Positions 1 to 64,000 of a stretch of DNA of 64,000 nt are shown here, in pieces; position 1 is the first letter of the stretch, and each line of letters begins with the position of its first letter. The notes under the pieces were generated by a model that was not told where the DNA came from, made no database searches, and saw only the letters and a program-made list of their open reading frames with translations. The stretch spans positions 2,016,361 through 2,080,360 of the forward strand of contig NZ_AP018042.1 in the NCBI RefSeq assembly GCF_002356295.1, given 5' to 3'. This DNA comes from Labilibaculum antarcticum (lineage in GTDB: Bacteria > Bacteroidota > Bacteroidia > Bacteroidales > Marinifilaceae). The position numbers and the translations under genes were made by a program.

Positions 1-1257
1 TATAAATCAGAAATTGAGGCTGATTCAAATTACGAAGCCCGGAGTCGTTGGTTAAGAACACGTGTGTATCCCATAAAAGACGAACTTGATGCAGTCACTC
101 ACATTGTTGTAGTTCACACAGACATTACCGATCAGAAAGAAGCACGAAAGGCATTAATAAAAAGTCAAGATCAATTTAAAATATTTATTCAACAAGCTCC
201 ACTCCCACTTAGTCATGTAAGCAATATAACAGGAGAGGTGAAATATATCAATAAGCGATTTTTAGATGTATTTGGATATACTCATGATGATGTTTCTACC
301 ATGGAGAAATGGTGGCAACTTGCATATCCAGATCCTGAGTATCGGAAATTTGTAATTGAAAATTGGGGGAAAGCTGTAGAAGTAGCAACAAAAAACAAAA
401 CAGATATAATTCCTGAAATATATAATATATCATGTAAAGATGGAAGTGTTAAGCAAATATTAGTGTCAGGAATTACTCTTGGTGATGATTTTTTATCGAT
501 GCTGGTAGATTTAACGGCTCAGAAAAAAATTGAACAGGAATTAATAACAGCAAAAGAAAAAGCGGAAGAAAATGAGAAATTGAAGACTGCATTTTTGGCC
601 AATATGAGTCACGAAATAAGAACTCCTATGAATGGAATTATGGGTTTTGCAGACCTATTGCAAACACCAGAACTTAGTTCTGAAAAGCGTGAAAAATACA
701 TTCGAATAATTTTACAAAGTGGTGAGAGAATGCTTACTACAATCAATGCTATTATTGAAATTTCAAAAATAGAAACCAAACAAATAGTTCCATTCATAAC
801 TGAAATTAACCTTGCCGAACTTATCCAAAATCAACATGCCTTTTTTACTCCAGAGGCAAATAAAAAAGATATTACCCTTTATTGCAAACCATTAACAGAT
901 AAAAAATTCATTTTCTCAACAGATTTAACATTGTTAAATTCCATTTTCACCAACCTGATTAATAATGCCATAAAATATACAAATTCCGGCTCTATCGTAT
1001 TTGGCTGCACAAAAAGAAACGATTTGCTGGAATTTTTTGTAAAAGATACAGGAATTGGAATCCCTAAAAACGTACAGCACAACATATTTGATCGATTCAC
1101 ACGAGTCGACCAGGAAAATACGAAAGCCATCGAAGGTTCGGGACTTGGCTTATCAATTACCAAATCTTATGTGGAATTACTCGGAGGTAAAATATGGATG
1201 GAATCGGAAGAAGGTATTGGTTCTAAATTCTTTTTTACCCTTCCAATTAAAAGCTAA
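1..1257 (+). CDS. PAS-domain sensor histidine kinase (5' end outside window)
   Basis: Sensor kinase that would autophosphorylate on His and pass the phosphate to an unseen response regulator. The frame is open from base 1, so the start lies upstream; the first visible residues (WLRTRVYPIKDE, then VVVHTDITD) are the tail of a PAS/PAC domain. A second PAS domain follows (visible residues about 75-180), then HisKA with the H-box MSHEIRTPMNG (His at visible residue 204) and HATPase_c with N box NLINNAIKY, G1 DTGIGIP and G2 GSGLGLSI. The protein ends just after the ATPase domain, with no receiver or output domain. No membrane segment is visible in this part. Its last 4 bases overlap the convergent acyltransferase gene. 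The family call is firm; the signal sensed is unknown. Confidence 0.93.
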   Translation, partial: YKSEIEADSNYEARSRWLRTRVYPIKDELDAVTHIVVVHTDITDQKEARKALIKSQDQFKIFIQQAPLPLSHVSNITGEVKYINKRFLDVFGYTHDDVSTMEKWWQLAYPDPEYRKFVIENWGKAVEVATKNKTDIIPEIYNISCKDGSVKQILVSGITLGDDFLSMLVDLTAQKKIEQELITAKEKAEENEKLKTAFLANMSHEIRTPMNGIMGFADLLQTPELSSEKREKYIRIILQSGERMLTTINAIIEISKIETKQIVPFITEINLAELIQNQHAFFTPEANKKDITLYCKPLTDKKFIFSTDLTLLNSIFTNLINNAIKYTNSGSIVFGCTKRNDLLEFFVKDTGIGIPKNVQHNIFDRFTRVDQENTKAIEGSGLGLSITKSYVELLGGKIWMESEEGIGSKFFFTLPIKS

Positions 1258-2006
1258 ATTCCATATTTTTCTTTCAAAGGCTGATTGATAACATCCTTAA
1301 GTTGTGCTGACAGAGCTTCGGCATCCTTTTTTGTAAGTCCTGTAGTAGGAATAAGTGGATGAATGATTACCTCTGCAATACCTGGACTTGCATTGCCTTT
1401 AAACATGGTTCCCCTTTGTAATCTTTTCCAATTGGTTGTTTGTGTTATTGGCAATATAGGAATTCCCATTTGAATGGCAATGGCTACCGCACCTGGCTTA
1501 AACTCTCCCAAATTCGGGGCATTTTGAGGAATCGTTCCCTCAGGAAGAATCACGAGAGGTTTTCCTTCAGAAATTACCTCCATCATTTTCTTGAAACTTT
1601 TTAATGCTCCAATTCGATTGTATCTATCCACCAAAATATTCATTCCTGAAGTATAAAAAATGTGGAACAAAGGCCATTTTTCAATTTCTTGTTTGCCTGT
1701 AAAAACAAAATATTGATCGAAAATGATATACAGAGTTGCCGGATCGATAAAGGAGCTGTGATTTGAGCAAATTAAGAAGGGTTGATCAGTAAGTATATTC
1801 TCTCTTCCCTTAACACGTAGAAATATTCCTGAACCATAAAGCCATACCTTCGCATATACTTTAGTCACCTTAAAAGCCATTGGAAATCGCTCCTTCTTTG
1901 CTAAAAAGAATTTAAGTATTGGATAGAACAACATCAAGCTTAAAACGAAATAAAGGAAGAAGTAGAGCTTGTATAAGAATCGGATTGGAAATAGTAAAAC
2001 ATTCAT
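1254..2006 (-). CDS. PlsC-like 1-acyl-glycerol-3-phosphate acyltransferase
   Basis: Predicted membrane-associated acyltransferase of phospholipid synthesis, adding the second acyl chain to lysophosphatidic acid. It has an N-terminal hydrophobic segment (FLYKLYFFLYFVLSLMLFY), the acyltransferase motif NHSSFIDP (the NHx4D catalytic pair) about 75 residues in, and the glycerol-phosphate-binding motif LPEGT followed by FKPGA and IPILPI. I chose the ATG at 2006 (MNVLLFPIRF), which gives 250 residues; an ATG-initiated frame reaches back to 2057 but adds a stretch with no family character. Convergent with the kinase upstream, overlapping by 4 bp. The exact acyl acceptor is inferred from family only. 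Confidence 0.88.
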   Translation of the reverse strand: MNVLLFPIRFLYKLYFFLYFVLSLMLFYPILKFFLAKKERFPMAFKVTKVYAKVWLYGSGIFLRVKGRENILTDQPFLICSNHSSFIDPATLYIIFDQYFVFTGKQEIEKWPLFHIFYTSGMNILVDRYNRIGALKSFKKMMEVISEGKPLVILPEGTIPQNAPNLGEFKPGAVAIAIQMGIPILPITQTTNWKRLQRGTMFKGNASPGIAEVIIHPLIPTTGLTKKDAEALSAQLKDVINQPLKEKYGI

Positions 2007-2589
2007 TTTGAACCGTAGTTTGATTGTAATTATTTGCATTATCAGGGCAAATTGCATGGATTAATTGATTCGCCCTATTGTTTAATGAATCAAAATTAAG
2101 ATTTATTATCATGATTCACTAAAACAGTATTAAATTCTAAGTTATTTCCCACATTTTTAAAGAAATATAAGTTCTTAACCAGTTAACTTCCAGTCCTATT
2201 TCGGTTGGGCAATACACCTATTATTTACATTTACGATTCTGCTCTTATGAATCAAAATTTCCAAAAGTCTACAATTTACCATGATGTGCGTATTTGAAAG
2301 GCGAATGGAGGCTGTAAAATTTAAGGCATGCACAAACGCATAACAAGCACTTAGTCCGATAAACAATAACCTAATCATCATATTAATTTACACTTGTGCC
2401 AGATTTTGAAATTACACATATGGATAGTGCACATAAAAACCAGGCCTTATTTAAAACATAATTCAACAAAGCCCGTAACAGGAGATTTAAATGATATGTT
2501 GAAACAATAATAAACGACATATTAATTTTAATGAACACGAACAAATATTAGGCTTATTAAAAATAAAAAAATAACTAATTAACTTATTC
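2007..2589. other. intergenic region, nothing recognised
   Basis: Very AT-rich gap between two divergently transcribed genes, so it should hold both promoters, but I see no convincing TAnnTTTG/TTTG pair. A 61-codon minus-strand frame at 2196-2381 with a hydrophobic start has no recognisable family and is not called. Confidence 0.6.
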
Positions 2590-3150
2590 ATGATAAAAAA
2601 AATACTAAGCTTTATAACCATTTGCACCCTGTTTATTGGAATAGCCCAGGCTCAATATAGCTATGGCTCTTTTAGATCTTTTCGTATTGATATGGGAGCA
2701 AGTTATGCAAATCCGAGTGGCGACGAACTGGATGCTGGTATCGGGTTTTATGTGAATCCAAAATTCCACATGAATGACAATCTGCTTTTAGGTGTAAAAT
2801 ATGAAACGACAGCAATTGGTGCTGCCAATGATGATTTTTTGGATGTATCAAAAATTGTTTGTTACGCATCGACAATAGATTACTACGTAAGTACTAATAA
2901 TTTACGGCCTTTTGCGGGTGTAGACATTGGAATTTATGAACTTGGATCCATTAGCAACACAATAATGAACAATACCGTAGAAATAGAGTTGGGGTCGAAG
3001 TTCGGGATTGCACCAAAGGTTGGTGTCAGTATTGGACATTTGGATTTGACTCTGCAGTACAATATGATTTTTGACCAGAACGAACGTTTTAACGATTTCA
3101 ACCACACATCTGTTAAACTTGGATTCCATTTTGGAGGTGGCAAAAACTAG
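2590..3150 (+). CDS. outer-membrane beta-barrel protein
   Basis: Secreted 186-residue protein with a clear signal peptide (MIKKILSFITICTLFIGIAQAQ, cleavage after AQA). The mature part alternates polar and hydrophobic residues in short strands (GIGFYVNPKFHM, LLLGVKYETTA, FAGVDIGIYEL, KVGVSIGHLDLTLQYNMIF) and ends VKLGFHFGGGKN. This is the pattern of a small 8-strand barrel of the OmpW/outer-membrane beta-barrel superfamily, with an aromatic strand near the C-terminus. It stands alone, with a bidirectional hairpin terminator downstream shared with convergent trpS. No specific function can be assigned. Confidence 0.75.
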   Translation: MIKKILSFITICTLFIGIAQAQYSYGSFRSFRIDMGASYANPSGDELDAGIGFYVNPKFHMNDNLLLGVKYETTAIGAANDDFLDVSKIVCYASTIDYYVSTNNLRPFAGVDIGIYELGSISNTIMNNTVEIELGSKFGIAPKVGVSIGHLDLTLQYNMIFDQNERFNDFNHTSVKLGFHFGGGKN

Positions 3151-3278
3151 GATGCGGATGTATATGCAATTGCGTTAGGGATAGAAGTGATTACCCCACA
3201 GCTTTTTGTTTACGAAGCAATAAAATTAGCGAGGAGTAAAAACGGAAAGCCCGCCCCGAAGGGAAACGCCCTGAAAAG

Positions 3279-3307
3279 AAAATGCCATCTCAATCGGATG
3301 GCATTTT
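3279..3307. terminator. bidirectional rho-independent terminator
   Basis: Perfect 11-bp arms (AAAATGCCATC / GATGGCATTTT) around a 7-nt loop, with A-run left and T-run right. It lies between the plus-strand barrel protein gene and the end of minus-strand trpS and can serve both. Confidence 0.85.
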
Positions 3308-3330
3308 TTATACTTACAAAATTGTAATTC

Positions 3331-4320
3331 TTAGAATTTACGGAAACCAATTAATCGACGAACTTCCTCAAGAGTTTTAGCGGCACTCTCACGAGCTTTC
3401 TCTGCTCCATCCTGAGTTACTTTTCTTAGGTAAGCATCATCCTTAGAGATATCAAGAAAACGCTCTCTGATTGGTGCTGTAAAGTTGATGATATCTTCGG
3501 CCAACTGCTTTTTTAAATCGCCATAGCGTACTTCGCAATTGTTGTATTTACCACTAAAGAAATCATAAGTATCTTTGGTCGAAACCACATCCATTAAGGT
3601 AAATAAGTTTTGTATGGCTTCGGGCTTTTCCTGGTTCATTTGAGTTGGACCACTATCCGAAACTGCTTTCATTACCTTTTTACGAATCTCTTTTGGATCT
3701 TCGACCAAGCCGATTGCATTACCTTCCGATTTTCCCATTTTCCCAGAACCATCCAAACCAGGTATTTTTACAAATTCGCCGGTGAATGAGTATGGCTGAG
3801 GAATCGGGAAGGTTTCTTCGCCGTATGTGTTGTTAAATCGTTTTGCAAATTTCCGAGCCATCTCTAAATTCTGCTCCTGATCTTTCCCTACCGGGACTCT
3901 TTGTGCTTTGTGAATTAAAATATCTACAGCCATTAAAACCGGATAGGTTAACAAACCGGCATTCACATTCTCGGGACTTTTACGTGCTTTATCTTTAAAA
4001 GAAGTAGTTCGCTCCAACTCTCCCAAATAAGCATTCATGTTCATCAACAAATACAATTCAGGAATTTCAGGAACATCACTTTGCACATAAATCGATGCCT
4101 TTTCAGGATCGATACCGCATGCTAAATATTCGGCCAAAACACTTCTCACATTTGCGTGAAGATCAGCAGGAGTCGGATGTGTAGTCAAGGAATGCCAGTC
4201 AGCTATAAAGAAAAAGCAATTGTTATCGTTCTGCATTTGAACAAAATTCTTTATCGCTCCGAAATAGTTCCCCAGGTGTAAATTTCCTGTAGATCGAATT
4301 CCACTAACTACTGTATCCAT
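3331..4320 (-). CDS. trpS: tryptophan--tRNA ligase
   Basis: Class I aminoacyl-tRNA synthetase that charges tRNA-Trp in the cytoplasm. The 329-residue length is normal for bacterial TrpRS. The HIGH-type signature appears as GNLHLGNYFGAI near the N-terminus and the KMSKS loop as KMGKSEGNAIGL at about residues 195-205. TrpRS segments ADWHSLTTHP, LLMNMNAYLGELER and VPVGKDQEQNLEMARKFAKRFN are all recognisable. ATG start directly followed by the N-terminal motif (MDTVVSGIRSTGNLHLG). Monocistronic, with the terminator at 3279-3307 behind it. Its leader carries two small hairpins (4339-4382), described separately. Confidence 0.97.
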   Translation of the reverse strand: MDTVVSGIRSTGNLHLGNYFGAIKNFVQMQNDNNCFFFIADWHSLTTHPTPADLHANVRSVLAEYLACGIDPEKASIYVQSDVPEIPELYLLMNMNAYLGELERTTSFKDKARKSPENVNAGLLTYPVLMAVDILIHKAQRVPVGKDQEQNLEMARKFAKRFNNTYGEETFPIPQPYSFTGEFVKIPGLDGSGKMGKSEGNAIGLVEDPKEIRKKVMKAVSDSGPTQMNQEKPEAIQNLFTLMDVVSTKDTYDFFSGKYNNCEVRYGDLKKQLAEDIINFTAPIRERFLDISKDDAYLRKVTQDGAEKARESAAKTLEEVRRLIGFRKF

Positions 4321-4338
4321 GATCTGATTTTATTAATA

Positions 4339-4382
4339 GCTCAAGTATTGAGCCGTTTATACTTAAAAACTGTTTTAAACAG
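4339..4382 (-). promoter_or_regulatory. two short hairpins in the trpS leader
   Basis: GCTCAA-GTA-TTGAGC (4339-4353) and CTGTTT-T-AAACAG (4370-4382) are perfect small inverted repeats within 65 bp of the trpS start. They may fold in the mRNA leader. No T-box, leader peptide or terminator run is seen, so a regulatory role is only a possibility. Confidence 0.3.
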
Positions 4383-4497
4383 CTTCTTAAAAAATTATCT
4401 CGCAAAATTATGAAACGAATCGAACAAAAAAAATATTGAGGGCCCGAAATAGCGGTAATCTGCTAATATTAAAAAGATTTGTTCTTATTTGTCTTGC

Positions 4498-4944
4498 TTA
4501 GGCATTAATTATTTGCAGTGTAATCCATGCCCAAACAATATACCTGCACAATTTTCCTGCAGCCATAAAAAGGGCTACCCAAATAGGCTTGCTCCTCAAT
4601 AAACCCAATCCCAAAGGAATAATATCTCCAACAACAGGCAAAAAAGCAAAAAAGGCCAGTGCACTTCCTTTGTTCTGAAGAAATAGTTTTGTTTTTTCGG
4701 CCTTCGCCTGATTTATGCGAAGAAATTTCTCGATCCACGTCCACTTGCCCAAATACCCTAAATAGTAGGTTAGCATGCCTCCCAACCAGTTTCCCAGACT
4801 TGCAATTGCTACTGTTACTGAAATATCGTAACCCGAATATACAAAAAGACTTAGGATCGCTTCGGAGCTAAATGGCAATATTGTGGCAGCTAAAAAGCTT
4901 GCAAAAAACAATCCCCAATATCCATATTCAAACAAATCTGCCAT
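4498..4944 (-). CDS. YqaA/DedA-like (VTT family) inner-membrane protein
   Basis: Small integral membrane protein of the SNARE-associated/VTT fold, YqaA subgroup (about 140-150 residues, matching 148 here). Visible features are MADLFEYGYWGLFFASFLAATILPFSSEAILS at the start (hydrophobic helix with the conserved P-x-S/E reentrant segment), GNWLGGMLTYYLGYLGK, and PVVGDIIPLGLGLL. The longer frame to 5034 begins with a low-complexity stretch; the ATG at 4944 matches the family start. Relatives are linked to membrane homeostasis or lipid scrambling, but this branch has no firm function. Divergent from rbfA. Confidence 0.8.
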   Translation of the reverse strand: MADLFEYGYWGLFFASFLAATILPFSSEAILSLFVYSGYDISVTVAIASLGNWLGGMLTYYLGYLGKWTWIEKFLRINQAKAEKTKLFLQNKGSALAFFAFLPVVGDIIPLGLGLLRSKPIWVALFMAAGKLCRYIVWAWITLQIINA

Positions 4945-5072
4945 AGGGCACAAAGATAAAAAAAGATTCAAGTTTAAAGGAGAAAGGGAAAGGTACAAAG
5001 CAAAATCTGAATTTATTTCCATTTTACTTTTCAAGACTCAAACCACTTTCCCACTCTTCCAGACTTTTATTA

Positions 5073-5080
5073 TATCTTTG
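5073..5080 (+). promoter_or_regulatory. rbfA promoter, -7 box
   Basis: TATCTTTG fits the Bacteroidota -7 consensus TAnnTTTG. It lies 22 bp upstream of the rbfA ATG, with TTTC 22 bp further up as a weak -33 element. Confidence 0.5.
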
Positions 5081-5102
5081 TAAAAAAAATAGAAGATTAT
5101 AT

Positions 5103-5438
5103 ATGGAAACTACAAGACAAAGCAAAGTTTCAAGATTGTTGCTAAAGGATTTAAGTGAAATATTTCAAATGGAATCGAGAAACCTTTTTGGTGGTAAAAT
5201 GATTTCGGTTACAACTGTTCGAATTAGTCCTGATTTAGCACTTGCCAAAGTATACCTTAGTATTTTTCCTTCGAATGCAACAGAAGAGACTCTTAAGACA
5301 ATTAAGATAAACACGAAAAATATTCGTAGAATTCTTGGTAATAAGGTTGGGAAACAACTTAGAATTGTTCCTGAATTGGCATTTTTTGTGGATGATTCGT
5401 TAGATTATATCGAAAACATCAGCAATTTGCTTTCTTAA
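5103..5438 (+). CDS. rbfA: 30S ribosome-binding factor A
   Basis: Assembly factor that binds the immature 30S subunit near the 16S rRNA 5' end and helps processing, especially in the cold. The 111-residue length and KH-like layout fit RbfA: METTRQSKVSRLLLKDLSEIF at the N-terminus, then GGKMISVTTVRISPDLALAKVYLSIF (the S-P-D-L-x-x-A-x-V-Y family signature), and RILGNKVGKQLRIVPELAFFVDDSLDY (R-I-V-P-E-L-x-F-x-x-D). It is followed after 53 bp by a LolC/E-type permease gene on the same strand, a common neighbour in Bacteroidota. Confidence 0.95.
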   Translation: METTRQSKVSRLLLKDLSEIFQMESRNLFGGKMISVTTVRISPDLALAKVYLSIFPSNATEETLKTIKINTKNIRRILGNKVGKQLRIVPELAFFVDDSLDYIENISNLLS

Positions 5439-5491
5439 ATATCAATTTGCGCACTGCAAATATTACTTCTCATACATTATTGTAAGCATAC

Positions 5492-6709
5492 TTGAACCTT
5501 CCCTTCCATATTGCAAAACGATATCTGTTTTCGAAAAAGAAACAGAACGTAATCAATGTCATCTCGATGATATCGGTTATTGGTGTTGCAATTGGAACGA
5601 TGGCTCTGGTAATTGTTCTTTCGGTATTTAATGGTTTTGATGGATTGATTCGTGACCTGTTTGGAAGCTTCGATCCTGATTTAACAATTCTCCCAAGCAC
5701 CGGCAAAACTTTTGTTCCCGATTCTACTTTTGAACAGATCAGGAAAATGGAAAATGTGGTTTTCTACTCCGAGGTACTGGAGGAAAATGCACTGCTTAAA
5801 TATGGAAACAGACAACGACCCGCAATTATAAAAGGTGTTGACGAAGAGTTTACCTTAATGACTGGTATCGATACCATGATGGTTGAGGGTAAATTTCTGC
5901 TAAATAGTGGAAAACATCAATTCGCAGTACTTGGCTATGGTGTTGCTTTGGATCTTGGCGTTGGACTTACCTTTACGGATTACATTAAATTTTACGTGCC
6001 AAAAAGAAATGCAAAATTGGGCCTCAACCCAATGGATGCTTTCACTACCGAATATCTATATCCTTCGGGGTATTTTACCATTCAGCAGGATTTCGATTCT
6101 CAATACGTATTGGTTCCCCTCGATTTTGCCAGAAAATTATTCTCCTACACCAATGAGGTGAGTGGTATTGAGCTCTCCATTATTAATCAGGATGAAGTAG
6201 AAAATGTAAAGGAACAAATCCAAACTCTTTTAGGAGCTGATTTTCAGGTTAAAACCCGATTCGAACTCCACGATGTTTTATTTAAAATGATGCAATCGGA
6301 AAAAATGGCGATTTTCTTTATTCTAGCTTTTATACTAGTCATCGCCTCGTTCAATGTGATTGGTTCGCTAACCATGCTTATTTTGGATAAAAAAAAGGAT
6401 ATTGCAACTTTACGAAGCATGGGTGCTGAAGAAAAAACAATTCAGAAAATATTTTTACTGGAAGGTTGGCTTATCTCCCTGCTAGGTGCAACAATAGGTG
6501 TTGGCTTGGGCCTTACAATCTGCTTTCTACAAATAAAATATGGCCTTATTACCCTTTCGGGGAACGGAGCTTTCATTATGGATTCCTATCCTGTGGATGT
6601 TCATTTTACCGATATTTTTATCATCTTTACAACTGTTGTATCGATTGGATATGCTGCATCGCGCTATCCGGTTCGCTACATCACCAAACGTTTTCTGCAA
6701 TTCAATTAA
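5492..6709 (+). CDS. LolC/LolE-type ABC transporter permease
   Basis: Inner-membrane permease of the FtsX/MacB_PCD class, by family part of a lipoprotein-releasing complex. The N-terminus (NLPFHIAKRYLFSKKKQNVINVISMISVIGVAIGTMALV as separate pieces) is the family hallmark, with TM1, a periplasmic domain (about 60-260) and three C-terminal TM helices including FNVIGSLTMLILDKKKDIATLRSMGA. The only start that fits is TTG at 5492, because an in-frame stop lies just upstream (5483-5485) and there is no ATG before the conserved N-terminus. No ATPase gene is adjacent. Confidence 0.88.
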   Translation: MNLPFHIAKRYLFSKKKQNVINVISMISVIGVAIGTMALVIVLSVFNGFDGLIRDLFGSFDPDLTILPSTGKTFVPDSTFEQIRKMENVVFYSEVLEENALLKYGNRQRPAIIKGVDEEFTLMTGIDTMMVEGKFLLNSGKHQFAVLGYGVALDLGVGLTFTDYIKFYVPKRNAKLGLNPMDAFTTEYLYPSGYFTIQQDFDSQYVLVPLDFARKLFSYTNEVSGIELSIINQDEVENVKEQIQTLLGADFQVKTRFELHDVLFKMMQSEKMAIFFILAFILVIASFNVIGSLTMLILDKKKDIATLRSMGAEEKTIQKIFLLEGWLISLLGATIGVGLGLTICFLQIKYGLITLSGNGAFIMDSYPVDVHFTDIFIIFTTVVSIGYAASRYPVRYITKRFLQFN

Positions 6710-6761
6710 TTTGAATTGTTAAGGATACCAAACTATCTACTATCCCGTTTAAATTTCTGAG

Positions 6762-6776
6762 TGGACAAATTGTCCA
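6762..6776. promoter_or_regulatory. small inverted repeat ahead of tandem secreted genes
   Basis: TGGACA-AAT-TGTCCA, perfect 6-bp arms, 32 bp before the ATG at 6808. Could be an operator; nothing else supports it. Confidence 0.25.
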
Positions 6777-6807
6777 TTTCAATAAGAACTTATTAAATTC
6801 AATTAAA

Positions 6808-7482
6808 ATGAGAAAGATTATTGTTATTTGCTTTTTTGCATTTGGATTTTGCCTATTTGGCAACGCTCAGGAAACGGCTCTTACTTCGAAAGGAAAAGTT
6901 GTGATTCTTTATGAAAACGGCACCTGGAAGTATGCTGACGTAAGTGTTTCAGGGGAAACCCAAGCTCAGCAAACCGAAAACACCGTACTAACTGCAATTC
7001 AGGAAACTGCGATTTCAAATGAACCACTTGTACTTAAAGATGCTGAAGTTGAAAAAATCACTTTTATTGAAGGTGCAAGCGAAAAACTTCAAAAATATTT
7101 CAAGGATAAAAATATTGTTCGATGCGATTTTACTCTTAGCTCAAAAGAGGGAAAAGCAACGATTACAACCGAATGGAAAATTATGAACGGGGAAGCCTAT
7201 TCGTACTTTGGCTATATTAAAAAGGAAGCTAAACTAAGCTTGGAATTACTTGGAGGGGAAACTGTTGATTTGGCTTACAACAATGAATTTGAGCCAAAGG
7301 AATTTAAAAAATATGGATTTTCCACCTATTCTGCCGAACTCGAATTAACCGAAGATCAGCTTGAATTGCTTCAAAACAAGATCGTATTGAAAGCCACCAT
7401 GAACTGGAGCCGAAGAGCTGAAGAGTATCAGGTTGTTGATCCTTCCTATTTTATTAAAACAATTCCTCAAATTACAGAATAA
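6808..7482 (+). CDS. secreted protein of unknown function (paralogue 1)
   Basis: 224 residues with signal peptide (MRKIIVICFFAFGFCLFGNAQ). After it comes TSKGKVVILYENGTWKYAD, a (E/K)GKxVxLxxNGxWKY motif typical of Bacteroidota secreted proteins with a DUF3157-like N-terminus (naming from memory, not searched). A longer domain follows: EKITFIEGASEKLQKYF, TTEWKIMNGEAYSYFGYIKKEAKLSLELLGGETVDL, FSTYSAELELTEDQLELLQ, MNWSRRAEEYQV. The next gene is a paralogue sharing these blocks throughout. Role unknown. Confidence 0.72.
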   Translation: MRKIIVICFFAFGFCLFGNAQETALTSKGKVVILYENGTWKYADVSVSGETQAQQTENTVLTAIQETAISNEPLVLKDAEVEKITFIEGASEKLQKYFKDKNIVRCDFTLSSKEGKATITTEWKIMNGEAYSYFGYIKKEAKLSLELLGGETVDLAYNNEFEPKEFKKYGFSTYSAELELTEDQLELLQNKIVLKATMNWSRRAEEYQVVDPSYFIKTIPQITE

Positions 7483-7491
7483 TTCGATCGC

Positions 7492-8139
7492 ATGAAAAAT
7501 ATATTGATTCTGACTCTTCTGCTTTTAGGTACAATCAGCCAGTTAAATGCGCAATTAAAACTAATTACTCCTGAAGGAAAAGTGGTTCTGTTATTTGATA
7601 ATGGAAGCTGGAAATACGAGGAAATTAAGAAGGCAGAAGAACCTGTTGTAAAAATCATATCAGCAAAAGAAATTGCCAAGCCAATAGTAATTATTGATGC
7701 TGAATTGGAATCAAAAACCGTAATTAAAGGCATCAGCGAAAAATTAAATAAATTCTCTGCAACAAATAATCAGGTTAAATCGGAATTTCAGCTTATTTCC
7801 AAAGATGGAAAAGTAATTCTAAAAACCAATTGGAAAATTATGGATGCCGAAGGATTTCGCTTTTTCGGATACATTACCAAGAAATCAAAAATGGTGTTCA
7901 CCCTTTCAAATGGAGAGAACATTGAACTTCATTATGCAACCGATTTTGCACCTAAAGAATATCCAAAATACAAATTCACAATCTTTACGGCCGAACTTGA
8001 ATTGAATGAAGATCAAATCCGAAAATTGCAAAATACATATCTGCAAAAAATGGAAATGTACTGGAGCAGACGAACAGAAAGCTATGCGGTTTTCAACCCC
8101 GACTATTTCGTGAAAGAACTAGCTAAAATAATCGAATAA
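7492..8139 (+). CDS. secreted protein of unknown function (paralogue 2)
   Basis: 215 residues, 9 bp after its paralogue and surely cotranscribed. Signal peptide MKNILILTLLLLGTISQLNAQ, then TPEGKVVLLFDNGSWKYEE, ESKTVIKGISEKLNKF, LKTNWKIMDAEGFRFFGYITKKSK, FTIFTAELELNEDQIRKLQ and MYWSRRTESYAVFNPDYFVKE. These align block by block with the gene before it (SEKLxKF, WKIMxxExxxxFGYIxKxxK, TAELELxEDQ, WSRRxExYxV), so this is a tandem duplication that has diverged. A strong bidirectional terminator follows. Confidence 0.72.
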   Translation: MKNILILTLLLLGTISQLNAQLKLITPEGKVVLLFDNGSWKYEEIKKAEEPVVKIISAKEIAKPIVIIDAELESKTVIKGISEKLNKFSATNNQVKSEFQLISKDGKVILKTNWKIMDAEGFRFFGYITKKSKMVFTLSNGENIELHYATDFAPKEYPKYKFTIFTAELELNEDQIRKLQNTYLQKMEMYWSRRTESYAVFNPDYFVKELAKIIE

Positions 8140-8140
8140 C

Positions 8141-8169
8141 AAAAAAGACGCTTTGAAAGCGTCTTTTTT
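8141..8169. terminator. bidirectional rho-independent terminator
   Basis: AAAAAAGACGCTT / AAGCGTCTTTTTT around a short loop, A-run and T-run on both sides. It sits between the convergent tandem secreted genes and the sulfatase gene. Confidence 0.88.
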
Positions 8170-8189
8170 ACTATTATTCTATTCCGATT

Positions 8190-9782
8190 TTAATCAACGG
8201 TAGTCATACTTCCCCACCAGTTATTTTTCGGATCGAAATCTTTCTTTAAAAATTCTTTTCGTTGCCTTTCCAATCCTGGCAATTTCTTCTGCTCAACACT
8301 CTTTAGATATTCTCGCTCTATCTCTTCCTTATAAATTGGATCTTTCTCAGGATATTTGGCCCCAACACCATCTAAATAATTGAATAGCTCGGTATGAAGT
8401 TCTTTTACTTTCTCCGTTTGCAAACTTGCCAAATCATTCTGTTCTTCCAAATCGCTATCCAAATTGTATAACTCTTCGTGATTATCTTCATAGTAATGAA
8501 TCAATTTCCAATTTCCTCTGCGAATCACCGACGATGGATCTCCACCCTGATTCCCGTAATGCGGATAATGCCAAATTAAAGCACGCTCCCCGCAAGTTTT
8601 CCCGTTTAGTAATGGAAGTAAGCTTATACCATCCGAATGCTCCTCAGGCCTTAGTTTTGCGCCAACCAAATCGAGTATGGTTGGATAAAAATCGGTGCCG
8701 GAAACCGGAACATCGCAAGTTTCGCCCCCTTTGGTCAAACCAGGAACTTTGATAAAATACGGCTCGCGAATTCCTCCTTCGAACTGATAGCCTTTTCCTC
8801 CCCGCAAAGGAAGATTCGAGGTTGAAAATGAGTCCCCTGCAGAAACACCTCCATTATCTGAAGTAAATATGACGATGGTATTCTCATCTAATCCCAGTTC
8901 TTTCAGCGAATTTAACACCAAGCCAACTGCATCATCCATTTGTTCTACCAATCCGGCATAAACCGGATTATCTTGAACCTGACGAATGGGTAAAAAATGA
9001 CCCATTTTATATCCAGATTCCCCAATCCCATTGGCTTCTGCTTTATCTCGGTATTTTCCCCATTTCTCCTGACTTGTTTCAATAGCACCATGAACTGCAT
9101 AAAACGACAAGTAGGCAAATACCGGTTGTCCTGATTTTTTTGGGTTGTTCTCGTTTAAAAAATTAACTGTTTCCTGAGCCAATCGCATCGACAGATTCTC
9201 TCCATCTTTTCCATCGGTAAGCTTTGGGTTTTGATAGGGTGAAAAATAACCGCCTCTTGGACCGCCTGCATCCCATCCACCTTTATTGATATCAAAACCA
9301 TGATCTTCGGGCCATGAACCTTTCTCTCCCAAATGCCATTTTCCGGCGAAAAAGGTTTTATAGCCTTCCTCTTTTAAGGCTTCGGGCAAAGTAACATATT
9401 CCAAAGGCAACTTGTGGCGGTATTCGGCAGGCAGTAATTTGCTATGTCTGCCATGATCCCGCCATTTTTCTCCACTTGGAGCTCCAATCCAGTCGGTAAT
9501 ACCATGGCGTGCCGGAAATTTACCCGACATGATACTTGCACGCGATGGACTGCAAACCTGACATGCCGCATATCCATTTGAGAAAACCATTCCTTCTTTG
9601 GCGATTCCATCAATATTAGGAGTCTCATAAAACTTACTTCCCATGCAACTCATATCGTGATAACCAAAATCATCTGCCAATATGAATAAAACATTCGGCT
9701 TTTCCTGAACAGGTTCTTTTGCCATTTTGCAGCTTACAAGAAGTAAGCAAGCAACTAGTATTCCTATTTTGTTCTTCCACAT
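8190..9782 (-). CDS. sulfatase lipoprotein (S1-type, formylglycine-dependent)
   Basis: Sulfate-ester hydrolase of 530 residues. The N-terminus is a lipoprotein signal (LLVSC, Cys18). The alkaline-phosphatase-fold N-terminus reads NVLFILADDFGYHDM (metal-binding Asp pair). The activation site is C77-S-P-S-R, the CxPSR motif whose Cys is converted to formylglycine by a maturation enzyme not in this window. Downstream are GKWHLG, YFSPY, FTSDNGGVSAGDS and LPLRGGKGYQFEGGIREP, all standard sulfatase blocks. It stands alone, about 23 kb from the nearest polysaccharide locus here. It should act in the periplasm or at the surface; its substrate cannot be read from sequence. Confidence 0.94.
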   Translation of the reverse strand: MWKNKIGILVACLLLVSCKMAKEPVQEKPNVLFILADDFGYHDMSCMGSKFYETPNIDGIAKEGMVFSNGYAACQVCSPSRASIMSGKFPARHGITDWIGAPSGEKWRDHGRHSKLLPAEYRHKLPLEYVTLPEALKEEGYKTFFAGKWHLGEKGSWPEDHGFDINKGGWDAGGPRGGYFSPYQNPKLTDGKDGENLSMRLAQETVNFLNENNPKKSGQPVFAYLSFYAVHGAIETSQEKWGKYRDKAEANGIGESGYKMGHFLPIRQVQDNPVYAGLVEQMDDAVGLVLNSLKELGLDENTIVIFTSDNGGVSAGDSFSTSNLPLRGGKGYQFEGGIREPYFIKVPGLTKGGETCDVPVSGTDFYPTILDLVGAKLRPEEHSDGISLLPLLNGKTCGERALIWHYPHYGNQGGDPSSVIRRGNWKLIHYYEDNHEELYNLDSDLEEQNDLASLQTEKVKELHTELFNYLDGVGAKYPEKDPIYKEEIEREYLKSVEQKKLPGLERQRKEFLKKDFDPKNNWWGSMTTVD

Positions 9783-9949
9783 ATTCGAAAAATTTACTTT
9801 CTGAATCCATTTTGAGTAAGCACTTTTTCATGTACTTCAAAAGGATATCTAAAAATATTACTTTCTATTGATAATCAGGAGGGTTATTTTGTCATAAATA
9901 GGGTGCGTAAAGTTCAATTTTCACCTTTCAGAAACAAATTGGCATAAAA

Positions 9950-9971
9950 AAAGACGCTAATCAGCGTCTTT
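9950..9971 (-). terminator. dusB terminator
   Basis: AAAGACGCT-AATC-AGCGTCTTT, perfect 9-bp arms directly behind the dusB stop, giving a T-run on the minus strand. The arms share AAAGACGCT with the terminator at 8141. Confidence 0.75.
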
Positions 9972-9974
9972 CAA

Positions 9975-10997
9975 TTAATCATTGTCTATATGGAGATTGC
10001 CCCATTCCATAGCTATTCTATCTAATATTGGCATTAAATCGGCATAATGATTGGCTCTAAGCATTTCAATTCTGGTGTGCTTAAAATTCACCAACCCTTT
10101 AAACATACCTGCCATATGTCTTCTCATGTGCAAAATTCCACGTGGCTCATCAATCCACAGAATAGCTGCGTCAATTTGCTCTTTTAACATCTCAACTTGC
10201 TGTGCAACGGTCGCCGGCGGTAACAACTCTCCTGTGGTTAAGTAGTGTTTTACATCTCTAAAAATCCAGGGTTTTCCAACTGCTGCACGACCAATCATGA
10301 TTGCATCAACTCCATACCTATCGAAAGCTTCCTTTGCTTTTACAGGATTTGTGATATCCCCGTTACCAATAATCGGAATGTGCATGCGCTGATTATTTTT
10401 GACTTCTCCAATCAAGGTCCAATCGGCTTCGCCTTTGTACATCTGGCATCGTGTTCGCCCATGAATGGTTAATCCTTGAATTCCTACATCCTGCAGTTGT
10501 TCTGCCAACTCAACAATTATTTTTGAATCTTCATCCCAGCCCAAACGGGTTTTTACCGTTACCGGGATATTCACTGCCTTAACAACAGCTTCGGTAATCT
10601 TGAGCATTTGCGGTACATTTCTCATCATTCCAGAACCCGCTCCTTTAGTGGCCACCTTACGAACCGGACAACCAAAGTTTAAATCTATGAATTCAGGATT
10701 AGCTGCCTCAACAATTTTAGCAGCCTCAGCCATTGGATCAACTTCCTTTCCATAAATTTGAATGGCAACAGGACGTTCCTCGTCTAATATGGTCAACTTT
10801 TTCATTGTCCTATTAACCGATCGCACCAATGCATCAGCCGAAATAAATTCGGTAAACATCAAATCCGCTCCATAGCGCTTGCACAAAACTCTAAATGGCG
10901 GATTGGTAACATCCTCCATTGGCGCCAACAATACCGGCCGTTCTCCTAAATCCAGATTTCCTATCTTCACTTTCTTTCTTTTTTTATCAGATTGCAA
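9975..10997 (-). CDS. dusB: tRNA-dihydrouridine synthase B
   Basis: FMN-dependent enzyme reducing uridine to dihydrouridine in the tRNA D-loop. The TIM-barrel blocks are all present: LAPMEDVTNPPFRVLC (FMN binding), MFTEFISADAL, QIYGKEVDPMAEAA, FIDLNFGCPVRKVATKGAGSG (catalytic Cys in GCPV), VTVKTRLGWDEDS, GLTIHGRTRCQMYKGEADW, PIIGNGDITNPVKA and AIMIGRAAVGKPWIF. Length 340 is usual. The ATG at 10997 is followed by a Lys/Arg-rich N-terminus. Own terminator downstream. DusB is preferred over other Dus subfamilies from the overall pattern. Confidence 0.94.
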   Translation of the reverse strand: MQSDKKRKKVKIGNLDLGERPVLLAPMEDVTNPPFRVLCKRYGADLMFTEFISADALVRSVNRTMKKLTILDEERPVAIQIYGKEVDPMAEAAKIVEAANPEFIDLNFGCPVRKVATKGAGSGMMRNVPQMLKITEAVVKAVNIPVTVKTRLGWDEDSKIIVELAEQLQDVGIQGLTIHGRTRCQMYKGEADWTLIGEVKNNQRMHIPIIGNGDITNPVKAKEAFDRYGVDAIMIGRAAVGKPWIFRDVKHYLTTGELLPPATVAQQVEMLKEQIDAAILWIDEPRGILHMRRHMAGMFKGLVNFKHTRIEMLRANHYADLMPILDRIAMEWGNLHIDND

Positions 10998-11132
10998 AGA
11001 TAATAGAAAGTCTTAATAGTTTTGAAAAGTAAAAAGTCGAAAAGCCAAATAGTTTCACATACAGCAAAAAGCTTAAATAATGAATTCTTAAAATGCAATC
11101 TGTTGGCTCTTTCCCTATTTGTAAGCAATCCT

Positions 11133-11210
11133 TAACACTTGATACTTCATCCTTTACACTTGTTCCTTTAAACTTGACACTTTGTACTTGATCCTTTATA
11201 CTTGAATCTT
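11133..11210. repeat. degenerate ACTTG/CTTTA tandem repeat
   Basis: Five imperfect units of about 14-17 bp built on (T)ACACTTGATCCTTTA, just upstream of the CPBP protease gene. A related tract (in minus-strand sense TTTGTACCTTT ... CCTTTAAACTTGA) lies at about 4968-5006. Low-complexity intergenic repeat; no function seen. Confidence 0.5.
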
Positions 11211-11255
11211 AATACTATTTACTATTTTTGTTCTTCAAATAAAAACAAAAGGTAT

Positions 11256-12182
11256 ATGCTAAAAGGATCGTTGAGTCATTACTCCCCACTATCACAATTA
11301 ATGATGAGTTTACTTGTTGTGGTTGGTTCTTTTATGTTGTGCATGTTTGCCGGCAGTGTTTTAGCTTATCTTATTTTTGATGTTAATATCTTCACCGACG
11401 CAACAAGTCTGGATATAAATGGAGATTCAGTAAACCTTTCTGTTCTAAAATTTTATCAAGTCATCTACTCTACCGGAATGTTTATCATTCCACCTTTTAT
11501 TATCGCCTATTTTGTGCATAATAAAATTTTAAGCTATCTGTTTTTAGACAAAAAATCTTCTGCTTCGCAATACATATTTGCAATTCTTATCATTGTTGTT
11601 GCCTTACCGGCGATTAATCTGCTTGCTGATATCAACTCTCATTTGCAACTGCCTGAATTTCTTTCGGGAGTAGAAGAATGGATGAGAAACAGCGAAGATC
11701 AGGCCGAAATCATCACAAAGAAATTTTTGGTGATGGAAACACCTTTCGATCTACTGGTGAATTTGATTCTGATTGCTGTGATTCCTGCATTGGGAGAAGA
11801 ACTTTTGTTTCGGGGAGTTATTCAGCGCATCTTCTCGAACATGACAAAAAATGTGCATTGGGGAATCATTATCACCGCCTTTCTTTTTGCAGCTCTTCAC
11901 ATGCAATTTTTTGGTCTTTTGCCAAGAATGGCAATGGGTATTCTTTTTGGATATTTACTCGTTTGGACAAAAAGCTTGTGGGTTCCAATTTTAGCGCATT
12001 TGATTAATAACGGAATGGCAGTTTGCATGTCCTATTTCATCTATAAAGGCAAGTTGCCCGAAGACATTGAAAATTTTGGTGGTGATAATACAAGCGTATG
12101 GATTAGTGGATTTATCTCAATGATACTTCTTTCAATTCTGCTATTCAGCCTTTACGGATCGCGAGAAAGGCAAAATGAGTGA
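11256..12182 (+). CDS. CPBP-family intramembrane metalloprotease
   Basis: Polytopic membrane protein with the CPBP/Abi motifs: ALGEELLFRGVIQRIF (EExxxR), the downstream FxxxH motif as FLFAALHMQF, and ILAHLINN near the C-terminus (HxxxN). These residues bind the active-site metal in the Rce1-like family. About eight hydrophobic helices over 308 residues. The ATG at 11256 (MLKGSLSHYSPLSQLMMS) was preferred over one at 11202 because the extra 18 residues look like untranslated leader. The substrate is unknown. The last 42 bases overlap the end of the convergent gene downstream. Confidence 0.87.
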   Translation: MLKGSLSHYSPLSQLMMSLLVVVGSFMLCMFAGSVLAYLIFDVNIFTDATSLDINGDSVNLSVLKFYQVIYSTGMFIIPPFIIAYFVHNKILSYLFLDKKSSASQYIFAILIIVVALPAINLLADINSHLQLPEFLSGVEEWMRNSEDQAEIITKKFLVMETPFDLLVNLILIAVIPALGEELLFRGVIQRIFSNMTKNVHWGIIITAFLFAALHMQFFGLLPRMAMGILFGYLLVWTKSLWVPILAHLINNGMAVCMSYFIYKGKLPEDIENFGGDNTSVWISGFISMILLSILLFSLYGSRERQNE

Positions 12183-12905
12183 GTCTTCTTCAGCTTGTTT
12201 TACTTGCTCTAACTTCTCCTTTTCACCCTTGCGCCAAACGTAAACAATTCCATAATCCGAAGCTTTCCCTCTTTTCTCCTCATCCGACAAATCGGCAAAT
12301 TTTGCCTCTACTTCGTTCCAAAGGGTAAGAATTAAACTATCTGCCTCAGCACGATACTCAGCCACCTTTTCCGAAAATCGATGTGTATTGTTTTGCAATA
12401 TTTTCTGATCGTTAAATGCCTCCTTAAAATTCTCACAATTCACCCTTACCAAAGCAATCGAAGGACTGTAAATTGGATTCCCTCCCGTTCTCATTCGCTC
12501 CTGTTCTCCTTTCATCAATTTCTCTCCCCACTCAATAACTTTTGCATCCTGCAATAAGGACGGTGCCGCTTTCGAGCTGGTTTTCAATCCATAAAATTCC
12601 CGGATTTCAGGTTTCATTTCACCTCTTATTATTGTGAAATTTAGCACCTGAATAAAGTGAGAGACATACAAACGCGCCTTACGCAACTTCTCATTGTACT
12701 GTTTGCTTTTGATGGATTGCTGACTAAGTGCCTGACGATGATTACGAATTGCCAATTCGTAATGAGGTAAAAATGTCTCTACTTTCTGCAAAAGAACAAA
12801 TGAAAATGCCAATTTAAAACGATTTGTTCTGTAGCTAATATCAAGAGCCGATTTTAAAGCACGAACGCGTGCTAAATCCGTATTTGGAAGTCTTCTGTAT
12901 GGCAT
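12141..12905 (-). CDS. conserved hypothetical, all-helical protein
   Basis: 254 residues, no signal peptide or membrane segment, rich in charged residues and predicted mostly helical. The N-terminus (MPYRRLPNTDLARVRALKSAL) and segments such as LLQKVETFLPHYELAIRN, ARLYVSHFIQVLNFTIIRGE and VRVNCENFKEAFNDQKILQN resemble a conserved Bacteroidota family of cytoplasmic proteins without a name that I can recall. Its 3' end overlaps the CPBP protease gene by 42 bp. No function is proposed. Confidence 0.75.
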   Translation of the reverse strand: MPYRRLPNTDLARVRALKSALDISYRTNRFKLAFSFVLLQKVETFLPHYELAIRNHRQALSQQSIKSKQYNEKLRKARLYVSHFIQVLNFTIIRGEMKPEIREFYGLKTSSKAAPSLLQDAKVIEWGEKLMKGEQERMRTGGNPIYSPSIALVRVNCENFKEAFNDQKILQNNTHRFSEKVAEYRAEADSLILTLWNEVEAKFADLSDEEKRGKASDYGIVYVWRKGEKEKLEQVKQAEEDSLILPFSRSVKAE

Positions 12906-13125
12906 CTAATCTATATATAACAAATAATGTAGCTGTGGTTAATGCGAAGATACAAAAAATAAGAAATCGAAAAACGGCATTCGCACATTGGAGAAGTTGT
13001 TTTTTACCAAATCCTATTTAACTGATACCAACGTTCATTTATAGAGGAGCTACTTTCCTCAAATAATTTGACATATGTAAATTAATACTATCTTCCTAAT
13101 CGTTTATTATACTAAACACAAACTC

Positions 13126-13929
13126 ATAAAAACCCCACTTACATTTCTACTAGTATTGCTTAGTGTTCAATTTTCATTTTCGCAAAGAGATACGATTGTA
13201 TATTACAAAAAGCACTCCCCAATTGCGGCATCGGAAGCAGCCGATCAACAAATCGTAATTCAACAAAAAAACAAGAAATCATCTGTTATGATGTCTTGTT
13301 CGTGGAATGATAATAAATGGAAAGTAGATAAAACGGAAATCATTAAGTTGAAAAAAGACGGTCGCTATAAAATAAGTAACAGCACCTCTCATTACGAATG
13401 GTCTTATAAAAAAATAAAAGATGGTTATGAGGTACAGGAATTTAACCACGAAGGCAAACTAATACACAAAGGTTTAAGCCGCAGCATGTTTCCACTGCAT
13501 CGGGTTGGACAATGGCAAAATTTGCATGATGATAAAGTTGTTGGCATTAGCGTTTACAAGGAAGAAACAATGACAAAATCATACATTATTGCTGATGACA
13601 AACACTTACCAACCAACACCTATGCGAATGCCGACAGTCTGGCGATTTACAAAGATGGCGAGGAAGGATATTCGAAAGATCTTGCCAGAAGTCTTGAGTA
13701 TCCCCGAATAAGTCAGGAAAATGGAATAACCGGCCGTGTTTTGGTTTTATTTGCCGTTGATGAGAATGGATCTCCATCTGAAATTCAGATTCTGAAAGGT
13801 GAAGATCAATACCTTAATCTAGCTGCTGCAACTGCAGTTAAAAGCTGTAAAGACTGGACTCCTGCCTTTAAGGCTGGCAAACCTGTGAAAGTTTACTCAA
13901 TTGTTCCGGTTAATTTTAATTTACGCTAA
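13126..13929 (+). CDS. TonB C-terminal-domain (energy transducer) protein, ATA start proposed
   Basis: The C-terminal 85 residues form a TonB_C domain: GYSKDLARSLEYPRIS, ENGITGRVLVLFAVDENGSPSEIQILKG, LNLAAATAVKSCKDWTPAFKAGKPVKVYSIVPVNFN. The part between residues 35 and 170 is a Bacteroidota-type region with no recognised domain. The start is unusual: the first conventional start (TTG at 13156) would leave only LSVQFSFSQ, the end of a signal peptide. In-frame ATA at 13126 gives KTPLTFLLVLLSVQFSFSQ, a complete one, and there is no ATG, GTG or TTG between the stop at 13078 and 13156. The start may therefore be ATA, or the original ATG may be mutated. Confidence 0.75.
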   Translation: MKTPLTFLLVLLSVQFSFSQRDTIVYYKKHSPIAASEAADQQIVIQQKNKKSSVMMSCSWNDNKWKVDKTEIIKLKKDGRYKISNSTSHYEWSYKKIKDGYEVQEFNHEGKLIHKGLSRSMFPLHRVGQWQNLHDDKVVGISVYKEETMTKSYIIADDKHLPTNTYANADSLAIYKDGEEGYSKDLARSLEYPRISQENGITGRVLVLFAVDENGSPSEIQILKGEDQYLNLAAATAVKSCKDWTPAFKAGKPVKVYSIVPVNFNLR

Positions 13930-14444
13930 GCTGTCAAATTCCAGAGCTACATAAAACACGCAAGCCAGCCTTGATCTGAAATCAGGGCTTATGGAGTAAA
14001 AGGATTTTTAATCCGCAAAAGAGGTCCTTATCTACTACTGACTTGAAACTTAAATAGATCTGTTTTTTTTTTGCAAGGAAGCTCAGCTAATAGAATTAAA
14101 CGGGACTCATTTCTCTGGAAATGTGCCTAAAATCATTTTTTCGGAGCGTATTTTTTTGTTTTCCCCTACTCCTTGTGTAGACTTATTCTACACAACGGTC
14201 CACAATGCTCCACAAAAAGAAGTCCTTTTTTTCTTGCGAATAGTTTCACTCCGCTAGCCACATGATTTATTAAGCCCTCTTTTACAGCGATTTACATTAC
14301 CTGTGATTAAATTCACATGCCTAATAAAGTCGATTGGTATCCTATTTGCAAGAATAACTAAAGTTAATTTTAAAACAATATTTTGCAGCCGAGGTAAATA
14401 AGCTGCAATCTAATTTTGAAACTTTATAATTTAATTTTTTTGAT
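13930..14444. other. intergenic region with one hairpin
   Basis: No coding potential seen. It holds a perfect hairpin TTGTGTAGA-CTTAT-TCTACACAA at 14173-14195 without a T-run, so it is not an obvious terminator. The promoter of the lipoprotein gene at 14445 should also lie here but was not recognised. Confidence 0.5.
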
Positions 14445-15563
14445 ATGAAACGAAACATTGTTGCCGTTGGCGTATTGTTATTTTTTTCTGCTGTTCTTTT
14501 TAGCTGTTCAGAAAGTTCAGACAATAATCCAGAGAAAGATCTTTCTTTAGAACAATCGTTGAAAGAGAAGACCGCAAGTTTAAGTACTGCTGTGAATGAA
14601 ATTACAAGTTCTAAAGGATTTGAGATCGTTACTATGAACGATCCAACTACCAAAACTGGTGTTGAAGGAGAAGACGATACTCGATTCTCAGCCAGTATCA
14701 CTCTTGATGATGTAAAAGGTGTTTATGAATACAGTCCTGCTATACCTGCTGCAACTACCGAAACAAAAGTGGGCTACTGGATGATGAATATGTTTTCAAA
14801 AACAGGAGAAAGCGAAGAATTCATTGTTAAATTGCCTAAAGAAAAAGCCGGTAATCCTTGGAAATTGTACATGACTGAAGATACTGACAGCACATTGGTA
14901 AATGATTTTGTAATTACTACAACCGAGTACAACTACTCTTTCTCTATGGATGAAGATTTCCAGTTTAACAACTTGGTAAATTCAGCCATTACTGTTGAAG
15001 GTGAAGATGCTGGAGAACTATACATGAATTGGAATATTACTGCAAACCAGAATTTCAATTACGAATCGAAGTTTTCATTTCCCGATGATTATTCTGTTGG
15101 TGTTGAGTTTAAAATGGGCGATAACATTCAGTATGCTTACAACCTAAAAAATGGTGAAGATGTTCTTTTTAAAGAAGAGATGGAATTCGCTAAAGGCGAT
15201 AGTGTAAATCAAGCTTCTTACGAATATAAATTGGCTGTTGGAGTTATCGAGATTGTTAAGAATTCAAATAGTGATTCTTATGTGGTGTACCGCGATGGTA
15301 CAATGGAAGAAGGTGCTGTTATTGAGGTAATCAATAATAACGGATCTTCTACCGAAGCTGATTTTGCATTTTGTAGAAAAGGACTCGATTTAAAAATCAC
15401 TTTTGCTGATGAATCTGTAGTTGTTCTTTCGGAACTATTAGGACAAGATACTCTTGACAAAATGGCCGAAATATTCAGCTCGATGTACGACATGTATTTT
15501 GTAAATCATGTAGTTAATAAAGTTGCTCACGAAGCACATTACATGAATCAGGCAGGAAGCTAA
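14445..15563 (+). CDS. hypothetical lipoprotein
   Basis: 372 residues with a lipoprotein signal (VLLFFSAVLFSC, acylated Cys at 21) followed by an acidic Ser/Asn linker (SESSDNNPEKD). The mature part is rich in beta-prone segments (FSASITLDDVKGVYEYSP, LYMNWNITANQNFNYESKFSF) and is markedly acidic. No family is recognised. A hairpin terminator follows 20 bp after the stop. Confidence 0.72.
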   Translation: MKRNIVAVGVLLFFSAVLFSCSESSDNNPEKDLSLEQSLKEKTASLSTAVNEITSSKGFEIVTMNDPTTKTGVEGEDDTRFSASITLDDVKGVYEYSPAIPAATTETKVGYWMMNMFSKTGESEEFIVKLPKEKAGNPWKLYMTEDTDSTLVNDFVITTTEYNYSFSMDEDFQFNNLVNSAITVEGEDAGELYMNWNITANQNFNYESKFSFPDDYSVGVEFKMGDNIQYAYNLKNGEDVLFKEEMEFAKGDSVNQASYEYKLAVGVIEIVKNSNSDSYVVYRDGTMEEGAVIEVINNNGSSTEADFAFCRKGLDLKITFADESVVVLSELLGQDTLDKMAEIFSSMYDMYFVNHVVNKVAHEAHYMNQAGS

Positions 15564-15584
15564 TATCTGTTTAAACAATATTTG

Positions 15585-15612
15585 AATCCGGTCTAACGAC
15601 CGGATTTTTTTG
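15585..15612 (+). terminator. rho-independent terminator of lipoprotein gene
   Basis: AATCCGGTC-TAAC-GACCGGATT with perfect 9-bp arms followed by a T-run. Confidence 0.9.
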
Positions 15613-15636
15613 TCTCAACTCAATAAATTTTCAAAT

Positions 15637-16053
15637 ATGATGTTTAGATTGTCTATACTAATTTTCTTCACCCTATTACAATTCAATTTGCAGGCTCAAA
15701 AAAAGCAAGCAAGCATCGAAAAAGGGAAAGCCAGCTTCTATGCCGATAGGTTTGAAGGAAAACAAACTGCAAGTGGTGAAATATATCATCACAGAAACTT
15801 AACCGCATCGCATAAGAGCCTTCCTTTTGGCACTTGGGTTAAAGTGGTTAATCTGGACAATAAGAAGTCTGTAATCGTTCGTATTAATGATCGTGGGCCA
15901 TTTACCAGGGGGCGAATCATCGATCTTTCAAAATCGGCAGCAAAAAAAATTGGCAATCTTAATAAAGGAGTATTTTCTGTTTCTGTTAAAGTTTATAAAA
16001 AAGACAAAAAAACCACTCGCAAAATGAGAAGAAAAAAAGAGCGTCACCCTTAG
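15637..16053 (+). CDS. RlpA-like septal ring/cell-wall protein (double-psi beta-barrel)
   Basis: Secreted 138-residue protein with signal peptide ([21 protein letters not shown]) and one RlpA-like double-psi beta-barrel: [70 protein letters not shown]. RlpA proteins with an active barrel are lytic transglycosylases acting on peptidoglycan; the conserved Asp-Arg-Gly (NDRGPF) is present. There is no SPOR domain, and the C-terminus is a basic Lys/Arg tail. ATG at 15637 or 15640 (MMF); a TTG at 15610 lies inside the upstream terminator. The stop codon lies within the hairpin that terminates the sdh operon on the other strand. Confidence 0.85.
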
Positions 16054-16062
16054 GTAACGCTC
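16031..16062 (-). terminator. sdhCAB terminator, embedded in the end of the RlpA-like gene
   Basis: Arms GAGCGTCACC (16039-16048) and GGTAACGCTC (16053-16062), one mismatch, 4-nt loop. On the minus strand the hairpin is followed by a T-run (the A-run at 16032-16038), so it serves the sdh operon; on the plus strand there is no T-run. Confidence 0.75.
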
Positions 16063-16086
16063 TCTATATTTGGATTACAGTCTAAA

Positions 16087-16848
16087 TTAATCCTTAATTT
16101 TTGCTACTAAGAACTCACGGTTCAAACGAGCAATGTTTCCAATAGAAATTCCCTTAGGACATTCTACTTCACAAGCTCCGGTATTGGTACAGTTACCAAA
16201 TCCCATTTCGTCCATTTTTGCAACCATGCTTTTTGCACGACGAGCAGCTTCAACTTTCCCTTGAGGAAGTTTTGCAAGGTGAGACACCTTAGCTGAAACG
16301 AACAACATTGCCGATGAGTTTTTACAAGTTGCAACACAAGCACCACAACCAATACAAGCTGCAGCATCCATTGCTTCCTCAGCATCATCCTGAGAAATTA
16401 GGATTGCATTACCATCAGGTACACCACCAGTGTTTACCGAGATGTATCCACCTGCCTGAAGAATTTTCTCAAATGCAGTACGATCTACAATTAAATCTTT
16501 GATTACTGGAAATGCTCCAGCTCTCCAAGGCTCAATAGTAATAGTTTCTCCTTCGGAGAACATACGCATGTGCAACTGACAAGTAGTGATATCATCATCT
16601 GGTCCATGAGCACGTCCGTTGATGAACAAGCTACACATTCCACAGATACCTTCTCTACAGTCATGATCGAATGCAATTGGTTCTGTACCTCCGTTAATCA
16701 ACTCCTCATTCAAGATGTCAAGCATCTCTAAAAATGAAGTTCCTGTTGATATATTATTGATTTTGTAAGTCTCGAACTTACCTTGGGCTTTAGCGTTCTT
16801 CTGACGCCAAACCTTTATCGTTAGTTCCTTTAAAATTTTATCTGCCAT
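16087..16848 (-). CDS. sdhB: succinate dehydrogenase/fumarate reductase iron-sulfur subunit
   Basis: Electron-transfer subunit of complex II, membrane-peripheral on the cytoplasmic side. It carries the [2Fe-2S] site ([21 protein letters not shown], then TCQLH), the [4Fe-4S] site [13 protein letters not shown] and the [3Fe-4S]/second site as [16 protein letters not shown]. The 253-residue length is typical of the Bacteroidota menaquinone-linked enzyme. It is last in sdhCAB, 3 bp behind sdhA, and is followed by a terminator. The reaction direction (succinate oxidation or fumarate reduction) cannot be told from sequence. Confidence 0.97.
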
Positions 16849-16851
16849 AGC

Positions 16852-18792
16852 TTACTTGTATGAACGTTGAGTTAATTTCACATTCTCGAATACTAATTCT
16901 TCCTTGTTTAATTTAGGAGCCTTACCTTCGCCCTGGTATTCCCAAGCCGAAACATATGCAAAGTTCTCATCATCACGTTTAGCTTCACCATCTTCAGTAG
17001 TTGATTCCTCACGATAGTGACCACCACAAGATTCTTTACGATCCAAAGCATCGTAAGCCATTAATTCACCTAAATCAAGGAAATCTTCAACACGACCCGC
17101 TTTTTCCAATTCAATATTCATTGCATCGTAATCACCAGGAATACGAAGATCTTTATAGAAATCTTTACGAATTGCTTGAATCTCTTTGATCGCTAGTTTT
17201 AGCCCCTCTTCATTACGAGCCATTCCAATGTTTTCCCACATCACATTACCCAAACGCTTGTGAAAAGAATCTACGGTCTTAGTCCCTTTTATATTGTATA
17301 AACGAGTCATACGATCGGTAACTGCCTTTTCTTTCTTCACAAACTCCTGATGATTTACATCGATACGTGGAACCTGTATCTCATCAGCAAGATAATCACC
17401 AATTGTATAAGGCAATACGAAATATCCATCAGCCAAACCTTGCATCAAAGCAGAAGCACCTAAACGGTTCGCTCCGTGATCAGAAAAGTTAGCTTCACCA
17501 ATTGCGTATAAACCAGGAACGTTAGTCATCAAGTTATAATCAACCCAAATACCACCCATTGTATAGTGAATAGCAGGGTAAATTTGCATTGGTAATTCAT
17601 AAGGATTTGCTGCTGTAATTTTCTCATACATCTGAAACAAGTTACCATAACGAGCTTCAATAACATCCTTACCCAATCTTTCGATAGAATATTTAAAATC
17701 AAGATAAACTGCTTTACCTGTTTCGTTTACACCGAAACCTTCATCACATCTTTCTTTTGCTGCACGAGATGCAACGTCACGAGGAACCAAGTTACCATAT
17801 GATGGGTATCTTCTTTCCAAGTAGAAATCACGATCTTCTTCAGCAATATCATTCGCTGTGATTTGACCTTTTTGCAATTTAACTGCATCTTCTTTTTTCT
17901 TTGGAGTCCAAACACGACCATCATTACGCAATGATTCCGACATTAAAGTCAGTTTCGATTGTTGTTCGCCATGAATTGGAATACAGGTTGGGTGAATTTG
18001 CACGTAGCAAGGATTCGCGAAACAAGCACCGTTTTTGTAGGCTTGCCAAGCAGCTCCAGCGTTACATCCCATAGCATTTGTCGACAAGAAGAATACATTA
18101 CTGTATCCACCAGTTGCAAGTACTACAGCATGAGCACTGTGACGTTCGATCTCACCAGTAACCAAGTTACGAGTAATGATACCACGAGCTTTTCCTTCGA
18201 TAATTACGATATCCAATAACTCGCTACGTTCGTGCATTTCAATTTTTCCTTGTCCGATCATACGATTCATAGAAGCGTAACAACCTAACAACAACTGCTG
18301 TCCGGTTTGACCACGAGCATAGAAAGTACGACTTACCAACACACCACCGAATGAACGGTTAGATAATGTTCCGCCATACTCACGTGCAAAAGGGACACCT
18401 TGAGCAACACATTGGTCAATGATCTCTCCACTTACCTCAGACAAACGATGAACGTTAGCTTCACGTGCGCGGTAATCACCACCTTTAACTGTATCGTAAA
18501 ATAAACGATGAACTGAATCGTTATCGTTCTGATAATTTTTTGCAGCGTTAATACCCCCCTGAGCAGCAATAGAGTGAGCTCTACGACCTGAATCCTGATA
18601 GCAAAATGCTTTTACGTTGTACCCCATCTCTGCCATAGAAGCGGCAGCAGATCCACCGGCCAATCCGGTTCCTACAACGATAATATCTAATTTTCTCTTA
18701 TTCGCAGGACTAACCACCTTAATGGCAGCTTTATGGCTTGACCACTTTTCAGCTATTGGTCCGGCTGGAATTTTTGAATTTAATACTGTCAT
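16852..18792 (-). CDS. sdhA: succinate dehydrogenase/fumarate reductase flavoprotein subunit
   Basis: Catalytic subunit with covalently bound FAD. Features: Rossmann motif [36 protein letters not shown] (the His of the SxAAQGG segment region binds FAD), the active-site segments HPTCIP and [21 protein letters not shown], and [15 protein letters not shown]. Length 646 is as expected for the type with an sdhC single-subunit anchor. Second gene of sdhCAB. Forms complex II with the subunits encoded on both sides. Confidence 0.97.
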
Positions 18793-18814
18793 AACCGTTT
18801 TTTATTAGTAGCAA

Positions 18815-19471
18815 TTAAGCAAAAAAGTGTAAATACAAAGGAATGATTGTGAATCCGGCAGCAACAAAAATTGCATAGATGTAACCAACTTTTTCCAATC
18901 TTGATCTCCATAACTTATTACTTAAACCAACTGACTGAAAAGCTGACCAAAATCCATGAGCCAAGTGCAGTCCTAACAAAATAGCACCTACAATATAAAG
19001 TCCGGTATAAACCAGTCCCAAAGAGCCATTCGTAAATAGATTTTTCACCAACTGATAATCATCATGAACATTTCCTTCGATCTGAATAGGAATAAAGAAA
19101 TGCAGTAAGTGCATTGCGATGAAAACCAAAACAAGACCACCCAAAACAAACATGTTTCGAGACGACCAGGTACTGCTTTCTCCCAAATTTTGAGAAGCAT
19201 ACTTCTGTGGACGGGCTTTCATGTTTTGAATGGTTAAAATTATCGCATAAATAATATGGATAATAAAACCACCAGCCAATACAGGCTGTAAACCAAAACG
19301 AATAACCGGGATAGACATGAAATGTGCTCCGGCATTAAACAGCTCACCTGTGCTGTCAAACATCAAAAAGGAGTTCAATATCAGATGTACTAAAATAAAT
19401 AGTACAAGAAAAAGCCCTGATAAACTCATTATCAACTTCTTCCCAATAGATGAACTTAAAAAACTGCTCAT
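18815..19471 (-). CDS. sdhC: succinate dehydrogenase/fumarate reductase cytochrome b subunit
   Basis: Membrane anchor of complex II, 218 residues, five hydrophobic helices, of the single-subunit diheme (type B) kind. Family features: IGKKLIMSLSGLFLVLFILVHLILN at the N-terminus (His in LVHL), AMHLLHFFIP, and LGLHLAHGFWSAFQSVG (heme-ligating His positions). It heads the operon sdhCAB. A -7 box candidate lies 53 bp upstream. Confidence 0.94.
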   Translation of the reverse strand: MSSFLSSSIGKKLIMSLSGLFLVLFILVHLILNSFLMFDSTGELFNAGAHFMSIPVIRFGLQPVLAGGFIIHIIYAIILTIQNMKARPQKYASQNLGESSTWSSRNMFVLGGLVLVFIAMHLLHFFIPIQIEGNVHDDYQLVKNLFTNGSLGLVYTGLYIVGAILLGLHLAHGFWSAFQSVGLSNKLWRSRLEKVGYIYAIFVAAGFTIIPLYLHFFA

Positions 19472-19524
19472 AAGTTTAAAGATTTAATTAGACTGTTTTT
19501 TATAAACTTTACTATATTAATTCG

Positions 19525-19532
19525 CAAATGTA
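19525..19532 (-). promoter_or_regulatory. sdhCAB promoter, -7 box
   Basis: TACATTTG on the minus strand fits TAnnTTTG and lies 53 bp upstream of the sdhC start. No exact TTTG at -33. Confidence 0.45.
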
Positions 19533-19916
19533 AATGCTCCTTATTGACGAAACGATATTTAGGAACATGTATAAATTATTTAGACTGATTCTACACCGAA
19601 TCAAGTTCTTAATCTTACTGGATATTTACCAATTTAAATCTAGGTATAATTCTAATTTAAAATCAATTACAGAATAAATTCCTTATTTACTTTCCCCTAA
19701 AGTCCGCAAGTTATCAAATATTTGTATGTTATAGAACAAGGTTTTGAGATATTGTTTTAATTTAGAATCAACAAATTGTATCGAAGCTTAAATTTTAGCT
19801 GTAAAACACACTTATATTTACAGTATGGCTAAAAACCGAACTGAAATTTCTGTTTGGAACCCCAAACCCCTAAAGTGGACTTAAACAAAAGAATTTAAAA
19901 TATACTTTCAAAAAAC
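19533..19916. other. intergenic region, divergent promoters
   Basis: AT-rich gap between sdhC (minus) and the hydrolase gene (plus). I see no gene, strong hairpin or repeat in it beyond the sdh -7 box noted. Confidence 0.5.
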
Positions 19917-20708
19917 ATGGATCAATTTTTACAATTTAAAAACTACAACTTACGATACAGAGATCAGGGAAAAGGAAATACCGTTCTATTATTGCATGGA
20001 TATTTAGAGTCTCTGGAAACATTCCAATCCTTTGCTACTGACCTTTCCAGATTAGCGCGTGTAATTACTCTTGATTTACCTGGCCACGGATTATCCGACT
20101 TAAAAGTGAAATCGTGCAGCGTGGAAGAGATGGCTGAAGCTGTGAATAACTTAGCTCTGCATCTGCAACTCAAAAAGATCAATATCATTGGTCACTCGAT
20201 GGGTGGCTACGTGGCTTTGGCTTTCGCCGATAAATTTAAAGATCAGCTTGAAAGTTTCTGCCTGTTTCATTCCTCGCCAAATGCGGATACGGAAGAAAAA
20301 AAGACTAATCGAAAAAAAGAAATTGAGCTTGTAATAAAAGGCAAAAAAGAACGTATTTGTAAGGCCAGCATCCCAAATACGTTTTCGAATAAGAACCTGG
20401 ATAAATTTGCCCATGAAATTGAGCGGATAACTGAAATTGCATGTAAAACTTCCGATCATGGAATGATTGCCGCATTGGAAGCCATGATAAACCGACCAGA
20501 CCGGAATCATATATTAAAGGCTCTGGACATGCCCAAAGTAAGCATTATGGGCAAGGAAGATAATTTTATTCCTTTGAAAGTCGCCGGAGAAATTGCCAGG
20601 GAAAATGGGTTGACACCTTTTGTACTGCAAACATCTGGCCACATGGGCTTTATTGAACAACGACAGGAATGTTTGCGGGAGGTGTTTCGGATTATTTATG
20701 AGTGCTAG
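19917..20708 (+). CDS. alpha/beta-fold hydrolase
   Basis: 263-residue cytoplasmic hydrolase. It has the oxyanion-hole segment VLLLHGYLESLETF, LDLPGHGLSD, the nucleophile elbow GHSMGGYVAL (Ser of GxSxG), and a late GHMGF (catalytic His) with an Asp in MGKEDNFIP. The layout resembles the MenH/BioH-like esterase group, but the substrate is not evident. Monocistronic; the gap behind it holds the 21-bp repeat array. Confidence 0.88.
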   Translation: MDQFLQFKNYNLRYRDQGKGNTVLLLHGYLESLETFQSFATDLSRLARVITLDLPGHGLSDLKVKSCSVEEMAEAVNNLALHLQLKKINIIGHSMGGYVALAFADKFKDQLESFCLFHSSPNADTEEKKTNRKKEIELVIKGKKERICKASIPNTFSNKNLDKFAHEIERITEIACKTSDHGMIAALEAMINRPDRNHILKALDMPKVSIMGKEDNFIPLKVAGEIARENGLTPFVLQTSGHMGFIEQRQECLREVFRIIYEC

Positions 20709-20755
20709 GAATTGACGGTGATTGCACTGAAAGATATGGTTAAACTTGATCCATA

Positions 20756-21325
20756 AAAATTTAACCACAAAGGATACACAAAGTATTTTCACGAAGAACA
20801 CAAAGTATCTTAAGTTTAAGTTGACTCAATCATTTGGTCTTTAAAATTAAGTAATAATCTGTCAAACTATTTCAGGATAAGACAGTAACATCCTGAATGA
20901 TAGCACCCCGGACAACAGGAGGTTATTCCCGGACAAGGGTGAGTATCTCCCGGACAAGAAAAAGAGCTTCACGGACACAAACCAGGGTTTCCCGGACAAG
21001 GGGTGAGTCTTTCCCGGACAGGAAGTAAGGCTTCAGGGACAGACCTCAGATCTTCCCGGACAGAAATCCAGAACTCCCTTTGGGTCAGGAAATAGTCAAG
21101 TGTGGTAGTAAAGCATTAATAAAGGGGAATCGAACAGATTCCTCCAACGGCGAACCAATATCAGGGATTATGTCTGCCCTTATTGAAGATGCTTTTGAAA
21201 GTAAATTGGCATGTATCACTAACCAACATACCCTTATTACAAAAAGTAAAAATCTCACAATTGAATCGAAAATTCCTTTGTGAGACTTTGTGTTATCCTT
21301 TGAGTTTACTTTGTGGTTTAAATTT
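20756..21325. repeat. possible repeat cassette bounded by inverted AACCACAAAG ends
   Basis: The left end (20758-20783) reads AAATTTAACCACAAAG then GGATACACAAAGT. The right end, read on the minus strand (from about 21322 inward), gives AAATTTAAACCACAAAG, then after 12 bp GGATAACACAAAGT. These two matching blocks face inward and enclose the 21-bp array and about 200 bp of non-coding DNA. The right end lies within the 3' end of the 5'-nucleotidase gene. No transposase is present, so this would be non-autonomous if mobile at all. Confidence 0.45.
20907..21062. repeat. array of eight 21-bp spaced CCCGGACA units
   Basis: The octamer CCCGGACA (two units CACGGACA and CAGGGACA) begins at 20907, 20928, 20949, 20970, 20991, 21013, 21034 and 21055: steps of 21 bp with one of 22. 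The 13 bases between octamers are variable. Not a CRISPR: repeats are too short and the period too small. 21 bp is two helical turns. Confidence 0.85.
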
Positions 21326-23060
21326 ATTTTTCCCCATAAAGCAACTCATATTCTCTTTTTGTAGCTTCTGCATGCCATTCTTCCGGTATCACTGTCCAGT
21401 TGTTATTGCTCTGAATATCAACAATTCCTTCTTCTTCAATCCACTTCATTAAATAGTAACGTAAATCTTTGGTGGTTGAGTTTATGATACGAGTTGACAA
21501 TTCTTTTTTAGTTAGCCCAGCACCTTCGGTTAGGTGATTTCCCCCGCCATTTCCCCTATAGGAATTAAGTGCAACGCGATACATTTTTGCCTCATCGAAT
21601 GCATCACCATTTGTCATCTTTAAGATACTTACTCTTTCCCCATAAGGCTTTCTCAAATCTACTGTATAATCGATTCCTTCGGCTGAGCTGTAATTAAAGA
21701 ACATCGTACTTAGCCTACTGCCCTTTTCTGTTGTCTTAATAAACAGCATCGGGTCACTTGATTTTCCCATCTGCTGAAACCAGTCGTTATAACTGAATTC
21801 CAAATATCCATGAATCTCTTTTCCTGTTAAACTCATCGTGTATAATAAATTCTCAAATCGATACAATTTAAACAAATCGCGCACCTGAAGTTCTCCCGAA
21901 TCAATAATCGCATTAAAAGAGAGTGGTGAGGCAAAAGAAATATCGGCATCAGCTAAATCCAATTGTATGTTATGTATTAAATCGATAAAAGGAGAATCGC
22001 CAAACATGGCATCTTTTGTCGAAATACTTCTTTTAAAAGTCCCAACCGGACGCGAAACATAACTGCTCACCTCATCAAACAAAGGCTGAAAATGTTCAAT
22101 ATATTCCTTTGATGGTTGCAAATTCTTAACTTCAATCAATTTAGGCTCAAGAATTTTCGTATATCTTTTAGTTGCCTGATCCCATGTGAAATCGACAGTC
22201 ACTTCTGCTAAAAAATGAGCTCTGCTTTGAGGATTTATCACCAAGACTTTCTCCTTATCCGGATTTTCCACCCAAATAATATTCTCCTGATGATCGTGTC
22301 CGCAGATCACCATATCAATACCCGAAACTTTTTCTGCCACAAGCAAAGACGCATTTTCAGGATTTACTTCCGTTTTTTCATGCTCTTCACCTGCTCCGGA
22401 ATGCAACAAACCAATCACAAAATCTGGGTTCTCCTTCTCTTGAATAATCTTCATCCATTTCTGAGCCGATTCAATCATAGGTTCAAAATGCATTCCCGAC
22501 CATATTTTTTCAGGCAACCATTTCGGAATGGCTGGAGTAATCAGACCTAAAACAACAATCTTAACACCTTTTTTCTCAATTACCGAATAAGGCTGAAAGT
22601 AAGGCTTTCCATCGGAGTTACGAACTGCATTTGCAGCCATCCAGGGAAATTGAAATTCTGTAACCAATTTATCGTACACCTCATGACCGGGTTCAATATC
22701 ATGATTCCCAACCGTTGCAGCATCGTACTGCATAAAATTCATTATTTCGGCACATATATGTTTTGTCTCGGGTTTTTCAAAATTCGAATAGTAAACCAAA
22801 GGATCTCCCTGAAGAATATCACCATTATCAAGCAAAACAACTTCAGCATCCCCTTTTTTCCGCTCCTGATCAACGTAAGAATAAACCTGTGCCAAAGAAG
22901 AAGAAGTTTCTCTTTCTTCAACCAAATCATACTGAAACAGTGCCCCGTGAACATCCGAGGTCCCAAAGACTTTTAGTGTAACATGATCTGCCTTCGGAAC
23001 TGCACACGAGCAGATTACAATTACTGCAACACAAAGTATATATATATAATTTCTTTTCAT
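21324..23060 (-). CDS. 5'-nucleotidase/2',3'-cyclic phosphodiesterase-like lipoprotein (UshA family)
   Basis: Periplasmic or surface enzyme for nucleotide salvage, 578 residues. Lipoprotein signal ending VIVICSC (acylated Cys). The N-terminal metallophosphatase domain shows FGTSDVHGALF (DxH), LDNGDILQGDP (GDxxxG), VGNHDIEPG (GNHD), GLLHSGAGEEH and ICGHDHQE (GHxH). The C-terminal 5'-nucleotidase domain has DAMFGDSPFIDLIHNIQ, FENLLYTMSLTGKEI and YRVALNSYRGNGGGNHLT. Preferred nucleotide not deducible. Convergent with the hydrolase gene across the repeat array. Confidence 0.93.
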   Translation of the reverse strand: MKRNYIYILCVAVIVICSCAVPKADHVTLKVFGTSDVHGALFQYDLVEERETSSSLAQVYSYVDQERKKGDAEVVLLDNGDILQGDPLVYYSNFEKPETKHICAEIMNFMQYDAATVGNHDIEPGHEVYDKLVTEFQFPWMAANAVRNSDGKPYFQPYSVIEKKGVKIVVLGLITPAIPKWLPEKIWSGMHFEPMIESAQKWMKIIQEKENPDFVIGLLHSGAGEEHEKTEVNPENASLLVAEKVSGIDMVICGHDHQENIIWVENPDKEKVLVINPQSRAHFLAEVTVDFTWDQATKRYTKILEPKLIEVKNLQPSKEYIEHFQPLFDEVSSYVSRPVGTFKRSISTKDAMFGDSPFIDLIHNIQLDLADADISFASPLSFNAIIDSGELQVRDLFKLYRFENLLYTMSLTGKEIHGYLEFSYNDWFQQMGKSSDPMLFIKTTEKGSRLSTMFFNYSSAEGIDYTVDLRKPYGERVSILKMTNGDAFDEAKMYRVALNSYRGNGGGNHLTEGAGLTKKELSTRIINSTTKDLRYYLMKWIEEEGIVDIQSNNNWTVIPEEWHAEATKREYELLYGEK

Positions 23061-23130
23061 CTTTCTTTTTTTAAAGGGCTGATAAGATACTACTAAAATA
23101 AATACGGATATACTTAAAAATCTATTTCAC

Positions 23131-23164
23131 AAAAAAAAAGGGCTCCAAATTATTTGGAAGCCCT
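23131..23164 (-). terminator. terminator behind the Spy-like gene
   Basis: Minus-strand hairpin GGGCTTCCAAA / TTTGGAGCCC (one bulged base) followed by nine Ts. Confidence 0.85.
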
Positions 23165-23182
23165 ATCACTAATGTATAAAAA

Positions 23183-24088
23183 CTAATTGTTAAAATGCCT
23201 GTGTCCTTTTCCATTGCCGAAACCACGTCCCATTCCCGAATGACTTAAAAAAAGAGTTAATTGATCTTCTGTAAGTATCTTACGCATCTCCATTTTTTGA
23301 TCAACTTTCATTTTGTCCAATTTATTCTGAATTCCAGATAAGCGATCAACATTTTCCATGATCAACTTCTTATCAATGTTTTCAGAAGTCATCAGGTGTT
23401 CTTGCTTTAGCTGCAATTCTTCCGCCTCATCTCTTAAACTTTTTGACTCTTTCATATGAGCAGTGCGAAATTCTTTCATTTGTCCCTTCTGTTCATCCGA
23501 AAAATTCATCCAATTGTTATTTTGTCGGCCTTGCTTCATTCCCTTGGCACCGGAACCTTTTCCGTTCCCATTTCCATTTCCAAATCTTTGCCCTTGTGCC
23601 ATACCACCTTTATCGCACACAGCATCTCTATTCATTCGACCTTGTCCTTTTGTCATCCGGTCTTTTCCACCCTGTCTCATTCCCTTGTTTCTCGCTGGGC
23701 GATTTGCCATCATCACTTTCTGATCATCAGTAAGAACTGATTTTACATCCAATTTCATGGCAATCTGTTCTTTTCTTAGTTGACTTTTTAAAGCCGATGC
23801 TTTGTCAATATTAGAATAAATAGCCTTGAGATCGGGCTTCTCGGCCGACATCAATGTCTTTTGGTGAGCACGTAACTCGTTCAATTCATTTTTCAAATCC
23901 TTGGTTGCTTTGGCAAATTCAATTTTAGATTCTTTTATTTGCTCTTTTTGCTGATCGCTAAACTCGATCCCTTTTGGACAATCCTTTTTAGAACGCATAT
24001 TTCTTTGTGCCTGCAAATCTGGAGCTCCCATACAAATCATTAAACCTGCAACTCCAATTACTGCGACCTTTGTCTTTATATTTTTCAT
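23183..24088 (-). CDS. Spy/CpxP-like protein with two LTxxQ domains
   Basis: Secreted helical protein, 301 residues, signal peptide ending APDLQAQ. The fold is repeated: domain 1 (about 40-130) runs FSDQQKEQIKESKIEFAK ... LTDDQKVMM, and domain 2 (about 190-290) runs FSDEQKGQMKEFRTAHMKE ... LTEDQLTLF. Each has the LTxxQ motif of the Spy/CpxP periplasmic chaperone family. The linker (about 130-190) is Gly/Asn/Met/Lys-rich (GNGNGNGKGSGAKGMKQG). In Bacteroidota such genes are usually in envelope- or metal-stress systems; no sensor genes are adjacent here. Own terminator downstream. Confidence 0.85.
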   Translation of the reverse strand: MKNIKTKVAVIGVAGLMICMGAPDLQAQRNMRSKKDCPKGIEFSDQQKEQIKESKIEFAKATKDLKNELNELRAHQKTLMSAEKPDLKAIYSNIDKASALKSQLRKEQIAMKLDVKSVLTDDQKVMMANRPARNKGMRQGGKDRMTKGQGRMNRDAVCDKGGMAQGQRFGNGNGNGKGSGAKGMKQGRQNNNWMNFSDEQKGQMKEFRTAHMKESKSLRDEAEELQLKQEHLMTSENIDKKLIMENVDRLSGIQNKLDKMKVDQKMEMRKILTEDQLTLFLSHSGMGRGFGNGKGHRHFNN

Positions 24089-24217
24089 GTTTTTTAATTT
24101 TGTAGTTCTAATTCATTTATAAGAACATTACATTCTCTTCGGTACTTTTTGTAAATCGATTACGGATTTTAGACTTCATCTTTTTAAAAAGGTTTAATTC
24201 ATATTTTCACAAATAGA

Positions 24218-24244
24218 AAAAGACCCGCCAAATGCGAGTCTTTT
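24218..24244 (-). terminator. ctpA-like gene terminator
   Basis: AAAAGACCCGC / GCGAGTCTTTT, one mismatch, 5-nt loop, T-run on the minus strand. Confidence 0.8.
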
Positions 24245-24266
24245 CCTAAAATATTTTAAGCTGAAA

Positions 24267-25871
24267 TTACTTAAACAATCCTTCTGCTTCCAGTAATGTT
24301 CTGTCCAGATCTTTAATGATTGGGTAAAACCCTTCATCGTCAATCGCGTCTCTTGCAATATATGCCTTCAACTGAATTTCAATTACATTTAAAGACTGAG
24401 CCAAACCATGAGAGTCAGGCTTTACTCCTTTATCTTTGGCATAAGCAACCAATTCTTTTACAATAGGCTGATGATTAATAAATGCAAGCACCGACTTGTA
24501 ATCTTTCAATTCCAGCATTTCTTTGCGATGATCATCAACAAAAGAGAAGGCATACTGATAGATGACACCTTTACCTCTTAATTCTCTATAATAATCTGAA
24601 TAACCTGAAGTATCAACGGGAATAAACACATCGGGCATAATTCCACCACCACCATAAACAATATTGCCCCCAGGTGTTACATATTTTAAGGAATCATTAA
24701 AATGAATTGAGTCTCTCTTTTCAAATTCCCCATTCAAAAAACGATGATTCAGATCATTGTAATAATCTTCTTTCCCATTCGCGTATGATTTCTGAATACA
24801 TCTGCCTGTTGGAGTGTAATATCTGGCAACAGTTAATCTCAGTGCCGATCCATCAGGAAGACGTCTCTGCTCCTGCACCAATCCTTTACCAAATGATCTG
24901 CGACCAACAATTTTACCTCTGTCGTTATCTTGAATCGCACCAGCAAAAATTTCACTAGCCGAAGCAGAAGCCTCATCAATTAAAACCATTATCGGAAGAT
25001 CCTTAAACTGTCCTTTTCCATTTGACATGTAATCCGTTTTAGGCTGAGATTTCCCATGCGTGTAAACAATCATTTTACCTTCATGCAAAAATTCATTGAT
25101 CATATTTGTAGCCTCGGAAAGATATCCGCCAGTATTACCTCTTAAATCCACAATTAATTGCTTCATCCCTAAGTCCGATAATTTTTGAAGACCTTCGGAA
25201 AATTCGAAATAAGTTGTTGCCGCAAATCGACTTACCTTAATGTATCCTGTTGTATCGGAAATCATATAGGCAACATCAACACTAGCCACAGGAATAGATC
25301 CTCTTAGCAGCTCCTTATCTATGATCGCCTTTTCGCCTCTGCGATAAATTCCAATTTTCACCGGAGTTCCTTTGGGCCCTTTTAAACGATCAATAATATC
25401 GCTATCAGTCATTTTTACCCCGGCAACAAGTGAATCATCAACCATAACGATTCTATCACCCGCCTTTATACCGGCAATTTCTGATGGCCCACCAGGAATA
25501 ACTTTTACAATTGCAACAGTGTCCTGATACCTAATAAATTGAACTCCAATTCCTCCAAAATTCCCTTTCAAATCTTCGTTTACACGTTGTAGATCTTTGG
25601 CTGGAATATATACGGTATGCGGATCCAAATCTTTCAATATAGCCGGAATGGCCTTTTCAACCAGGTCCACGGAAGATACTGTATCTACATAATCTTCCTC
25701 AATCATATCCAATACGATATCCAATTTATTACCTGAATTCTGCAATTGAAAAATTCCAGGATCAACACCTGTTCCTTTTTGAAAAACCGAGTTCAACATC
25801 ATCCCCAACACCACGGCACAAGCCAAAAGTATTGGAAATAATACTGTATTTTTACTATTCTTAATTCCCAT
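24267..25871 (-). CDS. C-terminal processing peptidase, S41 family
   Basis: Periplasmic serine protease of the CtpA/Prc type, 534 residues, with an N-terminal signal anchor (FPILLACAVVLGMML). Order: N-terminal helical part with DLDPHTVYIP, PDZ domain (about 85-175; FGGIGVQFIRYQDTVAIVKVIPGGPSEIAGIKAGDRI split by family motifs), then the S41 core with DLRGNTGGYLSEA, catalytic Ser in DEASASASEIFAGAIQD and catalytic Lys in GRRSFGKGLVQ. A C-terminal helical extension follows. 16 bp behind the dCMP deaminase gene, so probably one transcript. Confidence 0.94.
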   Translation of the reverse strand: MGIKNSKNTVLFPILLACAVVLGMMLNSVFQKGTGVDPGIFQLQNSGNKLDIVLDMIEEDYVDTVSSVDLVEKAIPAILKDLDPHTVYIPAKDLQRVNEDLKGNFGGIGVQFIRYQDTVAIVKVIPGGPSEIAGIKAGDRIVMVDDSLVAGVKMTDSDIIDRLKGPKGTPVKIGIYRRGEKAIIDKELLRGSIPVASVDVAYMISDTTGYIKVSRFAATTYFEFSEGLQKLSDLGMKQLIVDLRGNTGGYLSEATNMINEFLHEGKMIVYTHGKSQPKTDYMSNGKGQFKDLPIMVLIDEASASASEIFAGAIQDNDRGKIVGRRSFGKGLVQEQRRLPDGSALRLTVARYYTPTGRCIQKSYANGKEDYYNDLNHRFLNGEFEKRDSIHFNDSLKYVTPGGNIVYGGGGIMPDVFIPVDTSGYSDYYRELRGKGVIYQYAFSFVDDHRKEMLELKDYKSVLAFINHQPIVKELVAYAKDKGVKPDSHGLAQSLNVIEIQLKAYIARDAIDDEGFYPIIKDLDRTLLEAEGLFK

Positions 25872-25887
25872 GGAAAATATTTTATAT

Positions 25888-26337
25888 CTATTCTATTATA
25901 TTTACATACTTCACTTCAATCCCTGCTCTTTCCAACAATTCCTTCCCTTCAGTACTATGATACTCTTCCGAATAAACAACCCGAACGATACCCGCCTGAA
26001 TAATTAGTTTTGCGCACTCGATACAAGGTGTAGCCGTTACATAGAGCGTGGCATTTTCACTGCTATTGCTTGATTTTGCAACTTTGGTAATTGCATTGGC
26101 CTCTGCATGTAGCACGTAAGGTTTCGTTTTGAAGTTTTCATCCTCACAAACATTCTCGAAGCCAGAAGGTGTTCCGTTGTAGCCATCCGAAATGATCATC
26201 TGATTTTTCACAATTAATGCACCAACCTGCCTTCTTACACAGTAAGAATTTTCAGCCCAAATCAACGCCATTCTTACATATCGTCTATCTAATTTATCTT
26301 GCTTTAGGTCTAAGTCCAACGGTTTCGCATTTTGCAT
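25888..26337 (-). CDS. dCMP deaminase
   Basis: Zinc-dependent deaminase making dUMP from dCMP for dTTP synthesis. Zinc and catalytic motifs: LHAEANAI (HAE) and TPCIECAKLII (PCxxC), with VGALIVKNQMIISDGYNGTPSGFENVCED typical of the ComEB/dCMP deaminase group when read as its blocks. 149 residues, normal. A -7 box TACATTTG lies 29 bp upstream. It precedes the ctp-type peptidase gene by 16 bp, a frequent pair in Bacteroidota. Confidence 0.92.
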   Translation of the reverse strand: MQNAKPLDLDLKQDKLDRRYVRMALIWAENSYCVRRQVGALIVKNQMIISDGYNGTPSGFENVCEDENFKTKPYVLHAEANAITKVAKSSNSSENATLYVTATPCIECAKLIIQAGIVRVVYSEEYHSTEGKELLERAGIEVKYVNIIE

Positions 26338-26366
26338 ACAAACTCTCTTATTTAAAATGGTTCAAA

Positions 26367-26374
26367 CAAATGTA
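26367..26374 (-). promoter_or_regulatory. promoter -7 box for dCMP deaminase/peptidase unit
   Basis: TACATTTG on the minus strand, TAnnTTTG consensus, same sequence as the box before sdhC. No clear -33 TTTG. Confidence 0.45.
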
Positions 26375-26793
26375 TAAAAATATATTGGGAGAACTCCTCT
26401 TGCTCAGCACAGAATCAAGTAAATTTGGCAACACTCCCCTGACATTGAAAATACAAGCTTTCATGGCCAAATAGAAGCCGTTGGTCAAAATCCACACATA
26501 CACCCAGAACTAGCTCCCAAAGTCCACTAAACCAGTACACTAACACCTAATCAAGAGCTGTTAACAATTTTAAAACATCAACAATATATAGAATTACATG
26601 CATTTCCTATAGATTTTCAGTCAGATAAAGATACGTACTGAAAACCAAGTATTTCTATTCATTTTATCAAGATATCAAAAAGCGAACAATTGAATTGTTA
26701 ATATTTATTAAAAGAACATATTTTGCATCACCCAATTTCAAAACGAACAAAACTACAAATACAACAGAGGAATACTGTAATCCACACAAATAA
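26375..26793. other. intergenic region, divergent promoters
   Basis: No gene, strong hairpin or repeat recognised. It should hold the promoter of the Ig-repeat protein gene; ATATTTTG at about 26718 is a one-off match to the -7 consensus and is not called. Confidence 0.45.
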
Positions 26794-28797
26794 ATGAGCC
26801 AGATTTACGAACAACATAGATATATATTACTTATAATCTGCGTCTTACTGATCATCACTCCCATGTCGGGATATTCAGAACTCATCAGCAATCAAAATGT
26901 ATTAACAGCTATTCCCAACAATTCGCAAACAGTTACCATCGATAAAGAGATAATTTGCGAGGGAGAACTTACTCAAATTCATGTAACACCAACTGAAATT
27001 GGGGTAAACTACCAACTCCAATCAGAAGAAACAACTATTGGAATTCCTCAAGCTGGAAATGGTTCTGAGATCCACTTTACCATTACGCCAAGCAAATCAA
27101 CCAACTATCAAATAGTTGCCACCGATGATTCAACTTTAGAAAGCACTACTTTATCGCAAACTACAAGTATTGAAGTGATAAGCGCACCCATCAATGACAT
27201 CGCGGTTAGCATATCCGAAAAGCAAATTTGCATTGGGGAAAATACTACTATTTCTTTAAGCACAAGCGAAACGGGTGTTAGCTACCAGTTGTACGACAAA
27301 ACATCTATGCAAGGAGATTGCATTCAAGGAACCAATTCCGCCATTTCTTTTCCTGAATTCTCTCCTTTTCGCTCTGTACCTTATCACATCGTTGCAACCA
27401 ATAACATTTGCGCTTCGACCTCCACACTTAACCAAACTGCCATGGTTTTAGTTGGTCTCTCACCAGAAGATCATTTACACCCAACCATCGATAAGCACAC
27501 TATTTGTAAAAACGAGGAGGTTGTAATTTCGTTAACACCTACGGATCCAACGGTTAGCTACCAACTATATGATGGAGACACTCCTATTGGTGCACCTTTA
27601 TATGGTAATAGTGAAGACTTGAATTTTGAACCAACCACTCCCATAGCATCAACAACCTACAGAATTGAGGCTCTGGGGAACAAATGTTTAAACCCGGTAG
27701 ATATTAGATATACGGTAAATATTGATGTACACAATCCTCCTCAAACGAATCGTGAACTTCTTGTCGATCGTGAGAAAATTTGCATTGGAGAAGAAGCAAT
27801 CCTGTCTATTAAAAATAGTGAAAATGGCATTTTTTATCAACTACATGATGGAAGTAATTTTCTGGAACCAAACATCATTGGCAATGGAAACACGATTGAT
27901 TTCCCATCCATTGCTCCATTAAAACGTTCACAATATCAGGTTTATGCACATGAAACTGTTTGCATAGATAAAATAAGCTTAAACAACAGTCAACAAATAG
28001 ACATATTTGATATTCAACCTTTATCACTAGAAAATTTCGTTACCCCATCAGAAATTTGCTTAGGAGAACTTGTGGATATTGAACTTCCAACTTCAATTAC
28101 AGGAATTGAATATATTTTACATGATGGAAATGAAGAGATTGGCAGCATAACAAGTTCGGGAAAAGCTGTTGTTTTTGAGAAAATTCTGCCCAGCGAACAA
28201 TCCAGTTACAAAATAACAATTGGCAATTGTGTAGATGAATTTATTGGCTCAAAACCAGAAATTGTGGTTCATAGAAATCCAAAATTACAAATTCTTAGCA
28301 AAGATGCACGATACGGGAATGATGGACAGCTCACAATTAGCACTTCCGATGGAACAGCTCCTTACAAATACATTATTGATCCCGGAGAAACCTATTCAAC
28401 CGAAGCTGAGTTATTGGAATTAAATAATTTAGCGATTGGGACTTACCAAATACTTCTTGTTGATGGAAATTATTGCCGGTCATCGGATGCTGGTCAACTG
28501 GTAGAAATACATCTGGAAGATGGCAAAAAAGTCATTGTAGGTAATGCACTTACACCTAACGGAGATGGGATAAATGACGAATGGCTTATTCAATTCGAGC
28601 CTGATTTAACGGCACCCGAAGTATTTATTTTCAACATTTACGGACAAGAAATTTATCATTCTAAATCTTACCAAAACAATTGGAAAGGAAGTTATAATGG
28701 ATCGGTTTTGGCCAATGGTGCCTACTACTATTTAATTGATTTTGAATCGGAAGCAATAAAACCAATTAGAGGTACATTATCAATTCTTGGCAATTAG
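26794..28797 (+). CDS. Ig-like repeat protein with type IX secretion (type B) C-terminal domain
   Basis: Large secreted surface protein of 667 residues. After a hydrophobic N-terminal segment (YILLIICVLLIITPMSGYS) come five repeats of roughly 90 residues, each with (E/T)ICxGE near its start and a (G/V)xxYQL(Y/H)DG strand (EIICEGEL, KQICIGEN, HTICKNEE, EKICIGEE, SEICLGEL). The C-terminus has the gliding-motility/CHU_C type B sorting domain: LTPNGDGINDEW, FNIYGQEIYHSK, NGAYYYLIDF. By family it is exported through the T9SS. The next gene, 35 bp on, encodes a PorP/SprF-type protein, the usual partner of type B cargo. Confidence 0.9.
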   Translation: MSQIYEQHRYILLIICVLLIITPMSGYSELISNQNVLTAIPNNSQTVTIDKEIICEGELTQIHVTPTEIGVNYQLQSEETTIGIPQAGNGSEIHFTITPSKSTNYQIVATDDSTLESTTLSQTTSIEVISAPINDIAVSISEKQICIGENTTISLSTSETGVSYQLYDKTSMQGDCIQGTNSAISFPEFSPFRSVPYHIVATNNICASTSTLNQTAMVLVGLSPEDHLHPTIDKHTICKNEEVVISLTPTDPTVSYQLYDGDTPIGAPLYGNSEDLNFEPTTPIASTTYRIEALGNKCLNPVDIRYTVNIDVHNPPQTNRELLVDREKICIGEEAILSIKNSENGIFYQLHDGSNFLEPNIIGNGNTIDFPSIAPLKRSQYQVYAHETVCIDKISLNNSQQIDIFDIQPLSLENFVTPSEICLGELVDIELPTSITGIEYILHDGNEEIGSITSSGKAVVFEKILPSEQSSYKITIGNCVDEFIGSKPEIVVHRNPKLQILSKDARYGNDGQLTISTSDGTAPYKYIIDPGETYSTEAELLELNNLAIGTYQILLVDGNYCRSSDAGQLVEIHLEDGKKVIVGNALTPNGDGINDEWLIQFEPDLTAPEVFIFNIYGQEIYHSKSYQNNWKGSYNGSVLANGAYYYLIDFESEAIKPIRGTLSILGN

Positions 28798-28832
28798 TAA
28801 ACGAATATATCCTTGTAAAAAGAAAACTGTTT

Positions 28833-30410
28833 ATGAGAACCCAAGTAAAGCTTATAACACTAATTATTATCCTACTAGCCATTGCTGATTTTTCTGCAAA
28901 AGCTCAACAAGTGCCTTTACTTGATCAGTACTACATCAATCCTGTTGTGTACAATCCTGCAGCTTCAGGAGCAAATGGATTGTTCAATTCCTACCTTATT
29001 CGAAATCAAAAATTCATGGGCTTTGACGGTGGTCAGGTAACCCATGTATTTACAGCTGATGCAGCATTAAAGGATGGTAAATATGGCGTAGGCCTTAATC
29101 TCACCAGCGATGGTGTGGGGATTTTTAATAATACCCAAGCTTTACTCAGCTATGCATATCGCTTAAAATTTGCAGACAATCACAATCTCCGATTTGGTAT
29201 CTCTGCCGGAGTTTCAGATTTCCGAATGGATATGTCTGGAATTGTAGCAAATTCGAATGACCCTTACTTACTAAACAACAACATTAAAAGCACCAAGTTT
29301 ATTGCTAATTTGGGTGTTTACTACAGCTACAATAAACTACTACTTGGAATCACTGTTCCTCAACTACTCAACAATTCCATATCAGAATCAACAGACGAAA
29401 AACAAAGCTCGTACAAATTAAACAGACAGTTACTGATAACAGGCGGATATAAATTCCCGCTTAAAGCGGTTAAAAACCTTAGCATATCTCCATTCCTGCT
29501 GCTTAGATACGCCAATAACACGCCAATTCAATACGATGTTAATGTTATTGCTGATTTAAAAAATAAAGGCTGGTTTGCTGTCAACTATCGTGATGAATTC
29601 TCGGTAGGTCTTAACTTGGGCGTAAGAGTTCTTAAAAATTTCACGATTGGATATTCTTATGATATTGGCATTCAAAATTCTGGCAGATACTCATCCAACA
29701 ATCATGAATTCTTACTTGGATACAACCTGCCCTTATCTTCAGACAAAAAACCCAATCGGATTCTAAACAATGATAGCAATATATTAAAAACCTTACTGGC
29801 CGAGAAATACAGAAAGATTGATTATTTAAGAAAGGCATTGGAAGAAATGGAAAAGAGGGACAAACAGTTAGACCAAGACAGAGATGGAGTGGCTGACGAT
29901 ATTGATCAATGTCCTAATACTCCTTCCTACTACATTGTTGATGAAACTGGTTGCCCAGTAGATTCTGACGAAGATGGAATCGTGGACAGTGAAGATCTTT
30001 GTCCGGAAATACCAGGAAGTTTTGAAAACAAAGGATGCCCGGAACAAAAAGAGGAGAAAATTGAAATGGAGACACATTTGGAAAATATATATTTCTCCTT
30101 TAGTAATTTTACAATTACCCAATATTCAAGAAAAAAACTTGCTGTACTAATTACCATCCTGCAAAAGAACAAGCACTACACACTTAAAATGCATGGACAT
30201 ACCGATGATATTGGTTCCAATAGATCAAATGTAGAATTGGCCTACAAACGCCTTTTAACAGTCAAGAACTATTTGGTACTAAACGGTATTCCCGACAATC
30301 AAATAATCGTGGTTCCTCATGGTGAAAGTTTACCAATTGTGGCAAATACCGACAGCAAGAGTCGTGCAAATAACCGAAGAGTTTCTTTTGAAATATTCAA
30401 TTATCAATAA
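28833..30410 (+). CDS. PorP/SprF-type outer membrane protein fused to TSP3 repeats and OmpA domain
   Basis: 525 residues. Signal peptide ending ADFSAKAQQ; then a PorP/SprF barrel (about 25-305) starting VPLLDQYYINPVVYNPAASG with KDGKYGVGLNLTSDGVGIF, the family hallmark. A coiled segment (KYRKIDYLRKALEEMEKRD) leads into two thrombospondin type 3 Ca-binding repeats (DQDRDGVADDIDQCPNTP and DSDEDGIVDSEDLCPEIPG), then an OmpA-like peptidoglycan-binding domain (GHTDDIGSNRSNVELAYKR, ANNRRVSFEI). So a T9SS-associated barrel and a peptidoglycan anchor are in one chain. Placed directly after its probable cargo gene; terminator follows. Confidence 0.9.
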   Translation: MRTQVKLITLIIILLAIADFSAKAQQVPLLDQYYINPVVYNPAASGANGLFNSYLIRNQKFMGFDGGQVTHVFTADAALKDGKYGVGLNLTSDGVGIFNNTQALLSYAYRLKFADNHNLRFGISAGVSDFRMDMSGIVANSNDPYLLNNNIKSTKFIANLGVYYSYNKLLLGITVPQLLNNSISESTDEKQSSYKLNRQLLITGGYKFPLKAVKNLSISPFLLLRYANNTPIQYDVNVIADLKNKGWFAVNYRDEFSVGLNLGVRVLKNFTIGYSYDIGIQNSGRYSSNNHEFLLGYNLPLSSDKKPNRILNNDSNILKTLLAEKYRKIDYLRKALEEMEKRDKQLDQDRDGVADDIDQCPNTPSYYIVDETGCPVDSDEDGIVDSEDLCPEIPGSFENKGCPEQKEEKIEMETHLENIYFSFSNFTITQYSRKKLAVLITILQKNKHYTLKMHGHTDDIGSNRSNVELAYKRLLTVKNYLVLNGIPDNQIIVVPHGESLPIVANTDSKSRANNRRVSFEIFNYQ

Positions 30411-30431
30411 CACGATACTTTACACCACAAT

Positions 30432-30467
30432 AAAAGCCCTGTTATTTTACATCAACAGGGCTTTCTT
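30432..30467 (+). terminator. rho-independent terminator of the Ig/PorP-OmpA pair
   Basis: AAAAGCCCTGTT / AACAGGGCTTT around a 10-nt loop, T-rich behind; also usable by the convergent gene at 30488. Confidence 0.85.
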
Positions 30468-30487
30468 ATATATTGTATTGAAAATTT

Positions 30488-30934
30488 CTACTTGAAGAGA
30501 AACACTTTTATTTCCTGAGAACCTGGTCGTCCTATGATATTTTTAAGATAATCATGAGCCTCATTTAAATTTCCGCCTTTCTGTATGTATCCTTTTCCCA
30601 TTGGCATACATACTCCCCATGCTCCACTCGGACTACAATCCTCAAAATCGGTAACCTTAACAAGTGTATGAACACCTACAGTGATAATGCATGTTGAATA
30701 ATTTTTAGCCTCAGCCAGAACTTCAGCAACATTCTCCTTAGTTAGATCAATTGCCTTATCAGCCTTCTTAGAAGCCAGCTTATTAATTGAGAAAATTGGT
30801 TGCCTTACATCAACATCACCAGTATCCAATTGAATGGTTCCTTTTAGAAATTCTTTTAGCACTTCAACTTTGGTATTCTGAGCGCTTAAAGCAAAGCCAA
30901 ACAAGACAAAAAATATAAAAATAGATTTCTTCAT
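30488..30934 (-). CDS. small secreted protein of unknown function
   Basis: 148 residues with signal peptide MKKSIFIFFVLFGFALSAQ. The mature part has three Cys (one in NYSTCIITVGVHTLVKV, two in DCSPSGAWGVCMPMGKGYIQK) and a Gly/Met-rich loop; no family recognised. It has the best promoter in the window (TTTG, 19 bp, TAAATTTG) directly upstream, so it is very probably expressed. Confidence 0.7.
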   Translation of the reverse strand: MKKSIFIFFVLFGFALSAQNTKVEVLKEFLKGTIQLDTGDVDVRQPIFSINKLASKKADKAIDLTKENVAEVLAEAKNYSTCIITVGVHTLVKVTDFEDCSPSGAWGVCMPMGKGYIQKGGNLNEAHDYLKNIIGRPGSQEIKVFLFK

Positions 30935-30946
30935 GGTCTAATTTTT

Positions 30947-30977
30947 CAAATTTAATTTGATGAAATTTACTTACAAA
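30947..30977 (-). promoter_or_regulatory. Bacteroidota-type promoter of the small secreted protein gene
   Basis: Minus strand: TTTG (30974-30977), 19 bp, TAAATTTG (30947-30954), exactly the -33/-7 layout. The ATG is 12 bp downstream. Confidence 0.65.
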
Positions 30978-31103
30978 TCTACTAAATATGTATACTATTC
31001 CCATAATAACAGATTAATAAAACTTAATCTGTTTAGTATCAAAATGCCAAATGCCATCAAATTAAATAGGTACACAAAAACTATAACACACTATTTAAAA
31101 TGA

Positions 31104-31133
31104 AAAAAGTCTGGGCATCACACCAGACTTTTT
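31104..31133. terminator. terminator-like hairpin
   Basis: AAAAAGTCTGG-GCATCACA-CCAGACTTTTT, perfect 11-bp arms, A-run left and T-run right. No plus-strand gene ends just before it. Confidence 0.65.
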
Positions 31134-31500
31134 CACTAACCACTAATTACTAACCTAAATCTTTAATCTATGAAAAAACTACTTACTAGCTTTATTCTCT
31201 TTAAAGATAAAAAAAAGAAGTGTTAAGAGCTTGAAAAAGAAGTTAAAGAAGCTTAAAAAGCTCTTGCGCAATTTGTCTGGTAAGACGAACGGTGGGTAAA
31301 AAAAAAGAAACCCGGTGTTCGGCCGGGTATCGATTTATCTAAAATCCTAAATCTAATCTACTAATCTATGAAAATTTAATCTTTACTCTCTACAAACAAA
31401 TATAATTCAAAATGAAGTTAACAGATTGGAACAAGTGTTAAAGAATACTAAAAGTAAAATCCGTAAAAAAAAGATGGATCACCTATTCACCTTTATAATT
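31134..31500. other. two hairpin + ATCTATGAAAA leader-like modules with an 18-residue micro-ORF
   Basis: Module 1: the hairpin at 31104, then CCTAAATCTTTAATCTATGAAAA, where the ATG at 31170 opens MKKLLTSFILFKDKKKKC and stops at 31226. Module 2: hairpin ACCCGG-TGTTCGG-CCGGGT (31310-31328), then CCTAAATCTAATC and CTAATCTATGAAAA, where the ATG at 31368 stops after three codons. Between them lies a Lys-codon-rich, A-rich stretch with AAGAGCTT / AAGCTCTT arms (31225-31265). No plus-strand gene follows before 32813. Function unknown. Confidence 0.4.
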
Positions 31501-32616
31501 CTAAAATGGATACATAGGAACTCCATCTAAAGGATTTTGAGGGTATTTCAGACAAAGTTCAACTAACACATCTTCATGTGTTACACCAACGTTCATTACC
31601 GTGTCATTTCCGCCATAATAAATAAATATTGTACCATCCTCATTACGATGGGCACCACAACAAAATACGACATTAGGAACATGTACATACTCTTCTTCTT
31701 TCGTTTTACAGTCAGCTTTAGTGGGGAAAAGAATCGGAATATTGGACACCTGAACTTTTTCCGGATTTTTCAGATCATGAAGAGCAACACCCAAAGTATA
31801 GGGATTACCATCCATGGTACCTCGCACCCCATGAAAAATATTAATCCATCCATATTTTGTTTTAATGGGAGTTGCACCCGGTCCTATTTTGCTCCCAAAT
31901 GTACTTGGCCCTCCAGCCTGTCTCATTATTGGCTCCTTTGTTAGAATCCAATTATTACTGAACAGATCTTTATTGCACCCAATTTGAATCTCTTTAAAAA
32001 CACCGCCAGTATGATCTTCAGTATGATCATTCGGACGAAAAAGAGCATAATACTGGTCATTAATTTTCTCAGGAAAAATTACGACATTCCGCATATCCAC
32101 ATCCATTAACGGACCATGCCTTACAAATGATTTAAAATCCTGAGTTGTAATCAACGAAACCCGAACCTTATCTTTTTCCATTGCGTGATAGGCGCTATAC
32201 GTAATAAAATAAGTGTCTCCGATACAAGAAATCCTTGGATCCTCTGCTCCTCCGCCTTCATTTTCAATCAAGTTATTCTTATTTGTTCCTTCAGCAAATA
32301 CATCCTTATCGTTACAGGGTTTTATACTTGGTTCAGGATCAATCGCCCAATTGTTTATTCCATTGCGACTGCGAGCAGTACCAATCACCGAAATTCCATT
32401 TCGAAGGTGTGATCGAAACAACATAATCACCTCATCGTTATAGAATGTAATGCCTGCATTGTGTACCGTGATAACCTGGTATTTTGGATCTTTCCAAACA
32501 CGATTAACATCGTCACAGCTAATAATTGGGTTGCCAGGATATCTGGAAACGGGTTTGTTTAAATCAACTTCCGTTTCCCAGTCAATAATGTGTAAATTCC
32601 TCTTGCAAATTTCCAT
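31501..32616 (-). CDS. glycoside hydrolase family 130 (mannosyl phosphorylase/hydrolase family), enzyme 1
   Basis: 371-residue five-bladed propeller enzyme without signal peptide, so cytoplasmic. GH130 features: RYPGNPIIS at the N-terminus, HNAGITFYNDEVIMLFR, the catalytic segment GGGAEDPRISCI (general acid Asp in EDPR), PNDHTED, SKIGPGATPIKTKYGWINIFHG and VPNVVFCCGA. GH130 enzymes split beta-mannosides, most by phosphorolysis to mannose-1-phosphate. It lies divergent to the hybrid regulator gene and away from the second GH130 at 47580. The linkage acted on is not decidable here. Confidence 0.92.
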   Translation of the reverse strand: MEICKRNLHIIDWETEVDLNKPVSRYPGNPIISCDDVNRVWKDPKYQVITVHNAGITFYNDEVIMLFRSHLRNGISVIGTARSRNGINNWAIDPEPSIKPCNDKDVFAEGTNKNNLIENEGGGAEDPRISCIGDTYFITYSAYHAMEKDKVRVSLITTQDFKSFVRHGPLMDVDMRNVVIFPEKINDQYYALFRPNDHTEDHTGGVFKEIQIGCNKDLFSNNWILTKEPIMRQAGGPSTFGSKIGPGATPIKTKYGWINIFHGVRGTMDGNPYTLGVALHDLKNPEKVQVSNIPILFPTKADCKTKEEEYVHVPNVVFCCGAHRNEDGTIFIYYGGNDTVMNVGVTHEDVLVELCLKYPQNPLDGVPMYPF

Positions 32617-32686
32617 AAGTCTATCTTTTTTAATGGCTCAATCCATATTTATTGTCCTACAAATAAAATCCTAATAGCTCACTCGC

Positions 32687-32717
32687 AAGTATACACTACT
32701 ACCATATCTGTATACTT
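32687..32717. promoter_or_regulatory. inverted repeat AAGTATAC...GTATACTT between GH130 and hybrid regulator genes
   Basis: Perfect 8-bp arms at 32687-32694 and 32710-32717, centre spacing 23 bp, in the 196-bp divergent promoter region. It looks like a dimer-binding operator; which protein binds it is unknown. Confidence 0.4.
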
Positions 32718-32812
32718 TACTCCCTAATTTAGTGAAAAAGAGTATAACCTCTAAAATAGAATGACTTCACCTTGTCAGCCTATCGGTAATTTATTACTTT
32801 TCCTAAAAAAAC

Positions 32813-35800
32813 ATGCTAAGGGTTTTTACTTGGGGATTAATACTGATTCTATTTCTTACTGGTTTTAAAGCCAGCAACTGGAGGCACAATCAAATAGGAA
32901 GTATTGAAGGACTATCCAATAGTGCCGTAACTTCATCTTATCTGGATTCGAAAGGATACATGTGGTTTGGAACATGGGATGGATTAAATCGATTCGATGG
33001 AAGCAATATAAAAGTATTCAAACCCAATACCTTTCGCAAAAATACAATCAACAACAATATCATCAGAAGTATTCTCGAAGATCGATTCAATAATTTATGG
33101 ATCGTTACTGAAGCCGGCCTCAACACCTATGATTACGTGCAAAATACGTTTACTTCCTATCTTGATAATATTGATTGTATAGAATATCGGGAAGAAAGCT
33201 ATCGGGCCAGTCTCGATGCCGACTCGGTGATTTGGTGCAGTAAATACAATTATGGCATCTGTAAATTTGACTACGAGAAGAAACAATTCTCTGCCCCCAT
33301 TCAAATTTCTAATCAGGAAGATATTACCAAAAAAACAGTTGGTTTTGCATTTACATCCAATGAACAACTATGGTGCTTATCAGAAGAAGGAAATGCCTAT
33401 GAATTGGAACACAGAGACACATGGGAAATCACAAAAACAATTCATTTAAGCAGTAAATACCAATTCGATTCTGATAAAAACTGGTTTTACAGCTACCACA
33501 ACAAACTCTTTCTTTTTGTGAGCTTAAACAACGGAGGACTTCTATCTATTAATCTAGAAGACGGAACAATTCAAGAAATTAAGTCACATCTCACTCCCTT
33601 TGCTGTCACCTCTCTATCGACAAGCTTAAGTGGTGAATTTTTATGGGGTGGTACCGATGAAGGCAAAGTATTCAAATTGGATCTGGCCGAACAAAGCCAT
33701 ATATCACCATTGGAAATATCTGAAAACAAAAAAGTTAAGATTTGGTCGATTACTCAAACGAAACCAGATCTATTGTGGATTGGTACCGACGGAGATGGAG
33801 TTCACAAATATATCACAGAGGGAAATTTCTTTGAATCGATAAAAAAAGGGAACCTTTCGGAAGGTAAATTAAACCATAGTATTGTTAGAGCTACACATGA
33901 AGATGAAAGCGGAAATTTATGGGTTGGAACCCGGGGAAATGGATTAAATTTTATTCCAGTAACTGAAGCTCCTACAAAAGTTTTCGATACCCAAAACGGA
34001 CTTTCGAACAATGCCGTGTTGTCCTTAGGCAATGATTCTTACAAAAATATCTGGATTGGTGTTGATGGTGAAGGAATTGACATGTTTGAATCCAAAACTG
34101 GAAAGATTTTACACTTTCCAGATGATTTTAAAAATACGTCAGGCATTAAATTAGGATCTGTTTATTCCATTTGCCTGGATACCTTTAACGATTTATGGAT
34201 AGGCACGAGTGGTTATGGTTTGTTTCGTTTGAATATTGAACGAAAAAAGGATGGAAAATACCAAGTATCCAATTTTAGTCACTATAAAAGTAATCCTCTC
34301 AATAAAAACGGACTAAACAGCAATATAATCTATTCCATAGTAGAGGGAGAACCCAATATCCTTTGGATTGGTACTCGTGGTGGTGGCCTTTACCGCTTAA
34401 ATACAATTTCAGAAAAATTCGAGGCTTTCAGAAGCAGCTCAAATAATCTTAAATCCTTAATAAACGACGATGTTTTAAGCCTGTGCAAATCGAATAATGA
34501 GACCCTGTGGATTGGCACCAGCGGAGGACTTGACAGATTAAACCTATCCACTTTTCCTTATCAGTTTACTCACTACACAGAACAAAATGGATTGCCAAAC
34601 AATACAATCCACGCGATTCAAACAGATCAAAACGATAATATTTGGGTAAGCACAAATAATGGATTGACAAAACTAGACTACAAGGGCAATCAAATACGCA
34701 GCTATTTTTATTCAGATGGATTGCAAAGCAATGAATTTACTGATGGGGCATCGTGTTTTGGCACATTAACAGGGAAATTATATTTTGGTGGTGTAAACGG
34801 CCTTACTTATTTTGATCCGAATAAAGTTACGGATACAGAATATTTCCCAAGGCTCGCCATTACAAGGTTTTCTGTATTTAATGAAACGCAGAAAGAGAAG
34901 AATCCTATTCCCTTCTACATCGACATGTCGGATTCATTACACTTAAACTACAACCAAAACTTTTTTAAATTTGAATTTACCACACTAAACTTCCATAACA
35001 AACAAAAGTGCATGTATGCCTTTAAGCTGGAAAATTTCAATAATGATTATACCTTAATTAAAAAAGAAGGTGAAGCAACTTACACCAATGTTCCACCTGG
35101 AGATTATATATTCAAAGTTAAATGTACAAATGAAGATGCTATTTGGAACCCAGAGACCCGTGAAATAAAACTGACAATTCATCCTCCTTTCTGGAAAACA
35201 ACATGGGCCTATTTTTCCTATGTCATCATTACATTTATGGCTATATTTTTATTCATCTTTTTTCTTCTTCGCAGAACAAAAATGAGGAATAAATTAGCAA
35301 TTGAGAGGTTGGAAATTCAAAAAACCAAAGAAATAAACAATTACAAATTTCAATTCTTTACTAATATTGCTCATGAATTTAGAACTCCCCTTACCTTAAT
35401 TATGGCACCTGCAGCTCAACTTATGGATCTGCACCCAAACGACAAAGAAATTTCTCCTTACGTAAAATCCATTTACAACAACTCAACTCGTTTATTGCAT
35501 CTTATTCGTGAATTGATCGATTTTAGGAAAGTGGAAACCGGCCATTTTAAATTGCGAGTTCAAAATTACGACCTTACTGATTTCACAAGAACAATTACTG
35601 AGGCATTTACTCAATATGCTCTCGAAAAAGAAATTCAGTTAAAATTGATCGACAACTCAAAAGATATCATTGGCTGGTTCGATAATAATATTCTGGAAAA
35701 GATATTACTGAACCTTATTTCAAACGCATTAAAATATACACCACAAAAAGGAAGTGTTAGTATCGAATTAATACATCAACAAAAAAATGCAATCATAAAA

Positions 35801-36952
35801 ATAACAGATAACGGAATTGGAATCCCAACAAAATATCAGGATAAAATATTTGACCGGTTCTTTCAAAATGCAAACTCTTTACCTAAAGAAAAAAGATTTT
35901 CAGAAAGTGCCGGAGTTGGATTGTCATTAACCAAAAGCCTGATTGAACTTCACAAAGGAAGTATTCAATTGGAGAGCAAGCCCAATATTGGCAGTTGCTT
36001 TACAATTTCAATTCCCATCTCGAAAAGTCAATACTCAGACAGCGAAAAACAAACTGAAATTGTAATTGATGAGAGTAGAATAAAAGATAGAGCGATTGAA
36101 GAGATAATGGGGTTGGAAGTGGTCTCATTTTCAAACAAAGCAACTGAAACTTCTGCGGACGAAAGCAAGAAACACAATATTCTGGTTGTAGATGATAATG
36201 AACAGCTTCGAAATTTAATCTACGACATTTTGCATCAGGACTATTCTGTTTTACTGGCAAAAAATGGCATTGAAGCACTTGATAAAATAAATTCCAATGA
36301 TGTTTCGGTTATTGTTAGTGACATTATTATGCCGGAAATGGATGGACTGGAATTATGCAACACGATTAAAGAGGACATTAATACCTGTCATATTCCGGTT
36401 ATTTTATTGACTGCAAAAGGAGAACTGGAACATCGAATTCAAGGAATAGAATCGGGTGCGGACAGTTATATTCCAAAACCATTTGATCCCCGCCATCTTA
36501 AGGTTCGGATTCGAAAATTAATTGAAATGCGAAATCAGGTTCGAGATGCTTTTCAATCGGTTCAAACTGTTTCGGTAAAAGATGTTTCGGGACTATACAA
36601 ACGAGATGTGAAATTTGTGGATAATTTGCAAAAATTTGTGGACGATAACCTTGATAAAACCGAATTAAACGCCGACCTATTGGCTGATCAACTTGCCATG
36701 AGTAAAACCCAATTATACCGCAAGATTAAAGCTGTTACAGGATTCACTCCTCATGGATTCATTCGTAATTTCCGATTAAAGAAAGCGGCATCTCTTCTCC
36801 TGGAATCTTCTTACACTGTCTCGGAGATAATCTATGAAACAGGATTTAATAACCGAACCTATTTTTACAGATGTTTTAAAGAACTTTATGGTGAATCGCC
36901 TACCGATTACAAGAAAAATATCCTCAACGATACCAATAAGGAAAACACCTGA
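32813..36952 (+). CDS. hybrid two-component system regulator (propeller, histidine kinase, receiver, AraC)
   Basis: 1379-residue HTCS, the one-protein sensor-regulator of Bacteroidota polysaccharide loci. Order: N-terminal hydrophobic segment (LILILFLTG); periplasmic Reg_prop propellers (about 25-680; many blades such as GYMWFGTWDGLNRF, LLWIGTDGDGVHKY, LWIGTRGGGLYRL); Y_Y_Y domain (about 710-790; NVPPGDYIFKVKCTN); TM helix (FSYVIITFMAIFLFIFFLL); HisKA with IAHEFRTPLTLI (His854); HATPase (NLISNALKY, DNGIGIP, AGVGLSL); receiver (phospho-acceptor Asp1170 in SDIIMPEMDG); AraC helix-turn-helix pair at the end. It should sense a sugar in the periplasm and switch on the neighbouring genes. Confidence 0.97.
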   Translation: MLRVFTWGLILILFLTGFKASNWRHNQIGSIEGLSNSAVTSSYLDSKGYMWFGTWDGLNRFDGSNIKVFKPNTFRKNTINNNIIRSILEDRFNNLWIVTEAGLNTYDYVQNTFTSYLDNIDCIEYREESYRASLDADSVIWCSKYNYGICKFDYEKKQFSAPIQISNQEDITKKTVGFAFTSNEQLWCLSEEGNAYELEHRDTWEITKTIHLSSKYQFDSDKNWFYSYHNKLFLFVSLNNGGLLSINLEDGTIQEIKSHLTPFAVTSLSTSLSGEFLWGGTDEGKVFKLDLAEQSHISPLEISENKKVKIWSITQTKPDLLWIGTDGDGVHKYITEGNFFESIKKGNLSEGKLNHSIVRATHEDESGNLWVGTRGNGLNFIPVTEAPTKVFDTQNGLSNNAVLSLGNDSYKNIWIGVDGEGIDMFESKTGKILHFPDDFKNTSGIKLGSVYSICLDTFNDLWIGTSGYGLFRLNIERKKDGKYQVSNFSHYKSNPLNKNGLNSNIIYSIVEGEPNILWIGTRGGGLYRLNTISEKFEAFRSSSNNLKSLINDDVLSLCKSNNETLWIGTSGGLDRLNLSTFPYQFTHYTEQNGLPNNTIHAIQTDQNDNIWVSTNNGLTKLDYKGNQIRSYFYSDGLQSNEFTDGASCFGTLTGKLYFGGVNGLTYFDPNKVTDTEYFPRLAITRFSVFNETQKEKNPIPFYIDMSDSLHLNYNQNFFKFEFTTLNFHNKQKCMYAFKLENFNNDYTLIKKEGEATYTNVPPGDYIFKVKCTNEDAIWNPETREIKLTIHPPFWKTTWAYFSYVIITFMAIFLFIFFLLRRTKMRNKLAIERLEIQKTKEINNYKFQFFTNIAHEFRTPLTLIMAPAAQLMDLHPNDKEISPYVKSIYNNSTRLLHLIRELIDFRKVETGHFKLRVQNYDLTDFTRTITEAFTQYALEKEIQLKLIDNSKDIIGWFDNNILEKILLNLISNALKYTPQKGSVSIELIHQQKNAIIKITDNGIGIPTKYQDKIFDRFFQNANSLPKEKRFSESAGVGLSLTKSLIELHKGSIQLESKPNIGSCFTISIPISKSQYSDSEKQTEIVIDESRIKDRAIEEIMGLEVVSFSNKATETSADESKKHNILVVDDNEQLRNLIYDILHQDYSVLLAKNGIEALDKINSNDVSVIVSDIIMPEMDGLELCNTIKEDINTCHIPVILLTAKGELEHRIQGIESGADSYIPKPFDPRHLKVRIRKLIEMRNQVRDAFQSVQTVSVKDVSGLYKRDVKFVDNLQKFVDDNLDKTELNADLLADQLAMSKTQLYRKIKAVTGFTPHGFIRNFRLKKAASLLLESSYTVSEIIYETGFNNRTYFYRCFKELYGESPTDYKKNILNDTNKENT

Positions 36953-36970
36953 AGACCATCGGCAATAGTA

Positions 36971-37015
36971 TCAAAAAGATGTCCTCAATATCACATTTGA
37001 TATTGAGGACATTTC
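36971..37015. terminator. strong bidirectional terminator
   Basis: Perfect 15-bp arms ATGTCCTCAATATCA (36979-36993) / TGATATTGAGGACAT (36998-37012), 4-nt loop; an A-run on the left gives Ts on the minus strand. Serves the HTCS gene and the convergent gene at 37043. Confidence 0.85.
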
Positions 37016-37042
37016 GTTTAAATAATTATTAATAACGATTCT

Positions 37043-39502
37043 CTATTTTTTAAAATCAGGATCCATTTCTGGAGTTCTAAGTCCAGCAACCTCATTAGCC
37101 ATAAGAATAAAAACGTTCCAGCATAATCCTCGGGTTGATGGCCACCAAGTATCTGTTGTCTCCCATTTTGTCGGAATAAATTCTTTGGAATAAGGCCATT
37201 CCGGATTGAGATTGATTTCTGCCCAAGCTCTGTTTTCCATAAGTGCTTCTGCTTTTTTCCATCCGTGCCTTAAACCTACAACATATCCACAATATTCCGC
37301 ACGCATCCAACTTCCACCGTTGTAATACATCCCATCTCTAGCTCCATTTTTATAATTAGACACTCCAAACTCTCTAAATGGCTGATAGTCTGAAGTTAAA
37401 TAAGCATACCCCTTTTCATCATCCGTTAATCTAATACAAACCGGAGCTGTTGTTCCATATTCTGGATAAGGTGAATTTGAAACTTTATTAAGAATTGGTG
37501 TTTGTTCAAGATGATTAATTACCATCTCATCAGTTAACATGGGTCTATTAAACAACCACAAAGAAAAAAATTCTGGTTCTAAGTCGGTGAAAGTAATGAT
37601 ATCTGGATATTCTTTATCAAATACCATATGCTTTCTTGTTGTATCATAAAAGTCCAAATATGCTTTTTCAGCTTTTTCCAAATATGAATCTGAAATATCA
37701 TACCCCAACTCTTTAATAGTGCGAAGCGCAATAGCGAGCATTCCTTGATTTACTGCTAAATCACTTGTTTTTGGATTGTATTCATTAATATCAATTTGGC
37801 TTAATGTAAAATGAGAAGCGCATATCCCATCTCTATTCTCATCAAACTCATTTAACACATAAGAAACCGCTTTATCAATTTTCTCTTTAGGAAGGCTTAC
37901 TCCAAAACGTCTTTTATTCATCATTGCCCAAATTAAGAATTGAATAGTTGCTTCGTTATCTTTAAACTCAACAGTACCCATATAAGGCGTTATAATGGTG
38001 GCTATGGCTCCTTTTTCGTTTTGAGTTTTTGCCCATTGTTCCCATATTTCAAGATTCAATTCTTTATTATAACTTGAAACTATTGAAAAAAATGAATCTC
38101 TATTGTACATGTCGGGTGCATAATTCATATTAGGCACATTCAAAGGTGTAAAATCATTTATAGAAGTAATCCATGTTAGCATGTTGAAATTTGAGTACAA
38201 CATCTTCTCTATCAGAGTTCCTTTAAATCCTTTCCCTTCTGCGAAACGAGATTGTGAAGAAATTACAAAATCGTGATGATTTACCCAAGGCTCAACAAAA
38301 ACATAGGTGGTTTTAGTTACCTTTTCTCCCATATTCATTTTATTGTAGGGTTGTATTAAAGGTTGATGTTCTACAATCTGCAAGTCTTTAATTTGAATGG
38401 AATATTTTGCTCCAGATTGAGATCCAATAAACATAGAAACACTATCATGCTGAATATAAGGGACCATTATACTTCCTTTAAAAAGCGTCCAGTCATTTTC
38501 TTGTATTGGAAATTGGTCAATGTATTTAATACCATGTTCCAATTCCACTGTTTTTATACCATTCTTATTCCTAAAAAGTTTTACGGCTATTGGAGAATTT
38601 CCTTTAGCCAAAAAAGAAATTGTGTATATTTTTTGGTCTCTTAAGGGTGTTATTAATTCAATTCCGGAACGATTAGAAGATTCCCCACTAAGAGTAAATA
38701 AATCGTGGGTTTTATTAATAGTAACATCACCAAGTTTTTTATAAGTATCCTCAAGTTTTAAAACTGTTTTTTTCCCGGCATCTAAATTGTACATTTCACC
38801 AAATGTTTGTTTGATAAAATGCTGTTTCTTTTCTCTGTCTAACAATGTTGCTACTTCCACCAACGCTGGATCTGGAAGTCTTCTCATTCCAACAAATCCA
38901 CCACCGTGACCGTTAAAACGACGCCTGGTTGTTCTCGTATAATGATTTTTATAACCGGCATCCATTAAAAACCCTACCAATATATTATTTGGAGTTACAA
39001 AACCTGCTGATGGATTCATTTCATGGGAGAAACCTCCGGGGAAATCATCGTGCTCAAAAGTTACATATTTTGAAGGTTCTTCTGCTGGTTTTGAAGTTTC
39101 TTCAATTGTAAAATATAAGGTTGGAATCCCTGATTGAAATAAATCAACCGTTTTTTTAACCACATGTTGATTTATAACTTCATAGGTAACTGTGATTAAT
39201 AAGTTCAAATCAAAATCTGACAAATAGGTCTCTTTTGATAATTTTATTAGACTTTCATTACCTGTCCATTCAGTTCCTTTCCATGCAGCAATTTCGCTTG
39301 TTTCACTCAAATCCAGATTTGCTACTTTTAATGAAAATTCTTCTGAATTATGAACCAACAACTGATTGTTATTGTAGATATCTACACTAAAACCTTGTTC
39401 TGTATTTCCAACAACTTTTAGATTGATATTTTGACTGAACCCAATTGTTCCAATGAAAAAAAACAAAAGGAAAATTGTAAATTTTATATTTTTACCCAAC
39501 AT
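37043..39502 (-). CDS. probable secreted six-hairpin (alpha/alpha)6 glycosidase-like protein
   Basis: 819 residues, signal peptide ending FIGTIGFSQ. The first ~400 residues are beta-rich (substrate-binding sandwich domain). The C-terminal part from about 420 has repeated aromatic helical hairpins (MNYAPDMYNRDSFFSIVSSY, ATIITPYMGTVEFKDNEATIQFLIWAMMN, ALMENRAWAEINLNPEWPYSKEF as pieces, WWPSTRGLCWNVFILMANEVAG) in the style of MGH1-like/six-hairpin glycosidases. No known GH family can be named. Last gene of the minus-strand SusC/SusD unit, but separated from susD by a terminator at 39584, so it may have its own promoter. Confidence 0.72.
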   Translation of the reverse strand: MLGKNIKFTIFLLFFFIGTIGFSQNINLKVVGNTEQGFSVDIYNNNQLLVHNSEEFSLKVANLDLSETSEIAAWKGTEWTGNESLIKLSKETYLSDFDLNLLITVTYEVINQHVVKKTVDLFQSGIPTLYFTIEETSKPAEEPSKYVTFEHDDFPGGFSHEMNPSAGFVTPNNILVGFLMDAGYKNHYTRTTRRRFNGHGGGFVGMRRLPDPALVEVATLLDREKKQHFIKQTFGEMYNLDAGKKTVLKLEDTYKKLGDVTINKTHDLFTLSGESSNRSGIELITPLRDQKIYTISFLAKGNSPIAVKLFRNKNGIKTVELEHGIKYIDQFPIQENDWTLFKGSIMVPYIQHDSVSMFIGSQSGAKYSIQIKDLQIVEHQPLIQPYNKMNMGEKVTKTTYVFVEPWVNHHDFVISSQSRFAEGKGFKGTLIEKMLYSNFNMLTWITSINDFTPLNVPNMNYAPDMYNRDSFFSIVSSYNKELNLEIWEQWAKTQNEKGAIATIITPYMGTVEFKDNEATIQFLIWAMMNKRRFGVSLPKEKIDKAVSYVLNEFDENRDGICASHFTLSQIDINEYNPKTSDLAVNQGMLAIALRTIKELGYDISDSYLEKAEKAYLDFYDTTRKHMVFDKEYPDIITFTDLEPEFFSLWLFNRPMLTDEMVINHLEQTPILNKVSNSPYPEYGTTAPVCIRLTDDEKGYAYLTSDYQPFREFGVSNYKNGARDGMYYNGGSWMRAEYCGYVVGLRHGWKKAEALMENRAWAEINLNPEWPYSKEFIPTKWETTDTWWPSTRGLCWNVFILMANEVAGLRTPEMDPDFKK

Positions 39503-39583
39503 TTCTTGTTTGTTTAATGAATTGCACGAAAGGCATTTATATTTAACATAGGTTGAAGTGCCTTAAACATTTCTTTAAAAAAT

Positions 39584-39621
39584 AAAGAGAAGTAGCGTCT
39601 TATTACCAGCTACTTCTCTTT
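39584..39621 (-). terminator. terminator after susC/susD
   Basis: AAAGAGAAGTAGC / GCTACTTCTCTTT with perfect 13-bp arms and a T-rich tract on the minus strand. Confidence 0.8.
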
Positions 39622-39666
39622 AAATATCAATCAATTTTACAATATTCCCATTAAAAAAAAGTCTTT

Positions 39667-41139
39667 TTAATAGCCTGGATTTTGTGTAATTGATCCACCA
39701 GACTTATCAATATCTCTTTGAGGAATTGGATAAAGAGCATTGTGATCCTGGTAATTTCTTCCAAGAGCTGTTAATACAGTTTTAGCTGTCCCCCATCTTT
39801 TCAAGTCATTAAATCTTTGTGATTCAAAACCCAATTCAACTCTTCTTTCAGACATTAGCCAAGCCTTTATTTCAGCTGGATTTGTTGAACTTCCTCTATT
39901 TTCGAGAGTTCCAACAGGTATTACAGAGCCATCAGCCGTAGGACTGGTTCTCGCTCTGGTTCTTATTTGGTTAATGATTGCAACAGCGCCAGAATAGTCT
40001 CCTGTTTCGTTAAGAGCTTCTGCCTTCCAAAGCAATACATCAGCATAACGTATATATACTTTATTGCCATAATCAATTAGCTCAGTTGTTGATCCCACTA
40101 TTTTTGATGCACGCTTGTTGGGAACATCAATGGTATACAACAATCTAGGATCATTGGCTTCAAAAGCATTAATAAAATCATCAGTAGGAGAAAAGAATCC
40201 CCACCCAATTACATCGCCAAGGCCATTCGTATTATTAGGAGTTTCACCTGAACGATGATCGTACGCAAAAATCACTTCATCTTCATTAAATTCCTTACTT
40301 GCATCGAAACTATCAAAATAATTAGCATTCAAACTGTAAAAGCCAAGAGCGTCCAATTCTGTAATTAAACTAAGTACTTTAGTCCAATCTCCGCCATACA
40401 AGGCTGCTTTAGCCTGCAATGCAATAACAGCTCCTTTTGAAGCTCTCCATGGTTCAGCAATATCTGAATGTTTTACGTCTGGTGCTATTGCTTTCGCTGC
40501 TGTTAAATCTAAATTTATCTGTGTTCTAACTTCATCTGCAGTAGCCCGAACTGAAACAGCAAAAGCTTCTTCAAATGAATCCGGAGATTTAAGGACCAAT
40601 GGCACATCACCAAAATTATTTACTAAATCAAAATAGTAGAAAGCTCTTAAAAAATAAGCTTCTGCTAATAATTGATTTTTACGGGAATCAGTTAATCCCG
40701 TTTTCTGAGCAATCTCAGGATCGATTAAAAAATCAATGGCCAGATTTACTCTACTAATACCTTCATAATCGTACACCCAAATTCCATTAAAAGCCTGATT
40801 TTCCGGCGTAAAAGTAAAACTTGCCAGTTCATCCATCCAAGGTTGATCTCCATCAGGATTCCATTTCTTATTCATATCATTAGCTGCAATATCCTGCAAA
40901 ACGATATCATTTCTAAATACCGTTCCCAGATCCCATCTCCAATCTGGAATAATACCATTTAATGTGTTTTTAAGAGGTAAGTACGATGAGCTCACTGAGG
41001 ACTCAATTGTAGTAATTGTAGGATCTGAATCAACCTGATCTATGGTTAGAAGGCCAATTGGGTCATTGCTTAATTCATCTGTACAACTCGTAAGACCTGC
41101 AAAGAAGAAAATAATGATTATACTATGTATGTATTTCAT
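39667..41139 (-). CDS. susD: SusD/RagB-type glycan-binding lipoprotein
   Basis: Surface lipoprotein that captures glycan and caps the partner SusC barrel. 490 residues, lipoprotein signal ending LTSC. SusD features: helical TPR-like core with NQLLAEAYFLRAFYYFDLVNNFGDVPL, ASKGAVIALQAKAALYGGDW, YIRYADVLLWKAEALNETGD, the NQIRTRAR segment, ERRVELGFESQRFNDLKRW and LYPIPQRDIDKS near the C-terminus. It lies 18 bp behind susC. Its ligand is the locus substrate, unknown. Confidence 0.95.
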   Translation of the reverse strand: MKYIHSIIIIFFFAGLTSCTDELSNDPIGLLTIDQVDSDPTITTIESSVSSSYLPLKNTLNGIIPDWRWDLGTVFRNDIVLQDIAANDMNKKWNPDGDQPWMDELASFTFTPENQAFNGIWVYDYEGISRVNLAIDFLIDPEIAQKTGLTDSRKNQLLAEAYFLRAFYYFDLVNNFGDVPLVLKSPDSFEEAFAVSVRATADEVRTQINLDLTAAKAIAPDVKHSDIAEPWRASKGAVIALQAKAALYGGDWTKVLSLITELDALGFYSLNANYFDSFDASKEFNEDEVIFAYDHRSGETPNNTNGLGDVIGWGFFSPTDDFINAFEANDPRLLYTIDVPNKRASKIVGSTTELIDYGNKVYIRYADVLLWKAEALNETGDYSGAVAIINQIRTRARTSPTADGSVIPVGTLENRGSSTNPAEIKAWLMSERRVELGFESQRFNDLKRWGTAKTVLTALGRNYQDHNALYPIPQRDIDKSGGSITQNPGY

Positions 41140-41157
41140 AATTTATACTTTTTACGA

Positions 41158-44100
41158 TTAAAACTTTACATTTACGCCAAATAAAACTGATGTTGATTGA
41201 GGATAGGTTCCTAAGTCCATTAGATCGGTAGATTCCGGATCTAAACCAGTATAGTCAGTTATTGTAAATAAATTTTGCGCAGATACATAAAACCGAATAT
41301 TATCCACTCCTTTTATTTCATGTACGGTGTAGCCAATTTCAATATTCTTAAGACGGAAATAAGAAGCATCTTCAACAAAAATACTGGATACCTTACTGCT
41401 TCCATTATCTTCGAAAGCAACTCTTGGTATACTATTACTACTTCCTTCCCCATCCCAAGCGCCTAATATAGCTGTGGTATAATTAAATGGACGTGTATCA
41501 TAGTCTACGATTTGTTTCCCTTGATTGTATCTGTCAACTCCTTCTACTCCTTGGAAAAGCATAGAAAAATCGAATCCTTTATAGTTAGATGAAAAAGAAA
41601 AACCGTAAGTAAATTCTGGAATTGGACTCCCAATAAATTCTCTGTCATTATCTGCACTAATTTTACCATCACCATTTACATCCTTGAATTTAATGTCTCC
41701 TGGTTTTGCATTTCCTTCAGTAAACAGATGGCTATCTATTTCAGCCTGATTTTGATAAATTCCGACCATTTTATATCCATAATAGGAATTTAGTGGTTGA
41801 CCTACTTCAGTTTTTGTTACATCCGTTACGATATTAGGTACATTTGGATGCAGCTTTTCAACATTATTAGTTAATGTCGCAATGTTCGCGTTTATATTGT
41901 ATTTGAATTCCTTGTCTGATTTTCTATAATCTACAGAAAATTCAAATCCTTTATTACTCACTTCACCTGCATTTACAATAGTAGGAGATACATCGCCAAC
42001 AACAGATGGTAATCCAATTGGCAATAAAATGTCTGTAGTATTCTTTTCAAAATATTCTGCTGTTAGTACCAATTTACTATTCAACAAACCAACATCAACA
42101 CCAATATTTGATTGAGTAGAACTCTCCCACTTCAAATCAGAATTACCAAAACGGTTAGTTTTAACAATACCATCTACTTGACTAACCAGTGTTAAATACG
42201 CATAATTATCAATCTCCTGATTTCCTAATTTTCCCCAACTTGCTCTTAATTTTAAATTAGACAACCAGTCGACATCCTTCATAAAATCTTCCTTGGAAAT
42301 TGTCCATCCTGCTGAAACAGAAGGGAAATATCCCCAACGATTGCTTTCAGAAAACCTTGATGATGCATCTGCTCTCAAATTAGCAGTCACCATATATTTA
42401 TCATCATACGCATAAGATGTTGATCCAAATAAAGAGAATAGTGCCCACTCTGAAGCAGTTCCGCTATTCCAAACATCCAAATCAGACCCACCGTAATCTA
42501 AATATCTATATTCATTAGTTGTAAAAGGGAAACGAGCTCTGCTGGCTCCTATTGATGATTCATAGTTGTCAATATATTCGGTACCTACCATTGCACTAAA
42601 ATCATGCTTTTCGTTAAATATTTTCGCGTAGCTTAATGTATTATTAAACGTTATTGTGCGTGCTTCACCTCTCTCCTCGCTCAAATTATTTGGTTTGTTC
42701 TGTCTACCCAATCCTTGATCAATTTCAGCTCCACTACCATCATCATCACCATAATTCTCATTAAAAGCTTTGTTGTGAAATAATGATAAATCTATCCCAA
42801 TATTTGTTCTAAATTTCAGCTCTTTGTTCCTCAAGAAGGCAAATTCACCATAAACATTTCCAAATGTTTTATAAATCTTTCGCTGATCATCTGTAAAATA
42901 AGCCTTGGCAACTGGATTACCCACCATTTCATACATCGATCTTTGTAATCCCTGATCATATCCTGTTGGTGTAAAAAATGGCATATCTGTAAATGGATCT
43001 TCTTCAGAATAAGTAGGATCATTAACATCTTTACGAACTCCTAAAACAGGAGCTCTTAATAAAGCGTATCGAATTAGACTTTCTCCTTTTGATGCTGTTT
43101 TATCTTGTGTTGAATACGACAACTGTAGATTTGTCCCAATTTTTATGCGATCCGATACATCAATATTAAGATTGGTTCTGTAATTTAATCTTTGGTATTT
43201 ATCATTATCAAATACAACAATTCCATCTTGTCCATAATAAGCTAAAGACATTAAATATTGCATCTTTTCAGTTCCTCCGCTAGCTGATACTTGCAAATTT
43301 TGTGATTTTCCTGTTTCAAACAATTCATCAAGCCAGTCAGTATCTGAAAAATCAGACCTACCTCTATCAGCCGTATAAGGATTTTCTCCTGCTCTATCTG
43401 AATTATCCCAAGCTTTTTCAAGGGTATTTATATACTGATCAGTATTTAACATATCAGGAAGATTGGCTACCTTATGAAGTCCTGTAAAATAGCTTACATC
43501 AAAACTTGTTTTCCCTATCGATCCACCTTTAGTGGTAATTAATACCACACCACCAGAAGCTCTGGAACCATAAATTGCTGCAGCTGCCGCATCTTTCAAA
43601 ACAGTCATTGTTTTAACGTCAGCCTGATTTAAAAAGGTAATATCACGTGAAGGAATACCATCGACTACATATAATGGGTTATTATTTCCAATCGTTCCTT
43701 CTCCACGAATACGTATTTCAATAGGATCACCTGGCGCTCCTGTACTTGATGTCACCAATACCCCGGCAATTTGACCTTGCAGGGCCTGAGAAACATTCGG
43801 CACCCGTGTTTTCTCCATATCTGCGAGATTTACAACCGATACAGCACCAGTAATAGTAGATTTTTTTCTTGACGTATAACCAACAATAATAACCTCATCT
43901 AAACCAGTTACATCTTCTTGCAAAATGACATCAATACTTGTTTGTCCGGCGATTTCAACTTCCTGATTTTTCATTCCAATAAAAGAAAAAACCAAGAATT
44001 GTGTATCGTTCGGTACTTCTAAACTGTAATCTCCGTCAATATCTGTAATAGAACCAATGCTTGTCCCTTTTACAAAAACACTAACACCTGGTAGTGATTC

Positions 44101-44217
44101 CCCACTTGCATCAGTAACTTTCCCTGACACAAGAACCTGCCCAAAGACAGCACTTGTCAAAAAGATAAATACAAAGCCCAGTATTCCTCTTTTGAAATTT
44201 GAAAAAATAGTTTTCAT
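41158..44217 (-). CDS. susC: SusC/RagA-type TonB-linked outer membrane transporter
   Basis: 1019-residue TonB-dependent importer of glycan fragments. Signal peptide ending SAVFGQ; carboxypeptidase-like (DUF4480-type) domain (VLVSGKVTDASGESLPGVSVFVKGT...), TonB box region DEVIIVGYTS, plug domain (VPNVSQALQGQIAGV, NPLYVVDGIPSRDI, VLKDAAAAAIYGSRASGGVVLITTKGG in blocks), then the barrel ending TSVLFGVNVKF. Start at the ATG 44217 (MKTIFSNFKRG); the frame reaches 44307 but the extra residues precede the signal peptide. Paired with susD 18 bp behind. Confidence 0.96.
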   Translation of the reverse strand: MKTIFSNFKRGILGFVFIFLTSAVFGQVLVSGKVTDASGESLPGVSVFVKGTSIGSITDIDGDYSLEVPNDTQFLVFSFIGMKNQEVEIAGQTSIDVILQEDVTGLDEVIIVGYTSRKKSTITGAVSVVNLADMEKTRVPNVSQALQGQIAGVLVTSSTGAPGDPIEIRIRGEGTIGNNNPLYVVDGIPSRDITFLNQADVKTMTVLKDAAAAAIYGSRASGGVVLITTKGGSIGKTSFDVSYFTGLHKVANLPDMLNTDQYINTLEKAWDNSDRAGENPYTADRGRSDFSDTDWLDELFETGKSQNLQVSASGGTEKMQYLMSLAYYGQDGIVVFDNDKYQRLNYRTNLNIDVSDRIKIGTNLQLSYSTQDKTASKGESLIRYALLRAPVLGVRKDVNDPTYSEEDPFTDMPFFTPTGYDQGLQRSMYEMVGNPVAKAYFTDDQRKIYKTFGNVYGEFAFLRNKELKFRTNIGIDLSLFHNKAFNENYGDDDGSGAEIDQGLGRQNKPNNLSEERGEARTITFNNTLSYAKIFNEKHDFSAMVGTEYIDNYESSIGASRARFPFTTNEYRYLDYGGSDLDVWNSGTASEWALFSLFGSTSYAYDDKYMVTANLRADASSRFSESNRWGYFPSVSAGWTISKEDFMKDVDWLSNLKLRASWGKLGNQEIDNYAYLTLVSQVDGIVKTNRFGNSDLKWESSTQSNIGVDVGLLNSKLVLTAEYFEKNTTDILLPIGLPSVVGDVSPTIVNAGEVSNKGFEFSVDYRKSDKEFKYNINANIATLTNNVEKLHPNVPNIVTDVTKTEVGQPLNSYYGYKMVGIYQNQAEIDSHLFTEGNAKPGDIKFKDVNGDGKISADNDREFIGSPIPEFTYGFSFSSNYKGFDFSMLFQGVEGVDRYNQGKQIVDYDTRPFNYTTAILGAWDGEGSSNSIPRVAFEDNGSSKVSSIFVEDASYFRLKNIEIGYTVHEIKGVDNIRFYVSAQNLFTITDYTGLDPESTDLMDLGTYPQSTSVLFGVNVKF

Positions 44218-44454
44218 AGGTTTTATTTTAATTAACAATAGTGAATTAAAAGCGCAATTATTAATATGTAACAATTCATTCCGAAGGTTCTGTGAAGAAA
44301 TTGCCATCGTTTTCGTAATCGCTTAAATGATGAATTTTATATCGTAATTACTTAAGAGTATCTTACTATTTCCAGTTTAAATGCTCACACCAAAACCAGA
44401 TAGTTCATTTTATTCTTTTATTAATAGACCTTTTTATTTTCAAAAAATGTGCCC

Positions 44455-46170
44455 TCAATAAAAGGAGATGACAATTCCATTTGCCGTCACTTTCTCTTTT
44501 GTTCGTTCTATTTTTGACCCGGCAGGAATTTCAACCACTACCATTGCTTGGTTGCCCTCAATTAAAAAACTGCCTGTGCCATCAATTTTTCCAGCCACAA
44601 TCTTGCCAGAGACAATATCATATAGGTCAACTAAACTTTCCGATGAATAATCGATTTTCTTATCCTCATCGTAAGGGTTGAAATATAAATAAGTAGGATA
44701 GGAATCATTCTTATAAAAATCAGTCGCAAGACAGTCCAGTTGCAGAATCTTCTCCACATTTGTTTTCTTGATAATAGAACCAAAGATTCCTGAATGTGCC
44801 GATCCGTAGATACTAAACATAGATAATTTAGGTTGACTAACAACCCAATTCGGGCCATCGCCCAATGCTACCGGAGTAACTCCTTTAAACTTCTCTGTGT
44901 CGTATGCATCAACTTTCTTTAATCCCTCATAGGCTATTACATTACGGGTAATACTTTTATTTTCAGGCAAATACTGATTGCCATCCGGGATTTCGTAAGG
45001 ATAGAATAAACGAGAGGTATTTGCTGCATTTAGCATCCATTTCCCGATGGAGCGGGCATATTTTGGCTCGTAACGAACCATTGGTACCAGAGGCCAAGCC
45101 ATGTCGAAGGTGTTCATTAAAAAACCATATCCTCCATCCTGAGTCAGGCTTCCCTGTATACCGGAAACATCATAATCTCCCCAGTGATCTGAAATAATTC
45201 CCCAGCCAGTGCGACCATTTTTTGCAGTACACCCGTCGAAAGTCCAATCAAGTATTTTTGAAACGTCGTAGTTGGTTCCATGCTCGGCATTTAAACGAGC
45301 TGCCACATAGGCTCCAAAAGGCATTAGTACCTCGTAAAACCGACTTTCTTTCTGGCTCAACAAAGCCTCGGTTGCCGATTTAGCACCTTCCAGATAGCGA
45401 GGATCGCCAAATTTCTGATAAGCCGAGTAAAGCACATAAGCATGTCCTGCCGCAGCATCTTGCTGGTAAGGAATCTGATTTCGTTTCCCTTTCATCTCGG
45501 CATAGTCGAAATAGGAATAATCGTAATTTCCGTTCAAGGTTGAATCGGCCTTAAAGAATTGCTCGGCAATGGTTTTTTGAATCGCTTCTGCTCCTTCTAC
45601 ATTTGGCTGTAACTCCGAAACGGCATAATACAGAACATTTGGAAAAACATCATACCACCAGTCGCGGCCATATCCTCCACCCAAAAGCGCAACTTCCGGA
45701 CAAGTATTGTTCATCATGATATTCCAACCATTTTCGGTATTGAAATAATTCTGAACCATTTTAACAAAATTGAATCCCTTCTGATCGCGCTTATCGATTC
45801 CCACTAATCCGGCACTCATCAAAGCTCCCAATGAATTGATTGCTTCGTGAAATTCCCCATTATTTTTATCAGGACCTTGTCTCACATCACCAATAACAGT
45901 GTACAAACCAAATGTTGTCTGTGGAAGGTTTCTCTTTGCACTATCCAACCAAATAAAAGGTCGGAATTCACCTGTGGCATCAAAATCGAATATTGCTTCA
46001 TCGAAATTAACGGCCTTTTCATGCCAGTCGAGCATCTTATATGGCTGTGGCTGATTAGGCATGCTTTCCACACGACTAATCTTGAGCTCTTTTACAGCTG
46101 TATGTGTTTGTGTCGTACACGAGGCAAGAACGAAACAACATAGTAACCAAAATAAATATTTACGATTCAT
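44455..46170 (-). CDS. probable glycosidase-like lipoprotein, (alpha/alpha)6 type
   Basis: 571 residues, lipoprotein signal ending FVLASC. The mature part has helical-hairpin blocks with aromatic and acidic residues (FIWLDSAKRN, GGGYGRDWWYDVFPNVLYYAV, DYSYFDYAEMKGKRNQIPYQQDAAAGHAYVLY in pieces, GRTGWGIISDHWGDYDVSGIQG, QDGGYGFLMNTFDMAWPLVPMVRYEPKYA in pieces) and a small beta domain at the C-terminus. This resembles GH-like six-hairpin proteins seen in Bacteroidota glycan loci; no family can be named. Between the MFS transporter and susC genes, likely cotranscribed. Confidence 0.65.
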   Translation of the reverse strand: MNRKYLFWLLCCFVLASCTTQTHTAVKELKISRVESMPNQPQPYKMLDWHEKAVNFDEAIFDFDATGEFRPFIWLDSAKRNLPQTTFGLYTVIGDVRQGPDKNNGEFHEAINSLGALMSAGLVGIDKRDQKGFNFVKMVQNYFNTENGWNIMMNNTCPEVALLGGGYGRDWWYDVFPNVLYYAVSELQPNVEGAEAIQKTIAEQFFKADSTLNGNYDYSYFDYAEMKGKRNQIPYQQDAAAGHAYVLYSAYQKFGDPRYLEGAKSATEALLSQKESRFYEVLMPFGAYVAARLNAEHGTNYDVSKILDWTFDGCTAKNGRTGWGIISDHWGDYDVSGIQGSLTQDGGYGFLMNTFDMAWPLVPMVRYEPKYARSIGKWMLNAANTSRLFYPYEIPDGNQYLPENKSITRNVIAYEGLKKVDAYDTEKFKGVTPVALGDGPNWVVSQPKLSMFSIYGSAHSGIFGSIIKKTNVEKILQLDCLATDFYKNDSYPTYLYFNPYDEDKKIDYSSESLVDLYDIVSGKIVAGKIDGTGSFLIEGNQAMVVVEIPAGSKIERTKEKVTANGIVISFY

Positions 46171-46247
46171 CTCTTGATAGATTTAGGTTTTTTATATTTT
46201 CAGAATTGACCTTAAATTATTTTTTTATTTCAAAGCTTGTAAAGCAA

Positions 46248-47576
46248 TTAAACTGCAGGTTTTACTGCAGATGTATCACTTACATCTTCCAATTTTACAT
46301 TCAAGTCATTTGATTTAAATTCCTCTTTATCCGTATGTCTGATAATCATCTTGGCTACAGGAATAGAGATTAATTGCAGTAGTGCAATTATCAGTAAAGA
46401 ATACTTAAGAGCGAACACTTCCGAAACATAGTGCGTTAGTAACAAAAACATCACTAATCCGAATACCCGTCCTACAAAAAGTCCAAATTCATGATTAAAG
46501 ATGTAAGCAAATTCGTTTCGTTTCTCCTTTCTAGATAGCACATCAATAACTCTCATCTGAATCGGAAAATAGGCAATATCGTGCAAGGGTCTGAATAAAA
46601 CCATCGCCAACATAAACACCATTGCACCTGTTGCCGAGAACATGATTGCATTGGCCATTGTACCTGCAACAAAAATGAGTAAACCCACTGTAAATATGTA
46701 GATGCGATGTTCCGGTTTAGAAAATCGTCCCAGCAAATACAGTACAATTGCCGTTACGATTCCGCTTATAGCCTGAATGGTTCCCAAGGATCCTTCGTCA
46801 CCAATTAAATACATAATTAGAATAGCCGGTGCTGTCACCAAATATCCCTGTGCAAGTCCTTTTAATCCGGCCAGGAACAGCATTTTGTGCCATAATCTGT
46901 CAAAGTGGAAATGCAGAAATTTCTTTTGTTTCGGATTTTTAAATTTTTCCTTATGGATTACAATGGATGAAATAATTGTTAGAATGAATACACCAAGCGT
47001 AATGAACTGATAAGCCCGATGCTCACCAAACCATCCCATTGTTTTTGAAGATATGATAAACCACCCAACAAATAAAGGGATGATAATGGATGTAATCGTA
47101 AAGAAAAAGGTTTCCAGTCCGTAATAGTAATTTCGATTCTTATCGTTTGTGGTATCCAGAGCCAGAAAATCCCGGTTGGCCCAGAAAAAACCAAAAGATG
47201 CTCCCATTATTAATCCAGAAAAAACAACTCCTACAAAATTAAGATGATCAAGCGTCATCATAAACAACATGGATATACCACTTAACAGCATTCCAAAACT
47301 GTATAAATTGGCGATTTTGATTTTTTTCAAGAGAAAACCATTGATAAAGAATGTAAGCGGTATTCCGGTATAAATAGCCAGCTGATAATAGGCTACCATT
47401 GTAAAATCGTTATTGGTGAAACGCATGATATAGGCACTCACAAATATATCGACCACAGGAAGCACAAAAGCATAAATCATATTGGTAATCAACAGAACCC
47501 TCATATCGCGAGGGTTGCTGAGAAAAAAATAATACTCTGAGAGCATTTTTTTCAATAATTTAGAAATAGCAGCCAT
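46248..47576 (-). CDS. MFS oligosaccharide transporter
   Basis: 442-residue major-facilitator protein with about 12 hydrophobic helices and the central cytoplasmic loop (HKEKFKNPKQKKFLHFHFDRLW). Features: LITNMIYAFVLPVVDIFVSAYIMRF, GLIMGASFGFFWANRDFLAL, GLETFFFTITSIIIPLF and FRPLHDIAYFPIQMRVIDVLSRKEKRNEFAYIFNHEFGLF read as blocks. Placed between GH130 (3 bp away, same transcript) and a glycosidase-like gene, it probably imports the oligosaccharide that the cytoplasmic GH130 cleaves. MFS plus GH130 pairs are known from N-glycan/mannan loci of Bacteroides. Confidence 0.85.
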   Translation of the reverse strand: MAAISKLLKKMLSEYYFFLSNPRDMRVLLITNMIYAFVLPVVDIFVSAYIMRFTNNDFTMVAYYQLAIYTGIPLTFFINGFLLKKIKIANLYSFGMLLSGISMLFMMTLDHLNFVGVVFSGLIMGASFGFFWANRDFLALDTTNDKNRNYYYGLETFFFTITSIIIPLFVGWFIISSKTMGWFGEHRAYQFITLGVFILTIISSIVIHKEKFKNPKQKKFLHFHFDRLWHKMLFLAGLKGLAQGYLVTAPAILIMYLIGDEGSLGTIQAISGIVTAIVLYLLGRFSKPEHRIYIFTVGLLIFVAGTMANAIMFSATGAMVFMLAMVLFRPLHDIAYFPIQMRVIDVLSRKEKRNEFAYIFNHEFGLFVGRVFGLVMFLLLTHYVSEVFALKYSLLIIALLQLISIPVAKMIIRHTDKEEFKSNDLNVKLEDVSDTSAVKPAV

Positions 47577-47579
47577 AAA

Positions 47580-48626
47580 TTAATAGTTTAACGATTGTAA
47601 AATTTCACTTATAGAGAATTCAGCCCCACAAATCACTTCATCTGAAGCTCCGTAGTAAATTGTAATCGTATCGCCTGTAACGATATGTCCATTGGTAAAA
47701 ACCACATTGCCGAAAAATCCGGTTTTCTCATATTCCATAATGGGTTCCATAATGGGTTCCTCGCTGCGGGCAAGCACTATCGAAGGATCATTTAAATCCA
47801 ATAGTAAAGCACCCAAACAATATCTGTTTTCTTTTGTTGCTCCGTGGTAAATTTCCAGCCAGCCCTTTTCGGTTCTAATGGGCGCTGAACCGGCACCAAG
47901 TCTAGCACTATCCCATTTTCCGGCTCGTGTTTTTGCCAGCAATTGATGGTTTCCCCAATGAATACAATCGGGCGATTCAGCAATCCAAATGTAATTCCCT
48001 CCTAATTCGGGACTACTCGGACGATGAAGTGCATAATATTTACCGTTAATCTTTTCTTCGAAAATGGCACAATCCTTATTGTGTGGTGGGAAAATCATTC
48101 CGCGACGATCAAACTGTTTCCAATCTTTAGTCTGGATATAACCAACTCCAACCCCATGGGCAGAAACCTTTGTATAGGTCAAATGATATCCATCATTCAT
48201 TGTTGCAACCCGACAATCTTCTATTCCGAAAGTTTCCTGAGAACCGACTCCCATAATTGGAGCGTAACCATCAGGCTCTGCGAAAGCAATATTATCATCG
48301 CTGCAAACCAATCGAAGATGAGAAAGAGTGGTTAGGTAATAATCTCCTTTATAAATAACAATCCTTGGATCGGATAAATCTAAATCGGCATCGTTTTCGT
48401 CGAAACTTAAAATTTCAATTACTCCATCCTTATTATATACAGGAAAGCTAACTTTCCCCTCCTCTTGTTTAGGGCGTTCTGCCACCCGAAGCAATAACCA
48501 AGTTTTATTATTATAGCGAAACACACCAGGGTTTAACAAACATTCAATCTCCATCCCTACCATACTTGGCATGATGTCTTTTGGTGCGAGCAAGGGGTTC
48601 TGCTCAAATCTCTTTGCGATATCCAT
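47580..48626 (-). CDS. glycoside hydrolase family 130, enzyme 2
   Basis: 348-residue cytoplasmic five-bladed propeller enzyme. Blocks: RFEQNPLLAPKDIMPS, ECLLNPGVFRYNNKTWLLLRVAERP, LSDPRIVIYKGDYYLTTLSHLRL, and the catalytic segment FGIEDCRVATM, where Pro of the usual EDPR is replaced by Cys while the catalytic Asp stays. Then HRPSSPELGGNYIWIAESPD, RLGAGSAPIRTEKGWLEIYHG and FFGNVVFTNG. A 12-bp in-frame tandem duplication (EEPIMEPIMEYE) sits at about 47734-47760. Head of the minus-strand unit with the MFS gene 3 bp behind. Confidence 0.92.
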   Translation of the reverse strand: MDIAKRFEQNPLLAPKDIMPSMVGMEIECLLNPGVFRYNNKTWLLLRVAERPKQEEGKVSFPVYNKDGVIEILSFDENDADLDLSDPRIVIYKGDYYLTTLSHLRLVCSDDNIAFAEPDGYAPIMGVGSQETFGIEDCRVATMNDGYHLTYTKVSAHGVGVGYIQTKDWKQFDRRGMIFPPHNKDCAIFEEKINGKYYALHRPSSPELGGNYIWIAESPDCIHWGNHQLLAKTRAGKWDSARLGAGSAPIRTEKGWLEIYHGATKENRYCLGALLLDLNDPSIVLARSEEPIMEPIMEYEKTGFFGNVVFTNGHIVTGDTITIYYGASDEVICGAEFSISEILQSLNY

Positions 48627-49175
48627 AGTTCTATTCTTTTTCTACAACAAAGAACGACCATTTCATACTCCCAAAGGTTACCTATACTTCCATTTATGTG
48701 TGTAATAGCTTTTAATTGGAGACAATGGGAACATACTATACAGAATTGAAACTATAGTAAACACATCGATACTAGTGTACTAAAAATAAATACTGACAAT
48801 CGAAGTATTTATTTGATTACTGCATTCACCATTACATGAAAATCTTTAATTTTGAGACTATGGAACACACCTTCTATTTTATGGCCTGTGATTCGACTTA
48901 CTACTCATTAGTAAGAAACTCAACTATTTTAGACGAACATCATGAGGTGAAAAATCTATACTGAATAAAAAAGAGACGGAACTAAAATACTAAAGATAAG
49001 TACCATGATTGGTTAGTTAGCGACGATTTAAAAGAATGGACTTCATTGTTTGATACAAGAACAAAGGAATAAATTCGAATAGCCAAACGCGAAAAAAAAG
49101 TCGAAAAGCAAATTTTTTAAAATAACAGCCCTATATTTAAGCGTATTTAAAAAACATCTTATCTAAATTATTAAA
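48627..49175. other. intergenic region, divergent promoters
   Basis: Non-coding AT-rich gap between GH130 (minus) and a cupin-type gene (plus). At 48998-49008 it holds AAGTACCATGA, an 11-base exact match to the core of the rdhA promoter element. Nothing else recognised. Confidence 0.45.
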
Positions 49176-50000
49176 ATGAAAAAGCATATAACAACTATCC
49201 TATTTCTATTATCATTTGTGGTAAGCTTGTACAGTCAAGAAATTCCAATTGAAAATCTAAAGACACAATTACATGAAAATACGCAACAATATTCCAAATC
49301 AATTCTAGAAAATGAAATTAAAGGTATTCATGTTGCGCACATAGCTCTTACAGGCGAAAATCCAATAATAGATTATTCTAAAGAAGGTTACAAAACAATA
49401 TACTTGTTTGTAAAAGGTAAGGGAAATGTAATTGCCGCGAATACAAGTTATGAGATTATTCCGGAAACGATCTTATTACCCAATATCGTTAAAAATATCA
49501 CGATTAAAACAGCAAAAAACGATACCCTGCACTACCTAAAAATAACAAGTAAATTAAGTGATCAAGACCTTAAAGATTTAAAAGAATTTCCAGCTAGCAA
49601 CACTCAAAATGTATATTATTCGAAATTCACAGATTGCCAATCATATACCGAACCAATTAAAAGTCCAAATACAATAAGTCGTACAATACTCCCTAACAAA
49701 TACATTCCTAGAATTGCGATGGGAACAGTTCAAACAAAAGGTCCCGATAAAGTTGGTGCTCATGAACATCCAATGTTAGAACAATTATTTTTAGGTTTAT
49801 CAAAAAATAATTGTGTTGTTTATGCTGATGATGCTAAAGTAGATTTTTCGCAATATTCTGTACTTCACATCCCATTAGCTTCAAGTCATTCTGTTTCCGT
49901 TGAAAAAAACGAAATTATGTATTATGTTTGGATGGATTTCTTTTTAGATAAAAAAGGGGAAGAATGGCTAAAAACTCATAATGTAAATGATGACAACTAG
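49176..50000 (+). CDS. secreted bicupin-like protein
   Basis: 274 residues, signal peptide MKKHITTILFLLSFVVSLYSQ. Two cupin-like halves: the first (about 50-125) has IIDYSKEGYKTIYLFVKGKGNVIAAN and LLPNIVKNI; the second (about 170-265) has RIAMGTVQTKGPDKVGAHEHPMLEQLFLGL, with the HEHP and Glu metal-type positions, and VLHIPLASSHSVSVEKNE. It could bind a metal or a small ligand in the periplasm; no enzymatic function is evident. Convergent with the rdhC-like gene, 15 bp apart. A link to the dehalogenase locus is only a possibility, from the element match upstream. Confidence 0.72.
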   Translation: MKKHITTILFLLSFVVSLYSQEIPIENLKTQLHENTQQYSKSILENEIKGIHVAHIALTGENPIIDYSKEGYKTIYLFVKGKGNVIAANTSYEIIPETILLPNIVKNITIKTAKNDTLHYLKITSKLSDQDLKDLKEFPASNTQNVYYSKFTDCQSYTEPIKSPNTISRTILPNKYIPRIAMGTVQTKGPDKVGAHEHPMLEQLFLGLSKNNCVVYADDAKVDFSQYSVLHIPLASSHSVSVEKNEIMYYVWMDFFLDKKGEEWLKTHNVNDDN

Positions 50001-50015
50001 TCACAATCATTTTTG

Positions 50016-51200
50016 TTAAGGGTTTGCTCTTTTTGCTTTCCATTTGTTCATTATCAATCTTCTTACATGAGTAAAATGATCTGCCACAGCACCTATCGGA
50101 CATAGATAAGTACACCACGGTCTTTTAACAAACATTGATGAGACTAAAATGATTCCCAATATCGCAAATTGGAAATTACTTCCCGTTAGTTTAAACAAAG
50201 TCCCAAATATTTCGTAGCTCGTTACACCGGGATTTCTTACTAATAATGCTACAACAATGGCAAACAGAGTTATTATTCGTAAGGTCCACTTAAACACCAT
50301 CTTAAATTTCCCAGCCGATCTTGGTTTTGCTCCTCCCACCAATCCCATGCACTCTTGAGCGGCTCCAAATGGGCAAAACCATTGACAATACGGGTTTTTA
50401 TTATCTACGGTAAGTACAAGAAAAATACCCCCCAAAAGCAGATACCAATACAAATGCGAATGTAAGGGAGGAAAATACCCCAAAAGCAACTGGTTTATCA
50501 TGGAAAGTGTAAAAGGTTGATTGTAATAAAATCCGATTACAAATAGGCCGACGAGCATGGTTCCCCACCTAGCTATTTTTGTGTGTTTAAAGGTTTTTTT
50601 ATGAGCGAAATATCCCACTGCAAAAAGTAAGAGCAAAACCATTTCAGCAGTACCAAACTGTATGGTGGGTGATTCTTCTTTCGGAACATCAAAACCAAGC
50701 ACATTGGCTGCAATAAACCGGTTCCCTTTTTTTGAGGCTTCCAATATAGCTCGAGACGAATAAGTAGCACTTGAAATACCATCTACCTCTTTGCCCAGTG
50801 AATAGTCTTCTTGATACGATTTGCCAATAATTCGATCTAAAAACTTAGCATCGAGAACTTTTTTTAGATAGGAAGGGGTTTCTTTTGAGTTAACTACTGC
50901 TAAATCAAACACTTTCCCTTTTTGATCAACAGCAACAGCCATTAGTAGTGGACCACCATAACCCATTGATGATTCCATGGTCAGATACCCTAACTGTTCT
51001 TCTTCCGAATTGTAAATTTTGTAAGTCGCTTCGTCAATTTTTTCCAATTTGACGATCTCAGGCATTTTTGCCTTAACCGAGGAAAGGATATCTGCACCCT
51101 CCAATTGCCTTCCAACGAACCAAGCTATTATTACTACCAGCATGGCAATAATAGCCAACCATGATTCTATTTTCTTACTATTTATTTTACTACTAGCCAT
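50016..51200 (-). CDS. rdhC: RdhC-like FMN-binding, CxxxCP membrane protein (NosR/NirI family)
   Basis: 394 residues. N-terminal TM helix, then a periplasmic FMN-binding domain (about 45-170) with DGISSATYSSRA at 140-151; Thr146 is the candidate for covalent FMN attachment, though Ser144 replaces the usual Gly of the SGAT motif. Five further hydrophobic helices follow, with two CxxxCP motifs: CQWFCPFGAAQEC and CTYLCPIGAV. This architecture is that of RdhC, accessory to reductive dehalogenases, and of NosR/NirI; it may move electrons from quinol to the periplasm or serve maturation. The gene lies 204 bp after rdhB, behind a hairpin, with its own -7 box. The name rests on context. Confidence 0.83.
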   Translation of the reverse strand: MASSKINSKKIESWLAIIAMLVVIIAWFVGRQLEGADILSSVKAKMPEIVKLEKIDEATYKIYNSEEEQLGYLTMESSMGYGGPLLMAVAVDQKGKVFDLAVVNSKETPSYLKKVLDAKFLDRIIGKSYQEDYSLGKEVDGISSATYSSRAILEASKKGNRFIAANVLGFDVPKEESPTIQFGTAEMVLLLLFAVGYFAHKKTFKHTKIARWGTMLVGLFVIGFYYNQPFTLSMINQLLLGYFPPLHSHLYWYLLLGGIFLVLTVDNKNPYCQWFCPFGAAQECMGLVGGAKPRSAGKFKMVFKWTLRIITLFAIVVALLVRNPGVTSYEIFGTLFKLTGSNFQFAILGIILVSSMFVKRPWCTYLCPIGAVADHFTHVRRLIMNKWKAKRANP

Positions 51201-51291
51201 TGTACTGCATTAGAATATCGACTATCCACCTTTTTTTGTTTCTGGATAGCCTGAGTGTTTAACATGTTTTGATTTATAATCGATATAATCA

Positions 51292-51299
51292 CAAATCTA
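51292..51299 (-). promoter_or_regulatory. possible rdhC-like gene promoter, -7 box
   Basis: TAGATTTG on the minus strand, 91 bp upstream of the rdhC ATG; the same octamer precedes the AraC gene (55548). No -33 TTTG. Confidence 0.4.
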
Positions 51300-51319
51300 T
51301 ATGGATTCTCTTAAATAAG

Positions 51320-51352
51320 TAAGACTATAAACATATAATGTTTATAGTCTTA
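51320..51352 (-). terminator. strong AT-rich hairpin between rdhB and rdhC
   Basis: TAAGACTATAAACA-TATAA-TGTTTATAGTCTTA, perfect 14-bp arms. It may end or attenuate the rdhAB transcript before rdhC, or stabilise its 3' end. Confidence 0.6.
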
Positions 51353-51404
51353 TTCCTCATACAAATCAATTACAAATAAATAGATCTACTTATCATTATA
51401 TAGA

Positions 51405-51719
51405 TCATAAATTAATTTTTTTATTTTTAGCAGCTCTCTTCGTTAAGGATCTGAATACAACGACAGCCATTATTAGAATAGGCATTCCCATAAACACAAC
51501 AGAAAGCCATGCTGCCTGGGGTTCAAACTCTTGAAAAGATGCAATAAAGGTTTGACTCATAAACATAAAAGTAACAAAGCTCAGAATCACTAAAATCCAC
51601 TCGTACCAAACTAATTTTAAATTAGCATTTTTTAGAATGTGCCATATCATAACAGCTCCTCCACCCATTAAAAAACCGACCAAAACATACCAGAACCAAA
51701 TCCAACTAATTAATTTCAT
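51405..51719 (-). CDS. rdhB: RdhB-like membrane anchor of the reductive dehalogenase
   Basis: 104 residues with three hydrophobic helices (ISWIWFWYVLVGFLMGG, WILVILSFVTFMFMSQ, SVVFMGMPILIMAVVVF). Length and topology match RdhB anchors, which hold the exported RdhA at the outer face of the inner membrane. Family-type motifs are WYEW between helices 1 and 2, and EFEPQAAW, with Glu and Trp expected on the extracytoplasmic side. 83 bp behind rdhA with a hairpin in between. Small anchors diverge quickly, so the call leans on position, size and topology. Confidence 0.78.
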   Translation of the reverse strand: MKLISWIWFWYVLVGFLMGGGAVMIWHILKNANLKLVWYEWILVILSFVTFMFMSQTFIASFQEFEPQAAWLSVVFMGMPILIMAVVVFRSLTKRAAKNKKINL

Positions 51720-51757
51720 ATAATTATAATTTTATTTTATTTGCCCTATGGAACTCA

Positions 51758-51773
51758 TCCCGAATAGTCGGGA
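51758..51773 (-). other. rdhA-rdhB intergenic hairpin
   Basis: TCCCGA-ATAG-TCGGGA, perfect 6-bp arms. No T-run, so more likely an mRNA-stabilising or processing element that could raise rdhA over rdhB. It shares CCCGAATAG with the hairpin at 53690. Confidence 0.45.
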
Positions 51774-51802
51774 CTCGTTTCATGGGGTTTCCCTTTATAT
51801 TA

Positions 51803-53260
51803 TTATGAACGTGATTTATCTAAACCGTATAGAGGAATATCCATTGGATCAAGATCCCATGGTGTTTCAGTAAGATCCCCTTCTTCTCCATAGCCAAACA
51901 CATCATCCATTTTTCGAATTGCTGAATTCAACATAGGCGTAGTTCCGATTGATAATTTAATTAGGTCATGTATTACGGCGTCATCAAATTTTGTAAACGG
52001 ACAAACAGTTTGACAGCGACTACAATCTGGTTCGCCTCCCAACATATAGGTATAACACTTTTTGGCATCCATATACCATCCTTTAATACCTTTTGCTTGA
52101 CAGGCAGCATCACCACCCCAGAATGGTTTATCTTCCATGCTAATGGCACCAGAAGGACACATTTCGCCACATTTCTTACAGGTCTCACAAAATTTGGTAA
52201 TACCGGCATCTATCGGTTTTGTTACTGCCAACGGCATGTCTGTAATTGTTATCATTACAGTTCTTATATCGGTTCCATATTTTGGACTAACCAGTATTCC
52301 TGCTCTACCATATTCTCCAAGTCCCGCCATCACTCCAAAACCTACCGAACGTCCCATAGATTCAGTATCTCCTCCATAGGCTTGATATCCTAAACCTCTT
52401 AAGAATACACTCAATCTATTTCCGAAAATATTAGCTCTAGAATAACTCATTGTATTACTAGAAGCCCAGCTCATTCTCTCTGAGTATTGCTGCATCCATA
52501 ACGACTGAGGTACAAGAGAACATATTGCCCACAACTCTTTATTTGGTAGAACAAATTTGTTGTTTTCTGGCTCTGCATATCCTCTCTCAACCTCTTCAAA
52601 TTGAATCTTACCCCAAAGTAATTTCTTTGTTTTTTCGTCAAGCTTTACAAAGCCCATATCAGCAGCCCCTATAATTCTTCCAGCTGTTCTTAACATTTTG
52701 GAGTTTTCCTCTGGTGTACCTTGATGTTTTTCTACGCCATAATCTTCTGGAGTATAATACATAGTAGGATGCTCCCACTTAGGATTCGACTTAACGTCAG
52801 CACCTGCCCATGGCGCAGCTAAATCAGCACCAGAACGTCCTCCCCAACCCCAACAGTTAGCGTCCGCTAAAGCTCTGTCTTTTAGCGACAGCCCAGGAAC
52901 ATTATCTTGAACATTTTTCTTGGTAGATTCAATGTTCTTATTGTATATATCAAAGTATTCTTTTGGATTTTCCCAGGAAGCAGGATTAAATAATGTATTC
53001 TCGGGACCATGGAATATTTCCAGATTCTCCCAATCAATTTCTACTGTAGGCTCATCCACCTCTTTAACCCAGAACGGTAATTTCCGTTCAGCTAAAGGGG
53101 AAATCATCATTTCATCCAGATTTTTAGATCCATCAACACCCAATCCAGAAGCACCGAATCCTACGAAACCTAATCCCACAGCTCCAGCTCCTACTCCTAT
53201 TTTTTTCATAAAATCTCTTCGACCTACTGTTGACTGGCATTTTTCCTTTGACTTTCCCAT
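51803..53260 (-). CDS. rdhA: reductive dehalogenase catalytic subunit (Tat-exported, corrinoid/Fe-S)
   Basis: 485 residues. The N-terminus has a Tat motif (Arg14-Arg15 in GRRDFMKKIG) and a hydrophobic signal (GVGAGAVGLGFVGFGASG). The C-terminal half has LSVFLRGLGYQAYGG, GELGR-like GLGEYGRAGILVSPKYGTDIR, and two iron-sulfur motifs: Cys358-x2-Cys361-x2-Cys364-x3-Cys368-Pro, and Cys402-x10-Cys413-x2-Cys416-x3-Cys420-Pro. This is the RdhA plan (corrinoid domain then two 4Fe-4S clusters). The relative QueG lacks a Tat signal and anchor gene. The organohalide cannot be read from sequence. Its promoter carries the element shared with the DUF4405 gene. Confidence 0.9.
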   Translation of the reverse strand: MGKSKEKCQSTVGRRDFMKKIGVGAGAVGLGFVGFGASGLGVDGSKNLDEMMISPLAERKLPFWVKEVDEPTVEIDWENLEIFHGPENTLFNPASWENPKEYFDIYNKNIESTKKNVQDNVPGLSLKDRALADANCWGWGGRSGADLAAPWAGADVKSNPKWEHPTMYYTPEDYGVEKHQGTPEENSKMLRTAGRIIGAADMGFVKLDEKTKKLLWGKIQFEEVERGYAEPENNKFVLPNKELWAICSLVPQSLWMQQYSERMSWASSNTMSYSRANIFGNRLSVFLRGLGYQAYGGDTESMGRSVGFGVMAGLGEYGRAGILVSPKYGTDIRTVMITITDMPLAVTKPIDAGITKFCETCKKCGEMCPSGAISMEDKPFWGGDAACQAKGIKGWYMDAKKCYTYMLGGEPDCSRCQTVCPFTKFDDAVIHDLIKLSIGTTPMLNSAIRKMDDVFGYGEEGDLTETPWDLDPMDIPLYGLDKSRS

Positions 53261-53313
53261 TTTGAACTCAGTTTATATTCGACACCTAATTTCTCTGTTG
53301 AATGTATTCTAGG

Positions 53314-53321
53314 CAAATATA
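53314..53321 (-). promoter_or_regulatory. rdhA promoter, -7 box
   Basis: TATATTTG on the minus strand (TAnnTTTG), 53 bp before the rdhA ATG and 22 bp from the shared element. There is no TTTG at -33, as expected for an activator-dependent promoter. Confidence 0.6.
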
Positions 53322-53343
53322 AAAGATTAGGCTAGTGATGATG

Positions 53344-53380
53344 AGAGACTAAATGCGGATTTCATGGTACTTTTCAACGA
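53344..53380 (-). promoter_or_regulatory. 37-bp activator element copy A (rdhA promoter)
   Basis: Matches the element at 54496-54532 at 29 of 37 positions by my count, including AGAGACTA and TGGTACTTTTC (plus-strand sense). It sits just upstream of the -7 box, where an AraC-type activator would bind, and the araC gene is in the same cluster. Confidence 0.65.
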
Positions 53381-53689
53381 AAACGTTTGTAATGGTCCTT
53401 TTTAATGTCAGTCTCTACTAATTTGTATCTGCATTTTGAGTACTAGAAACTCTTAATGTGGTTCGGAGATTTCTCGATTATCCAGCAAAAATAAACAAGG
53501 GATTGATTAGCAATAACAAATATTCATGTTCATTTTTCGAAAAGATACTCTGGGAACTTAAAATATGTAGTTTTAGAGTGAAGCTCCACATCCCATGTAG
53601 TTGGGTATCCACGCTATTACTTTTTATCTTGCCCTGTAGGGTGGGAAATTAAGTTCACAAGCTCTGTGCAGCCAATATAATCCAAAGAA

Positions 53690-53712
53690 CCCGAATAGCA
53701 AAGCTATTCGGG
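53690..53712. other. CCCGAATAG hairpin
   Basis: CCCGAATAG-CAAAG-CTATTCGGG, perfect 9-bp arms, behind the DUF3861 gene on the minus strand. It may end that transcript, although the T-run is missing. Shares the arm sequence with the hairpin at 51758. Confidence 0.5.
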
Positions 53713-53776
53713 ATCAACTGCATTCATAAATAATACCCTTTAAATATCAAGTGCTAATCTCATTGTATAAATAATA

Positions 53777-54058
53777 TTATTTTCCTTTCCCGGAACTTTT
53801 TAATCTCTTCATAAAATCTTTAAAATGAGGCATCAAATTTTCAAATAGTGAATTGTCCTTTTGCTTTAGCATAACAGCTGTAAATAATTTCAACCCAACT
53901 CCCAATATAGCTGCCTCATTATTATCAAAATCGGGATGCTGTTTCAACTTCTCAACAATTGCCAAAATATTTTCATGGCTTTCAGCTTCAAATTCTAATT
54001 TTTCATCAGAGAATTTGTTTTCATCAACAATTTCCTCTACCGTTATTTTATATCTCAT
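53777..54058 (-). CDS. DUF3861 family protein
   Basis: 93-residue cytoplasmic protein. The blocks MRYKITVEEI, LEFEAESHENILAIVEKLKQHPDFD, AAILGVGLKLFTAVMLKQKDN and LFENLMPHFKDFMKRLKSS match the DUF3861 pattern as I recall it (HDDIxxIVE, GLKLFxEVML). The function of the family is unknown. It follows the DUF4405 gene by 22 bp, so both should be on one transcript from the promoter that carries the shared element. Confidence 0.75.
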   Translation of the reverse strand: MRYKITVEEIVDENKFSDEKLEFEAESHENILAIVEKLKQHPDFDNNEAAILGVGLKLFTAVMLKQKDNSLFENLMPHFKDFMKRLKSSGKGK

Positions 54059-54080
54059 TGAATTACACTTTTATATCTTA

Positions 54081-54416
54081 TTAATCTTTAAGCATCGAAG
54101 TGCTGATTTCAATTTCTTTTATAATGCTTTTGTCTAGTGGCTTATTAAATCCAACAACATATAGCAACATCATAATTGCTATCATTACAATCCCAAACAC
54201 CAATACAGTTTTACTGTCTAAATATTTTTTTATTGATTTAAAATTGTAATAAACATGGAGGATTCCGGCTATTGTCATAACAATTCCGAATATTTTATGC
54301 ACAGGATGCATCCTTAATTGAAATTCGAAACTGTCTATAAGTATCATCATTATTCCAGATGATGCTATGGCTAGTAACGAAACAAGCAATGTGGTAGAAA
54401 CTATTTTTCTTATCAT
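54081..54416 (-). CDS. DUF4405 membrane protein (cytochrome b-like helices)
   Basis: 111 residues with three hydrophobic helices (TTLLVSLLAIASSGIMMIL, IFGIVMTIAGILHVYYNF, VLVFGIVMIAIMMLLYVVGF). MHPVHKIFG and LHVYYN supply His residues in the positions typical of DUF4405 proteins, which resemble b-type cytochromes. That makes it a candidate quinol-side or heme component for electron supply. Its promoter shares the 37-bp element with rdhA at the same spacing. Heme binding is inference from family resemblance. Confidence 0.75.
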   Translation of the reverse strand: MIRKIVSTTLLVSLLAIASSGIMMILIDSFEFQLRMHPVHKIFGIVMTIAGILHVYYNFKSIKKYLDSKTVLVFGIVMIAIMMLLYVVGFNKPLDKSIIKEIEISTSMLKD

Positions 54417-54465
54417 TTTAATTCTCTCTAAATCTAACTTTTAAAAAACTGCAACTTTTACGAAA

Positions 54466-54473
54466 CAAAATTA
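54466..54473 (-). promoter_or_regulatory. DUF4405/DUF3861 promoter, -7 box
   Basis: TAATTTTG on the minus strand, 49 bp before the ATG and 22 bp from its copy of the 37-bp element, exactly as at rdhA (both offset by 1152 bp). Confidence 0.6.
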
Positions 54474-54495
54474 TTCGTTAAATTCATGATTGGCA

Positions 54496-54532
54496 AGAGA
54501 CTAACTGCTGATAATGTGGTACTTTTCGATGA
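54496..54532 (-). promoter_or_regulatory. 37-bp activator element copy B (DUF4405 promoter)
   Basis: Second copy of the element of 53344-53380; conserved cores AGAGACTA and TGGTACTTTTC in plus-strand sense. It lies in the gap between the AraC gene and the DUF4405 gene. Confidence 0.65.
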
Positions 54533-54588
54533 TGTGACAATTAACCTGATAACGATTAAAAATAGTAGTGTCGAACCAAAGAATATTA

Positions 54589-55527
54589 CTAGAGTTTAAT
54601 GTGGTATTTTTTTCTGATTTCTTCTCTGTACTTTGATGAACTTTTCCCCGTTTCACGTTTGAAAAACCGGCTAAAATAGGAAGCGTCTTCAAAATTAAGC
54701 GCGTAAGCAATTTGCGCTGTTGTTGATTCCGTATTGGCTAATCTTCTTTTTGCTTCAAAAATTATTTCTTGTCGAATCAATTGCCCAGGCGAATAACCGG
54801 TAATGTCTTTAACGGTATCTCTAAGATGAGTTGCACTTATTCCTATCAAATCAGCGTATTCCTGTACAGAACGAACAGTGAGATAATTTTCCGAAACCAG
54901 TTGTCTGAATTTACGAACCATTGTATTCGTGGTATCCAAAATATTCGTTGGCTGTTCCTTGGCATAAATACGAAGCAGATTCACTAGTAAAACATGAGTA
55001 TAAGCCCTAAATATTGAAAGAGAACATTCTGATTCTCTCGCGTACTCTTCGCTAAGAGCACCAAGTAATTCCTGTATTTTAGGTAAATTATCATCATTAA
55101 TGCAAACGTCTGGAGCTTTACTTAAACCATTAAAAATTACCAAATCATCTTCATCGTTAAAACCGGTTGCAGGAGGAATAAGAAATTCTCTTGGAAAAAG
55201 AATAACCTTTCCGGTTAATGCTTTTTTTAGCTTCCAAAAATGGATTTGCCCTTTCGAAATAAAATAAAAAGCAGGTGGCTTTATTTCGTACGCTTCGTAG
55301 TCGATTATATGTTTTCCCGAACCATCTTCTATAAATAGGATTGTATAATAATCATGCCGATGAGGAAATTCAGCTTGAGCATCATCATTCATTATTCCAA
55401 TTTGAGTCATTGTAAATGGAAGATTCGGATCAATGGAAAGAATGGGATGACCATCCATTAAATTAACTTTTTTATAAGTTTCTGAATAATAATGGAATGG
55501 TAAGTCTTCTTTATTATGCATATCCAT
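54589..55527 (-). CDS. AraC-family transcriptional regulator
   Basis: 312 residues. An N-terminal cupin-type ligand domain (AEFPHRHDYYTILFIEDGSG, YEIKPPAFYFISKGQIHFW) and a C-terminal double helix-turn-helix (VRSVQEYADLIGISATHLRDTVKDITGYSPGQLIR, IAYALNFEDASYFSRFFKRETGKSSSKYR, read as blocks) of the AraC/XylS type. It is the first gene of the cluster and the only regulator nearby; the shared element in the rdhA and DUF4405 promoters is the natural candidate target. The inducer is unknown. A -7 box TAGATTTG is 20 bp upstream. Confidence 0.92.
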   Translation of the reverse strand: MDMHNKEDLPFHYYSETYKKVNLMDGHPILSIDPNLPFTMTQIGIMNDDAQAEFPHRHDYYTILFIEDGSGKHIIDYEAYEIKPPAFYFISKGQIHFWKLKKALTGKVILFPREFLIPPATGFNDEDDLVIFNGLSKAPDVCINDDNLPKIQELLGALSEEYARESECSLSIFRAYTHVLLVNLLRIYAKEQPTNILDTTNTMVRKFRQLVSENYLTVRSVQEYADLIGISATHLRDTVKDITGYSPGQLIRQEIIFEAKRRLANTESTTAQIAYALNFEDASYFSRFFKRETGKSSSKYREEIRKKYHIKL

Positions 55528-56110
55528 CTAATTTATTTCTAACAATTCAAATCTAAAACAAAAAAAAACCTATCATCTTTGGGATAAAAAAACAATAACT
55601 TTTGTAGGCAGTAATATAACAAAAAATAGGCGTAAGCAACAACAAAGTAACAGTATGCGCCTACAATGTCCTTAAGTTAAACGGAAGATATGTTTCCGGC
55701 TGAAAGCCTTTTTGTAAAATACTAAGATGAATGAAATGATGAAAAAAAATTACCCAAGCAAGGGTGTTTTAGATTGCTGTATTTTACAGTTTGTAATCGA
55801 GCCAACTGATATTTTTGACCTAGGGCAATTAAGACCTGAGCCACTATAATATAAATTGGCTTTTTTTTCACACCCTCCTAAACGGATAAGCGATCGAGTG
55901 ACGATCGGGATGAAATACTTAGATTAGATCCAGATAAAAACCCCTTAAATCCCCCTTACAACAACTCTATTTGCAGGCTTCACTCTCCGCAAAGGCTTAT
56001 TTCCGAGGCAATGAACACCTATCATTACCCTTTTCATTACTTATTCCTCTCCTGAGAGCAAAGGCTCAACCATTGTCTTCGTCAGTTTTTTGATTTGTTT
56101 CTATTACTTC
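55528..56110. other. intergenic region between AraC and pyruvate kinase genes
   Basis: Contains the AraC gene -7 box TAGATTTG (minus strand, 55548-55555) and a weak stem TAGGCG / CGCCTA (55636-55667). The rest (A-rich, with CGATCGAGTGACGATCGGG near 55886) shows no gene. The end of the pyruvate kinase transcript should lie here, but no good terminator was seen. Confidence 0.45.
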
Positions 56111-57547
56111 TTATTTTTGCGAGATACGTAAAAACTCCATTCGGGGATTGGCGTTTGGATTAAGAGAGGATGGGCCTGCCACTAACATGGCAATTCCACC
56201 CTTAATTTCTCGTTCATGCAGCCATATTCGGGCAAATTCATTCCAGTTTTCAGGGTCTTGGCTAAGCAGAACAGGATGCACTCCGTACGAGAAGGTGAGC
56301 CCTTGACAAACATTCACATGTTGGCTTACAGCTACAATCCAAACTTCGGGAGCAAATCGCGAAATCATCCTGGCAGTTTTACCAGTTCGGGTAGGTGTAA
56401 ATACACCTGCACAAGGCACAGTTCGCAATGCATTCTCCACCATGCTTGAAAGAGCTGCGGCTCCAGTAGGATTTTGCGGATCGAAAACAACATTCAAGTC
56501 AATTGGTCTATGTGCAAGGCGGTGTTCCTCTGTGTAATTAGCAATATCCGCCAGCATTTTAACCGACTCTTCGGGATATTTGCCCATTGCTGATTCCCCC
56601 GAAAGCATGATGCAATCTGTTCCATCCAGAATAGCATTTGCGACATCCGTTGATTCAGCACGAGTCGGTAAGCGGCTAACGGTCATCGATTCTAACATTT
56701 GAGTAGCAGTAATAACCGGTTTACCAGCCATCCTGCATTTATTAATCAGCTCTTTTTGTATGATGGCCATTTTCTGAATCGGAACCTCCACACCCAAATC
56801 ACCCCGGGCCACCATGATGCCATCTGAAGCCTTGAGTATTTCGTCAAAATTATCCAGAGCATCAGCACGTTCTATTTTTGCGATAATAAATGGGTCTTTG
56901 CCAAGACTACGAGCTGCTTTTCGTACATTTTCAATGTCAGCAGCTGTTTCTACGAACGATTGACTGACCGCATCCACCCCATTTTCTAAGGCAAATTTAA
57001 GACATGCATAGTCATGATCAGTAAACGCACTTAATCCAAGATTTATACCCGGCAAATTGAGGCCTTTTCGGGAGCGCAACTCACCACCCACAGACACTTT
57101 GCAGTGAACATCGATATCAGTAATATTTTCTACAATGAGTTGCACCAATCCATCGTTTAAGAAGAGCCTGTCACCAATCTTAACAACCTTAGGCAAGCGC
57201 TCAAAACTTACCGAAACACGCTGTTGATTGCCAATAATGTCTTCGCTGGTTAGTGTAAAGCTATCGCCGGATGCCAATTGAATAGGTTCCTCAGCTATCG
57301 TACCCAGGCGCATCTTTGGACCCGGTAAATCAGCCATGATGGCCACCCTGCGGCCGGTTGCTTCTTGAGCTGCCCGGATACGTGCTATTCGTTCGGCATG
57401 ATCTGAAAAATCACCATGAGAAAAATTAAGTCGGGCGATATTCATACCGGCTCGCATTAAACGTTCGAGCATTTCAGGCGCGTCGGAAGCCGGGCCAATG
57501 GTTGCGACTATTTTTGTTTTATGATTTGACAAGAATGTTTTTGGCAT
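56111..57547 (-). CDS. pyk: pyruvate kinase
   Basis: Last glycolytic enzyme, phosphoenolpyruvate plus ADP to pyruvate plus ATP, 478 residues. Landmarks: TKIVATIGPAS, MNIARLNFSHGD (substrate and K+ site), DLPGPKMRLG (LPGPK-type B-domain hinge), AFTDHDYACLKFALENGVD, IIAKIERADALDN (catalytic Lys in AKIE), DGIMVARGDLGVEVP, KPVITATQMLESM, TRAESTDVANAILDGTDCIMLSGESAMG. The C-terminal allosteric domain is present. The gene looks distinctly richer in G+C than its neighbours. A duplicated 30-bp element lies about 240 bp upstream. Confidence 0.96.
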   Translation of the reverse strand: MPKTFLSNHKTKIVATIGPASDAPEMLERLMRAGMNIARLNFSHGDFSDHAERIARIRAAQEATGRRVAIMADLPGPKMRLGTIAEEPIQLASGDSFTLTSEDIIGNQQRVSVSFERLPKVVKIGDRLFLNDGLVQLIVENITDIDVHCKVSVGGELRSRKGLNLPGINLGLSAFTDHDYACLKFALENGVDAVSQSFVETAADIENVRKAARSLGKDPFIIAKIERADALDNFDEILKASDGIMVARGDLGVEVPIQKMAIIQKELINKCRMAGKPVITATQMLESMTVSRLPTRAESTDVANAILDGTDCIMLSGESAMGKYPEESVKMLADIANYTEEHRLAHRPIDLNVVFDPQNPTGAAALSSMVENALRTVPCAGVFTPTRTGKTARMISRFAPEVWIVAVSQHVNVCQGLTFSYGVHPVLLSQDPENWNEFARIWLHEREIKGGIAMLVAGPSSLNPNANPRMEFLRISQK

Positions 57548-57785
57548 TTTTTTTAATTTTTAAATTTTCTCGATCCTTTCAAAACTTCTCAATTCATCGG
57601 GTTGAGTCTGATTTTAAAAGTAGCTCGAGAGCTTTATTTACTGATCGCACTTGCGAAATCAATAACAGATATGCAATCGAACTGAGCAATTAAAGATAAT
57701 GATATAAAATTAGGGAATTGCAATATCGATACTCCCCGTTGAAGCATTATGAGTTTTATTCTATAAAAGAAGTTTACTATTCTGA

Positions 57786-57857
57786 TTTTTTGCTCAATAC
57801 CTAAATAGGTAAAGCTTGAAAAAATGGTTTTTTGATCAATACCTAAATAGGTAAAGC
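57786..57857. repeat. two 30-bp direct repeats carrying palindrome TACCTA-AA-TAGGTA
   Basis: Copies at 57786-57815 and 57828-57857 differ at one base by eye and are 42 bp apart start to start (12-bp spacer). Each contains CAATACCTAAATAGGTAAAGC with 6-bp palindromic arms. They look like paired operators, about 240-310 bp upstream of pyk (minus strand). Confidence 0.7.
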
Positions 57858-58128
57858 AAAAAATGATATTTTGAATAATCAATAAATACGAACCTTTACA
57901 AAATGTGACCAATGGCATTGATTCTAAAAAATTCAACGAGTAGCCGCAATGGCGACATTAGTGCATTAGTAAGCCTTATACTAAAAGTATTTGCGAAAAT
58001 AATTGGAGTTCCGACTTTTTATTTAACGCCTGTTATTAAAAAAGGATCAAAAAACACACTTTTGAGCTTACCCAGCAAATCAGTACTGAAATTTCAACAC
58101 TTTCAAACCTGCCCTAAATTTACCCCAT

Positions 58129-58169
58129 AAAAAAAGATCCTTCCGATAAAATCGAAAGGATCTTTTTTT
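58129..58169 (-). terminator. rho-independent terminator following the tRNA fragment
   Basis: Arms AAAAAAAGATCCTTCCGAT and ATCGAAAGGATCTTTTTTT (one mismatch), 3-nt loop. It has a T-run in both directions; on the minus strand it lies directly behind the tRNA-like 3' end, as a native tRNA terminator would. Confidence 0.85.
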
Positions 58170-58170
58170 G

Positions 58171-58189
58171 TGTACCCAGAGCCGGACTC
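58171..58189 (-). other. tRNA-Leu-like 3'-end fragment, candidate attachment-site remnant
   Basis: On the minus strand GAGTCCGGCTCTGGGTACA corresponds to tRNA positions 57-73 plus two bases: half T-loop, T-stem 3' strand CCGGC, acceptor 3' strand TCTGGGT, discriminator A. Identity stops in the T loop, where the rest of a tRNA (TTC, variable arm, and so on) is missing. The match to tRNA-Leu with GCCCAGG acceptor is from memory. Confidence 0.45.
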
Positions 58190-58582
58190 CCTTGTTTCTA
58201 CTCAATGATCTTACAGTCAGATATTTACGCGCTCAAAAAAACTTTGTTCTCGATTTAGTCCCTCCAACTTATTTTATTAACCTTCAGACTTACAATAAGA
58301 TACACTATTTTCAGCAAAATTCAAAACAAATTCTTTTGCATTAACAAAAAAACACATAAACGCCTGTCTTTAAATTACTTAACGGTAATAATATTAAAAT
58401 GAACATAATCTTGCATGCCAACAACACCCCTTGTTTTATTTAATAAAATATCCCGAAAGCTAAACACGTATACTGCAATAAGCATATTCCAATAATATTA
58501 CTTTATCACCGACTTGACTGCTAAGTTGCATTCTGTGTTTGGCTTTATATTCCTTTCAGTTTTTTCAAGTCGTTGACTTACT

Positions 58583-58768
58583 TCAATTATTCTTTCCAAT
58601 ATTTCCATATGCACTAATGGCTTGATAGGCATAATCATCACTCATTGTAAATGATGACATTAGGTCTTTTCCTCTACTTTTCTCTGACATGACTAGTAGG
58701 CTTGCACATGAGAGTAACAGTAAGATTATTACTGGTATCTTACTTTTAAGATGATTAGTTAATTTCAT
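58583..58768 (-). CDS. small hydrophobic-N-terminus protein, possibly real
   Basis: 61 codons, MKLTNHLKSKIPVIILLLLSCASLLVMSEK then a short polar tail (DDYAYQAISAYGNIGKNN). A basic N-terminus with one hydrophobic segment looks like a signal peptide or membrane anchor. It has an ATG start and its own position behind GH20, but no family is recognised and the length gives little statistical support. Confidence 0.35.
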   Translation of the reverse strand: MKLTNHLKSKIPVIILLLLSCASLLVMSEKSRGKDLMSSFTMSDDYAYQAISAYGNIGKNN

Positions 58769-58847
58769 GATTTTTGAACAATAATTTCGTCTACTTATAA
58801 TTATCTATACAATTTTAGAAATACTTATTGATCATAAATAAATAATA

Positions 58848-58881
58848 GATTCGTCCTATATTACACAATATGACGAATCTT
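58848..58881 (-). terminator. GH20 gene terminator
   Basis: AGATTCGTC / GACGAATCT with extended AT pairing inside, 9 bp after the stop codon of the hexosaminidase gene. T-rich tract behind. Confidence 0.7.
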
Positions 58882-58890
58882 TATCTGTTG

Positions 58891-61203
58891 TTAATGACTC
58901 AAGAACTCAGTAAATTCATCAATTTTGCTACCATCTGGAGTTTCAACTTCAAACTTTAGACCTTCACCTCCGGTTCCCTGAAAATAAACAAACTTAACAG
59001 GATACACCCCTTTGTTGAGAGCCAGTCTAGCATTCTTATACTCCATGCCATGATCACCATCATTATCAATTACCAAATTATTGTTTAAATAGAACATAGA
59101 TCCATCATCAGAACCTAAGCGAAACTTATACAGACCATTTTGATGAATCTTCAATTTCCCTTCCAATACAATTCCAAAATTGTATTGAGGTGCATTATTT
59201 GGAATCTGAATATTTAATACTGGATAATAATCTCCTTCAGCAACATCGACTTCATCACATGAACTAAATTTCCCTAGGCATAATTTGCTGTTCAAGCCTT
59301 TAGAATTTCCAACTGCAGATTTTCCTTCAATAAATTGTAGCTTCACTGCTTTAATCACTAAAACTTCACTCTCTTCTCCCTCTTCATTAATAGCAATCGC
59401 TTTAACGACGCCCTCTTTATCAATCACAATTGGTTCCTTATATAGTTTTGATGTCTGATCTGGAATTGTTCCATCAAGCGTATAGTATAAATTAGCATTG
59501 AATGAAACATTAGAAAATTCAAGCGTTTCACTTTCAATAAACTCTACTTTTGAAACTGAAGCTTTGGGCATTAATACTTTATTAAAATAATTCACTCCAA
59601 GTAAATCCAATCTCTTAAAATGCCTTTTCATTCTTATTGAAAATTTCTCAAAATTACGCTTCTCAAAAGGGAGCCATCCAACCTCTGAAATAGCACAAGC
59701 ACGAGGATATGCCATGTACTCAACATGATCACTAGTTGGCATATATTCCGTCCATAAATTTCCTTGTACTCCAATAATATATTTCATCTCATCTTTCGTT
59801 AGTTCTTCCGAAAATGGATTATAAGAGTATACTTTTTGTAAAGTAAGAAAACCACCTATTGCCAATGGTTCCTTTTCAGGATTATTCTGATAATGATCCA
59901 AATAAAAATGAGAATTAGGGGTCATTATAACATTATGCTTTTGTTTGGCCGCTTCAATTCCTCCTTTAATTCCTCTCCATGACATCACTGTAGCATTGGG
60001 AGCTAATCCACCCTCTAAAATCTCATCCCAACCAATAATATTTCGGCCATGTTTATTTAAAAACTTCTCTATTCTTCCAATAAAATAGCTTTGTAGTTCA
60101 TGAGCATCTTTGAAATTCTCCTCATACATTCTATTTTTACACTTTGGGCACTCATTCCAACGATCTTTCGGACATTCATCTCCTCCAATATGTATATATT
60201 TGGAAGGAAAAATATCCATTACTTCCAAAAGTACATCTTCCAAAAACTCGAAACTCTTTTCATTTCCTGCGCAATAAACTTCCTTAGAAACTCCCCAACG
60301 TTTTGCAACCTCATAAGAACCACCAACACATCCGAATTCCGGATATGCTGCTAATGCTGCTTGAGCATGTCCAGGCAATTCTATCTCTGGAATAACTGTA
60401 ATAAAACGATCTGCAGCATATTTTACAATTTCACGTGCCTGCTCTTGAGTATAAAATCCCCCATATCTCTTACCATCATATTTCGGATTACTAGTTCCTC
60501 CATCACCAATAAGAGTTTCATCTCTAAAAGCTGCAATTTCCGCAAGTTTCGGATATTTCTTAATCTCAATTCTCCATCCCTGATCTTCAGTTAGATGCCA
60601 GTGAAATACATTCATTTTATGAAGAGCCAATAAATCTATGTACTTCTTAATAAAATCAACAGGGTAAAAATGACGGCCAACATCCAAATGCAAACCTCTA
60701 TATGATAATTCTGGTGCATCATTGATTGTAGCGCATGGTACTGTCCAATCTATATTATTACACTTTTCATTACTCTCGACAACCACTGGCAATAATTGCC
60801 TAATCGTCTGAAAACCGTAATACAAGCCAACAGAGTTGTTTGATTTAACAAGAATCTTTTCAGGAGTTATTTCTAATTGATAGCTACCTTCAATTCCTTT
60901 TATTGTTGAATCTTCATAAAAACAAATAGTCCCTTCAGGTATGTCTCCACCTACAACTTCTTGAGGATCGATCGATATCCCCGTTGCAGGTTGAATAAAA
61001 TCACAAAAAGACTGTGCTACAAATGAACTACTCTGACTTCCGGAATACAATACTTTACATGTATTATTAATTATAAATTGCCCATCCAATTCAATTAAAT
61101 CCTGAGGATAAGGAATAATATTGTACTCATTTTTTTCAACTGTACAACCTACAATTTGGATCATCAAACATAGAAAGATCATCCATAAAATATTTTTTTT
61201 CAT
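58891..61203 (-). CDS. beta-N-acetylhexosaminidase lipoprotein (GH20) with PA14 domain
   Basis: 770 residues from ATG 61203, lipoprotein signal ending IVGC. Order: GH20b N-terminal domain (about 30-145), GH20 catalytic barrel (about 150-500) with GLHLDVGRHFYPV, WHLTEDQGWRIEI, YIHIGGDECPKDRW (catalytic Asp-Glu pair) and VIGWDEILEGG-like NIIGWDEILEGG, a chitobiase-type C-terminal beta domain (ETLEFSNVSFNANLYYTLDGT), and a PA14 domain at the end (YNFGIVLEGKLKIHQNGLYKFRLGSDDGSMFYL as blocks). Cleaves terminal GlcNAc/GalNAc outside the cell. Neighbouring nagB fits amino-sugar use. Confidence 0.95.
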   Translation of the reverse strand: MKKNILWMIFLCLMIQIVGCTVEKNEYNIIPYPQDLIELDGQFIINNTCKVLYSGSQSSSFVAQSFCDFIQPATGISIDPQEVVGGDIPEGTICFYEDSTIKGIEGSYQLEITPEKILVKSNNSVGLYYGFQTIRQLLPVVVESNEKCNNIDWTVPCATINDAPELSYRGLHLDVGRHFYPVDFIKKYIDLLALHKMNVFHWHLTEDQGWRIEIKKYPKLAEIAAFRDETLIGDGGTSNPKYDGKRYGGFYTQEQAREIVKYAADRFITVIPEIELPGHAQAALAAYPEFGCVGGSYEVAKRWGVSKEVYCAGNEKSFEFLEDVLLEVMDIFPSKYIHIGGDECPKDRWNECPKCKNRMYEENFKDAHELQSYFIGRIEKFLNKHGRNIIGWDEILEGGLAPNATVMSWRGIKGGIEAAKQKHNVIMTPNSHFYLDHYQNNPEKEPLAIGGFLTLQKVYSYNPFSEELTKDEMKYIIGVQGNLWTEYMPTSDHVEYMAYPRACAISEVGWLPFEKRNFEKFSIRMKRHFKRLDLLGVNYFNKVLMPKASVSKVEFIESETLEFSNVSFNANLYYTLDGTIPDQTSKLYKEPIVIDKEGVVKAIAINEEGEESEVLVIKAVKLQFIEGKSAVGNSKGLNSKLCLGKFSSCDEVDVAEGDYYPVLNIQIPNNAPQYNFGIVLEGKLKIHQNGLYKFRLGSDDGSMFYLNNNLVIDNDGDHGMEYKNARLALNKGVYPVKFVYFQGTGGEGLKFEVETPDGSKIDEFTEFLSH

Positions 61204-61244
61204 ATTACTTAATTTAGCTGAATTCAAGCCACCAAAGCAACTTT

Positions 61245-61397
61245 TTAATTGTTAACAATAATATTATACATTTCATTTGGCGTAAGATAATGTAGATGTT
61301 TTCTAGATCTGTTCTTTAATTTATCTTGCACCCGTTTGACTTTATCAGTTGTTATTTCCTCAAAAGAAGAGCCTTTAGGAAAATATGGACTAATTAA
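61245..61397 (-). pseudogene. IS30-family transposase C-terminal remnant
   Basis: Reading the minus strand gives LISPYFPKGSSFEEIT, then TTDKVKRVQDKLKNRSRKHL and HYLTPNEMYN with a stop at 61245. This matches the IS30 transposase C-terminus (LIRQYFPKGTxFxxIT ... LNxRPRKxLxYxTPxE). A stop codon interrupts the frame at 61398-61400, where the conserved catalytic Glu region should be, so only about 50 residues remain. It lies between the GH20 and metallophosphoesterase genes. Confidence 0.8.
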
Positions 61398-61458
61398 TCA
61401 TCTAGCTATTTTAGCTCTTCCTCTTTAAAAACTAATCCAAAGTTACAACTCCATCAAA

Positions 61459-62448
61459 CTACAATTTTTTAGAAAAGAATGGCCCTGTAAGAAATAATTT
61501 GCGATCTTCTTTTGTTCGTTTACAAGTAACCACATCCACAAACTTATTGGTTATTCGCACCACGGCAAAAGAGGCCTCTCCATCCGAGTCATGCCATACA
61601 TTATTAACATGAAAGACATCAATACCTCTCCATTTAATATTTGCGGCCACATGATGATGACCAGCAAATATGCCAACGATATTGTATTTTGAGATGATAT
61701 TATAATATTTCTCCAGTTGCTTCCCATCAAATTCCTCAATACCAGATTCGATAAAACCATAATGCTGAAAAATAACCACAGGTCTTCCATCAGAGGCATA
61801 AGTAGCCAGATCTTTTTCCAACCACTGAAGACTGGAATGCTGTCCAAAGGTGGTATTTCCAGGATAGAGCTGACCTTGAATCAAATGCACCCCATCCCAG
61901 TCCCATGAATAGTTGCGTGATAATTCATCATAATTAGTTACGGGAGCGGGGGCCTTTTTCCCTTTATGTCGAGCATCCACATATTGAAGCATCATATTAC
62001 GACGTTTTAGATCTTCTCCATCAATTAATGGATTCAATGGATGAAGATCATGATTACCAAGTCCGATATAGCAATCGTAATTTATTTGTTTTTTACCCTT
62101 TCCTTTTTCATAACGCATCTTAAAAAAATCTAATGCCAAGGGATGTGCCTTATTGGTAATATCACCAGAAATAATCACTCCCCGTATATTTGAAATCAAA
62201 TCATCGACACCTTCAAAATTGGTTTCCTTTCCATCTAACATATCAGGATATTTAAAATATCCATCCACTCTATTTATTGCTTGTACATGCAAAAACTCAT
62301 GATCTTCAGGAGGCTCATCAAAGTGCAGATCAGATGTAACAATGAAAGAAACATCGAACTTCGAATTTTGGGCACAACACAATTTCCCAAACAAGAAAGT
62401 TGTCAAAAATAAAAAGACAACAATTAAAATATAACTTTTCCTATTCAT
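61459..62448 (-). CDS. secreted metallophosphoesterase
   Basis: 329 residues from ATG 62448, signal peptide ending LFGKLCCAQ. Calcineurin-like phosphoesterase motifs: IVTSDLHFD (DxH), VIISGDITNK (GDxxx), GLGNHDLHP (GNHD), HYGF and FAGHHHVAAN (GHxH). The substrate is unclear. The gene is inside the GH20/nagB cluster and about 110 bp behind nagB, so a role in sugar-phosphate or phosphodiester use is possible. The frame extends to 62499 but the extra residues precede the signal peptide. Confidence 0.88.
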   Translation of the reverse strand: MNRKSYILIVVFLFLTTFLFGKLCCAQNSKFDVSFIVTSDLHFDEPPEDHEFLHVQAINRVDGYFKYPDMLDGKETNFEGVDDLISNIRGVIISGDITNKAHPLALDFFKMRYEKGKGKKQINYDCYIGLGNHDLHPLNPLIDGEDLKRRNMMLQYVDARHKGKKAPAPVTNYDELSRNYSWDWDGVHLIQGQLYPGNTTFGQHSSLQWLEKDLATYASDGRPVVIFQHYGFIESGIEEFDGKQLEKYYNIISKYNIVGIFAGHHHVAANIKWRGIDVFHVNNVWHDSDGEASFAVVRITNKFVDVVTCKRTKEDRKLFLTGPFFSKKL

Positions 62449-62561
62449 AATAATATTTTTACTAATCAACTTAAAATCTGTTTCAGAATGTTTTGCCATA
62501 ATTTATGGCATAAGAATTTCGAGCATAACCATTGTACCAACAAATGTATCAGGTCAATACC

Positions 62562-63401
62562 CTACACATTCGATAATAGATCAAAATGAGAACCCCAAAG
62601 ACAACTTGGATCAGAATATTCCTTTCCTATACTTTTAAAATACTTGTAGGTGCTAACTTTTAAATCGAGCGTAGCATCTTCATCACAAATAATTTTCCCA
62701 TTAGCATGCAATTGCAAGGCACTAATAGTCCACATATGATTTACGCCATCTTCTATTGCTTTTTTCAAGGCTCTTGATTTGTTGTGTCCATTCACAATAA
62801 TTATCACCTCTCGGGCATCCATTACTGTACGAACCCCAACTGTTAATGCATATTTCGGCACTGCATTAATATCGTTTCCAAAAAACCTAGAATTGGCTAT
62901 TCGTGTATCATAAGTTAGTGTCTTTACTCGAGTTCGAGAATCCAAAGATGATCCAGGTTCATTAAAGGCAATATGTCCGTCAAAACCAATTCCACCCAAA
63001 AAGAGATCAATTCCTCCCATTGCTTTTATCTTTTCCTCATACCGTATGCATTCTTTTTTTGCATCTGAAACATTTCCATTAAGTATATTCACATTCTCTT
63101 CTGGAATATCTACTGATGAAAAGAAATTATTCCACATAAAACTTTTATAGCTCTCTGGATGATTTTCTGTAAGTCCCATGTATTCATCCATATTAAAGGT
63201 TACTACATTTTTGAAAGATACTTTCCCTTCATCATGTAATTTAATTAGTTCCCTATATGTTCCCAGTGGTGATGAACCTGTAGGTAAACCTAAAACAAAA
63301 GGTCGGTCAGCTGTGGGATTAAACAGGTCAATTCTGCGAACAATATAATTTGCAGTCCATTTAGAAATGGTATTATAATCGGGTAAAATGATAACTTGCA
63401 T
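62562..63401 (-). CDS. nagB: glucosamine-6-phosphate deaminase
   Basis: Converts glucosamine-6-phosphate to fructose-6-phosphate and ammonia, cytoplasmic, 279 residues. Signature blocks: [27 protein letters not shown] (catalytic Asp/Glu region), [27 protein letters not shown] (in blocks), [15 protein letters not shown] and [13 protein letters not shown]. It links the extracellular GH20 product to central metabolism. 79 bp from the glycosidase gene that follows on the same strand upstream. Confidence 0.96.
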
Positions 63402-63479
63402 AAGTCTTTTTATTTTTTCTTTAATAGCCTGTTTATAATGAAACGTAGTATGATAGATAGGCTTGAATTAATACAATGC

Positions 63480-64000
63480 CTATTTATCAGACAATTCTAT
63501 TTCGATCTGCTGTACTCCAAATAGGCTACTCTGAATAAAGGGCTTACCTTCCTTACCATTTATTTTACAACTCACAATATTACTTCCTGTCCCCTTTAGT
63601 ATTATATTTAAAGTAACGTTTCTGTACTTAAGATTAATTAGACGAAAATCATTAATATCTTCAGACATGTATGGTTTAAAACCAATACCATCTTTACTAA
63701 ATTCCATTCCAATAATATCCAATAGTAGCATTCTAATATATGCTGTAGCACTCCAACTCTGCCTGTCTGCACAGAACCATTCTTCCCAGTTTTTGTGAAT
63801 AGGTTCTTGAATTCCACCGTATGCCATACCAGTTTTAGGATGATAAATTTCCACAAACTGCTTATCTCTTAATGCATGCTCCGTTAGATTTTTAAATTCA
63901 GAAAGGAAAATTTCTTCTTGATTATACTTCATTGCAGCATCAGCCCAAAAACCCTGCACATGAGGCCAAACCGTTCCGCTATGTCTTCCATAACTATCTA
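63480..64000 (-). CDS. six-hairpin (MGH1-like) glycosidase, C-terminal part; start outside window
   Basis: The frame stays open to base 64000. Visible residues begin YGRHSGTVWPHVQGFWADAA, followed by EHALRDKQFVEIYHPKTG, DRQSWSATAYIRMLLLDIIGM and FKPYMSEDINDFRLINLKYRNVTLNI, the typical end of an (alpha/alpha)6 glycosidase with its small C-terminal beta domain. The nearest called gene is nagB, so an amino-sugar or linked glycan is likely the target. The family cannot be named from this fragment. Confidence 0.8.
   Translation of the reverse strand, partial: DSYGRHSGTVWPHVQGFWADAAMKYNQEEIFLSEFKNLTEHALRDKQFVEIYHPKTGMAYGGIQEPIHKNWEEWFCADRQSWSATAYIRMLLLDIIGMEFSKDGIGFKPYMSEDINDFRLINLKYRNVTLNIILKGTGSNIVSCKINGKEGKPFIQSSLFGVQQIEIELSDK

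Follow-up and report, generated by a model that had tools for sequence, protein, structure and literature searches.

Candidate operators of an AraC-type regulator in the reductive dehalogenase gene cluster of Labilibaculum antarcticum and its marine relatives

The question raised by this locus is whether two similar DNA elements, one before the reductive dehalogenase gene rdhA and one before a gene for a small DUF4405 membrane protein, are binding sites through which a regulator encoded in the same cluster controls both genes. The locus lies in a 64,000-nucleotide stretch of Labilibaculum antarcticum DNA (contig NZ_AP018042.1, positions 2,016,361 to 2,080,360), referred to here as the window; all coordinates are given within it. 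A sequence-only reading of the window had proposed that the AraC-family protein of the cluster activates both promoters. The features concerned, in minus-strand order, are:

54589..55527, minus strand: AraC-family regulator, 312 aa, the proposed activator (Pfam AraC_binding and HTH_18)
54494..54531, minus strand: element B, candidate operator (outer half-site 54515-54531, inner half-site 54494-54510)
54466..54473, minus strand: TAATTTTG, -7 box of the putative DUF4405-DUF3861 promoter, 49 bases from the DUF4405 start codon (TAnnTTTG equally distant in 18/19 Bacteroidota sites)
54081..54416, minus strand: DUF4405 small membrane protein, 111 aa (Pfam PF14358, 2.5e-07)
53777..54058, minus strand: DUF3861 protein, 93 aa (Pfam PF12977, 4.4e-29)
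53690..53712, minus strand: terminator-like hairpin of 10 pairs in the gap between DUF3861 and rdhA
53342..53379, minus strand: element A, candidate operator (outer half-site 53363-53379, inner half-site 53342-53358)
53314..53321, minus strand: TATATTTG, -7 box of the putative rdhA promoter, 53 bases from the rdhA start codon
51803..53260, minus strand: rdhA, reductive dehalogenase catalytic subunit, 485 aa (TIGR02486, 3.8e-78)
51405..51719, minus strand: rdhB-like small membrane anchor, 104 aa, assigned by position and conservation
50016..51200, minus strand: rdhC-like FMN-binding/polyferredoxin membrane protein, 394 aa (Pfam FMN_bind and Fer4_5)

By sequence criteria, the rdhA product would be classed as a respiratory reductive dehalogenase: it matches TIGR02486 with 263.5 bits (cut-off 160.35), carries a TAT signal (20.3 bits, cut-off 16.7), and has a Fer4_7 dicluster domain above cut-off with two 4Fe-4S motifs. 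The rdhB-like protein has no family match in Pfam or NCBIfam, and its gene is the next one after rdhA in 10 rdhA loci, with 57-84% identity; the name rdhC for 50016..51200 is our own assignment. The DUF4405 protein is a possible cytochrome-b-like electron carrier and may feed electrons to RdhA, as suggested by DUF4405-like proteins located within three sister rdh clusters, whose matches to cytochrome b561 or ferric reductase all fall below the Pfam cut-off. Nine terminator-like sites occur in 7.1 kb, against 3.7 expected, and the hairpin at 53690-53712 is the richest of them in G-C pairs; its position between DUF3861 and rdhA implies that rdhA probably needs its own promoter. A 274-aa frame adjoining the cluster (49176-50000) matched nothing in Pfam or NCBIfam. 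Elsewhere in the genome are two RDase-like genes that are more distant, at 29% and 33% identity (G000:C1:4997275-4998645 and 3171699-3172343), and a genome-wide pattern search detected no element near either of them.

The two 37-bp copies described earlier (53344-53380 and 54496-54532) were confirmed, with 29 of 37 bases identical, as was the gap of 22 bp between each minus-strand copy and its TAnnTTTG box. The 1152-bp offset shared by elements and boxes also holds, and is a mere consequence of equal site-to-box spacing at both sites. The -33 TTTG is absent from both promoters, as had been stated, the slot being occupied by CTCA in copy A and by CTTG, which has three of the four letters, in copy B. 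In 200 first-order Markov simulations of the region 52500-56000, the best direct 37-mer match averaged 25.0 of 37 bases with a maximum of 28, and 29 was reached in 0/200 runs. Taken alone, the 29/37 match is suggestive and not conclusive. A search of the 5.72-Mb genome with the 32-base pattern GAAAAGTACCANNNNATCNGCANTTAGTCTCT (at most 3 mismatches) returned the two window sites only, and a reversed-control pattern returned 0 matches; because the pattern was built from both copies, the window matches arise by construction and the absence elsewhere is the informative part. The footprint conserved in relatives, listed above, is slightly offset from the original 37 bp. A third partial copy (54597-54618, family D3) falls within the coding frame of the AraC gene, has a matrix score under 8 bits and was attributed to chance. 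An Rfam scan of 49000-56100 yielded no RNA family at gathering score, leaving a known RNA element unsupported. The Bacteroidota phylum uses a promoter type other than sigma-70, and a sigma-70 promoter scan showed no excess (30 against 28.9 expected).

Conservation of the element was assessed at orthologous loci, the comparison that the sequence-only reading had called for. Searching the genome collection for rdhA returned 10 loci, six of them from Bacteroidota (Lutibacter citreus, Labilibaculum filiforme, a Labilibaculum MAG, Ancylomarina, Maribacter polysiphoniae and Lutibacter oricola); with the window, G026 from the family search and G795 from the order search, these make up nine Bacteroidota orthologues. 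The element stands upstream of rdhA in all nine, at identical spacing, and the absence that would have counted against the proposal was thus not observed. Ten more sites were found within six of the nine clusters, for a total of 19. TAnnTTTG begins exactly 22 bp past the 32-mer in 18 of these 19 sites, and TAATTTCG occupies that place in the remaining one. The stretch between element and box carries information only at a few positions beside the element; since it is so little conserved, the spacing is what is kept. Genome-wide, all 15 pattern matches in seven distinct genomes fall inside the AraC-rdh cluster (reversed control 0), with the row pairs G028/G057 and G049/G058, which have identical coordinates, each counted once. 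The sites used to build both pattern and matrix had first come to light in rdh loci, so these matches are partly by construction; the independent tests are G795, the Shewanella loci described below and the genome-wide absences.

The ten additional sites precede genes of several kinds. OsmC-like genes stand behind five of them (L. filiforme, Ancylomarina, L. citreus twice and Maribacter), DUF4405 genes behind those of the window (B) and L. citreus, a CMD gene behind one in Maribacter, and a TonB receptor gene and an MBL-fold gene behind two in L. oricola. The window cluster is without OsmC-like, CMD, MBL-fold and TonB-receptor genes, and in other genomes many of the cluster genes are not preceded by a site. 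In L. citreus, a Phenol_MetA_deg gene is located behind rdhC. Proteins of the OsmC-like kind, about 430-470 aa long, are found repeatedly in the clusters and also beside a Shewanella AraC (L053:6270-7556, L053:11053-12474, L072:10473-11765), with two OsmC-matching stretches and, by eye, a hydrophobic stretch near the N-terminus. In M. polysiphoniae the OsmC-like gene behind the element is interrupted (L056:5082-5930 and L056:5937-6368), unlike the single frame of about 430 aa in relatives, and the second of its pieces scores slightly below the Pfam cut-off (27.0 against 27.5). The rdh clusters of L. oricola and G795 contain apparent CMD-OsmC fusions of 634 and 636 aa (L026:427-2331 and L071:4231-6141), each matching CMD and OsmC above cut-off.

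The internal structure of the element points to the kind of protein that might bind it. The conserved stretch covers positions -3 to 34, and shifting the element against itself gives the highest self-identity at 21 bp (0.452; other shifts at most 0.355), revealing C..T....AGT..C.TA in both halves. The element can thus be described as two 17-bp half-sites in direct repeat, 21 bp from centre to centre with 4 bp between them. The repeat is imperfect: column permutation gives p=0.004 for a shift of 21 and 0.051 for any shift from 8 to 24. In 18 of the 19 sites the last four bases of the inner half-site (positions 31-34) occupy the -33 slot, 20 bp before TAnnTTTG; in the other one they precede TAATTTCG. 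These slot bases are CTTA in 12 of the 19 sites, and no -33 TTTG was present in the 18 sites checked, where TTG appears in the slot stretch only within the CTTG of copy B. The half-sites are therefore arranged as in an araI-like operator, as a direct repeat about two helical turns apart with the inner one abutting or overlapping -35/-33.

The cluster regulator has a domain structure consistent with such a site. It combines an N-terminal cupin-like ligand-binding domain (PF02311, 5.2e-08) with a C-terminal AraC-type double HTH (HTH_18, 1.9e-19), both above cut-off, and its PDB matches include the DNA-binding domains of AraC (2k9s) and MarA (1bl0). The best NCBIfam match is the 4-hydroxyphenylacetate regulator HpaA, whose 115.3 bits are far below the cut-off of 274.65. 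In an alignment with six Bacteroidota orthologues, from which the L. oricola one was left out, the DNA-binding domain is 85-89% identical, against 58-72% in the linker.

Regulator, dehalogenase and element also occur together across genomes. The AraC gene shares a contig with rdhA in all eight genomes searched (the nine with rdhA less Ancylomarina), the seven copies outside the window being 70-78% identical. Among 56 genomes of the window's family, AraC orthologues (>70%) and rdhA orthologues (>80%) are present in exactly the same four, a coincidence whose chance would be 2.7e-6 under independence of the genomes, an assumption that does not hold. The window RdhA is 90% identical to that of the flavobacterium L. 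citreus against 87% to that of the same-genus L. filiforme (G028; loci L017, L018), suggesting that the cluster has moved horizontally; with clusters that appear to have moved in this way, the genomes cannot count as independent. Of 395 genomes sampled evenly across the phylum, with the best few candidates of each scored, none but that of the window showed AraC at E<=1e-60; a similar 395-genome sample gave the element in that genome (2 sites) and one 3-mismatch match, lacking the box, in G196. The order sample (393 genomes) contained rdhA at E<=1e-120 in two genomes, both with AraC and the element, and the sample of Maribacter's family (397 genomes) in Maribacter alone. G795, picked up through rdhA alone, carries both AraC (70%) and the element. 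Distant rdhA loci from two Desulfoluna and one Chloroflexi (L022, L023, L024) show no element above 8 bits, nor was this AraC found in the genomes concerned; the link thus does not extend to every rdhA of this type.

A complementary view comes from Shewanella, where the element was found with no rdhA beside it. AraC homologues at E<=1e-50, 42-44% identical, are present in 3 of 152 Shewanellaceae genomes, at four loci, with two homologues (44% and 42%) in Shewanella algicola. The matrix built from Bacteroidota places the element directly behind araC at all four loci, with 27.8 bits at three and 15.1 bits at one; over these loci, 500 column-permuted matrices scored at most 21.5 bits, and 15.1 was reached by 4/500. 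The three 27.8-bit sites are near-identical and amount, with the fourth, to about two independent cases. Within these four loci, tblastn found no rdhA. The S. algicola rdhA lies on another contig (L025) and begins at the contig end, which cuts off its promoter, and a genome-wide pattern search gave no match in this genome beyond the two behind the AraC homologues. An MBL-fold gene, 62-63% identical to the L. oricola gene that follows an element, stands behind the element at L073 and L078, and an OsmC-like gene at L072. The remaining locus, L079 (G1337), looks decayed: araC is broken into two frames (L079:8338-9278) and the MBL-fold gene is absent, while the element is intact. A loosened pattern gave perfect matches only at the four Shewanella places and none in 20 other Shewanellaceae; as it was derived from the Shewanella sites, the four matches follow automatically and only the lack of further ones is informative. 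With two mismatches it gave five matches in 3 of the 20 other genomes, which is not above the reversed control (13 in 10/23 genomes). The Shewanella sites lack TAnnTTTG, as expected for the promoters of another phylum. Lying behind araC with no adjacent rdhA, the element thus tracks AraC across phyla and is not a feature of rdhA.

Three other explanations have to be set against these observations. The two copies might owe their resemblance to chance or to paralogous similarity without function, given that a best 37-mer match of 25/37 is to be expected in the region anyway. Comparison contradicts this, since the element recurs at the same spacing in nine Bacteroidota genomes and accompanies an AraC homologue in three Shewanella genomes, and the explanation is hardly credible. 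It is also conceivable that the elements are operators of a different regulator, such as a second AraC, a CRP/FNR protein or a response regulator, and that the cluster AraC is merely nearby. In the accessible parts of PMC12090745 and PMC7755780, rdh genes elsewhere are described under CRP/FNR, MarR and two-component control. In five clusters (L. filiforme, L. oricola, the Labilibaculum MAG, G026 and G795) the first AraC gene has another behind it, with 76-85% identity to the L. filiforme copy; this second AraC, however, is missing from the element-bearing clusters of the window, L. citreus and Maribacter, which excludes it as the shared binding protein, and in the four copies aligned its DNA-binding domain has only 30-34% identity with that of the window AraC. 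Palindromic sites are typical of CRP/FNR and MarR proteins, whereas the element scores better as a 21-bp direct repeat (0.452) than as its best dyad (0.391), and no CRP/FNR match was detected among the eight window proteins tested, which sets the locus apart from CprK-type control with its palindromic dehalobox. The position of the Shewanella element, directly behind an AraC homologue with no rdhA in the neighbourhood, likewise argues for the AraC protein as the partner, and a different binder is improbable.

The direction of control is a separate matter. AraC-family proteins can repress, and an inner half-site overlapping the -33 slot would suit a regulator that represses, or acts in both directions, rather than simply activating. 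Activator-dependent promoters are characterized by an upstream site, fixed spacing and a missing -33 element, whereas repressor sites more often overlap or follow the start. The arrangement observed here, with the site wholly upstream of the -7 box, a fixed spacing and no -33 TTTG in the 18 sites checked, is that of the former group, and repression or dual action is unlikely, if slightly less so than a different binder.

The AraC control proposed by the sequence-only reading is thus favoured by the element before nine of nine Bacteroidota rdhA genes, its association with araC in Shewanella and its 21-bp direct-repeat layout. From features that can be read in the sequence (the element, its spacing, layout, conservation and co-occurrence) we infer binding, activation rather than repression, and an inducer. 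It is very likely that elements A and B are operators of the cluster-specific AraC activator (54589-55527), which would co-induce rdhABC and DUF4405-DUF3861. In the proposed mechanism, an AraC dimer, or two molecules, would bind the two 17-bp direct-repeat half-sites, the inner of which ends precisely in the -33 slot, 20 bp upstream of the TAnnTTTG box. Because the promoters are without a -33 TTTG, bound AraC would stand in for the missing contact and recruit RNA polymerase. Inducer-bound AraC would then turn on rdhA, with rdhBC behind it, together with the DUF4405-DUF3861 pair. The inducer is most likely a halogenated aromatic, probably a halogenated phenol; sites before OsmC-like, CMD and MBL-fold genes, and the Phenol_MetA_deg gene of L. 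citreus, suggest an aromatic compound.

A broader proposal is that AraC and its operator form a portable switch separable from the dehalogenase. In Shewanella the switch would be coupled with only an MBL-fold or OsmC-like gene, and it would work with two promoter types, the Bacteroidota -7 TAnnTTTG type and a proteobacterial one. In Bacteroidota it would have brought rdhABC, OsmC-like, CMD, MBL-fold and TonB-receptor genes together in one coordinated regulon for halo-aromatics, whose operators travel with it between orders. This proposal is about as likely as not. If AraC control is correct, an AraC-type switch with a defined operator would represent a further class of rdh regulator, in a phylum where organohalide metabolism is only beginning to be recognised. 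The analysis yields a concrete operator, a partner protein and a gene list for testing, and the putative regulon points to OsmC-like and MBL-fold proteins as dehalogenation partners in marine bacteria.

Published work offers several points of reference. Btr is an AraC-family protein. The accessible part of PMC12908670 describes Marinifilaceae bin.4, which shares the window's bacterial family and has a Btr-like gene upstream of an RDase whose transcript rose about 1,650-fold within 30 min of 2,6-dibromophenol; that part gives no operator for the regulator. It also reports corrinoid RDases, among six Labilibaculum genomes, only in L. antarcticum and L. filiforme. Identity of the bin.4 RDase with this rdhA was considered and is unsupported: against the three rdhA orthologues compared, the published qPCR primers mismatch at 7-8 of 20 positions, and the bin.4 gene is probably not the same rdhA as that of the window. 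The literature searched, with subscription papers mostly outside its scope, contained no AraC operator for rdhA, and the only relevant mentions of an AraC-rdh link, in the portions available, were this Btr-like gene and a passing list in PMC8865925. The available parts of PMC6797604, PMC12125979 and PMC9765461 leave the interpretation unchanged. Characterised rdh regulators are of CRP/FNR, MarR and two-component types according to the introduction of PMC12090745. The sequences compared here indicate that an AraC switch with its putative sites is found alongside this dehalogenase in other marine bacteria as well.

The closest parallels each share some features with the cluster. CprK, a CRP/FNR protein, controls rdh genes in Desulfitobacterium (PMC7755780, in the part available); like the window AraC it is a cluster-encoded one-component regulator of a reductive dehalogenase, but the protein families are unrelated. 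The same portion of PMC7755780 describes a two-component system for PCE in Sulfurospirillum, with a CTATW-N17-CTATW direct repeat that overlaps the -35 box or lies further upstream. Direct-repeat operators thus occur at several promoters of a dehalogenation gene region in that system too, which differs in its OmpR-type response regulator and in the length and sequence of the repeat. At araBAD, E. coli AraC uses the araI1-I2 operator, two 17-bp direct-repeat half-sites with 21-bp spacing, the inner one overlapping -35. A difference from E. coli AraC is that, in the loci scanned, the gene of the regulator itself is preceded by no site of more than 10 bits; the half-site sequence also differs from that of araI, and the promoter is of the Bacteroidota -7 TAnnTTTG type. 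The likeness to AraC and araI1-I2 extends to 17-bp half-sites, a 21-bp direct repeat, an inner half-site at -35/-33 and a regulator that joins a cupin domain to an AraC-type DNA-binding domain.
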